Shown piece by piece: positions 1 to 36,130 of a stretch of DNA of 36,130 bases. Below the pieces are notes generated by a model. The model ran no database searches and was not told where the DNA came from. It saw only the letters and a program-made list of their open reading frames with translations. Position 1 is the stretch's first letter. Each line of letters starts with the position of its first letter. The stretch covers positions 1 to 36,130 of the forward strand of contig CAMCSA010000020.1 of NCBI GenBank assembly GCA_945877405.1, read 5' to 3'. The DNA is from an uncultured Erysipelotrichaceae bacterium (GTDB lineage: Bacteria > Bacillota_I > Bacilli_A > Erysipelotrichales > Erysipelotrichaceae). The position numbers and the translations under genes are program-made.

Positions 1-265
1 TTCAGCAGCAAGATCCGGATTCGTAGCAAGCAAAGAATTGTAACCTGGGAGCACCTTTTGGTCACGACAATATGGGCAAGCATCATCCCCTACTTCTCTG
101 TTGCAAATCTGAGCGGAGTATTCTCCTCCGCACTCCGGACAGATCCAAAGATACCTTCTCCGGAGACCCGGAAGAACTTCATCAGCTGACAGTTCGTTGT
201 TAGGCGACCATTCAGCAGCAAGATCCGGATTCGTAGCAAGCAAAGAATTGTAACCTGGGAGCACC
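1..265 (-). repeat. Exact 55-bp direct repeat inside the zinc-ribbon gene
   Basis: Bases 1-55 and 211-265 are identical and 210 bases (70 codons) apart, in the same reading frame. Both encode the VLPGYNSLLATNPDLAAE junction between two zinc-ribbon units. The identity starts at the window edge, so it may extend further left. The other units have diverged strongly, so this points to a recent in-frame duplication or to gene conversion. Confidence 0.9.
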
Positions 266-1965
266 CTCTTATTGTTACACACAGAACAATTGAACAGATT
301 TGGTGTTCCGTTCTCAGTCAAATTAAATGCGTCACAGATTCTGGAAAAAGATTCTTTTCCACAAACCGGGCATCTAAAGTGGACTTTCTTCTGGGAATAC
401 AAAGTGTACTCTTCTGGAACTTCACCTTCATTCTTGTCATAATCCCACCAGTCCCTGACTTCAGGGTACTTCTTAACAAGATTGAGATCACTTGCCATGG
501 CTCTGTATTTTCTACACTTGCCCTGATGACGGATGATTACGTTGCCAGAACTGTCTCTTCTGAGAAGCATACTCACGCTTGTGAAAAGCTCCATGCCACA
601 GTCCGGACATCTAAGATGGGCTCTGAAAGTCGAACCAACCCTAAACTGTTCTGGTTTATATGGATAGTTTGCCTGATAATCCCACCAGTCAGTAATGGAA
701 GGACAAAGTGTCAGCATGTTATCTTCCGGATCACCTTCGGATGAATATCCACACTCTGGGCATGCCACCGGAAGAACACGACCGTCGCGCCGAATGCCAA
801 TAACGCTGTGAATATCACGCTGAGTGCGAATACCACATGCAGGACACTTCAGATTTGCAAGGTAATGGGAACCACGAGTAATGTTTTCAATCGGAATTGT
901 ATTTCCTTCGTCCCACCACTCAACGATTTCAGGACATTCGTCAACCAGCGGTCCACTCTGTTCCATTGCTCTTTCAGCTCCACTTGCAGTGGCACCACAC
1001 TGCTGACACTGAAGAACACTGTACGTTCCGTTTTCATTCTGAACAAACGAGTTATAAGCCCTGCGTTTTAAGAGCTTTCCACAAGACGGGCAATGCGTAT
1101 AGATCTTTTCTGTTGAGAACAGAGACATGCCCTCGGGTCTGTAGGTGTTCTTTTCGTCCCAATACTGTTCAATACCAGGAATGTTACCCAGAATGTTGTT
1201 TTTTCCACCACGTTTGGTCTGATCAGCAAGTTTATGTTGACAATCACTACAAACAGCCAAACGATAACCATCATCTGTTTTCTGAACAGCATCGCAGATT
1301 GCTATCAGTCGTTCTCTGCCACACATTGGACACTTGATATAGGCTTTTTTACCAGAACCAATAGCATAGTATTCAGGTCCATGCTCGTTATTATCAGTCC
1401 AAAACTCTCTGATTTCAGGGAACAGATCGACGAGAGAGTTGGTTTCGTTTCTTTTACCGCATGTCCTACAGTGCATGACGTGACCAACACCATTCTCATC
1501 TTTCTCCCATGTAAAACGAATATTTCTCAACACAGGAGTTCCGCAAATTGGACAATTCGTCCAGACTTTCGTACTACCAGACGCCCCAAAGTCTTCAGGT
1601 CTCTTGCCCTCGTTCAGATCATAGTTCCAGTAACGTTCAATATCCGGAACTGCGTCTGTGAGCTTAATTCTCAGACTGGATTTTGTCGGATGACACTTCT
1701 GGCATACTGGCAAAGAGTAAGTTCCATCACCATTTTTAGTGAGGAAATGATACATGTTACGAAACATCTCTGCTCCACATTCAGGGCAATTGAAGTAATA
1801 CTTCTCTTTTGACCCTGCAGTGATGTTATGCGGATCAGCATTCCCGTTTTTCTCAGCGTTCCACCAGTCCACAATGCCCGGATTAGCATCAAAAGACATG
1901 ACACTACCTTTTTTTGGATTTGCGTTGTTTCTTGCTGATCTTGGTACAATTTTCTTAATTGTCAT
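1..1965 (-). CDS. Zinc-ribbon repeat protein (DUF4379-like), 3' end outside window
   Basis: Reading frame open for 655 codons from an ATG at 1965-1963 to the left edge, with no stop, so the C-terminus is missing. The start has GAGGAG six bases upstream and overlaps the stop of the preceding gene by 11 bases. The protein is a tandem array with a period of about 76-82 residues. Each unit opens with an aromatic pair such as VDWWN or REFWT (tryptophans near residues 35, 113, 189, 269, 351, 428, 507, 586), then CPxCG, then a second CxxC (for example C60/C63 and C88/C91). I count eight full units and the start of a ninth. Unit 6 has H480...C484 in place of the second CxxC. Units 8-9 have the classic NPDLAAEW form of the DUF4379 probable zinc-ribbon family. 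Nucleic-acid binding is inferred; the function is unknown. Many proteins of this family end in a nuclease-like domain, which cannot be checked here. Confidence 0.85.
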   Translation of the reverse strand, partial: MTIKKIVPRSARNNANPKKGSVMSFDANPGIVDWWNAEKNGNADPHNITAGSKEKYYFNCPECGAEMFRNMYHFLTKNGDGTYSLPVCQKCHPTKSSLRIKLTDAVPDIERYWNYDLNEGKRPEDFGASGSTKVWTNCPICGTPVLRNIRFTWEKDENGVGHVMHCRTCGKRNETNSLVDLFPEIREFWTDNNEHGPEYYAIGSGKKAYIKCPMCGRERLIAICDAVQKTDDGYRLAVCSDCQHKLADQTKRGGKNNILGNIPGIEQYWDEKNTYRPEGMSLFSTEKIYTHCPSCGKLLKRRAYNSFVQNENGTYSVLQCQQCGATASGAERAMEQSGPLVDECPEIVEWWDEGNTIPIENITRGSHYLANLKCPACGIRTQRDIHSVIGIRRDGRVLPVACPECGYSSEGDPEDNMLTLCPSITDWWDYQANYPYKPEQFRVGSTFRAHLRCPDCGMELFTSVSMLLRRDSSGNVIIRHQGKCRKYRAMASDLNLVKKYPEVRDWWDYDKNEGEVPEEYTLYSQKKVHFRCPVCGKESFSRICDAFNLTENGTPNLFNCSVCNNKRVLPGYNSLLATNPDLAAEWSPNNELSADEVLPGLRRRYLWICPECGGEYSAQICNREVGDDACPYCRDQKVLPGYNSLLATNPDLAAE

Positions 1966-2704
1966 CAAAAGCTCCTCGCAACATATTTACAGAAGCAAAT
2001 CTGGATACCTTTTCAGGTTCAGGTTCCTGCTCAGATTCCGATGTATCAACAGTCATCTCATCTCTGCTTGTCATTAGCTTTGCCTCAACCACTACCTCTG
2101 ACATAAGAGAATCTACGTACTCGAGAATCCCATTTCTCTGAAGCAGAAGATTAGCGTTTTCAGGGTAAAGATATCCTTCAAGCAGTTCAACCATCTTCTG
2201 TACTGCTTTCTGATCTTCCTTACGCTGTGCAAGAACAGCTTCGAGTCTTTCTTCAGTTTCTTCCAGCCTGTTTTTCAGAGCTGAAGATTCTTCTGTCAGC
2301 TCTCTATTCTGTCTTTCAAGATTACGTGATTTTGTCTCTGCTTCCTTACGCTTTTTGATTGCTTTTACAGCCTTCTCAGAAACACCGTAGTAATAACGAT
2401 CTCTCTCCTGCAGAGCCGAAACCAGCTTCTCTCTGCTACGGTTGTAAGAAAGGAAAGTGTTAACATCAAGTGTATTGAACGTCACCAGATCTTCATTTTC
2501 TTCCTGCTCAAAAGCGTGGTTTTCTTCCAGAAACTGTCTGAACTCCATGTTTCTTCTGATAGACTTATCGCTGACTTCATACCCTTTATCTCTCAGATAT
2601 TTACCAAAATCGGAAGCTCTGTACCGTGTCCCAGGGTTTTCCAGATGATATGCTTTGTAAAGCTCTATCATCTTCTCTGTACTCATTGATCTCTGTCTAG
2701 GCAT
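1955..2704 (-). CDS. Coiled-coil accessory protein of the recombinase operon (TnpC-like position)
   Basis: A 249-residue charged protein. Residues 1-75 are helical and could be a small DNA-binding domain (YRASDFGKYLRDKGYEVSD resembles a winged-helix or HTH segment). Residues about 110-175 form a long Lys/Glu/Arg-rich coiled coil with heptad leucines, and the tail is acidic. Its start overlaps the stop of the 544-aa recombinase by 8 bases (ATGCCTAG), and its stop overlaps the zinc-ribbon start by 11 bases, so translation is probably coupled. Tn554-type elements carry a small coiled-coil TnpC after two tyrosine recombinases, and the position here is equivalent. A similar helper role in recombination is inference. 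I do not recognise a named family with certainty. Confidence 0.7.
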   Translation of the reverse strand: MPRQRSMSTEKMIELYKAYHLENPGTRYRASDFGKYLRDKGYEVSDKSIRRNMEFRQFLEENHAFEQEENEDLVTFNTLDVNTFLSYNRSREKLVSALQERDRYYYGVSEKAVKAIKKRKEAETKSRNLERQNRELTEESSALKNRLEETEERLEAVLAQRKEDQKAVQKMVELLEGYLYPENANLLLQRNGILEYVDSLMSEVVVEAKLMTSRDEMTVDTSESEQEPEPEKVSRFASVNMLRGAFDDN

Positions 2705-4331
2705 CGTCTTCTTCTCCTAATTTTGACAGCAAATACTGCTGATATGAATATTCTTTATTCTGCAGTCTCATAATGGACCCCAGAATTTCTTCCTGATGTC
2801 CCTTTCCGGCACGAACCATATTTACAATCCGCTCCAGATCGCGACATTCCATCTCAATTTCGTTTTTATACATCTCTTTCCTGTCGGCGAATTTCATAGA
2901 TTCGTCCTTGTAGAATCTGCAATTCTGACAGAATCCGATTTCACCCGCAGGACCAACGACATTCTTGCAGTCTGTAAAATCTCCCTGTGCCACCTTTTCC
3001 GAAAGGCACCATCCTTTTTCCAGCTTTGTTCTGACATGCACATTCATGATCTGATGAGGTCCGCTGATAGTATAATTCTGCTTCCCTTTGATCATTTTTT
3101 TGTACTGTCTGTAAGTTCTACATTCAATCAGTGTAGAGATGTTGGAATAGTAATGAGCTGACATTTCAGGGTTTTCGTGCCCTGCCAGCAACATTGCTAC
3201 CATTGGTGTAGAGCCTTCGTAAATCATGTTAATCAACGCAAGATGCCTTGTATCACCAAGGTGAAGGTATTCAATTGTGTTATCGTCAAGATGTGACTGG
3301 TTTTCACTTTCATAGATGATTGTGTAACCATAACGATCTCGAACAATCTGTTCAAAGAAATACCTGAGGCAGGTTCTGAGATTGATATACGAGAAGTATC
3401 TGCTGTTTACCGGAACCATTCTTTCCCATCTTGCATAATGCGTATCTGCAACAAACAGTGTATGTGTATTTGCTTCAGGGAAATCTTTCGTTTTCTTCTG
3501 ATACCAGACGATCTGTTTGGCGAGATCTTCTGGAATTGTGTAGCTGACCAGCTGATAGTCACTGCTGATTTTGTAAGACTTGGTTCTTCCAGATCCCTTG
3601 ATCTTGTTTCTTCTGACAGTCAGTGTATACTTTCCTGCAGTTCTCTTGATGCAATTTCTTGGGATAAGCACAAACTCACAAGGTCTCAATGGCAAAACGC
3701 CAGACAGGTTCCACCACAGCCACACCGGAAAATAGAACAGCTTTTCTTCGATGTTTGTAGTGGTTTTCCAGAAATCCTTGATGATTTCATCGAAAACGAA
3801 GTAGCTTTCCATAACAGCCAAAGATCTCTGACCACGGTCACTGCCTCTTGCGAAATCCTCCGCAATATCGAGCATATTGATATAATCTGCTGTGCGGTTA
3901 AAATCATCGCCCGCAATCAATGAAAGGAATTCAGAAACATAACCAAAAAGGAAGGCATTGTATTCCTGAACCAGCGATCTGAGATTGTGTGGATCTGCAT
4001 AAACGGACCTTTTGACGTAATAAATGAAAGTTCGAACTGTTGTAAGAGACAGCTCGCCCATCTTGCACATGGCGTATGTCTTTAGGAACTCCTTAAACTT
4101 TTCTTCTTCAATTCCTGTCAGATTTTTGAATCTGGCATATTTAGAATTATCCAGTGAAAAATCAAAGTTGTATCCTCTTGTTTCGTCATTCAAGTGCCAG
4201 ACATCATCATCAAAGTAACAGTCATTGATAACATCCTGCTCTTTGTAGGCACGAAACATTCTTTTAGCCTCTTTCACGGTTGTTTCTGTGATTTCAGCTA
4301 TTGCTATTACAGTTCTTACTTTTTCAGGCAT
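2697..4331 (-). CDS. Tyrosine recombinase 3 of trio (544 aa)
   Basis: Site-specific recombinase of the phage-integrase superfamily. Visible catalytic elements are R216 in LPLRPCEF, R362 in GDTRHLAL, H385 in LLAGHENPEM, and a tyrosine nucleophile at Y394 or Y395 in SAHYYSN. The first His of the usual HxxR box is replaced (G359), a variation also seen in active members. After the catalytic domain, C442, C455, C468 and C471 form a likely zinc-binding cluster. Its length exceeds that of a typical integrase (about 350-400 aa) because of this tail and an N-terminal core-binding part. Its start (ATGCCTGA) overlaps the previous stop by 8 bases. It is third in a translationally coupled series, like RIT or Tn554 recombinases. 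Whether all three act together on one site is inference. Confidence 0.85.
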   Translation of the reverse strand: MPEKVRTVIAIAEITETTVKEAKRMFRAYKEQDVINDCYFDDDVWHLNDETRGYNFDFSLDNSKYARFKNLTGIEEEKFKEFLKTYAMCKMGELSLTTVRTFIYYVKRSVYADPHNLRSLVQEYNAFLFGYVSEFLSLIAGDDFNRTADYINMLDIAEDFARGSDRGQRSLAVMESYFVFDEIIKDFWKTTTNIEEKLFYFPVWLWWNLSGVLPLRPCEFVLIPRNCIKRTAGKYTLTVRRNKIKGSGRTKSYKISSDYQLVSYTIPEDLAKQIVWYQKKTKDFPEANTHTLFVADTHYARWERMVPVNSRYFSYINLRTCLRYFFEQIVRDRYGYTIIYESENQSHLDDNTIEYLHLGDTRHLALINMIYEGSTPMVAMLLAGHENPEMSAHYYSNISTLIECRTYRQYKKMIKGKQNYTISGPHQIMNVHVRTKLEKGWCLSEKVAQGDFTDCKNVVGPAGEIGFCQNCRFYKDESMKFADRKEMYKNEIEMECRDLERIVNMVRAGKGHQEEILGSIMRLQNKEYSYQQYLLSKLGEEDDA

Positions 4332-6195
4332 TCTTTGACTCCTGAGCTACAATCAGCTCTAATGCTTTTACTGTTTCAGGTCCATACATTTCCTGCATAA
4401 CACTAAGCATTTCTTCGATACACGGCAGAACAATATCTTCTGCCAGCTCTTTGCTGCGTTCTTTTTCCACAGCAACATCACAGTTTGAAAAACGATCTTT
4501 TAATCGGAAGAACTCACGCGTCATTAGCAACATTGTTGTTTTTGTGCTGAGTTCATATTCACACGATGGACAATTTGCACATTCCGGCTTTGGACACATC
4601 TTGCCCATTGCAGTCATAAGACACAGGCAGGAATCGTTTCTGGCAACAGCCTCCCCGTTTCCGATACGATGAAGGATCTTCAACAGATCTTCCCTTGTAT
4701 TGCTTTGATACATGGCAGTAACCAGTTCTTTTGCCTTCTTCATGTTCTGCTGAGAAACCTGGACACTTCGCTCAACTTCAAGTGGGGACAGTCCCAATTC
4801 CTGAGAAATCTTTGTCTGATTTTCGACGGAAAGTCTATCGTAACCTTCACCACAGATCATTTTCAGCAGCATTGATGGGATGCAGGAAAGCACACCTCTT
4901 TCAAACAGCTCTTTTGCCACGAATTCCGGGCTGAAGCCGTTCATCTTTGCATCCTTCAGATAAACACTTGTTGTTTTAGCGTAATCTCCGTATGAGCCCT
5001 TATGTGACCTTGCAAGTGATGCAAGAACGTACCCTTTCACACGGAACTCATCGTTAATCCCCAGAATGTCATCGGTCAGAAGATAGATCATCTGCATATA
5101 TGCTTTGTTAGCTGATCGGGATCTGAAATTGGATTCCAGGAACAGATCTCCAATTTCTTCTCCCATATACCGTGAAATATCTTCATACCGGGTGATAACA
5201 CGGATCAATGGTTCATCAGGCCTCTTTCCAGAGAGCTGAAAATGTGCTTCAGCTGCTGCAAAGAGTGTTCCAATGTGGTTCTCTATGCTTGTTGGGATGG
5301 TGAGTTTAATCGATCCAACTCCTTTTGTACCCTGCGTTTTGTTTGGGGTAGGCAGGAAAGCATTGAGATAGTAGATAATCGAGTAAACAGTAGCCTTTGC
5401 AGATTCCGCAGAGAACGTACCCTCTTTGATCTGTTCAAGAACCTTCTTTGGCTCATCTGTTAATCGTGGATGTGGAAGCCTTATCATGTCTGTTGTCCTA
5501 AGAGCACATAGGAAGTGCAACGCAAGGAACAGCCATGTATCCACATAGTTTTTAGACTCTGCAGCAAGAGCATACATGTCGTTTTCTTCAATGTATTTCT
5601 CGTTGTACAGATGGTACAGAATATCAAGGTAGTGGTGTGGATCATATGCAGCGCTCTCCTGGCTGTTATCTGCATATTTGTTCATGAAATACACATTCTG
5701 ATATACAGTTCTTGTATGATTGTGCACCCAGTTAACAAAGTCAGCCAGTGCGTTGCCAAACACTCGTGGCAGTTCGTCAAAAGCCTTTTCCATCATGATC
5801 TTTACTTCGCCATCTGTCGATTCAGGCAGTTCACCAGGCATGTAGGCATACATGAAATCTGCTGTATGAAGTGCGATAGGCATGTCAAGATGTACGGTTT
5901 TGATATATCTCTTGAACAGCTCTGTTGTCATTGGAAGAACTCTTGCCATGGCTTCCATTGTTGCCACTGTCTTATCTCTATCGTCCATTCCGTAGTTTTC
6001 GCAGAAATGATCGAGAAGATGTTCCATGTTGCGAACCATTTCTTCTGAGAGCATCAGAGTTCCATCCTGTGGAACAGGAGGATGCCCGAACCAGTTATTA
6101 CTGACGAAGAACTGGGACAGTTCAACCCTGAAATTCGGGTCGTCGATGCCAAACTGCTGTCTCTTTTTCTGAATCAAATCGTTAATGTTAATCAT
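4324..6195 (-). CDS. Tyrosine recombinase-like protein 2 of trio (623 aa, atypical active site)
   Basis: Lies between two clear tyrosine recombinases and overlaps each by 8 bases. Residues 220-240 contain ALRTTDM, with R233 in the position of the first catalytic arginine. A later segment (about 390-413) has ARSHKG and TTSVYL, with possible H398 and Y412, but no standard HxxR box can be aligned by eye. Near residues 523-545 a dense Cys cluster (C523, C525, C534, C539, C542, C545) suggests a zinc finger, as in its neighbour. It corresponds in position and size to TnpB of Tn554 (about 630 aa). It could be catalytically weak or structural within a recombinase complex. Membership of the integrase superfamily rests mainly on context and the R233 motif. 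Confidence 0.65.
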   Translation of the reverse strand: MININDLIQKKRQQFGIDDPNFRVELSQFFVSNNWFGHPPVPQDGTLMLSEEMVRNMEHLLDHFCENYGMDDRDKTVATMEAMARVLPMTTELFKRYIKTVHLDMPIALHTADFMYAYMPGELPESTDGEVKIMMEKAFDELPRVFGNALADFVNWVHNHTRTVYQNVYFMNKYADNSQESAAYDPHHYLDILYHLYNEKYIEENDMYALAAESKNYVDTWLFLALHFLCALRTTDMIRLPHPRLTDEPKKVLEQIKEGTFSAESAKATVYSIIYYLNAFLPTPNKTQGTKGVGSIKLTIPTSIENHIGTLFAAAEAHFQLSGKRPDEPLIRVITRYEDISRYMGEEIGDLFLESNFRSRSANKAYMQMIYLLTDDILGINDEFRVKGYVLASLARSHKGSYGDYAKTTSVYLKDAKMNGFSPEFVAKELFERGVLSCIPSMLLKMICGEGYDRLSVENQTKISQELGLSPLEVERSVQVSQQNMKKAKELVTAMYQSNTREDLLKILHRIGNGEAVARNDSCLCLMTAMGKMCPKPECANCPSCEYELSTKTTMLLMTREFFRLKDRFSNCDVAVEKERSKELAEDIVLPCIEEMLSVMQEMYGPETVKALELIVAQESKNA

Positions 6196-7486
6196 CGTTG
6201 TGTTCCTTTTCCGCTCTCCAAAGCATATAACTAATGCCTTCTCTGTTTACTTCTGCGAGCTGTTCTTCAAGCTCACTCTTGTTCATCAGATACGTCAGTG
6301 CCGACTCAGGGCTTTTATCCCCTCTCCAGTTCATCAGTCCAGCTACCGTTTCACCATACAAAGCCAGTTTCACTGAGTACCAGTGCCTAAGGATATGAGG
6401 AGAAATGCTGTATTGCTGAAGCAGATGACCATAGTTCACAGTTTCAGGATCATCGCTTGCAAGCATTGCCGGAATAGCGTCATTTACCGCATTTTTGAAC
6501 TCCTTAGAGTAAGCATCGTATGTATAAGCCATTCCTGTAGATGTTGTAGTCAAAGCTCCGTAATCTTCTTCATACGGACGACCTTTGATGTATTTCATAT
6601 ACATGTTGTAACATTCCATAAAAGCATCCAGGAATGCAGGGTACACCTTCTGATAGCGTGGTTTCTTAATGCCACCTACGTTCACAAGATCGGATCTGAG
6701 TGGTCTTTCCTGTTTTAAATCAATCGTGACGCCAACAACATCACCATTGACAATGTCAAACATGATTCCAGGTCCAAGTTTTGAATCAACTCTTCGCACA
6801 TTGCATGCCTCTGATGGTCTTAACCCGGCAAAAGCACCAAGAGCAAAAAGCATCAGGATGTTTCTGTGATTCGCCATCACTTCATTCATAATGATCTGAA
6901 AAGCACCTTCCGGAAGATCTCTGAGTATCTTCTTTTCATTCTCGATATAGTGCACCTGGAACACCGGAACACGCTTCATCACATACTTTCTCTTCTTTTG
7001 ATTGAAGACTCTTTCTTCACGGTACAGATCTTGTTCCCTGATCTTACACGAACCATCCTCAATAAGACTAAGGACAAAATCCCTGACCTCGTTGACACAG
7101 GATATAACTGTAGACTTTGAACGGACGGTATTTTCATTATCATCCGGCAGTCTGCACAATCCGTAATCCTTCAGAAAATTCACCACCATGTCAATTTCAA
7201 GATCAACAAGTTTGGTGATGTGATATTTATCGAAAAACACATAATTCAACAGCTTACATGCTGTCTTACATCTCTTTTCGTCCGTCGAGAAGAGATTTCT
7301 TGCGATCATTTTTCTGCCACCCTGAGCGTATTTGTCAAAGTCAGTCCATCTTTGAATCAACCCGTATTCATCTCTCAGGACAATAAAGTGTTTAATCAGT
7401 AACCTGTCACCACCGTAGACAAGCCTGTGTTCATAAACTCCAAATCTTAACGGCATAAACCTCCTGTTTTCCGGTTGAGAGCACAT
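6188..7486 (-). CDS. Tyrosine recombinase 1 of trio (432 aa)
   Basis: Integrase-superfamily recombinase with a complete catalytic set: R223 in AGLRPSEA, H364 and R367 in SPHILRHWY, W387 in LMNWRGD and nucleophile Y399 in ESALTYL. It is first in the five-gene minus-strand operon. Two starts are possible. ATG at 7486 has GGTGAG a few bases upstream. ATG at 7456 (MPLRFG) follows AGGAGG, but with only three bases of spacing. An extended -10 promoter lies about 55 bases upstream of the first. The stop overlaps the next ATG by 8 bases (ATGATTAA). It resembles TnpA of Tn554-type or RIT elements in position. It is probably the main recombinase of a mobile element whose ends are not visible in this window. 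Confidence 0.85.
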   Translation of the reverse strand: MCSQPENRRFMPLRFGVYEHRLVYGGDRLLIKHFIVLRDEYGLIQRWTDFDKYAQGGRKMIARNLFSTDEKRCKTACKLLNYVFFDKYHITKLVDLEIDMVVNFLKDYGLCRLPDDNENTVRSKSTVISCVNEVRDFVLSLIEDGSCKIREQDLYREERVFNQKKRKYVMKRVPVFQVHYIENEKKILRDLPEGAFQIIMNEVMANHRNILMLFALGAFAGLRPSEACNVRRVDSKLGPGIMFDIVNGDVVGVTIDLKQERPLRSDLVNVGGIKKPRYQKVYPAFLDAFMECYNMYMKYIKGRPYEEDYGALTTTSTGMAYTYDAYSKEFKNAVNDAIPAMLASDDPETVNYGHLLQQYSISPHILRHWYSVKLALYGETVAGLMNWRGDKSPESALTYLMNKSELEEQLAEVNREGISYMLWRAEKEHNDD

Positions 7487-7517
7487 AAATCTCTCACCGC
7501 TTCAAAAAATATCAATA

Positions 7518-7527
7518 AACGTACGTT
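7518..7527. promoter_or_regulatory. Perfect palindrome AACGTACGTT in the recombinase leader
   Basis: A ten-base perfect palindrome between the predicted transcription start of the recombinase operon and its first codon. The position suits an operator or a recombination-protein binding site. No regulator is identified. Confidence 0.3.
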
Positions 7528-7540
7528 GTTTGTCATTCTC

Positions 7541-7549
7541 ATTGTATCA
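7541..7549 (-). promoter_or_regulatory. Extended -10 promoter of the recombinase operon
   Basis: On the minus strand the sequence reads TGATACAAT, a TGn extension plus a 5/6 match to TATAAT. No good -35 is seen, as is usual for extended -10 promoters. Start of transcription would be near 7534. The opposite strand of the same intergenic region must drive the divergent restriction operon. Confidence 0.45.
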
Positions 7550-7629
7550 CGTTTTTCTAAAAGTGGCTGCAAGTATCAAAAAAAGAACATAATATGTGAT
7601 TGTTTGCTCTTTTGTGGTAAACTATATGT

Positions 7630-8262
7630 ATGAAATACTTTTGCAATGTAAACTTGAAAATGGATGCTTTAAAAGAGGAAGCAATCAAACTGAGATACCC
7701 ACGCATTAAGGTGTTAAGAAGCCTGGATGAGCTGAAAGAGGTAATCGAACCCCTTGATTTAGCTGTGTTTGACAACATACTCGAGCTCGATCCTTCAGGA
7801 AACATAGATACAGATACGATTATCGAGAACTACAACTGGTTTGCAGACAAACAGGTTGATGTAATATTTGACCGTTCCCCAAACTGTGACCTGTCAATTC
7901 TGCACACATATATGGACTTAATGAGAGAGAACGGGTTAACATCTGACGAAAAAACAATGTTCAGAATCACTCTCGAAATGCAGATTGGTGCATATATCAA
8001 CATTAAAGATGCAACCGCAAACATGAAAAAATACGCCCAGCTGTCAGCAAGCAAGATTGACGGAAAAGCGTATGGAAGGCCTAAAGGAAGCACAAGAGAT
8101 TCTGAAAGAGCTGTACGTGCAAAGGAAATCATTCTGGCAAACAGTAAAGATTTCAACGGCACTCTATGCGACGATGATTGCGTTGCGATATGCGGCGTTT
8201 CAAGAAATACATTTTACAGATACAAGAAGCAACTGAAAGCAAAACGAGGTGATGAAGGATGA
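7630..8262 (+). CDS. Resolvase-like DNA-binding protein at head of the type I RM operon
   Basis: A 210-aa protein. Its C-terminal half looks like a serine recombinase tail: an E-rich helix (about 105-145), the hallmark GRPKGST at 149-155, then a helix-turn-helix at about 178-200 with VSRNTFYRYKKQL. The N-terminal half has the length of a resolvase domain and ends in VDVIFDRSPN, but it lacks the YxRVSTxxQ motif with the catalytic serine. It is therefore probably not a recombinase but a DNA-binding derivative. The stop overlaps hsdR by 4 bases (ATGA), so it belongs to the restriction operon and may control it; this is inference. No strong Shine-Dalgarno precedes 7630. An in-frame ATG at 7660 is an alternative, or the message may be near-leaderless. 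Confidence 0.65.
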   Translation: MKYFCNVNLKMDALKEEAIKLRYPRIKVLRSLDELKEVIEPLDLAVFDNILELDPSGNIDTDTIIENYNWFADKQVDVIFDRSPNCDLSILHTYMDLMRENGLTSDEKTMFRITLEMQIGAYINIKDATANMKKYAQLSASKIDGKAYGRPKGSTRDSERAVRAKEIILANSKDFNGTLCDDDCVAICGVSRNTFYRYKKQLKAKRGDEG

Positions 8263-11200
8263 TCGCTTTTAATGAAGATACAAGAGTAAAGTTCCCTGCA
8301 ACTGTACAGTTTTTACGTCTTGGATATGAATATCAGCCGCTGCGGGAAGGAACAATAGATTTTGAGACAAAGATATTTGTCAATCGCTTTCAGCCTGCCA
8401 TCAGCAGACTGAACAACAAAGACTACAGTGAATCAGAGATTGTAGCTATTCTTTCCGATATCAACCAAGCAATTAAGAATAATGACCTTGGCAGATCCTT
8501 TTACAACTGGCTGATCAATCCGGAAGATAAGCCGAAGCTCATTGATTTTGAAAACCTGGATAATAACAACTTTGCTGTGGTTGACGAGCTCCCCTTCTCT
8601 CCAAAAGAAGACACAGAGGAAGGCTCTTTCAGACCTGACATCAACATTCTAGTTAACGGGATGCCTTTGGCGTTTCTTGAGGTAAAGAAACCGAACAATG
8701 AAGGCGGTATTCAAAAGGAATTTAACCGAATGATCAATCAGCGACTGGTTAATTCCGATTTCAAGAAATACTTCAACCTGATTCAGATCGTCTCATTCTC
8801 AAACAACATGGAATACGAAGATGATGACAGCTCCGATCTTGCAGATGTAAAAGCAGGATCTTTCTATACAACCCCAAATGACGTTAACACTTCTTTTTCC
8901 TTCTTCAGAGAAGACTCATCCACTTTCCACAAGAACTATCCATACAAAGATGTCTCAAGAGATGATATTGAGCGAATTCTCCTTGAGGAAAATTACGACA
9001 CAAACGAAATAGACAGTCCTGAGTTCCAGACAAATCTGGATCCTATGACACCTTGTAATCGCTTCGTAACATCACTTTATGATCCTGAAAGGTTTATGTA
9101 CTTCCTCCACTACGGTCTGATGTACGTCACAGAAACCAAGAAGATCAAGAATGCCGCAACACAGAAAGTAGAAGAAGTGCCGATCAAGCAGAAGCACATC
9201 ATGAGATATCCACAATTCTTTGCTACAAGAAAGACTATTGAACGTCTTGATAAAGGTGGCAGAGGAGGAATTATCTGGCATACACAGGGATCCGGTAAAA
9301 CTGCTCTCGCAGCATTCTCTAACCGTATCCTCCGTGACTACTATGCCCGTAAAGGGATCAATTTCCGAATGTTCTTCATTGTTGACCGTCTTGATCTGAT
9401 GAGACAAGCCACCGCAGAGTTTACAATGAGGCATTTCAATGTTATCAACTGTGGCAGTAAGCGAGAGCTTGGTATCGAACTCCAAAAGACGCTTACCTCT
9501 CCAAAAGAAGATACAATCGGTGATATTGTTGTAGTTAATATCCAGAGAATCGATCCCGATCAGATTCCAAAGGTCAAAAACGACTATGGCGTGAGTGTGC
9601 AGCGTGTATTCTTCATTGACGAAGCGCATAGAAGTTACGCCAAGAGTACAGGTGAATTTTATAAAAACCTGATGACCTGTGATGATAATGGCGTATATAT
9701 TGCCATGACGGGAACACCATTGCTTAACAAGAAGGTACGCTCCAATCTGCGCTTTGGTGACTATATTCATAAATACTTCTATGACAAGTCAATTGCTGAC
9801 GGATACACATTGCGCATCAAGAAAGAAGATATTGATACTGTTGCCAAAACAGAGATCCGTGCAAATCTCGATATTGAAAAACAGAATCTCGACAGCAAAG
9901 ATGTATATGAATCCGATGCATATCTGAACTATCTTTCTCAGTATATTGAAAAGGACTTCAAATACTTCCGTCTTGCAAATTCAGACAATACCCTGGGCGG
10001 TATGATTGTATGTCGAACAAACAAGCAGGCAGTCATGATCGATAAATGGTTCAAAGAGAACTCCGATCTTAGCGTTGGATTGGTACTTGGAGACAGCCCT
10101 GATCCAAAGCAGCAGGAAATCAATAAAAATCATCAGCTAAACTTCAGAGAATCCAATGTTCCAGACATTCTGATTGTGCAGTATATGCTCACCACAGGCT
10201 ACGATGTAAAACGTCTGAAGAAAATGTATCTGTTGCGTGCGCCAAAAGCTCATTCTTTGTTGCAAACAATCTCCCGTGTAAATCGTCCATACAAGAACAA
10301 AGAAACTGGCAAGGTTTATAAATACGGATATATTGTTGATTTCGTTGATATTGCAGAAGAGTACAACACTTCTCTCCAGGCATATATTAAAGAACTTGAA
10401 GATGATGCACTCGATGGCAGTGATGATGATTATTCTCTGGCAGGACTTGTTATTGATAAGGAAGACATCCAGAAGCGTTATAACACACTCATAGAGCAGT
10501 TTAATAAGATTCCGGTCAGCAAAGACAATGTTGAAGAGTTCTCTTCCGGTCTCACATACCTTTCAAAGGATGCACTGATCCGTATCAGGCACATCCTCAA
10601 CGGAATTAAAGACTGTCGTACAGAGTTCGAGCTGTCAAGGGCTGAAGATTACGCCAAACAGATCGACGCTGAAAAGACAAAGCTGATGACAAGAGCTGTT
10701 CAGTTACGTATAGACTTCATGAACCTGAGTGGTCAGACAATCGATACTCTTGCCATCATGAACAATAAACAGGTCGTAGAAATTATCTATGAGTTTTTAA
10801 AGGTAAAAACCCAGATACTTGATCTATCGGCATTCGACCCATCACAGGCGGGCCAGTTCACTCATGAAGTTGCGGAACTGCAAAAGGAAATCAAAAAGAA
10901 CAAAAACAGAAACGATAACCGCGTGAAGAAGCTTGAAGAACTGCTAAAGGATGTATTCGAACGCCTGTCTATCAGCAACCTTGACGAGCTGACGGAAGAA
11001 TTGAAGAAGGCAGTCGAAGAAGCCAGAGCGATCAATGCAGAAAATGACAGAGTTGCAGCAATCTACGGTGGTCACTACTCTTTCGTAAAGACATTCACTG
11101 AATCTGTCCTCAACTATGAAGTAGACAGATCCAGCGTAGAAGAACTTCTTCTAATTGTCTATGATCATCTGAAGGACAAGATGACAGGGGACACTCTTGT

Positions 11201-11345
11201 TGTACAGGGACGATTAAACTTCGTCAAAGCAACACAAAAAGCTATCACACCAATCCTGTTTAAATCAGGACTTTACGGAAAGGTCAAAGGCTGTCTTGGT
11301 GACGTTCTGACCGATCTTTATACAAATATTCAGTTATTCATGTAG
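8259..11345 (+). CDS. hsdR: Type I restriction endonuclease subunit R (HsdR)
   Basis: Motor and nuclease subunit of a type I restriction-modification complex; it pumps DNA in an ATP-dependent way and cuts far from the recognition site. N-terminal PD-(D/E)xK nuclease: D127 in RPDINILVNG and E141/K143 in FLEVKKPN. Helicase domains follow: Walker A HTQGSGKT near residues 341-348, DEAH at about 454-457, AMTGTP, then motif V/VI segments ending QTISRVNRPY. The C-terminal region is helical and charged, as is usual for assembly with HsdM. Length 1028 aa is normal for the family. It begins 4 bases inside the upstream small gene and is followed after 7 bases by hsdM. All key residues are present, so it looks functional. 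Confidence 0.97.
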   Translation: MIAFNEDTRVKFPATVQFLRLGYEYQPLREGTIDFETKIFVNRFQPAISRLNNKDYSESEIVAILSDINQAIKNNDLGRSFYNWLINPEDKPKLIDFENLDNNNFAVVDELPFSPKEDTEEGSFRPDINILVNGMPLAFLEVKKPNNEGGIQKEFNRMINQRLVNSDFKKYFNLIQIVSFSNNMEYEDDDSSDLADVKAGSFYTTPNDVNTSFSFFREDSSTFHKNYPYKDVSRDDIERILLEENYDTNEIDSPEFQTNLDPMTPCNRFVTSLYDPERFMYFLHYGLMYVTETKKIKNAATQKVEEVPIKQKHIMRYPQFFATRKTIERLDKGGRGGIIWHTQGSGKTALAAFSNRILRDYYARKGINFRMFFIVDRLDLMRQATAEFTMRHFNVINCGSKRELGIELQKTLTSPKEDTIGDIVVVNIQRIDPDQIPKVKNDYGVSVQRVFFIDEAHRSYAKSTGEFYKNLMTCDDNGVYIAMTGTPLLNKKVRSNLRFGDYIHKYFYDKSIADGYTLRIKKEDIDTVAKTEIRANLDIEKQNLDSKDVYESDAYLNYLSQYIEKDFKYFRLANSDNTLGGMIVCRTNKQAVMIDKWFKENSDLSVGLVLGDSPDPKQQEINKNHQLNFRESNVPDILIVQYMLTTGYDVKRLKKMYLLRAPKAHSLLQTISRVNRPYKNKETGKVYKYGYIVDFVDIAEEYNTSLQAYIKELEDDALDGSDDDYSLAGLVIDKEDIQKRYNTLIEQFNKIPVSKDNVEEFSSGLTYLSKDALIRIRHILNGIKDCRTEFELSRAEDYAKQIDAEKTKLMTRAVQLRIDFMNLSGQTIDTLAIMNNKQVVEIIYEFLKVKTQILDLSAFDPSQAGQFTHEVAELQKEIKKNKNRNDNRVKKLEELLKDVFERLSISNLDELTEELKKAVEEARAINAENDRVAAIYGGHYSFVKTFTESVLNYEVDRSSVEELLLIVYDHLKDKMTGDTLVVQGRLNFVKATQKAITPILFKSGLYGKVKGCLGDVLTDLYTNIQLFM

Positions 11346-11352
11346 GAGTTAT

Positions 11353-13020
11353 ATGGCAGATATTTCAAAACTAGAAAATGATATTAAGTTAATCATCGAC
11401 GAGCTCAAAGGGATTTGTCAGACAGCAGGGCTGACAGGCTCAGCAGCAGAGGAAGTTGTTATCACATCCACCTTCTTGTACAAGTTCCTGAACGATAAGT
11501 TCATGTGGAATCTAGCTAATTTCTGTAAAGAGATCGGTATGAAACAGGAAGATGTTCTCAATAACGTCGGCGATTCCATGGATGCATTCTACGACACATA
11601 TGCTTCTGACGTTGCCTTTGCAAGGGAAGATACAATTACCTATCTGGCAACAAAGGTCAATGCAGATCGATTCTATAGTGCATTTGACGACGTTTTAGAA
11701 CATATTTCCAACAACCCAAGAAATGAAGATTTCTCTATCGAAACTGCAGATGGTGAAAAAAAGCCTCTGTTCACTCGAATCACAGAGAATGTAGAATCTT
11801 CCAAGAGAAACAACTTTGCAAAGAGTATCTTTGCATCCATTGCTCGTACAAAATTTGATTTCGGCGAAGCCTTTGAAAACAACTTTGACTTCTATTCAAC
11901 AATTTTTGAGTACCTGATCAAAGACTATAATGTTGCCAGCGGTACCTATGCGGAATATTTCACGCCACAGTCAATTTCCGCAATTATTGCCAAGATTCTT
12001 GTTGAAATGAGTCCTGTAAAAGATACAATCTATGACATTTACGATCCCGCTGCCGGATCAGGATCATTGATTTTACATCTTGCTCACGCACTTGGAAACG
12101 GCAGTTTTGGTAATAAGGCTAGAGTGTACACACAGGATATTTCCCAAAAATCAACACGTTTCCTTCGTCTGAACATGATGCTGAACGGGTTGACAGAATC
12201 TCTCGATAATATTATCGAGGGTGACAGCATGCTTTCCCCTGCACATTACGAGAAAAAAGGAGATCCTAACTCCGGGTTGAAGCACTTCTCATACGTTACA
12301 GCAAATCCCCCATTCAAGATGGACTTCTCCTCCACACGTGACTTGATCGACAGCAAATGGGAGGCTACAAGTCGTTTCTTTGCAGGCATTCCAAAGATTC
12401 CAAATGCAAAAAAGGATTCTATGGCTATCTATCTGCTGTTTATTCAGCACATCCTGTATTCTTTGAAGGATGATGGCAAAGCAGCAATCGTTGTCCCAAC
12501 AGGTTTTATTACCGCTCAGTCTGCTATCGAAAAGAAGATCCGGCAGAAGATCACAGATGAAGGATGGCTCAAAGGCGTTATTTCCATGCCATCTAATATT
12601 TTTGCGAATACCGGCACGAATGTCTCCGTCTTATTTATTGATAAATCAAACACAGATGGAAACGTCATGCTTGTTGATGCTTCCAAGTTAGGCACAAAGG
12701 GAAAATCCGGAAAAAACCAGAGAACTGTATTAAGTCCAAAAGAGATTGCTAAGATTGAAGATACATTCATCAATCGAGAGGTTGTCGACGATTTCTCGGT
12801 TATGGTTTCTACTGATGAAATCAAAGAGAAGAACTATTCTTGGTCTGCTGGTCAATACTTCGATGTAAAAATTGAATATGTAGAACTTACACCAGAGGAA
12901 TTCGAGGCAAAGATGACATCGTATAAAGAAACATTAAATGAATTGTTTGCCGAGGGAAAATCTCTTGAAGATGAAATCAAGAAACAGCTCGAGGAGCTTG
13001 AATATGATAAAAATTCTTAA
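11353..13020 (+). CDS. hsdM: Type I DNA methyltransferase subunit M (HsdM)
   Basis: N6-adenine methyltransferase subunit of the type I complex; with HsdS it modifies host DNA, and with HsdR it forms the restriction enzyme. The N-terminal helical domain (residues 1-150) precedes the catalytic domain. The SAM-binding motif DPAAGSGSL lies at about 231-239 and the catalytic NPPF at about 318-321. The C-terminus is a charged helix (EDEIKKQLEELEYDKNS) typical of contact with HsdS. The ribosome site TAGGAG lies within the 7-base gap after hsdR. The last 17 bases overlap hsdS in another frame. Length 555 aa is typical. It appears intact. Confidence 0.97.
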   Translation: MADISKLENDIKLIIDELKGICQTAGLTGSAAEEVVITSTFLYKFLNDKFMWNLANFCKEIGMKQEDVLNNVGDSMDAFYDTYASDVAFAREDTITYLATKVNADRFYSAFDDVLEHISNNPRNEDFSIETADGEKKPLFTRITENVESSKRNNFAKSIFASIARTKFDFGEAFENNFDFYSTIFEYLIKDYNVASGTYAEYFTPQSISAIIAKILVEMSPVKDTIYDIYDPAAGSGSLILHLAHALGNGSFGNKARVYTQDISQKSTRFLRLNMMLNGLTESLDNIIEGDSMLSPAHYEKKGDPNSGLKHFSYVTANPPFKMDFSSTRDLIDSKWEATSRFFAGIPKIPNAKKDSMAIYLLFIQHILYSLKDDGKAAIVVPTGFITAQSAIEKKIRQKITDEGWLKGVISMPSNIFANTGTNVSVLFIDKSNTDGNVMLVDASKLGTKGKSGKNQRTVLSPKEIAKIEDTFINREVVDDFSVMVSTDEIKEKNYSWSAGQYFDVKIEYVELTPEEFEAKMTSYKETLNELFAEGKSLEDEIKKQLEELEYDKNS

Positions 13021-14224
13021 ACTGAGTGATGTTTGTAGAGATATCATAGATTGTCCTCATGAGTCCCCTGTTTGGCTGACTGAAGGTTATGCAAGAGTTA
13101 TAAGAAACTTTAACCTTATAGATGGCCAAATCAGTGATACTGAACCATATTATGTTGATGAGAATACTTACAATAAGCGAACTCGCAGAGCAATTCCAGA
13201 GCCTGGAGATATCATCTTTTCAAGAGAGGCACCAATCGGTAATTGTGCTATCGTTCCAGAAGGATTTAAGTGTTGTCTTGGTCAAAGATTGGTTCTTTTA
13301 AAAGTAGATCATAGCAAAGTATCTTCCAATTATTTACTAACGGTTTTAATGTCGAATTATGTCAAGTATCAGATCGAACAAGTCTCAAAGCGTGGATCGA
13401 TCGTTAGTAATTTCAATATAGGTGATTTAAGCAATCTTAAAATACCGGTTCTAACAAACCAATCAGACATTGCACAATTTGCTAATGATATTTCTTCTAA
13501 AATCACTAATAACCGCTGTATCAATAATAAATTGGAGTCCCTTGCCAAAACCATCTATGACTACTGGTTCCTTCAATTTGAATTTCCCAACGAAGAAGGA
13601 AAACCATATAAGTCATCTGGTGGAAAGATGGTGTGGAATGATGAACTGAAGAGAGAAATTCCTGAAGGGTGGGAATTGACAACACTAGGAGAAATGTTTC
13701 ACATCACAATGGGTTCCTCTCCAAAAGGCGACTCATTGAATGAAGTAAAATGTGGTATAGAGTTTTATCAGGGATCCACAGATTTCGGGAATATATATCC
13801 CAATGAGCGTGTCTATACAACATCACCAATCAGGAAGGCTACATCCCAAGATGTATTGTTAAGTGTTAGAGCGCCTGTAGGCGACATGAATATTGCCATG
13901 AATGATTGCTGTATAGGGCGTGGCTTAGCAGCAATTCATTCTGAATCAACACTATTGACTTGGAATACGTTGAAATCTTTACATTCTTATTTTGATGTAT
14001 ACAATAACAACGGGACTACGTTTGGAGCACTTACAGCCGATTCATTAAAAGGACTGATTACTCTTAATATTCCGCCAAGATTGATTCAGGAGTATGAAAA
14101 ACAAGTGAGTGGTTTTGAAAAAATCATTCGCAATAAAGAGCTTGAAAGCCGTAGTCTTTCTTCACTCCGTGATTTCCTTCTTCCAATGCTCATGAACGGG
14201 CAGGTAACATTCAAGGATAACTAA
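13004..14224 (+). CDS. hsdS: Type I specificity subunit S (HsdS)
   Basis: Determines the bipartite DNA target of the type I system. 406 aa with two target-recognition domains: the first spans about residues 1-150 (including FSREAPIGNCAIVPEG and CCLGQRLVLL), then a conserved helical spacer around 165-200 (NNKLESLAKTIYDYWFLQFE), the second domain from about 235 (REIPEGWELTTLGEMF), and a second helical spacer at the C-terminus (ESRSLSSLRDFLLPMLMNGQ). ATG at 13004 is chosen over the longer frame from 12938 because GAGGAG lies 8 bases upstream and the extra residues would be an out-of-frame copy of the HsdM tail. It overlaps hsdM by 17 bases. No second hsdS or inverted partner is present, so no phase-variation shuffle is visible here. 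Confidence 0.95.
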   Translation: MIKILKLSDVCRDIIDCPHESPVWLTEGYARVIRNFNLIDGQISDTEPYYVDENTYNKRTRRAIPEPGDIIFSREAPIGNCAIVPEGFKCCLGQRLVLLKVDHSKVSSNYLLTVLMSNYVKYQIEQVSKRGSIVSNFNIGDLSNLKIPVLTNQSDIAQFANDISSKITNNRCINNKLESLAKTIYDYWFLQFEFPNEEGKPYKSSGGKMVWNDELKREIPEGWELTTLGEMFHITMGSSPKGDSLNEVKCGIEFYQGSTDFGNIYPNERVYTTSPIRKATSQDVLLSVRAPVGDMNIAMNDCCIGRGLAAIHSESTLLTWNTLKSLHSYFDVYNNNGTTFGALTADSLKGLITLNIPPRLIQEYEKQVSGFEKIIRNKELESRSLSSLRDFLLPMLMNGQVTFKDN

Positions 14225-14249
14225 GACGCTACAAACAGCGTCTTTTTTA
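14223..14249 (+). terminator. Intrinsic terminator of the hsd operon
   Basis: AAGACGCT, loop ACAAAC, AGCGTCTT, followed by a T-run. An eight-base-pair stem starts at the hsdS stop codon. Confidence 0.9.
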
Positions 14250-14400
14250 GTTGTCATCGTTACGTGCATTATCATATTTCGGATCTTGTCTACTCTAAAA
14301 CTAGAATTTGCAATCTACAAATAACGCTCTTGTCCACTGTAAAATTGGTATATCCATTGTAGAATTGGAAATAATCTGTATTGCTTTGCACGTTCCTCTC
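14250..14400. other. Non-coding stretch downstream of hsdS
   Basis: No credible gene. It contains the first copy (14360-14372) of a 13-base direct repeat, TAGAATTGGAAAT, whose second copy is at 14683-14695. A plus-strand frame around 14345-14400 reads VELEIICIALHVPLK, which faintly resembles the end of an XRE helix-turn-helix domain, but no domain start can be found. It may be a decayed fragment. Confidence 0.4.
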
Positions 14401-14737
14401 AAGCTGTTTTTCAGCCTTGAAAACACGTTTGAGACGGTTTTCTTTCATTTTAAAAGAACACTTGAAAGGCTGTTTTATACTATTGCCCGAAGTAATGCCC
14501 GTTTCCCTATGCATAAGAAAAAAGACTTCTCTAGGATCTAGGTATCCGAGAAGTCTCCAATTCAGGTCCGATTTTTTCGTTGAAACCCCGCTTTATACAC
14601 CATCTATCTTTGGAATCCGTTCTATGCTTCTGAACGGTTCTTGTCCGGTGTATAGGCAGAAATTTCCATACCTTATTCAAGCTAGAATTGGAAATCCGTT
14701 CCTCAATCATCCCTCCAGGTTTGGAGGAGATATTGAG
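14401..14737. other. Dense array of stem-loops, possible structured RNA or DNA site
   Basis: Six hairpins fill most of this stretch. (a) 14401-14418, CTG/CAG plus AAG/CTT with a bulge. (b) 14419-14442, GAAAAC/GTTTTC with inner CGT/ACG. (c) 14523-14556, AGACTTCTC/GAGAAGTCT with inner GGAT/ATCC. (d) 14594-14654, TATACACC/GGTGTATA enclosing CCGTTC/GAACGG. (e) 14662-14695, ATTTCCA/TGGAAAT enclosing ATTC/GAAT. (f) 14702-14737, CTCAAT/ATTGAG enclosing CCTCCA/TGGAGG. A 12-base direct repeat AATGCCCGTTTC brackets c-f (14494-14505 and 14763-14774). The short frames across it do not look like proteins. It has no signature I recognise from tmRNA, RNase P, 6S or SRP RNA. Confidence 0.6.
14518..14556 (-). 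terminator. Minus-strand intrinsic terminator
   Basis: Read on the minus strand, a perfect nine-base-pair stem (AGACTTCTC/GAGAAGTCT) with an inner GGAT/ATCC helix is followed by TTTTTT. It implies minus-strand transcription across 14560-14800, either from nrdD read-through or from a separate small RNA. Confidence 0.65.
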
Positions 14738-14796
14738 CACTCGAAAGTAGGGTATTTTGGGCAATGCCCGTTTCAATGGTCGCCACAAACTTTTAA

Positions 14797-15033
14797 GTTT
14801 TAACGAGGATAACGGGCATGTTTTTTCGATTTTCCAATTTTGAATTTTCGGGTTTTAACGGGAATAACGGGCACGTTTTTACAAAAAAGCCCGAATTAGC
14901 CTTTCGGGTTTTAACGGCTATTTCGGGCATAAAATTTTATTTTTTTAAAAAATTTTTTTCGGGTTTTAACGGGAACGGGACGGCTATTTCGGGCATAAAA
15001 TTTTATTTTTTTAAAAAATTTTTTTCGGGTTTT
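14797..15033. repeat. CGGGTTTTAACGG repeat array with a 54-bp direct duplication
   Basis: Related units follow each other between hsdS and nrdD: TTTTAACGAGGATAACGGGCATG from about 14797, CGGGTTTTAACGGGAATAACGGGCAC from about 14854, CGGGTTTTAACGG from 14905, again from 14960, and CGGGTTTTGGCGG from 15026. A 54-base segment (14914-14967) recurs exactly at 14980-15033, 66 bases later; it holds CGGCTATTTCGGGCAT and a long A/T tract. On the minus strand the core reads CCGTTAAAACCCG. Copy spacing is irregular, so this is not a CRISPR. The role is unknown. Confidence 0.8.
14883..14912. terminator. Bidirectional terminator-like hairpin between hsdS and nrdD
   Basis: CCCGAA, loop TTAGCCT, TTCGGG, flanked by AAAAAAG on the left and TTTT on the right, so it can act on either strand. 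It lies between two convergent transcription units and inside the repeat array. Confidence 0.6.
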
Positions 15034-15050
15034 GGCGGATGTTTTCTGCA

Positions 15051-17252
15051 TCAAAGATGCAATACTCTTTCCTTGATTTCCTGTGTTCTTCCCTGATTCC
15101 AGAACTGCGTGCCAATATATCCACATGTTCTTCTTGCTACATTCATTGTATTCTGGTCTGTATTACCACAATTCGGGCACTTCCAGATGAGCTTGTGATT
15201 GTTGTCTTCAACAATATCTATTTCACCATTGTAACCACACTTCTGGCAATAGTCAGACTTTGTATTCAGTTCTGCATACATGATCGTCTTATAGATATGC
15301 TTCATGATTGCAAGTACTGCCTGAATGTTGTTCTGCATGTTCGGTACTTCCACATAAGAGATGGCTCCACCAGGAGAAAGCTTCTGGAAGCGTGCTTCCT
15401 TTGTCAGCTTATCAAATGCATTGATCTCTTCGGATACGTGGATATGATAGCTGTTTGTGATGTAGTTACGGTCCGTAACACCCTTGATGATACCAAATCT
15501 TTCCTGCAGGCACTTGGAGAACTTGTATGTTGTGGATTCCATTGGTGTGCCATAGACAGAGAAGTCAATGTTTGTTTCCATCTTCCACTTTGTACATGCA
15601 TCATTCAGATGCTGCATGACTGCAAGACCGAACTTTTCACCATCTGCTGATGTATGAGACAGACCTGTCATATAGCGTACACATTCAGCCAGACCACCAT
15701 ATCCAAGGGAGATTGTACTATATCCGTTATACAGCAGTTTATCAATTGTTTCGCCCTTCTTGAGTCTTGCAATTGCACCATACTGCCACAGAATCGGAGC
15801 AGTATCGGATAATGTACCCTTCAGCTTGTTATGGCGGATCATCAGTGCTCTATAGCACATATCCAATCTTTCATCAAAGATCTTCCAGAACAGATCCATA
15901 TCCTTGCCAGAGGAGCATGCGATATCAACAAGATTGATCGTAACAACACCCTGGTTAAATCTGCCATAGTACTTATGCTTACCATCTTCATGATTCAGAG
16001 CATGTTCATTGTTATCCCATCCGTTTTCTGTGAATCTATCAGGAGTAAGGAAGGAACGGCAGCCCATACATGGATATACATCACCTTTGAGTTCCTTCAT
16101 GATCTTTGCAGAGATATAGTCCGGAACCATTCTCTTGGCTGTGCATTCTGCAGCAAGCTTTGTCAGATAATAGTATTTGGAATCTTCATGAACATTGTCT
16201 TCATCCAGAGCATAGATGAGCTTCGGGAAGGCAGGTGTGATATAAACACCCTTCTCATTTTTAACACCAACCATTCTCTGCTTAAGCATTTCTTCAATGA
16301 TCAGAGCCAGATCATCTCTTGTTCTGCCTTCTTCCACTTCATCCAGATACATGAATACGGTAACAAATGGTGCCTGTCCGTTTGTTGTCATCAGAGTGAT
16401 GATCTGATACTGGATTGTCTGCACACCAGTCATGATTTCACGTCTGACTCTTTCTTCCGCAATACGATCGATCTTTTCCTGGCTGACATCCACTCCAGCA
16501 GCTTCCATTTCTTCTGCTACAGCCTTTCTGTACTTCTGACGGCTGATATCTACAAATGGTGCAAGATGGGAAAGCGTGATTGTCTGACCGCCATACTGAT
16601 TGGAAGCAACCTGTGCAATGATCTGTGTTGCGATATTGCATGCAGTTGCGAAACTGTGTGGCTTATCGATCTTTGTACCGGAAATGACTGTTCCATTCTG
16701 CAACATGTCTTCCAGATTGACCAGACAGCAGTTATACATCGGCTGTGCAAAGTAGTCAGCATCATGGAAGTGAATGATGCCCTTTTCATGTGCATCCCAG
16801 ATATCTGCAGGCAACAGGAATCTTCTTGTGATATCCTTAGAAACTTCGCCAGCCATGTAGTCACGCTGTGTGGAGTTTACAGTCGGATTCTTATTGGAGT
16901 TTTCCTGCTTTGCTTCTTCATTTGTATTACCAAGCAGTGAAAGGATTTTCTTATCTGTTGTGTTGGCCTTACGGATAAGAGCTCTTTCATATCGATATGT
17001 AATATAGTTGTGAGCGACAGTATATGCGCCCGCAGCCATCAGTTGATTTTCAACAAGGTCCTGAATTTCCTCAACGGAAATAGAGCGCTGAATTGCATTG
17101 CACTGCGCAATAACCTGATTGGCGATTTCGGTGATCTCATCATCTGTGATCTGTTTTGTGTTGCGTGTGGCATTGTTTGCCTTTCTGATCGCAACGATGA
17201 TTTTTTCGGCGTCGAAGGATACTTCTTCACCACTTCTTTTAATGACATTCAT
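15051..17252 (-). CDS. nrdD: Anaerobic (class III) ribonucleoside-triphosphate reductase NrdD
   Basis: Makes deoxyribonucleotides from NTPs under anaerobic conditions with a glycyl radical. The N-terminal ATP-cone (residues about 1-95, starting MNVIKRSGEEVSFDAEKI) gives allosteric control. The large catalytic barrel follows. Near the C-terminus are two CxxC pairs (CQKCG and CPNCG) for a zinc site, and the radical motif RRTCGYIG with the radical-bearing glycine at about 711. 733 aa, full length. It needs the radical-SAM activase NrdG, which is usually the next gene, but nothing encoding it follows here; the repeat array comes instead. A promoter and a long palindrome precede the gene. The stop codon lies in a small GCATC/GATGC hairpin. 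Confidence 0.97.
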   Translation of the reverse strand: MNVIKRSGEEVSFDAEKIIVAIRKANNATRNTKQITDDEITEIANQVIAQCNAIQRSISVEEIQDLVENQLMAAGAYTVAHNYITYRYERALIRKANTTDKKILSLLGNTNEEAKQENSNKNPTVNSTQRDYMAGEVSKDITRRFLLPADIWDAHEKGIIHFHDADYFAQPMYNCCLVNLEDMLQNGTVISGTKIDKPHSFATACNIATQIIAQVASNQYGGQTITLSHLAPFVDISRQKYRKAVAEEMEAAGVDVSQEKIDRIAEERVRREIMTGVQTIQYQIITLMTTNGQAPFVTVFMYLDEVEEGRTRDDLALIIEEMLKQRMVGVKNEKGVYITPAFPKLIYALDEDNVHEDSKYYYLTKLAAECTAKRMVPDYISAKIMKELKGDVYPCMGCRSFLTPDRFTENGWDNNEHALNHEDGKHKYYGRFNQGVVTINLVDIACSSGKDMDLFWKIFDERLDMCYRALMIRHNKLKGTLSDTAPILWQYGAIARLKKGETIDKLLYNGYSTISLGYGGLAECVRYMTGLSHTSADGEKFGLAVMQHLNDACTKWKMETNIDFSVYGTPMESTTYKFSKCLQERFGIIKGVTDRNYITNSYHIHVSEEINAFDKLTKEARFQKLSPGGAISYVEVPNMQNNIQAVLAIMKHIYKTIMYAELNTKSDYCQKCGYNGEIDIVEDNNHKLIWKCPNCGNTDQNTMNVARRTCGYIGTQFWNQGRTQEIKERVLHL

Positions 17253-17284
17253 AAATGTTACCCATCCAGTTCTAATCTAATTTC

Positions 17285-17312
17285 AGAAATAGTTGGATTT
17301 CCAACTATTTCT
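17285..17312. promoter_or_regulatory. 28-bp perfect palindrome in the nrdD leader
   Basis: AGAAATAGTTGGA, two central T, TCCAACTATTTCT: thirteen perfect pairs. It lies between the predicted start point and the nrdD ATG, about +7 to +35. It does not match the NrdR box consensus as I know it. It could be an operator for an unknown repressor or a leader hairpin. Confidence 0.6.
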
Positions 17313-17325
17313 CCCTTGCATGACA

Positions 17326-17354
17326 AATATAAGATATTCCCCTTCCGGATTCAA
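17326..17354 (-). promoter_or_regulatory. nrdD promoter
   Basis: On the minus strand, -35 TTGAAT (17354-17349), a 17-base spacer and -10 TATATT (17331-17326). Transcription would start near 17319, just before the palindrome. Confidence 0.6.
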
Positions 17355-17504
17355 GCAAAATACTCTCAAATATGAAGGTATTTTTCCCACAAACTGTGAT
17401 GCATGAAAACTCTTTGAAAACAAGTGTTTCTGAAGATTTTCAATAAATATCATTTATCAGCATAACAATGCCGATGGATGCAGTTTTTCCATTTTCACAA
17501 CATG

Positions 17505-17526
17505 AAAAAAGGGGTTTTCACCCCTT
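17505..17526 (-). terminator. Terminator of the fumarate/malate operon
   Basis: Minus strand: AAGGGG, loop TGAAAA, CCCCTT, then a T-run. It overlaps the stop codon of the patatin gene. Confidence 0.85.
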
Positions 17527-18372
17527 GAGATAGTTCATCAGGCTTTCCAGATTTCTTCTGGCAGTGGAAGTGCCGATATCATATACACGTTGCAGCTCCT
17601 TTGGCTTGCGGCATACAGAACCGATGTTCAGGCGCTGTGGAGGACGGATGACAAATACCTTCCCCTCCTTTTCCGCTTTAACAATATCTGCAATTTCCTG
17701 ATTGTAACGCTCATGTCTGTCAGCAAGGCGCTGTTTTACCACAGGATATTCCTTCAGTGCCGCGCCGACCGCCTTCAGCAATGTACTGGAATAAGGCTGT
17801 TTGCGATAGTCTGCAGGCTGAGTCAGAATGATGACATTGCGATCGTATCCGATGGATTCAAAATAACGGTATGGCACAGAATCGGAAATCCCACCATCCA
17901 ACAGAACACGATCATTGACATGTACCGGTTTTGCGGCTAAAGGTAAGGAAGCCGAGCCCTGAATCCATAACAGATCCTCATCCTTCCCATCCGTGCATTT
18001 GTGATATAAAGGCTTTCCTGTTACAGCATCTGTTGCGACCACATGAAATTCCATCGGATTTTCTTCAAATGTTTTCTGATCCCAAATATCCAGCTGTTGT
18101 GGAAGCCTGTGATAATCAAACTCCCCGTTATACAGATCTCCTGTCAGAAGCCATGAAGCAATAGAAGCATAGCGGGGATCACGACAATACGCCATATTGT
18201 AACGCAATACTCTGCCAATCTGCTTTGATTTATAGTTGCAGCCAAACGTTGCTCCAGCAGATACGCCAATCGCCCCATCAAACTCAATCCCTTCATTCAT
18301 CAGAACATCAATCACCCCGGCAGTAAACAGGCCACGCATGGCACCGCCTTCCATGATCAGTCCCTTTTTCAT
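17518..18372 (-). CDS. Patatin-like phospholipase
   Basis: Predicted lipid acyl hydrolase with a Ser-Asp dyad. The oxyanion loop GGAMRG is at residues 9-14, the nucleophile elbow GVSAG at 36-40 (S38), and the catalytic Asp in LLDGG (D159). 284 aa, close to the bacterial YjjU/patatin size. There is no signal peptide or membrane segment, so it is probably cytoplasmic. It is the last gene of the fumarate hydratase/malic enzyme operon and overlaps malic enzyme by 4 bases (ATGA), so it is co-translated. Why a lipase is coupled to C4-acid metabolism is not clear from the sequence; supply or remodelling of acyl chains is only a guess. The substrate is unknown. Confidence 0.92.
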   Translation of the reverse strand: MKKGLIMEGGAMRGLFTAGVIDVLMNEGIEFDGAIGVSAGATFGCNYKSKQIGRVLRYNMAYCRDPRYASIASWLLTGDLYNGEFDYHRLPQQLDIWDQKTFEENPMEFHVVATDAVTGKPLYHKCTDGKDEDLLWIQGSASLPLAAKPVHVNDRVLLDGGISDSVPYRYFESIGYDRNVIILTQPADYRKQPYSSTLLKAVGAALKEYPVVKQRLADRHERYNQEIADIVKAEKEGKVFVIRPPQRLNIGSVCRKPKELQRVYDIGTSTARRNLESLMNYLKG

Positions 18373-19556
18373 TTTCTCACAAATCCACTGGCAACCGCTT
18401 CATCCGCTACAGCCTTTGCCACTGTTGGGACAACCCTTTCATCAAATGCGGAAACGATGACGTTTTCCGGATTCAGTTCATCATCTGATATCAAAGATGC
18501 AAGTCCCTTCGCAGCAGCAAGCTTCATATTCTCAGTAATCTTTGTTGCCTTTGCATCCAGTGCACCTCTGAAAATACCCGGGAAGGCAAGCAGGTTATTC
18601 ACCTGATTCGGATAGTCAGAACGGCCTGTACCGATGATATAGGCGCCCGCCTCCTTTACCTTGTCATATGTGATTTCAGGTTCCGGATTTGCCATGGCAA
18701 ATACGATATTGCCCTTGTTCATGGAAGCTACCATTTCTGTTGTAACAAGGCGTGGTGCACTGACACCGATAAAAATATCCGCTCCAACCATTGCTTCAGC
18801 AAGATTGGAATAATGCTGATGATCCAGATTGACATAGTTCAACAGTTCTTTTTTCAGATCATTGTAGTTTTCACTGTGATCCGGATCAACACAGCCATCC
18901 ACATCAAATGCATAAATTCTGTGGAAGCCATACGCATACAGCATACGGATGATGGAAGAACCGGCTGCACCGCATCCGGAAATGACAACTTTCTGACTCT
19001 GAGGCGTTGTACCCTTTAAGCGCATGCAGTTGATCAAAGCAGCAAGAACGACGATTGCTGTACCATGCTGATCATCATGGAATACCGGAATGCTGCATTC
19101 TTCAATCAGTCTTCTTTCAATTTCCACACATCGTGGTGCAGAAATATCTTCCAGATTGACGGCACCAAAGGATGGAGCAACCATCTTGACAAAACGGACG
19201 ATTTCATCTGGATCCTTGGAATCGATGACAAGCGGCCATGCATCAATATCCGCAAATTGCTTCATCAGAAGACACTTACCTTCCATCACAGGCATTGCTG
19301 CTTCTGCACCGATATTCCCAAGGCCCAAAACTGCAGTTCCATCGGAAATGACAGCTACCGTATTGCCTCTATTGGTATATACATAGGAGTTTTCCTTATC
19401 CTTTGCGATTTCAAGACACGGCTGAGCAACTCCTGGTGTATAGGCAATGCTCAGATCATGACGTGTAGAGCAGGCAACCTTGGATTCTACCTTCAGCTTA
19501 CCCTTATGCTGACTATGCAGCTGTAATGACTCTTCATACAAATTCATCTTATTCAA
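18369..19556 (-). CDS. Malic enzyme (malate to pyruvate and CO2)
   Basis: Oxidative decarboxylation of malate to pyruvate with NAD(P). 395 aa is the size of the short bacterial malic enzymes. Visible motifs: YTPGVAQPCLEIAKD (substrate loop with the catalytic Tyr), EGKCLLMKQFADIDAW (active-site Lys), the metal-binding acidic segment VFHDDQHGTA, the dinucleotide fold SGCGAAGSS, and the C-terminal FAMANPEPE. The cofactor preference cannot be read safely. It overlaps the upstream fumarate hydratase beta gene and the downstream patatin gene by 4 bases each. With fumarate hydratase it forms a fumarate, malate, pyruvate route. Confidence 0.96.
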   Translation of the reverse strand: MNKMNLYEESLQLHSQHKGKLKVESKVACSTRHDLSIAYTPGVAQPCLEIAKDKENSYVYTNRGNTVAVISDGTAVLGLGNIGAEAAMPVMEGKCLLMKQFADIDAWPLVIDSKDPDEIVRFVKMVAPSFGAVNLEDISAPRCVEIERRLIEECSIPVFHDDQHGTAIVVLAALINCMRLKGTTPQSQKVVISGCGAAGSSIIRMLYAYGFHRIYAFDVDGCVDPDHSENYNDLKKELLNYVNLDHQHYSNLAEAMVGADIFIGVSAPRLVTTEMVASMNKGNIVFAMANPEPEITYDKVKEAGAYIIGTGRSDYPNQVNNLLAFPGIFRGALDAKATKITENMKLAAAKGLASLISDDELNPENVIVSAFDERVVPTVAKAVADEAVASGFVRK

Positions 19557-20083
19557 TCCTCCAGATCATAAATATCATTTCCATGGATATCCAGTCCGAC
19601 AAAACACGGGAAATCCTTTACTTCAATACGTGCCACTGCTTCCGCAAGCAACTCAGGAAAGGCAATCACTTCTCTTGATGTGATGCAATGGGATAATAAT
19701 GCCCCTGCCCCGCCTGTACATACAAAATAGACCATCTGATGCTTTCTGATGGCATCAATGACTTCTTTACTTCTTCTGCCCTTGCCAATCATTCCCTTTA
19801 ATCCGTTTTCCGCAAGTAATGGAACATATGGATCCATACGGGATGAAGTTGTAGGCCCTGCAGAACCGATGACCTGATTTTCTCTTGCCGGAGTCGGCCC
19901 GACATAATAGATGGATGCTCCATGCAGATCAAATGGAAGCCGCTCTCCCTTTTCAATCATCTCAACCAGTTTTTTATGGGCGGCATCTCTTGCAGTATAC
20001 ATCATACCACTTAACAATACAGGCTCTCCTGCCTGCAGTGTTTCGATTTCTTCCTTTTGCAAAGGTAATGTGATGTGTTTCAT
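19553..20083 (-). CDS. Class I fumarate hydratase, beta subunit
   Basis: C-terminal half of the two-subunit iron-sulfur fumarase/tartrate dehydratase family. 176 aa with family motifs LLSGMMYTARDAAHKK, YYVGPTPARENQVIGSAGPT and GKGRRSKE. It forms the active enzyme with the alpha subunit encoded immediately upstream (4-base overlap) and supplies substrate-binding residues. Given the neighbouring malic enzyme, fumarate is a more likely substrate than tartrate; this is inference from context. Confidence 0.94.
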   Translation of the reverse strand: MKHITLPLQKEEIETLQAGEPVLLSGMMYTARDAAHKKLVEMIEKGERLPFDLHGASIYYVGPTPARENQVIGSAGPTTSSRMDPYVPLLAENGLKGMIGKGRRSKEVIDAIRKHQMVYFVCTGGAGALLSHCITSREVIAFPELLAEAVARIEVKDFPCFVGLDIHGNDIYDLED

Positions 20084-20928
20084 TCAATCACCTCACTTCC
20101 ATGTCTGCATACATGGCAGCACATATTTACTGCAACCGGTAATCCGGCAATATGGGTTGGTGCATATTCCACCTGTACCTTTAATGCAGTCGTATTCCCG
20201 CCAAATCCCATCGGTCCGATCTTCATCGCATTGATCTTTTCAAGCAACCTGTTTTCCAGATCCGCATATCTTTCATCTGGATTGGATACGGATATCGGTC
20301 TTAACAGTGCTTTTTTTGACATGACAGCACAGGAATCAAATGTACCTCCTACACCTACGCCAATCACAAATGGCGGACAGGCATTCGGTCCTGCCTTGGC
20401 TACGGTATCACATACAAAGTCAATGACACCCTGTTCTCCATCTGCTGGAGTCAGCATCTTCAAGGCACTTTTGTTTTCAGACCCAAAGCCCTTGGCCATC
20501 ACAGATACTTCCACACAATCTCCATCTACAATATCCGTATAGATAATGGCTGGCGTATTGTCCTTTGTATTCTTTCTTTCATAAATCGGATCATCCACTG
20601 AGGATGCACGCAGAAAATGGCCAAGATACCCGTTGCGTACACCACGGTTGACAGCTTCATACAGACTGCCACCAGTCAACGCAACATCCTGACCGATTTT
20701 CAGATATACAATAGCGAGCCCTGTGTCCTGACAGATCGGAATCCGTTCTTCCACTGCGATCTGTGCATTCTGCACAAGTGTATCCATTGCCGCAATACTG
20801 CGCGGGGATGATTCATTTTCTCTTCCTTTACAGATTGATGCAAGAATATCCGGATCATAAACGCATGCAATCTGTCCACAGATTCTTTCAATGCTCTGTG
20901 AGATTCTTTCCACTTCGATCTTTTTCAT
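20080..20928 (-). CDS. Class I fumarate hydratase, alpha subunit (4Fe-4S)
   Basis: Iron-sulfur half of the class I fumarase, reversibly hydrating fumarate to malate. 282 aa. The likely cluster ligands are C66 in PICQDTG, C184 in NACPPF and C270 or C271 in NMCCHVC, the usual three Cys of the family. Such enzymes are oxygen-sensitive, in line with an anaerobe. First gene of a four-gene operon with 4-base overlaps throughout. No Shine-Dalgarno is visible before the ATG, and a -10 element ends seven bases upstream, so the message may be leaderless. An XRE regulator gene lies 57 bases upstream on the same strand and may control the operon. Confidence 0.95.
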   Translation of the reverse strand: MKKIEVERISQSIERICGQIACVYDPDILASICKGRENESSPRSIAAMDTLVQNAQIAVEERIPICQDTGLAIVYLKIGQDVALTGGSLYEAVNRGVRNGYLGHFLRASSVDDPIYERKNTKDNTPAIIYTDIVDGDCVEVSVMAKGFGSENKSALKMLTPADGEQGVIDFVCDTVAKAGPNACPPFVIGVGVGGTFDSCAVMSKKALLRPISVSNPDERYADLENRLLEKINAMKIGPMGFGGNTTALKVQVEYAPTHIAGLPVAVNMCCHVCRHGSEVIE

Positions 20929-20934
20929 GGAATG

Positions 20935-20943
20935 ATTGTATCA
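20935..20943 (-). promoter_or_regulatory. Extended -10 promoter placing the start point at the fumarase ATG
   Basis: Minus strand reads TGATACAAT and then six bases (CATTCC) before the ATG. A normal -10 to +1 distance puts +1 at or next to the A of the start codon. No -35 match and no ribosome site are seen. Confidence 0.4.
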
Positions 20944-20985
20944 TCGTTTTCCACAGCATTACAGAAAAAACGTACATCTGTACCG

Positions 20986-21279
20986 CTAACGCGGATCAAA
21001 TTCCTTCCGTGTTTTTTCCACAGCACAGGATACAACAGAAAGACTGTTGACACCCAGGATGTGGCATACACCACACACCCACACAAGTGTCATTTCACGT
21101 TCACCCCTTTCAAAATTGGAAACTGTACTGGCTGAGCAGTACATCCTTCTGGCAAGCTCACTTTGTGTCATGTCAGCCTGCCTTCGTAGATCGATGAGGT
21201 TTTTACGGATAACATCAATGAAAAACCGTGCCTGTTCCTGATGTTGAGGATCAGACGATGAAGAAAGGGTGTTTGACAT
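20986..21279 (-). CDS. XRE-family helix-turn-helix regulator (97 aa)
   Basis: Small DNA-binding protein. The HTH at about residues 25-75 has the order RKNLIDLRRQADMTQSELA, then SASTVSNFERGE, typical of Cro/C1-type repressors. There is no extra sensor domain; a short Ser-rich N-terminus precedes the HTH. ATG at 21279 has GAGGAA eight bases upstream. It lies directly upstream of the fumarase/malic enzyme operon (57 bases) and divergent from htpG. It may regulate itself and the operon; the ligand is unknown. Confidence 0.9.
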   Translation of the reverse strand: MSNTLSSSSDPQHQEQARFFIDVIRKNLIDLRRQADMTQSELARRMYCSASTVSNFERGEREMTLVWVCGVCHILGVNSLSVVSCAVEKTRKEFDPR

Positions 21280-21308
21280 AAGAAGATTCCTCTGTTTTCT
21301 ATAACAGT

Positions 21309-21314
21309 ATTATA
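21309..21314 (-). promoter_or_regulatory. -10 box of the XRE regulator gene
   Basis: Perfect TATAAT on the minus strand, 30 bases upstream of the XRE start codon. No clear -35. Confidence 0.4.
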
Positions 21315-21396
21315 CTTTACCCTTCTACATATGACGCCGGTAATTTTTACTGTGATACGGTACTTTTCCCCGCAGGACAAAAACAAGCGAATATCC

Positions 21397-21423
21397 CTTG
21401 CACTCTAGCAGCCAGAGTGCTAA
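21397..21423. promoter_or_regulatory. CIRCE element 1 (HrcA operator) at htpG
   Basis: CTTGCACTC, nine bases, GAGTGCTAA. The right half is perfect against the consensus TTAGCACTC-N9-GAGTGCTAA and the left half matches at seven of nine positions. TTGCAC at 21398-21403 and TAACAT at 21421-21426 are 17 apart and may be the -35 and -10 of htpG, so HrcA binding would block the promoter. Confidence 0.88.
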
Positions 21424-21428
21424 CATAT

Positions 21429-21455
21429 TTAGCAGTTAGACAAAAAGAGTGCTAA
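21429..21455. promoter_or_regulatory. CIRCE element 2 (HrcA operator) at htpG
   Basis: TTAGCAGTT, exactly nine bases, GAGTGCTAA. The right half is perfect and the left half matches at six of nine. It starts six bases after the first CIRCE and ends just before the ribosome site AAAGGAGG, so it lies in the transcribed leader. Confidence 0.8.
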
Positions 21456-21470
21456 AGGAGGAACAGCCAT

Positions 21471-23369
21471 ATGGCAAAAAAGCAGTTTAAAGCAGAATCC
21501 AGAAGACTTCTGGATCTGATGATCAATTCCATTTACACAAATCAGGAAATCTTCCTGCGTGAAATTATTTCCAACGCTTCAGATGCATTGGATAAAAGAT
21601 ATTACCTTTCCTTAACAGAAGGCAATGAAAAGATTTCAAGAGATTCTTTGAAGATTACGATCGAACGTCACGCAGATACCCGCCAGCTTGTCATTGAAGA
21701 CAATGGTGTCGGTATGACTGAAGAAGAACTCGAAAACAATCTCGGCACAATCGCAAAATCCGGTTCTGCCGAATTCAGAGAACAGCTGGAAAAGGCAAAT
21801 GACAACACAGACATCATCGGTCAGTTTGGTGTCGGTTTCTATTCCGCCTTCATGGTCGCAAGAAGAATTCTTGTTGAAACACGTTCCGTCAAAGATAACA
21901 CAGCTCACAGCTGGACATCTTCTGGCGAAGATGGATATGTCATTTCCGAAATTGACAAGCCTGAAATCGGTACACGTATCACTCTGGATCTCAAAGATGA
22001 TACAGACGATATCCACTATGGCGATTATCTGGAAGAATATAAGATCAGAGATCTGATCCGCAAGTACAGCGACTATGTCCGTTATCCGATTGAAATGTCC
22101 GTCACAAAGCATGTACCGGATCCGACTGATGAAAACAAGACTATCGATACAGAAGAAGTTGAAACACTGAATTCCATGATTCCTTTATGGAAGAAAAAGA
22201 AGTCTGAAATCAAGGATGAAGAATACAACGAATTCTACAAGTCCAAGTTCAATGACTGGGAAGATCCGCAGAAGGTCATTCACTACAATGTGGAAGGTAA
22301 CATTTCCTACACTGCCCTTCTGTACATCCCTTCCCGTACACCATACAACTTCTACTCTTCCGACTACAAGCAGGGTATTCAGCTGTATTCTCACAATGTA
22401 TTCATCATGGACAATGTCAAGGATCTTGTTCCTGACTACTACCGTTTTGTCCAGGGTGTCATCGACTGTGATGATCTTTCTTTGAATATTTCAAGAGAAA
22501 TCCTGCAGCAAAACAGACAGGTACAGCTGTTATCCAGATCCATTGAAAAGAAGATTCATTCCACACTGGAAGACATGCTGAAAAACGACAGAGAAAACTA
22601 TGAGAAGTTCTATGAAAACTTCGCATGGGATCTGAAGTTCGGTGTATACAACAACTATGGTGCCAACAAGGAAAAACTGCAGGACTTCCTGCTGTTCAAA
22701 TCCTCTAAGGAAGGCAAATACGTCACACTCAAGGAATATGTGGACCGTATGGGCAAGGACCAGAAGACAATCTACTATGCTGTCGGCAAGTCCATTGAGG
22801 AAATCGAACGCAAGCCTGTCATGGAAAAGCTCAGAGAAAAGGATATCGATGTTCTTTACTTCCTGGATGAACGTGATGAATTTGTCACAGGCATGATCAA
22901 TACATATGCTGAAAAGCAGTTCCAGTCCATCTCTGCCGGAAACCTGGATCTGGAAAGTGAAGACGAAAAGAAAACCAGAGAAGAAAAGGCAGAAGCAAAT
23001 AAGGATATGCTGGAAGCCATCAAGACAGATCTTGGTGACAGAGTATCTGAAGTACGCATTTCTTCCCGTCTGAGTGATAACGACCCTGTATGCCTGTCTG
23101 CTGCAGAAGGTGTATCCCTTGAAATGGAAAAATACCTGGCAAATGATCCTATGAGCAATGGCAAAGGACCAAAGGCATCCAAGATACTGGAAATCAATGC
23201 CAACCATCCGATCTTTGCCAAGCTGCAGTCCGTCTACAGCGAAAACCCTGATCTGTTAAAGGATTATGCAGATGTTCTGTTCAACCAGGCAATGCTGATC
23301 CAGGGACTGCCGATTGAAGATCCGGCAGCATATGCAAGAAAGATTGCTGAACTGCTTGTTAAAGCCTGA
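21471..23369 (+). CDS. htpG: Chaperone protein HtpG (Hsp90)
   Basis: ATP-dependent cytosolic chaperone. 632 aa, full family length. The N-terminal GHKL ATPase domain shows FLREIISNASDALDK, the ADP-binding VIEDNGVGMT, and the glycine lid GQFGVGFYSAFMV. The middle domain (about 230-500) and C-terminal dimerisation domain follow. The start has AAAGGAGG nine bases upstream. Two CIRCE operators in the promoter indicate HrcA control. It is a single gene, with its own terminator after the stop. Confidence 0.98.
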   Translation: MAKKQFKAESRRLLDLMINSIYTNQEIFLREIISNASDALDKRYYLSLTEGNEKISRDSLKITIERHADTRQLVIEDNGVGMTEEELENNLGTIAKSGSAEFREQLEKANDNTDIIGQFGVGFYSAFMVARRILVETRSVKDNTAHSWTSSGEDGYVISEIDKPEIGTRITLDLKDDTDDIHYGDYLEEYKIRDLIRKYSDYVRYPIEMSVTKHVPDPTDENKTIDTEEVETLNSMIPLWKKKKSEIKDEEYNEFYKSKFNDWEDPQKVIHYNVEGNISYTALLYIPSRTPYNFYSSDYKQGIQLYSHNVFIMDNVKDLVPDYYRFVQGVIDCDDLSLNISREILQQNRQVQLLSRSIEKKIHSTLEDMLKNDRENYEKFYENFAWDLKFGVYNNYGANKEKLQDFLLFKSSKEGKYVTLKEYVDRMGKDQKTIYYAVGKSIEEIERKPVMEKLREKDIDVLYFLDERDEFVTGMINTYAEKQFQSISAGNLDLESEDEKKTREEKAEANKDMLEAIKTDLGDRVSEVRISSRLSDNDPVCLSAAEGVSLEMEKYLANDPMSNGKGPKASKILEINANHPIFAKLQSVYSENPDLLKDYADVLFNQAMLIQGLPIEDPAAYARKIAELLVKA

Positions 23370-23378
23370 TCAGATTTC

Positions 23379-23410
23379 ACCTGAACCGTCATGGTTCAGG
23401 TTTTTCTTTT
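23379..23410 (+). terminator. htpG terminator
   Basis: ACCTGAACC, loop GTCAT, GGTTCAGGT, then a T-rich run. Nine perfect pairs. Confidence 0.92.
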
Positions 23411-23423
23411 CCATACACTTCAC

Positions 23424-23453
23424 AAAAAAAGAGTCACGAAATCTTCACGACTC
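23424..23453 (-). terminator. Terminator of the CDF/EamA transporter pair
   Basis: Minus strand: GAGTCGTGAA, loop GAT, TTCGTGACTC (two G-T wobbles), then seven T. It overlaps the stop codon of the EamA gene. Confidence 0.85.
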
Positions 23454-24353
23454 TCTAACAGCTGATTCTTCTTTCTGTTTTTCCGGTAATTGTGAAAGGA
23501 TGATTGCTCCAAAGATCAAAGCACATCCCACCAGTTCCTTAAGACTTAATACCTGGTGGAGCAGCAGGAACCCGAAGATGGCTGAAAATACGGATTCCAG
23601 CGAAAGAATCAAAGAAGCAACAGACGGGTCTGCCCCTTTCTGACCGATAATCTGAAGTGTATATCCAGCCCCGCTGGAAAGCACACCTGCATACAGGATC
23701 GGCCCTGCCGCAGAAACAATGGCTGAAAAAGATGGCGTTTCAAACAGAAACATCGGTACCAGTGAGATGATGCCTGCTGTAAAAAACTGAATGCAGGATA
23801 ATCTGACACCATCTGTTTTCGGTGAAAAATGATCAATGATAAGAATATGCACCGCAAACAGAAGTGACCCTGCAAGAACAAGTCCATCTCCATAAGATAG
23901 GGATAAGGATTCCGCCATGGAAAGGAAATAGAAACCGACAACCGAAATACCGACACAAAGCCACACAAGCCCTCTTGTCTTTCTGCCGATACACATGCCA
24001 AGCACCGGTACTGCTATCGTGTACAGCGCTGTCAGAAATCCTGCTTTACCGACGGTTGTATACTGGATACCGGTCTGCTGAAAGATAGATGCCGCACATA
24101 AGGCAATCCCACAGGCAATCCCACCGCTCAGCAGCGTCTTGCGATCCATGGACTTCTTTTCCTTTTCATTGACATGTCTGACCTGATCCAAAAACGGCAT
24201 CAGAGCAAGCAGTGTCACTCCACCGATTAATGATCTGCTTGCATTGAATGTCCATGGACCAATATGTTCCATACCGGAAGACTGTGCTACAAAGGCAGAA
24301 CCCCAGATCATGGCACATACCAGCAGCATCAGATTGGATTTCAGTCTGTTCAT
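23445..24353 (-). CDS. EamA/DMT-family transporter
   Basis: Inner-membrane permease with ten predicted transmembrane helices in two EamA repeats (about residues 5-145 and 155-290). It starts with the typical MLLVCAMIWGSAFVAQ and the second repeat ends around SVFSAIFGFLLLHQ. 302 aa is standard. Members export amino acids, nucleosides or other metabolites; the substrate cannot be told from sequence. Its start overlaps the CDF transporter stop by 4 bases, so the two are co-expressed. Confidence 0.92.
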   Translation of the reverse strand: MNRLKSNLMLLVCAMIWGSAFVAQSSGMEHIGPWTFNASRSLIGGVTLLALMPFLDQVRHVNEKEKKSMDRKTLLSGGIACGIALCAASIFQQTGIQYTTVGKAGFLTALYTIAVPVLGMCIGRKTRGLVWLCVGISVVGFYFLSMAESLSLSYGDGLVLAGSLLFAVHILIIDHFSPKTDGVRLSCIQFFTAGIISLVPMFLFETPSFSAIVSAAGPILYAGVLSSGAGYTLQIIGQKGADPSVASLILSLESVFSAIFGFLLLHQVLSLKELVGCALIFGAIILSQLPEKQKEESAVRES

Positions 24354-25537
24354 CCCTGTCCCTCAACATAACTGCGATCAAATGTGATCACTGTATAAAA
24401 TGTCACTTCAGGATGAATCTTTGCCATATAGGCTTCAATCTCACTGCGGATTTCATCTTCCTTTAAAGAACAGGAAAACGGCATCAGGATATCAAAGACA
24501 AGGTTAGTATGCGTTGGACCGATGACAGCTCTGAAATCATGCATGGAAAGTCCACAGTTCATCGTACGCAGTGCCTCTGTCACATTTGCTCTATATGTAT
24601 TGACAAGCGGATTGGAATAATCGACCGGATCCAGATGCAGTGTCATCATGACATGATGCTTTTCCTGAATCTGTTTTTCACAACAGTCAATGATGTCATG
24701 TGCTTCCAGAAATCCCATATGTACATCCACTTCCGCATGCGCAGAGCCGATCTGACATCCAGGACCATAATCATGAATGATCATATCATGTACACCGATG
24801 ATTTCCTGAAAGGAAAGAATCTCATCACGGATATCATGGGTCAGTTTTGCATCGGCTGGTGCCCCTAAAAGACGATCGAGAATATCCTTGATTATATCAA
24901 TTGCCGCCTTGCATAACAGCACCGCAAGAACAACACCGAAGATGCCATCAAATGGAACCTGTGGAACAAATGCCGCAAGTACCATTGCTACAAGTGTCAT
25001 CCCTGTTACAAGCACATCGTTTCGTGAATCCTGCGCTGTTGTCAGCATAACAAGGTTATTCAGCTTTGTACCAAGTTTCTGATTGAACTTTGACATCCAG
25101 ATCTTGACAAGAACAGATGCGGTAAGCAGGCTGAACATCAGCAGATCAAAATGTACCGGTTCAGGATGAATGATCTTGTTTATGCTTTCAAGAAACAGCT
25201 GGAATGTCACAACAAGAATCATCGCCGCAACAAGAAAGGATACAAGGTATTCATATCTGCCATGACCAAACGGATGCTCGCTGTCGGCAGGCTTGGATGC
25301 AAGCCTGTAACCAAGCATTGTAATCAGACATGACATGCAGTCAGACAGATTATTGAATCCATCGGAAATTACCGCAACGGAATTCATGATGAATCCGGCT
25401 GTCAGTTTCAATAAAAACAGAATCACATTACAGACGATTCCGGTAATACTTGATAACAGGCCATACTGAAATCGTACCTTTTCATCATCAATCCGTTCCG
25501 GATTTGAGATAAATGTTTTTACAAGCAGATCAGTCAT
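24350..25537 (-). CDS. Cation diffusion facilitator (probable Mn2+/divalent metal exporter)
   Basis: CDF family: six transmembrane helices in the N-terminal 230 residues and a C-terminal cytoplasmic metal-sensing domain. The site in helix 2 reads NNLSD (NxxxD) and in helix 5 DSRND (DxxxD), not the HxxxD of zinc exporters. Asn/Asp sites are known from manganese-type CDF proteins such as MntE, so manganese is the best guess. The C-terminal domain is longer than usual, with several His. I prefer the ATG at 25537 (MTDLLVKTF), preceded by GGGGTG, over the ATG at 25561, which has no ribosome site. The downstream EamA gene overlaps by 4 bases. Confidence 0.9.
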   Translation of the reverse strand: MTDLLVKTFISNPERIDDEKVRFQYGLLSSITGIVCNVILFLLKLTAGFIMNSVAVISDGFNNLSDCMSCLITMLGYRLASKPADSEHPFGHGRYEYLVSFLVAAMILVVTFQLFLESINKIIHPEPVHFDLLMFSLLTASVLVKIWMSKFNQKLGTKLNNLVMLTTAQDSRNDVLVTGMTLVAMVLAAFVPQVPFDGIFGVVLAVLLCKAAIDIIKDILDRLLGAPADAKLTHDIRDEILSFQEIIGVHDMIIHDYGPGCQIGSAHAEVDVHMGFLEAHDIIDCCEKQIQEKHHVMMTLHLDPVDYSNPLVNTYRANVTEALRTMNCGLSMHDFRAVIGPTHTNLVFDILMPFSCSLKEDEIRSEIEAYMAKIHPEVTFYTVITFDRSYVEGQG

Positions 25538-25566
25538 GTATTTCTTACACCCCACAATCATAAGAA

Positions 25567-25587
25567 AAAATGTACATCGTACATTTT
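25567..25587. promoter_or_regulatory. Perfect palindrome upstream of the CDF gene
   Basis: AAAATGTAC, ATC, GTACATTTT: nine pairs. On the minus strand it is followed by more T, so it may terminate the 166-aa gene. Its position just upstream of the CDF gene would also suit a metal-responsive operator. The two roles cannot be separated from sequence. Confidence 0.5.
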
Positions 25588-25599
25588 CTCAATATTGCA

Positions 25600-26100
25600 T
25601 TATTCTATTACAGTCATGTGTTTTTTTCCAGCATATACACGACGTCTTACCTTCTGTTTTTCATGAGCCAGGACGTTATATGGCAGAAAAACAAGCAGAA
25701 TCACAAGCATTGTTTCCACAAATCCAAGCGGCAGTTCATTCATGAACAGCGTGGAACATGTAAACAGGATCAGAAGAAACCGGTACATGCGTGCATCCAT
25801 TCTGCAATAGGCAAATGTACACCATGTATAGGCATGCATCAGATTGACAAAGGATACAATGAATAAGGATGAACGGCATACCGCCATACCTGACTTTTCG
25901 ATCAGTGCCAGTTCCACAAGGGCTGTCAGAAACATGTATTCCCAGTTTGCCATCATTTTCGAAAGACCGAATTCATGCAGAAGAACTGCCACAAGCAATA
26001 ACGCACAGATCACCGCAAGTACATCATGACCATACAGGACAAAACCAAAACTGTAGAAGACAAGACCATTTGCGAAACATCTCAACACTTTTCTTTCCAT
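25600..26100 (-). CDS. Small multi-pass membrane protein of unknown function (166 aa)
   Basis: Not recognised. Four or five hydrophobic segments are visible (about residues 8-45, 52-66, 76-95, 105-118, 122-143), followed by a basic tail EKQKVRRRVYAGKKH, suggesting an inner-membrane protein with a cytoplasmic C-terminus. No catalytic motif. A ribosome-site-like AGAGGTAAGGAA precedes the ATG. It is divergent from the WYL regulator gene, and an inverted TGTACA pair lies in the shared intergenic region, so the regulator may control it. Confidence 0.75.
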   Translation of the reverse strand: MERKVLRCFANGLVFYSFGFVLYGHDVLAVICALLLVAVLLHEFGLSKMMANWEYMFLTALVELALIEKSGMAVCRSSLFIVSFVNLMHAYTWCTFAYCRMDARMYRFLLILFTCSTLFMNELPLGFVETMLVILLVFLPYNVLAHEKQKVRRRVYAGKKHMTVIE

Positions 26101-26154
26101 TTTCCTTACCTCTTTTCCTGATGGCTATATACTACCTGTTTTTTCTTTTTTTAC

Positions 26155-26172
26155 TGTACACGATGTTGTACA
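26155..26172. promoter_or_regulatory. Inverted TGTACA-N6-TGTACA in the divergent promoter
   Basis: Two TGTACA boxes six bases apart in the 84-base region between the membrane-protein gene and the WYL regulator gene. The right box overlaps a TACAAT -10-like sequence (26169-26174) for the plus-strand gene. This is a fitting place for an autoregulatory operator. Confidence 0.4.
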
Positions 26173-26196
26173 ATAAAGAAAAAAGTGAGAAAAAAC

Positions 26197-27171
26197 ATGA
26201 CAAATGGTAAAACAGTGATGATACCACTTCTGATCGAAAAGTATCTGCGGCTATACAGCGATCCTGACCACCCTCTTTCCATCATGGAAATGCAGAGACT
26301 GCTGGAAGAAACAGGAAGAAAGGCTGACCGCCGTACCATCTACGCCTCTTTAGAAGCACTGAAGGAAAATGGCGAAACCATCCACACCATCCGCAGAAAC
26401 AGAAAAACCGGTTATTACATGGAAAAGGATTTCTCTTTGGAAGAAATTTTTCTGTTATGCAGCGGGCTTAGTGACTCCACAGCCTTATCCATAACCGCAA
26501 TCACACACCTGCAGGAAAAACTGAAAGGACTTCTTTCTTCCGATCAACAGAACCAGATGCCTCCTGTTACCCCTTTTGTTACCGCACAGGAGTCCATTGA
26601 TCTGTTGCCTTCTATCCATCTTCTTTTAGAAGCTATCGCATCCACACGTCCAATCACATTCCGCTATTTTGACCTCGATTGTCGCAGACAGAAAGTCTAC
26701 CGAAAAAACACATACCGTATGGTCCCTTATGCCATTGCATCTCAAAACGGGAAATACTACTGTATTCTGTATTCCTTTACCCATCAGGACTTTGGAAACT
26801 ACCGCATTGATAAGATGGATGAAATCACCGTTGAACAGGAAACCGTCCCGTCTGTCCCTTTCAATCTGGCAGATCACATGCGTACATCCTTTCAGATGTA
26901 CCATGGTCACTCACAGACAATCACATGCCGGTTTGCCAAATCCTTTGCCGGCTATGTATATGATCACTTTGCCACAAAGGATATCATCATCTCACATGTG
27001 GATGATACAACCTTTACCGCATCGTTGCGTACAGCCATCACCCCGACTCTGATCAGCTGGATCATGCAGTTTCATGACCGCATTGAAGTGCTTGAGCCAA
27101 AACAGCTCAAACAGCAGCTTTTCATACAGGCTAAACAGATTTATGATCAATATCAGGAGGAAAACATCTGA
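26197..27171 (+). CDS. WYL-domain transcriptional regulator
   Basis: The N-terminal winged helix (about residues 1-75, with KADRRTIYASLEALKENGE) is followed by a WYL ligand-sensing domain around 145-220 (RPITFRYFDLDCRRQK, then YRMVPYAIASQNGKYYCILY) and a C-terminal WCX-like extension. WYL proteins commonly sense nucleic acid or nucleotide signals and often sit beside defence or DNA-repair genes. ATG at 26197 is chosen; an in-frame GTG at 26185 would add four residues. Its TGA stop shares one base with the ATG of the sirtuin gene, so the two form an operon. Confidence 0.9.
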   Translation: MTNGKTVMIPLLIEKYLRLYSDPDHPLSIMEMQRLLEETGRKADRRTIYASLEALKENGETIHTIRRNRKTGYYMEKDFSLEEIFLLCSGLSDSTALSITAITHLQEKLKGLLSSDQQNQMPPVTPFVTAQESIDLLPSIHLLLEAIASTRPITFRYFDLDCRRQKVYRKNTYRMVPYAIASQNGKYYCILYSFTHQDFGNYRIDKMDEITVEQETVPSVPFNLADHMRTSFQMYHGHSQTITCRFAKSFAGYVYDHFATKDIIISHVDDTTFTASLRTAITPTLISWIMQFHDRIEVLEPKQLKQQLFIQAKQIYDQYQEENI

Positions 27172-27896
27172 TGAACGAAAAAATTCAGCAACTGCAGCAT
27201 ATTATCGATCAAGCAACACATATTGTCTTTTTTACCGGTGCTGGTGTATCCACAGAAAGCGGCATCCCGGATTTCCGCTCTCAGGATGGACTTTATCATC
27301 AGAAATATGATCTGCCACCAGAAGAAATTATCTCACACAGCTATTTTGTCAATCATCCCGAAGAGTTTTTCCGATTTTATAAAGACAGAATGATCTATCC
27401 AGATGCAAAACCGAACCATGTTCATACATTCATTGCAGAATGCGAAAGAAAGCATAAATCACTTGGCGTTGTCACACAGAACATCGATGGTCTGCACCAG
27501 AAGGCAGGTTCCAAAAATGTGTATGAGCTGCATGGATCCGTGCTTCGCAACTATTGTGAAGACTGCTATGCCTTCTATCCTTTGGAAACGATCATCCGCA
27601 GCGATGGTGTTCCAAGATGTCCAAAGTGCGGTGGCATCATCAAACCGGATGTCGTACTGTATGAAGAAGGACTTTCTCAGGCTGTGATGAATGGGGCTGT
27701 CGCAGCCATACAGAGTGCAGATGTACTGATTGTTCTTGGCACATCCCTTGTTGTCTACCCCGCTGCCGGTCTGCTTCGCTTTTTCGGTGGAAAACACCTT
27801 GTACTCATCAACCGTGATGCCACACCGTATGACAGTATTGCGGATCTTGTCATCAACGATACATTTGCCAATGTATTCCCTGCTCTGCATGTATAA
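27171..27896 (+). CDS. NAD-dependent protein deacylase, Sir2 family
   Basis: Removes acyl groups from lysine using NAD. 241 aa. NAD-binding motifs GAGVSTESGIPDFRS and TQNIDGLHQKAG, catalytic His in ELHGS, and a structural zinc site with two CxxC pairs (CEDC and CPKC). The Rossmann end VLGTSLVVYPA is present. All active-site residues are intact. The ribosome site AGGAGG lies in the end of the WYL gene and the start overlaps its stop by one base. An ADP-ribosyl or defence role is possible but not indicated by the domain content. Confidence 0.95.
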   Translation: MNEKIQQLQHIIDQATHIVFFTGAGVSTESGIPDFRSQDGLYHQKYDLPPEEIISHSYFVNHPEEFFRFYKDRMIYPDAKPNHVHTFIAECERKHKSLGVVTQNIDGLHQKAGSKNVYELHGSVLRNYCEDCYAFYPLETIIRSDGVPRCPKCGGIIKPDVVLYEEGLSQAVMNGAVAAIQSADVLIVLGTSLVVYPAAGLLRFFGGKHLVLINRDATPYDSIADLVINDTFANVFPALHV

Positions 27897-27898
27897 AT

Positions 27899-27926
27899 AA
27901 AACTGCCTGAAATGGCAGTTTTTTTG
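27899..27926 (+). terminator. Terminator of the WYL-sirtuin operon
   Basis: AAAACTGCC, loop TGAAAT, GGCAGTTTT, then T-run. Confidence 0.92.
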
Positions 27927-27956
27927 TGACATCCTTGCTCAGATGACAGATTTTTC

Positions 27957-27985
27957 TTTACAACAGCAGTCAAAACAAGTATGTT
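27957..27985 (+). promoter_or_regulatory. Promoter of the uracil permease gene
   Basis: -35 TTTACA, 17 bases, -10 TATGTT. Confidence 0.5.
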
Positions 27986-28000
27986 ATTACGCGAATAACA
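27982..28000. promoter_or_regulatory. Inverted repeat over the permease -10 box
   Basis: TGTTATT, ACGCG, AATAACA: seven pairs overlapping the -10 and the start point, ending directly before the AGGGGG ribosome site. It may be an operator or a small leader hairpin controlling ribosome access. Confidence 0.4.
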
Positions 28001-28014
28001 AGGGGGTAATGAAA

Positions 28015-29394
28015 ATGAAACTTGTTTATGACGTTTCTGATCAGCCAGCTTTCAGTAAACGTATCGTATTTGCTTTCCAGCAGGTACTGGCCATTATGGC
28101 TGCTACAATCGCAGTTCCGCTGATTGTCGGAAATGGCATGTCCACAGCTGCAGCTCTGTTTGGTGCAGGTGTCGGAACTCTGGTATACACATTCTTCACA
28201 AAGGGTAAGAGCCCTGTATTCCTGGGCTCATCCTTTGCGTTCATCGGCTCCATGTGTGCCGCATTTGCCGGTGCGGTATCTGCACAGGCAGGTTTTGCCG
28301 GACTGATTCTTGGTGCTGTCTTTGCAGGCCTTGTCTATGTTGTACTCTCCTTCATCATCCGCTCTGTTGGAGTTGAATGGATCAACCGCATCATGCCACC
28401 AGTCGTCATCGGTCCAACTGTTGCGATCATTGGTCTTTCTCTTGCCGGAAATGCCATTGGTGATCTGCAGATCAGCTCTGTTACCGGTGAAGCAACACAA
28501 TGGGCAGTTCTGTGTGGATTGACCGCATTAATCACAACAATGCTGACAAGCACATACGGAAACAGAACAATGCGTCTGATTCCGTTCATTATCGGTATTC
28601 TTGCCGGATACGCTGTCGCAACAGTATTGACACTGATCGGCACATCCATTGGTGATCCTTCCATGCAGATCATCAACTTTTCCGGCATTACTGCACTGTT
28701 TGCCGATGGTATCAGCCTGAATACATTCGTATCCATCCCAGACTTCTCCTTCCTGCATGCAATGGAAGGCATCAAGTCCATCGATGCTTCCTATATCGGA
28801 ACAGTTGCTGTTGCATATATTCCAGTCGCATTTGTTGTCTTTGCTGAACATATTGCTGACCACAAGAACATCTCTTCCATCATCAACCGTGATCTTCTGG
28901 AAGATCCGGGATTATCCAATACATTACTTGGTGATGGTGTCGGTTCCATCGTCGGTGCATTCTTCGGTGGATGCCCGAATACAACATATGGTGAATCTGT
29001 AGCCTGTGTTGCGATTACAAGAAATGCTTCTGTTGCGACAATCAAACTTGCTGCAGTTGAATGTATTCTGATTTCCTTTGTAGCTCCATTTGTTGCCTTC
29101 ATCTCTTCCATCCCATCCTGTGTCATGGGTGGTGTATGTATGGCACTGTATGGATTCATTGCGGTATCAGGTCTTAAGATGATTCAGCGTCTGGATCTGG
29201 ATGTCAACAGAAATCTGTATGTTGTATCCACAATCCTGATTTCCGGTATTGGTGGACTGTCCTTAACATTCGGTAAAATCACAATCACATCCGTTGCCTG
29301 TGCTCTGATTCTTGGTATCATTGTCAACCTTCTGCTCAGAAAGGATCCTCGTCCTGTCCCTGAGCTGGAAGAAGACCGTTTACCGGAAGAATAA
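28015..29394 (+). CDS. Uracil permease-like NCS2 transporter
   Basis: Nucleobase:cation symporter of the NCS2 family, inner membrane, about 14 hydrophobic segments. The conserved substrate-site region reads VVFAEHIADHKN, then GGCPNTTYGES, close to UraA-type uracil permeases (AEH and NTTYGE) rather than xanthine permeases, so uracil is the probable substrate. 459 aa from ATG 28015, chosen because AGGGGG ends eight bases upstream. ATG 28009 is too close to that site, and the frame back to 27943 would run over the promoter. Single gene with its own promoter and terminator. Confidence 0.93.
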   Translation: MKLVYDVSDQPAFSKRIVFAFQQVLAIMAATIAVPLIVGNGMSTAAALFGAGVGTLVYTFFTKGKSPVFLGSSFAFIGSMCAAFAGAVSAQAGFAGLILGAVFAGLVYVVLSFIIRSVGVEWINRIMPPVVIGPTVAIIGLSLAGNAIGDLQISSVTGEATQWAVLCGLTALITTMLTSTYGNRTMRLIPFIIGILAGYAVATVLTLIGTSIGDPSMQIINFSGITALFADGISLNTFVSIPDFSFLHAMEGIKSIDASYIGTVAVAYIPVAFVVFAEHIADHKNISSIINRDLLEDPGLSNTLLGDGVGSIVGAFFGGCPNTTYGESVACVAITRNASVATIKLAAVECILISFVAPFVAFISSIPSCVMGGVCMALYGFIAVSGLKMIQRLDLDVNRNLYVVSTILISGIGGLSLTFGKITITSVACALILGIIVNLLLRKDPRPVPELEEDRLPEE

Positions 29395-29406
29395 CAACAC
29401 ATTCAG

Positions 29407-29433
29407 CCGTTATCCCTGCGATAACGGTTTTTT
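29407..29433 (+). terminator. Terminator of the uracil permease gene
   Basis: CCGTTATC, loop CCTGC, GATAACGG, then T-run. Confidence 0.92.
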
Positions 29434-29436
29434 ATA

Positions 29437-29465
29437 TTGATTTAAAAGGAAGATAATTGTAGAAT
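29437..29465 (+). promoter_or_regulatory. lysS promoter
   Basis: -35 TTGATT, 17 bases, -10 TAGAAT. The start would be near 29472, at the head of the T-box leader. Confidence 0.6.
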
Positions 29466-29471
29466 AAGCCC

Positions 29472-29672
29472 GTCAGCAATGAAAGAGAAAGAGTATCTGA
29501 TGCCATAAAAGCGATCTTTGGATGGTGTAAGCAAAGAAATGGACAGGATATTTGTAAGGCTCTGGAGCACACGACCGATCGTCCCGTTACAGACGCACAA
29601 ATGAGGCGGCATAGCCGTGAATTAGGGTGGTACCACGAACAAGCTCTCGTCCCTATGGGTGAGAGCTTTTAT
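29472..29672 (+). promoter_or_regulatory. T-box riboswitch, lysine specifier AAG
   Basis: Leader RNA that senses uncharged tRNA. The T-box sequence AGGGTGGTACCACG is at 29624-29637. A terminator follows at 29641-29672 (AAGCTCTC/GAGAGCTT with inner CCC/GGG, then T). In Stem I, AAG at 29556-29558 directly precedes GCTCTGGAGC, the usual place of the specifier triplet. AAG is a lysine codon and the next gene encodes lysyl-tRNA synthetase. Uncharged tRNA-Lys would pair and favour the antiterminator. Confidence 0.92.
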
Positions 29673-29689
29673 ATTTGGAGGAAATGAAT

Positions 29690-31339
29690 ATGGCAGAAGA
29701 AATGACAAAGGAAGAAAAAGCCAGAATCAAGGAAGAACGTCGTAAGGCATTTCTGGCAGCACATCCGGAGCTTGCCGCAAAGCAGGCTGAAGCTGAAAAC
29801 AAGAAGGCAAAGGTAAAGCAGAAGGCTGAACAGGTTGTTTCAGCAGTATCTGAAATTGCTGAAAATGATCAGATGCAGGCAAGAATCGATAAGATGAATG
29901 CATTACGTGAAATGGGTATTGATCCATTCGGACAGGCATTTGATCAGAAAGATCATGCTGCTGATATCCGTGTATCCTATGGGGAAAAGACACTGGAAGA
30001 GCTGGAAAGTGAAGCGCATGAAGTATCCATTGCCGGAAGAATCATGACAAAGCGCAGAATGGGTAAACTCGGCTTTATCCACCTGCTTGACCGTTCTGGC
30101 AGAATTCAGATTGTCGTCAACCAGAGAATTGTCGGTGATGAAATCTACAATCTGTTCAAGGCAGCTGACCTTGGTGACATCATTGGTGTCAAGGGTACAG
30201 TCATGAAGACTGCTGCCGGTGAACTTTCTGTACTTGTACAGGAATACACTCACCTTAGTAAGGCATTAAGACCACAGCCTGACAAGTTCCATGGTCTTAA
30301 GGACAAGGAAGAACGTTACAGAAGAAGATACCTGGATCTGATTCAGAATGACAGATCCCGTGAAATCGCAATTCTGCGTCCACGTATCATCCGTGCCATT
30401 CAGAGATGGATGGATGATCATGGCTACATTGAAGTGGAAACACCGATTCTGCAGCCGATTCTTGGTGGTGCCAATGCAAGACCATTCGCAACACACCACA
30501 ATGCATTGGATAAGGACTTCTATCTGCGTATCGCAACAGAACTTCCATTAAAAAGACTGATTGTCGGCGATCTGGAAAGAGTCTATGAAATCGGCAGAAT
30601 CTTCCGTAATGAAGGTATGGACCTCAAGCACAATCCGGAATTCACAACAATGGAAGCATATTGTGCATATTCTGATCTGGAAGGCATGATGGAAATGAAT
30701 GAACAGCTGTTCGAATATGTTGCGATGGAAGTATTCGGAAAGACTGAGTTTGAATTCATGGGCAAGACCATCAACCTCAAGGGTCCTTACAAGAGATGGA
30801 ACATGGTAGATGCAGTCAAGGAAGTGACTGGTGTTGACTTCTGGCAGCCGATGAGTGTGGAAGAAGCACTGAAACTTGCTGAAGAACACAACGTTGAAGT
30901 TGCGCCACACCAGCATACAGTAGGACATATCATTTCTCTGTTCTTCGATCAGTTCTGCGAAGACAAGATTGAACAGCCTACATTTGTCTATGGTCATCCG
31001 ATTGAAATCTCCCCTCTTGCCAAAAAGAATCCGAAGGATCCAAGATTTACAGAACGATTCGAACTGGAAATCATGGGAATCGAAATGGACAACGCCTTTG
31101 GCGAGCTGAACGATCCAATCGATCAAAGACAGAGATTTGAAAAGCAGCTTGAAGCAAAAGCACAGGGTGACGATGAAGCAGCTGAAATGGATGATGACTA
31201 TGTTGAAGCACTTGAATATGGTCTTCCTCCAACAGGTGGTATCGGTATGGGTATTGACAGACTTGTCATGTTGATGACAGGCTGTGATTCCATCCGTGAT
31301 GTACTTCTGTTCCCTACAATGAAGCCAAGAGAAGACTGA
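29690..31339 (+). CDS. lysS: Lysyl-tRNA synthetase, class II (LysS)
   Basis: Charges tRNA-Lys. Class II motifs are clear: the OB-fold anticodon domain around residues 95-200 (SIAGRIMTKRRMGKLGFIHL), motif 2 GRIFRNEGMDLKHNPEFTTMEAY split over the fold, and motif 3 TGGIGMGIDRLVMLMTG near the end. ATG 29690 is preferred because GGAGG ends eight bases before it; ATG 29684 is too close. 549 aa, longer than the usual 490-510 because of a Lys/Glu/Ala-rich extension of about 55-60 residues before the normal start region ARIDKMNALREMGIDPFG. Expression is controlled by the lysine T-box. Confidence 0.97.
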   Translation: MAEEMTKEEKARIKEERRKAFLAAHPELAAKQAEAENKKAKVKQKAEQVVSAVSEIAENDQMQARIDKMNALREMGIDPFGQAFDQKDHAADIRVSYGEKTLEELESEAHEVSIAGRIMTKRRMGKLGFIHLLDRSGRIQIVVNQRIVGDEIYNLFKAADLGDIIGVKGTVMKTAAGELSVLVQEYTHLSKALRPQPDKFHGLKDKEERYRRRYLDLIQNDRSREIAILRPRIIRAIQRWMDDHGYIEVETPILQPILGGANARPFATHHNALDKDFYLRIATELPLKRLIVGDLERVYEIGRIFRNEGMDLKHNPEFTTMEAYCAYSDLEGMMEMNEQLFEYVAMEVFGKTEFEFMGKTINLKGPYKRWNMVDAVKEVTGVDFWQPMSVEEALKLAEEHNVEVAPHQHTVGHIISLFFDQFCEDKIEQPTFVYGHPIEISPLAKKNPKDPRFTERFELEIMGIEMDNAFGELNDPIDQRQRFEKQLEAKAQGDDEAAEMDDDYVEALEYGLPPTGGIGMGIDRLVMLMTGCDSIRDVLLFPTMKPRED

Positions 31340-31351
31340 TTATTCATCCAC

Positions 31352-31387
31352 AAAGACTTTGAGAAATCATGACTCAAAGTCTTTTTT
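31352..31387 (+). terminator. lysS terminator
   Basis: AAAGACTTTGAG, nine-base loop, CTCAAAGTCTTT, then T. Twelve perfect pairs. Confidence 0.93.
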
Positions 31388-31482
31388 ATTATACGGGGCA
31401 AAAATATTACCTTCTATCTATATATACCAATGTCATTAAGTTACTTGAGAGTGAAAAGTTCTAACACCTGATTATTTCGAAA

Positions 31483-31506
31483 ATAGTTATGCTTAAACAT
31501 AACTAT
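31483..31506. repeat. Inverted repeat ATAGTTATG in the IS left end
   Basis: ATAGTTATG, six bases, CATAACTAT: nine perfect pairs, just upstream of the IS promoter. The ATAGTTATG motif recurs at 31538-31546 overlapping the -10 box, which suggests binding sites for a regulator or the transposase. Confidence 0.5.
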
Positions 31507-31510
31507 CCCA

Positions 31511-31539
31511 TTTACAATTCTTCATAGTTATAGTATAAT
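31511..31539 (+). promoter_or_regulatory. Promoter of the IS genes
   Basis: -35 TTTACA, 17 bases, -10 TATAAT (perfect). The ribosome site GGAGG follows at 31557-31562, before ATG 31569. Confidence 0.7.
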
Positions 31540-31568
31540 AGTTATGTACATGACTATGGAGGATCGTT

Positions 31569-31925
31569 ATGAGTTCTATTGTATATCAGTATGACAAGCG
31601 TACTGGCGCTACCTATGCCTATGAATCTACTTCCTACTATGACAAGGAAAAGAAACAGCCACGCGCCAAAAGAAAGTATCTTGGCCGTGTTGATGAAAAG
31701 ACAGGTGAGATTATTCCTACCAGCAGAAAACGGACTGACAAAGAATCCGACACTGCGGAAGCTACTGTAGCGAATCAGCTTTCACAGATGAAAAAACAGT
31801 GTTCTGAAAAGAACAAGGAAATCCTTACTTTACGTAATGAAATCAATGACCTAAAAAAAGAAAACAGACGGTACAGAGATCTTCTGGATCAGATCCATTC
31901 TGTAAGCCGTCTGGAAGACAAATAA
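31569..31925 (+). CDS. IS accessory protein (118 aa)
   Basis: Small protein that commonly precedes transposases of this type in Bacillota. The N-terminal part (SSIVYQYDKRTGATYAYES, then a KRKYLGRVDEKTGEIIP segment) is a short beta-rich domain; residues 68-112 are a coiled coil (ANQLSQMKKQCSEKNKEIL and following). It may bind the IS ends or assist the transposase. It looks intact, unlike the transposase behind it. Codon use fits the neighbours. The function is known to me only through context. Confidence 0.7.
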   Translation: MSSIVYQYDKRTGATYAYESTSYYDKEKKQPRAKRKYLGRVDEKTGEIIPTSRKRTDKESDTAEATVANQLSQMKKQCSEKNKEILTLRNEINDLKKENRRYRDLLDQIHSVSRLEDK

Positions 31926-31929
31926 AAAA

Positions 31930-32021
31930 TGTAATCCGTGTAATCTTTTCGCCTACCAAAGCCAGAAAGGATATTAACCGCTCGGATTACATGGATATCA
32001 TAGCACATTGTTGAGCGGTTA
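31930..32021. other. Two abutting hairpins between the IS genes
   Basis: TGTAATCCG (31930-31938) pairs with CGGATTACA (31983-31991), and TAACCGCTC (31975-31983) pairs with GAGCGGTTA (32013-32021). Both have nine perfect pairs and they share one base (31983), so they could compete or stack. They lie between the accessory ORF and the transposase start and may control transposase translation. Confidence 0.5.
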
Positions 32022-32032
32022 CGGTAGACCTT

Positions 32033-32761
32033 ATGTGGGATTTTATCTTCAATCTGATTGTTTCTTTTCGTACCTGTTTTTCCCGTGCCGCTTCTTTTGA
32101 CTGGTTTTCTCTTATTCTGATCGGTATTATGATCCGCTCTGACAAACTTGGCTTAACATCAGTCATCCGTGATCTGAATCTCAAGGGTGAATGTTACGAA
32201 AAGATCATGCATTTCTTCAGAGCTGATTCCTGGGATCTGGATACTTTGCATGACCACTGGTACAGTCTTATTCAGAAGTACTCTGTTGCTTACCTTCATA
32301 AAGGTAAACCTGTCTTTGTCATAGATGGAACAAAGCAGTCCAAGGAAGGACACTACATGCCAGGAGTAAAGAAAATGGCTAATGACAGTGATACGCAATC
32401 CAAACCACAGACAATGCATGGTCATATGGGTGGTATGCTTTCTCTTCTGATTGGTACTGAAGAAAAGATGGCTGCCTTACCACTGTAAATGACCATCCGT
32501 CAGGAAATCTATGCAACACTGATCATGTATAATTATGCACGATTCATAGCCAACAACATTTACGTTACTGACGACAAAGGCAGGAAGTTGAACTTCAAGA
32601 CAGTAGTAACATTATGCAGAGAGTTTTTGAAAGGATTGGAAAGTGAAAATGAAATGACTGAGAAAATAAAGAAATTCCTGATCCCAATCAGACCAGGAAG
32701 ATCTTTTGAACGACGTATGCGACCCAAGTCGGCAATACCTTTGGCAACAAAGGCTGCATAG
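32033..32761 (+). pseudogene. Transposase, internally deleted and interrupted by a stop
   Basis: The first part (32033-32488) starts MWDFIFNLIVSF and carries the first catalytic Asp in FVIDGTKQSKEGHYMPG. It stops at TAA 32486-32488. The same frame resumes at once with a C-terminal piece (MTIRQEIYATLIMYNYARFI, then to 32761). Together these give about 240 residues, well short of the roughly 450 I would expect for a full-length enzyme of this kind. The block with the other two catalytic acids is missing, so an internal deletion joined N- and C-terminal parts near 32480. The product cannot be active. Confidence 0.8.
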
Positions 32762-33150
32762 TGTGTTCTCCATTACAAGCAATGTGAGATTACACTATTA
32801 TCACAAATAAATCTACCCTCAAAAAATGAAATGTTCGAAAGAACATGTTTTCGTCGTGAAGAAAACACAGCTAATTTACATCTTATAAACAAAAACACCA
32901 GCCACTCTATGGCTCATACCATATCCGTGGTTGGTGTCAGGTGATGTTTTGGATCTCTATTCAATGTCAATGAAGCTTAACTAATGACATTGGCACTTCT
33001 GCCTGTCGTTTTTCATAAAGTCGCTTGGAAAAGTTTTATATATTAGAAATAACTCCCTTTAAAAAATTGCATATTTGCGCAATTCTCCCTTGAAAAAGTT
33101 TATAATTGATATATGCCAAGCTGTCTATCAGCTGAAGGAGGTATTCATAT
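32762..33150. other. IS 3' end and intergenic region before the ATPase gene
   Basis: No gene. The IS part has tandem hairpins ATGTTC-GAAA-GAACAT (32831-32846) and GTTTTC/GAAAAC (32847-32866), then ACACCA-CCAC/GTGG-TGGTGT (32895-32937), which on the minus strand is followed by TTTTTG and could be a terminator. After the IS end, two similar A/T-rich segments (CTTGGAAAAGTTTTATAT near 33025 and CTTGAAAAAGTTTATAAT near 33089) precede the ATPase gene; TATAAT at 33101-33106 may be its -10. The ribosome site AAGGAGG is at 33135-33141. Confidence 0.5.
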
Positions 33151-34470
33151 ATGCTGAAACGCAGAATCGAACAGACTCTGATTGAATGGAAAGAAGATGC
33201 AAATCATAACCCCCTCATCCTGAAAGGCTGCCGCCAGTGCGGCAAAACTTTTTCCGTCCTTTCTTTTGCCAGAAACAACTACAAACATGTTGTATATCTG
33301 AATTTCTTCGAGAATTCAGATTATGCTGCCGCATTTGCAGGTTCGCTCCATATCGATCATATTACAATGATGCTGTCTGCATTGCTTGGAAAAGATGCTG
33401 TATTTGTTCCAGGTGAAACTGTTCTGATTCTTGATGAAATACAGGAATGCCCCGAAGCAAGAACTGCATTGAAGTTCTTCAAGCTTGATGGCAGATATGA
33501 TGTCATTGGAACAGGGTCATTACTCGGTGTCAGAGGATATAGAAAAGCGCCAAGATCCATCCCCGTAGGATACGAAACTGTTGTCGAGATGTTTCCTCTG
33601 GACTTTGAAGAATTCCTTTGGGCGAATGGTATCAGTGATGCCATGATCACAATGCTGAAAACATGCCTTGAGACAGAAGCACATGTACCCGATGCCATTC
33701 ACAATCGTATGAAACAGCTTCTTCTGCAATATACAGTTACAGGAGGGATGCCGGAAGCTGTTCAGAACTTCATCGATACAAAAAACATGTACAAAGTACT
33801 GCAGATTCAGAAAGATATAGTCCGCTCTTACGAAGATGACATGGTGAAATATGCTGCGCCTGAAGATAAGCCTTTTATCAAAGAAAGCTTTCAGTCAATT
33901 CCAAGGCAATTAAGTAAGGAAAACAAAAAATTCCAGTATTCCGTGATCAGAAAAGGTTCTACCTCTTCCAGATACAGAGGATCTCTACAGTGGATCGAAG
34001 ATGCAGGAATCATCAGACGGTGTCATAATCTTTCCATCACAGAACTTCCTTTGGATGGCAATGCAATGGAGGATATTTTTAAGGTATATATGACAGACTG
34101 TGGTCTTTTAGTCAGTATGCTGGAAGATGGAACACAGTTTGATATTCTTCAAGGTAATCTTTATGGATACAAAGGTGCGATTTTTGAAAATCTGATTGCG
34201 GATATTTTTTCCAAGATGGGAAGGAAACTCTACTATTTTCATAAGGACAGTGGTCTTGAAGTGGATTTTGTCATCCGTTATAAAGGTAAATGCACTCTTG
34301 TAGAAGTCAAGGCTGCAAACGGAAACACAAAAAGCACAAAAACTGTCCTTCAAAACCCTCAGAAATACCATGTCGAACAGGCAATCAAACTGGGAGATTA
34401 CAATATTGGCAGAACCAGCCAGATTCTTACCCTTCCTCTTTATATGGCATTTCTTCTGACATCATACTGA
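33151..34470 (+). CDS. AAA ATPase with DUF4143 and nuclease-like C-terminus
   Basis: 439 aa. The N-terminal P-loop domain has Walker A KGCRQCGKT near residues 25-33 and Walker B LILDEIQEC near 91-99, then a sensor segment GTGSLLGV. The middle region (about 190-340) is the DUF4143 winged-helix type. Near the C-terminus GLEVDFVI and LVEVKAANG (about 369-393) fit the D and ExK of a PD-(D/E)xK fold. Proteins of this class are widespread in anaerobes; their function is poorly known. A good AAGGAGG site precedes the ATG. It stands alone, next to an IS remnant, with its own terminator. Confidence 0.9.
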   Translation: MLKRRIEQTLIEWKEDANHNPLILKGCRQCGKTFSVLSFARNNYKHVVYLNFFENSDYAAAFAGSLHIDHITMMLSALLGKDAVFVPGETVLILDEIQECPEARTALKFFKLDGRYDVIGTGSLLGVRGYRKAPRSIPVGYETVVEMFPLDFEEFLWANGISDAMITMLKTCLETEAHVPDAIHNRMKQLLLQYTVTGGMPEAVQNFIDTKNMYKVLQIQKDIVRSYEDDMVKYAAPEDKPFIKESFQSIPRQLSKENKKFQYSVIRKGSTSSRYRGSLQWIEDAGIIRRCHNLSITELPLDGNAMEDIFKVYMTDCGLLVSMLEDGTQFDILQGNLYGYKGAIFENLIADIFSKMGRKLYYFHKDSGLEVDFVIRYKGKCTLVEVKAANGNTKSTKTVLQNPQKYHVEQAIKLGDYNIGRTSQILTLPLYMAFLLTSY

Positions 34471-34486
34471 TTCACGGTTCAACTTT

Positions 34487-34513
34487 AAAATGACAGGCAT
34501 TGCCTGTCATTTT
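34487..34513. terminator. Bidirectional terminator between convergent genes
   Basis: AAAATGACAGGC, loop ATT, GCCTGTCATTTT: twelve perfect pairs with A and T tracts on either side, serving both the ATPase gene and the XRE gene. Confidence 0.9.
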
Positions 34514-34525
34514 CTTATCATTTAT

Positions 34526-35506
34526 TCACCTGTCTACATGCATCAAAGAAGATACAAACATTTTCACAGGTTCATATAATACCCCTGCAACAACAAATAC
34601 AAGCCATGTGATATGCCAGTCATGACTGAGAAAACTACAAAGCAGATAACCAGCCGTCACAATACTCCAGTATGTACTGGAAATCATATCATTTTTCTGA
34701 TTCTCTTTCCGTGCAGAAACGGAATACCCCTCATCCTGCAACAGTACACTGAAACCGGATCGGATCATCGATACACAGATAATCTTTCTGACACCAGAGG
34801 CAACGATCACAAGCAACAGTCCTACTGAACCGACAACCATCACATCACGCTCAAGCAAAACTGAAGCCAGTAATGGCACAACAGAAAGAATACACAATAC
34901 AACTCCAGTAGAGATACCCTGATGATAGGTAACCATATATCTGCTCTTTCTTTCCATAATTCTTTCCGCTGCACCAGCTTCCAGTTCATAGGGTTCCGTT
35001 TTCAGAAATCTGTATGGTTCTTCTTTTGCCCCACTGATCATAAACAGATAAACGGCATATGCAATCATACCAAATAAAGCAATCAGTCCGATCAGTGCAG
35101 CAGTATTATCAGATAAACCGGGAATCCCCTGTTCTGCCATTGCCGCAAGAATAATTAATGGTGCAGGTGAAACAATGCACAGCATTGTCGCAAAGGCAAT
35201 CTTCTGTGCCTTAAGACTTCTCTGATTCAGAAAATCCATGGCTTCTTCACGAGTGACAATTCGGATATTCTGCTGTTTCGGATCCTCTTCATAACTGTAT
35301 GATTCTATGATTTCACCTTTCAATAACCAGTCTGTGGTGACACCAAACAGTTCTGACATCTGAATGATTCTTTCCAGGTCTGGCGTTGACTGGGAACTTT
35401 CCCATTTGGATACAGCCTGGCGGGATACGCCAAGCCGATATGCCAATTCTTCCTGTGACCACCCTCTGATTCTGCGCTGTTCTGTTATACGTTCTGAAAG
35501 ATTCAT
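34526..35506 (-). CDS. XRE-family regulator with a membrane domain
   Basis: The N-terminal HTH (residues about 1-60) shows RITEQRRIRGWSQEELAYR, then GVSRQAVSKWESSQSTPDL, the common DNA-binding module. After a linker come five or six hydrophobic segments in two blocks (about 107-160 and 200-320), so the protein is membrane-anchored and may respond to membrane or cell-envelope signals. 326 aa from ATG 35506, chosen because AGAGGGG lies seven bases upstream; the longer frame from 35539 lacks such a site. A 7-base inverted repeat in the promoter suggests self-regulation. Confidence 0.88.
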   Translation of the reverse strand: MNLSERITEQRRIRGWSQEELAYRLGVSRQAVSKWESSQSTPDLERIIQMSELFGVTTDWLLKGEIIESYSYEEDPKQQNIRIVTREEAMDFLNQRSLKAQKIAFATMLCIVSPAPLIILAAMAEQGIPGLSDNTAALIGLIALFGMIAYAVYLFMISGAKEEPYRFLKTEPYELEAGAAERIMERKSRYMVTYHQGISTGVVLCILSVVPLLASVLLERDVMVVGSVGLLLVIVASGVRKIICVSMIRSGFSVLLQDEGYSVSARKENQKNDMISSTYWSIVTAGYLLCSFLSHDWHITWLVFVVAGVLYEPVKMFVSSLMHVDR

Positions 35507-35574
35507 ATGTTTCCCCTCTTTCCTTATCGCATTTATCATACTCTTTCACGGATATCTTTTTCCATCATGTGTAC

Positions 35575-35603
35575 CTTACAATGTGTCAACTGTTCGTTGA
35601 CAA
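35575..35603 (-). promoter_or_regulatory. Promoter of the XRE-membrane gene
   Basis: Minus strand: -35 TTGTCA (35603-35598), 17 bases, -10 TGTAAG (35580-35575). The match is moderate. An alternative -35 TTGACA lies at 35589-35584 but has no good -10. Confidence 0.4.
35584..35602. promoter_or_regulatory. Inverted repeat TGTCAAC-N5-GTTGACA, possible XRE operator
   Basis: Seven perfect pairs around TGTTC, covering the -35 and part of the spacer of the XRE gene promoter. The placement is typical of an autoregulatory operator. Confidence 0.5.
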
Positions 35604-35818
35604 GTGCTGTATTCACGCTTAAAATCCATCCTCATTCTATAAGAAACAACATCAGAAAAACAGAATGAATGTACCAGGAACAGTCTGACAGACGATGCAA
35701 TGTCATATACATCTGTTAAACAATGGTACTGATATGACAGGCTTACAGAAGATTTTTCCTGCAGGAAAGTGATTATCATACGAAAAAGAACTCATTTCAT
35801 AAAAATTACAGGAAACAA
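35604..35818. other. Intergenic region without recognised gene
   Basis: About 215 bases between the XRE promoter and the IS200/IS605-like remnant. I see only short hydrophobic frames on either strand, with no ribosome site and no repeat. Confidence 0.5.
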
Positions 35819-35840
35819 CGACTCTTTAGAGTCGGTTTGA

Positions 35841-35963
35841 CTAACCCTGATTTTCAATGTATCTCTCAATCGTTTCTTCTGATACGTTACCTGTACTGCA
35901 TGCAGAATATCCGTTTGTATATAAGATCCTTCTACCAAAACCATAGCTTTTCCGGCACAGGTA
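35841..35963 (-). pseudogene. tnpA: C-terminal remnant of IS200-like transposase TnpA
   Basis: About 40 codons between an in-frame TGA (35966-35964) and the stop TAG (35843-35841). They read FGRRILYTNGYSACSTGNVS, then EETIERYIENQG, which matches the last helix of Y1 HUH transposases, including the tyrosine in RYIENQ. The N-terminal HUH motif and everything else are missing, and the tnpB promoter region follows directly. It cannot encode an active transposase. Confidence 0.75.
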
Positions 35964-35981
35964 TCATAAGGGATTCTATAG

Positions 35982-35987
35982 TATAAT
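35982..35987 (+). promoter_or_regulatory. -10 box of tnpB
   Basis: Perfect TATAAT 22 bases upstream of the tnpB ATG; no clear -35. The ribosome site GGAAGGAG lies at 35996-36003. Confidence 0.45.
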
Positions 35988-36009
35988 ACAGGTATGGAAG
36001 GAGATCTAA

Positions 36010-36130
36010 ATGGCCGATACTGTTAAGACAATGAAACTGCACATTCACATGAATGACGCTGATATAACCTCTGTGAAACATATGACAGAGCAGTATCGTC
36101 TTGCCTGCAATTTCGTGTCTCAGTATATCT
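36010..36130 (+). CDS. tnpB: TnpB (IS605 OrfB) RNA-guided nuclease family, N-terminus only
   Basis: Open from ATG 36010 to the window edge. The N-terminus MADTVKTMKLHIHMNDADIT and the following EQYRLACNFVSQYI are the usual opening of TnpB proteins, which in characterised members are RNA-guided DNA nucleases (RuvC-like) related to Cas12. A strong ribosome site is six bases upstream. The catalytic residues and the guide RNA at the 3' end lie outside the window, so activity cannot be judged. Confidence 0.8.
   Translation, partial: MADTVKTMKLHIHMNDADITSVKHMTEQYRLACNFVSQYI

Follow-up and report, generated by a model that had tools for sequence, protein, structure and literature searches.

A five-gene tyrosine-recombinase island with a DUF4379 zinc-ribbon array as its putative target selector

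A five-gene operon beside nrdD

The window, that is, the whole stretch of 36,130 nucleotides analysed here, comes from an uncultured Erysipelotrichaceae bacterium. It opens with five minus-strand open reading frames (positions 1-7486) that overlap successively in the order A-B-C-D-E (Table 1). The A/B, B/C and C/D overlaps measure 8, 8 and 8 bases, and D/E overlap by 11 bases if gene E starts at ATG 1965, so the open reading frame coordinates bear out the values in an earlier note on this sequence. The last overlap becomes 14 bases if gene E starts at TTG 1968. The frames encode 432 (A), 623 (B), 544 (C), 249 (D) and 656 (E) amino acids, the last being open at the window edge. Gene E is cut by the assembly, because base 1 of the window is the first base of its contig (C20), and this edge truncates it inside near-identical units. 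Upstream of gene A lie gene F and a type I restriction-modification operon. Past hsdS, an AT-rich repeat region leads to the 3' end of nrdD (15051).

Table 1. Features of the analysed stretch of DNA.
Feature	Position	Strand	Remarks
Gene A, tyrosine recombinase	6188..7486	-	R-K-H-R-H-Y complete in 12/12 copies examined
Gene B, recombinase-fold protein without canonical catalytic set	4324..6195	-	Tfp/GinC-like by position and fold
Gene C, large tyrosine recombinase	2697..4331	-	R-K-D-R-H-Y kept in 15/15
Gene D, small coiled-coil protein with basic N-terminus (MPRQR)	1955..2704	-	GinD/Srap/TnpC counterpart by position
Gene E, DUF4379 treble-clef zinc-ribbon array of at least 8 units	1..1968	-	3' end lost at contig edge; proposed target selector
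Gene F, small divergent protein with C-terminal HTH	7630..8262	+	Same-place homolog in L010 only
hsdR, cargo (type I restriction-modification operon)	8259-11345	+	
hsdM, cargo (type I restriction-modification operon)	11353-13020	+	
hsdS, cargo (type I restriction-modification operon)	12938-14224	+	
Element end beside nrdD	14800..15025		Iterated motifs and A/T motif; borders by eye
nrdD (anaerobic ribonucleotide reductase), proposed target gene	15051..17252	-	3' end faces element

The earlier note had seen three genes of tyrosine-recombinase type. For A and C this holds by sequence, and for B by fold only. Gene A matches XerC, XerD and XerA, and it misses the cut-off of the GmtY family (Gamma-mobile-trio) with 22 bits where 340 are required. 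In gene C the first histidine of the catalytic set is replaced. Gene B has no match in family profile searches, and the canonical catalytic set of tyrosine recombinases is absent from it. Its AlphaFold model aligns with XerH (Z 9.7, rmsd 14.8 over 227 residues) and with Cre (Z about 8, rmsd 3.6, about 150 residues). Foldseek by itself found nothing significant for this model; Xer and Cre headed the list of a second aligner. The product of gene B is judged to be inactive solely from the absent canonical set. As read from the sequences, the operon pattern is a predicted active recombinase, a recombinase-like protein, a second predicted active recombinase and a small HTH/coiled-coil protein.

Gene E encodes a tandem array of zinc ribbons. 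Pfam recognizes 7 DUF4379 stretches in the protein (E 1.9e-46), and a unit profile built for this analysis finds 8 units in the window, matching the earlier count of at least eight. In the predicted structure each unit is compact, with good local confidence, while the placement of units relative to one another is unpredicted (pTM 0.26). Solved DUF4379 relatives are mitoribosomal proteins of trypanosomatids, and matches of the array in PHROGs include phage endonucleases; relatives of both kinds would fit nucleic-acid binding by E. Control searches found DUF4379 domains to be common outside such elements. The window's own genome, searched for the other end of the element, which lies off the contig, holds no further DUF4379 match. 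Among three papers in the literature searched that mention DUF4379, none concerns such elements as far as titles and abstracts tell.

Distribution and relation to known islands

Genome collections were searched with gene B or gene C. The five genes in order, as far as contigs reach, were found at 15 distinct loci: the window, L010 (Holdemanella biformis), L027, L008, L009 (a Gemmiger MAG), L011, L012, L013, L007, L129, L130, L131, L132, L133 and L134. The order that the earlier note proposed to look for is therefore not a product of chance, because it recurs at all of these loci. Gene A is absent or cut in L008, L011 and L133. All five-gene loci are from Bacillota except L012, which has two array ORFs and lies on a contig binned as Sphingobacterium. 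Because about 250 genomes of the Sphingobacterium family contain no relative of the element, this contig is likely a contaminant from a Firmicute, and Sphingobacterium was rejected as a genuine host. The module is rare, occurring in 3 of 272 genomes of the window's family in the first search, and no gene C relative was found among viral contigs and phages.

A maximum-likelihood tree of gene C places the 15 array-bearing elements in a single clade (support 100/99), and gene E directly follows gene D in every one of them. Distant gene C relatives possess genes A to D but lack the array next to them, as seen in L015, L050, L135, L137 and L169; another, L136, is cut where D and E would be. The presence of the array throughout the clade, and its absence beside the recombinases of distant relatives, indicates that it is a core part of the element rather than passing cargo. 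The zinc-ribbon gene thus belongs with the recombinases, as had been suggested from the window, and neither trios lacking it nor separated parts occur among these 15 members.

One of the distant relatives, L135, represents an element without an adjacent array at nrdD/nrdG. A DUF4379 array is found elsewhere in this element (12570-14462), where it is interrupted by a stretch that is free of zinc units and resembles a nuclease domain.

Several known systems resemble the operon in part. Tn554 has tnpA, tnpB and tnpC as its only core genes, and RIT elements consist of three catalytic tyrosine recombinases with no further core gene. Tandem tyrosine-recombinase genes with a small accessory gene are shared with Tn554, and tandem recombinase genes with RIT elements. 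However, there are five core genes here, gene B lacks the canonical set, and the extra genes D and E are present in all clade members. The first four genes had been likened to Tn554 tnpABC or a RIT set, a comparison that gives way to a layout of the GInt and SE kind (PMC5385486, PMC10214605).

GInts and these elements alike have an operon in which four genes encode three recombinase-type proteins and one small accessory protein, a likeness that rests on layout (PMC5385486, PMC10121019). Also shared are large and variable cargo that is often defensive, insertion at gene ends, imperfect direct repeats (in one delimitable copy, L013) and site-specific placement, here at the 3' end of nrdD in four hosts. 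Unlike GInts, the elements have the DUF4379 array as a fifth core gene, their cargo is placed upstream of gene A, not behind ginD, and the non-canonical recombinase is the second gene rather than ginC. The SE operon has the order intA (active), tfp (not active), intB (active) and srap (small) (PMC10214605). This is the same order of catalytic types as in the window, again a likeness of layout; in contrast, SEs are reported from Gammaproteobacteria (PMC10214605) and do not have the zinc-ribbon array. A mobile genomic island of the GInt/SE kind is the best explanation of the locus by its gene layout.

Insertion sites, ends and cargo

Most element ends were set by motif recognition, empty sites being available for a single case (see below). 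At 17-45 nt past the stop codons of target genes lies the sequence AAAAA(A)TTTTT, with iterated motifs behind it. This end motif is found beside nrdD in four hosts (the window, L027, L008 and the nrdD contig of the L009 genome), and beside genes for HU (L131), a chromosomal xer (L132) and an nlpC/P60 gene (L010). In the window, the AAAAAAATTTTTT motif is located 28 nt past the nrdD stop codon, and the iterons have the consensus ATGCCCG...CCGTTAAAACCCG. Operon orientation relative to this end varies: the target-facing end with its A/T motif adjoins the A side in the window, L027 and L009 but the E side in L008, L010, L131 and L132. In genome G1013 the element splits HU from rqcP. The neighbour of L130 on the A side is likewise rqcP, and the L130 contig ends before HU would appear. 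L129 has a 19-bp repeat common to both ends and faces the 3' end of a cytidylate-kinase-like gene, at a greater distance than separates other elements from their targets. Element-specific iterons occupy 14800-15025 in the window, 9480-9680 in L027, 14060-14210 in L131 and 17120-17280 in L010.

Genes adjacent to targets are in some cases duplicated beside the elements. There are two copies of nrdG at L135 (4888-5421 and 18503-19123) and two of rqcP at L130 (5094-5330 and 5567-5806), as if the islands carry or leave a second copy.

Occupied and empty sites, whose comparison the earlier note had advised, could be set side by side in the case of an integrative and conjugative element (ICE). L013 resides inside a Tn1549-like ICE, between traG and Maff2, and comparison with empty ICEs places its ends near 6460 and 14098, with borders drawn by eye. 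The 7.6 kb so delimited hold genes A to E and nothing else, and they are flanked by an imperfect direct repeat around GAAAGG, also defined by eye against the empty ICEs. L013 and L014 were considered as independent insertions at the same site and rejected as such. Because their identity runs on into the ICE flank, they represent either one insertion with later recombination or an assembly chimera. An empty counterpart of the window element was not found within its own genus, where synteny past nrdD is too variable. Three sequences filed as 'Bacteriophage sp.' (L095, L096 and L100) resemble fragments of ICEs and have Tn1549-type conjugation genes (Maff2, VirD4).

Cargo lies beyond gene A in the window, L009 and L131. 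It comprises type I restriction-modification and Druantia-like genes in L009 and a restriction-methylation system in L131. The Gemmiger element cargo (L091, G651:C4:1-16000) encodes a Druantia DruE1-like helicase, a DruC-like protein and type I restriction genes. Gene F of the window, which diverges from gene A and overlaps hsdR by 4 bases, bears a weak likeness to invertase-type serine recombinases. Its homolog in L010 (6002-6646) has the same position beside gene A; as this is the one other element with the gene next to A, gene F was rejected as a sixth core gene.

Array order and the proposed role of gene E

Each E protein was cut into its units, and the score of a pair in real order was set against its unit-shuffled score to give a ratio. 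At gene C identities of 42-56%, this ratio is 1.81-2.05 for six pairs of nrdD elements and 2.2 for the HU pair, versus 0.99-1.66 (mean 1.24) for 14 pairs with different targets. A Mann-Whitney test that includes the ICE pair gives p = 0.0015, for pairs that are not independent and with a test picked after the pattern was seen. Units are colinear between nrdD elements and between two elements at the HU/rqcP junction, mostly with 40-69% identity on the diagonal. Unit matrices accordingly have a clean diagonal in the nrdD pairs shown and in the HU pair. There is none for L130/L132, L131/L132 and L129/L132, the last unit excepted; this C-terminal unit is 46-50% identical in L131/L132 and L129/L132. 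The L130/L132 pair, whose targets differ, has an intermediate ratio of 1.66. In the ICE pair (L013/L133) a common region without clear unit order yields a ratio of 1.06. This pair is either an exception or untestable, because its units are too alike. Array order thus co-varies with insertion target when the nrdD and HU groups are compared with other targets, with the ICE pair being uninformative and the diagonal seen in these two target groups only.

One insertion site was predicted, and the prediction noted beforehand, from array similarity alone: the Gemmiger element L009 should be at nrdD. In its genome, an edge of contig C11 carries nrdD, with AAAAATTTTTTC 27 nt past the stop codon and AAAAAAATGAACTTTATG after it, which correspond to the end motif and iterons. 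Because the contigs are unjoined, this is strong but not complete proof.

Since unit order changes when the landing site changes, E probably aims the island at a gene's end. Target choice, one of several roles that had been considered for the array, is the reading best supported by the relation of array order to target and by the L009 prediction. TnsD places insertions immediately beyond the coding end of its target gene. TnsD of Tn7 and TnsF of Tn6022/Tsy are zinc-containing selectors that bind a conserved gene and direct insertion, and in Tsy the selector is paired with a tyrosine recombinase (PMC10293859). By analogy to these proteins, E is probably a modular target selector, a zinc-ribbon protein that would direct insertion beside the end of a conserved gene. 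Unlike them, it consists of nothing but treble-clef units in tandem, is related to them neither by sequence nor by architecture, and stands beside a three-recombinase system.

In the proposed mechanism, the tyrosine recombinases A and C, with B as partner and D as accessory protein, would cut and join the element ends, as GInt and SE work suggests. The variable units of E would bind the conserved 3' coding end of one chromosomal gene, and its conserved last unit would bring proteins A-D to this target. The island would then integrate some 17-45 bp beyond the stop codon, so that the target gene stays intact. New targets could arise through duplication, loss or replacement of E units. Here E may sharpen, or take over, a specificity that lies with the recombinases in other islands. 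We infer in this scheme that E binds DNA, contacts the recombinases and selects the site directly. Genes for defence, resistance and virulence are disseminated by GInt and SE islands. A separate, modular and re-orderable aiming protein, if true, would explain how related islands move between target genes. Such a protein would be to tyrosine recombinases what TnsD is to Tn7, and DUF4379, a widespread uncharacterized domain, would gain a testable function.

There is perhaps a chance of one in a few that recombinases A-C alone pick the site by their att core and that E is an accessory factor, for example, a scaffold on the element ends or the synapse, whose array diverges along with the elements. 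GInts without such an array integrate site-specifically and need ginABCD alone (PMC5385486), and gene E is co-encoded with, and overlaps, the recombinase operon. Target groups also coincide with recombinase clades; because same-target elements are near relatives in the gene C tree, the effects of the recombinases and of E are not fully separated. E does keep step with the recombinases within the nrdD group, but its order is lost at equal or smaller recombinase distance once the target changes. L129 and L132, with a gene C path of 0.89 versus 1.34 for the window and L009, have unrelated unit orders and different neighbour genes. The end iterons also argue against a scaffold on the element ends. 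The iteron of L129 is that of L027 and L009, but the L129 array is different. The window iteron differs from that of L027 and L009, yet the window array is colinear with theirs. Recognition of end iterons by E was therefore rejected. Because iterons do not follow E, its partner is argued to be the host target rather than the element ends.

A target-selecting array might work like TAL-effector repeats, with each zinc unit reading a few bases and recombination between units creating new addresses. Such unit-by-unit reading by DUF4379 arrays is a speculative extension that we consider rather unlikely. Many unit columns are specific to a unit yet kept between orthologs, and the candidate base-reading columns are too numerous to name a code. 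If true, unit-by-unit reading would make these arrays a naturally occurring DNA-binding scaffold of a new, programmable kind, linked to insertion machinery of tyrosine recombinases, and an array that follows a code could be used for directing the insertion of large DNA.

It is improbable that E is conserved cargo, such as an anti-phage factor or a nucleic-acid-binding protein with a protective or regulatory role, that happens to be co-transcribed with the recombinases. Transcription in GInts does continue past ginD into cargo (PMC5385486), defence genes are found on these islands, and DUF4379 is widespread outside them. However, E is retained in 15/15 clade members while other cargo varies, is the sole such gene in the minimal element, and has an array order that follows the insertion site. 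PADLOC, too, has no match for the array, so that the separate defence function raised in the earlier note finds no support. Least probable is a protein that binds RNA or regulates transcription, such as one that acts on transcripts of the adjacent target gene: solved DUF4379 proteins do belong to mitoribosomes, but no regulatory site was identified and such a role needs no tie to a recombinase operon.

Further recombinase genes are sometimes found next to the islands. Homologous genes of the Xer type adjoin the elements at L129 (5629-6723), L132 (3633-4703) and L011 (12421-13407), in differing orientations.
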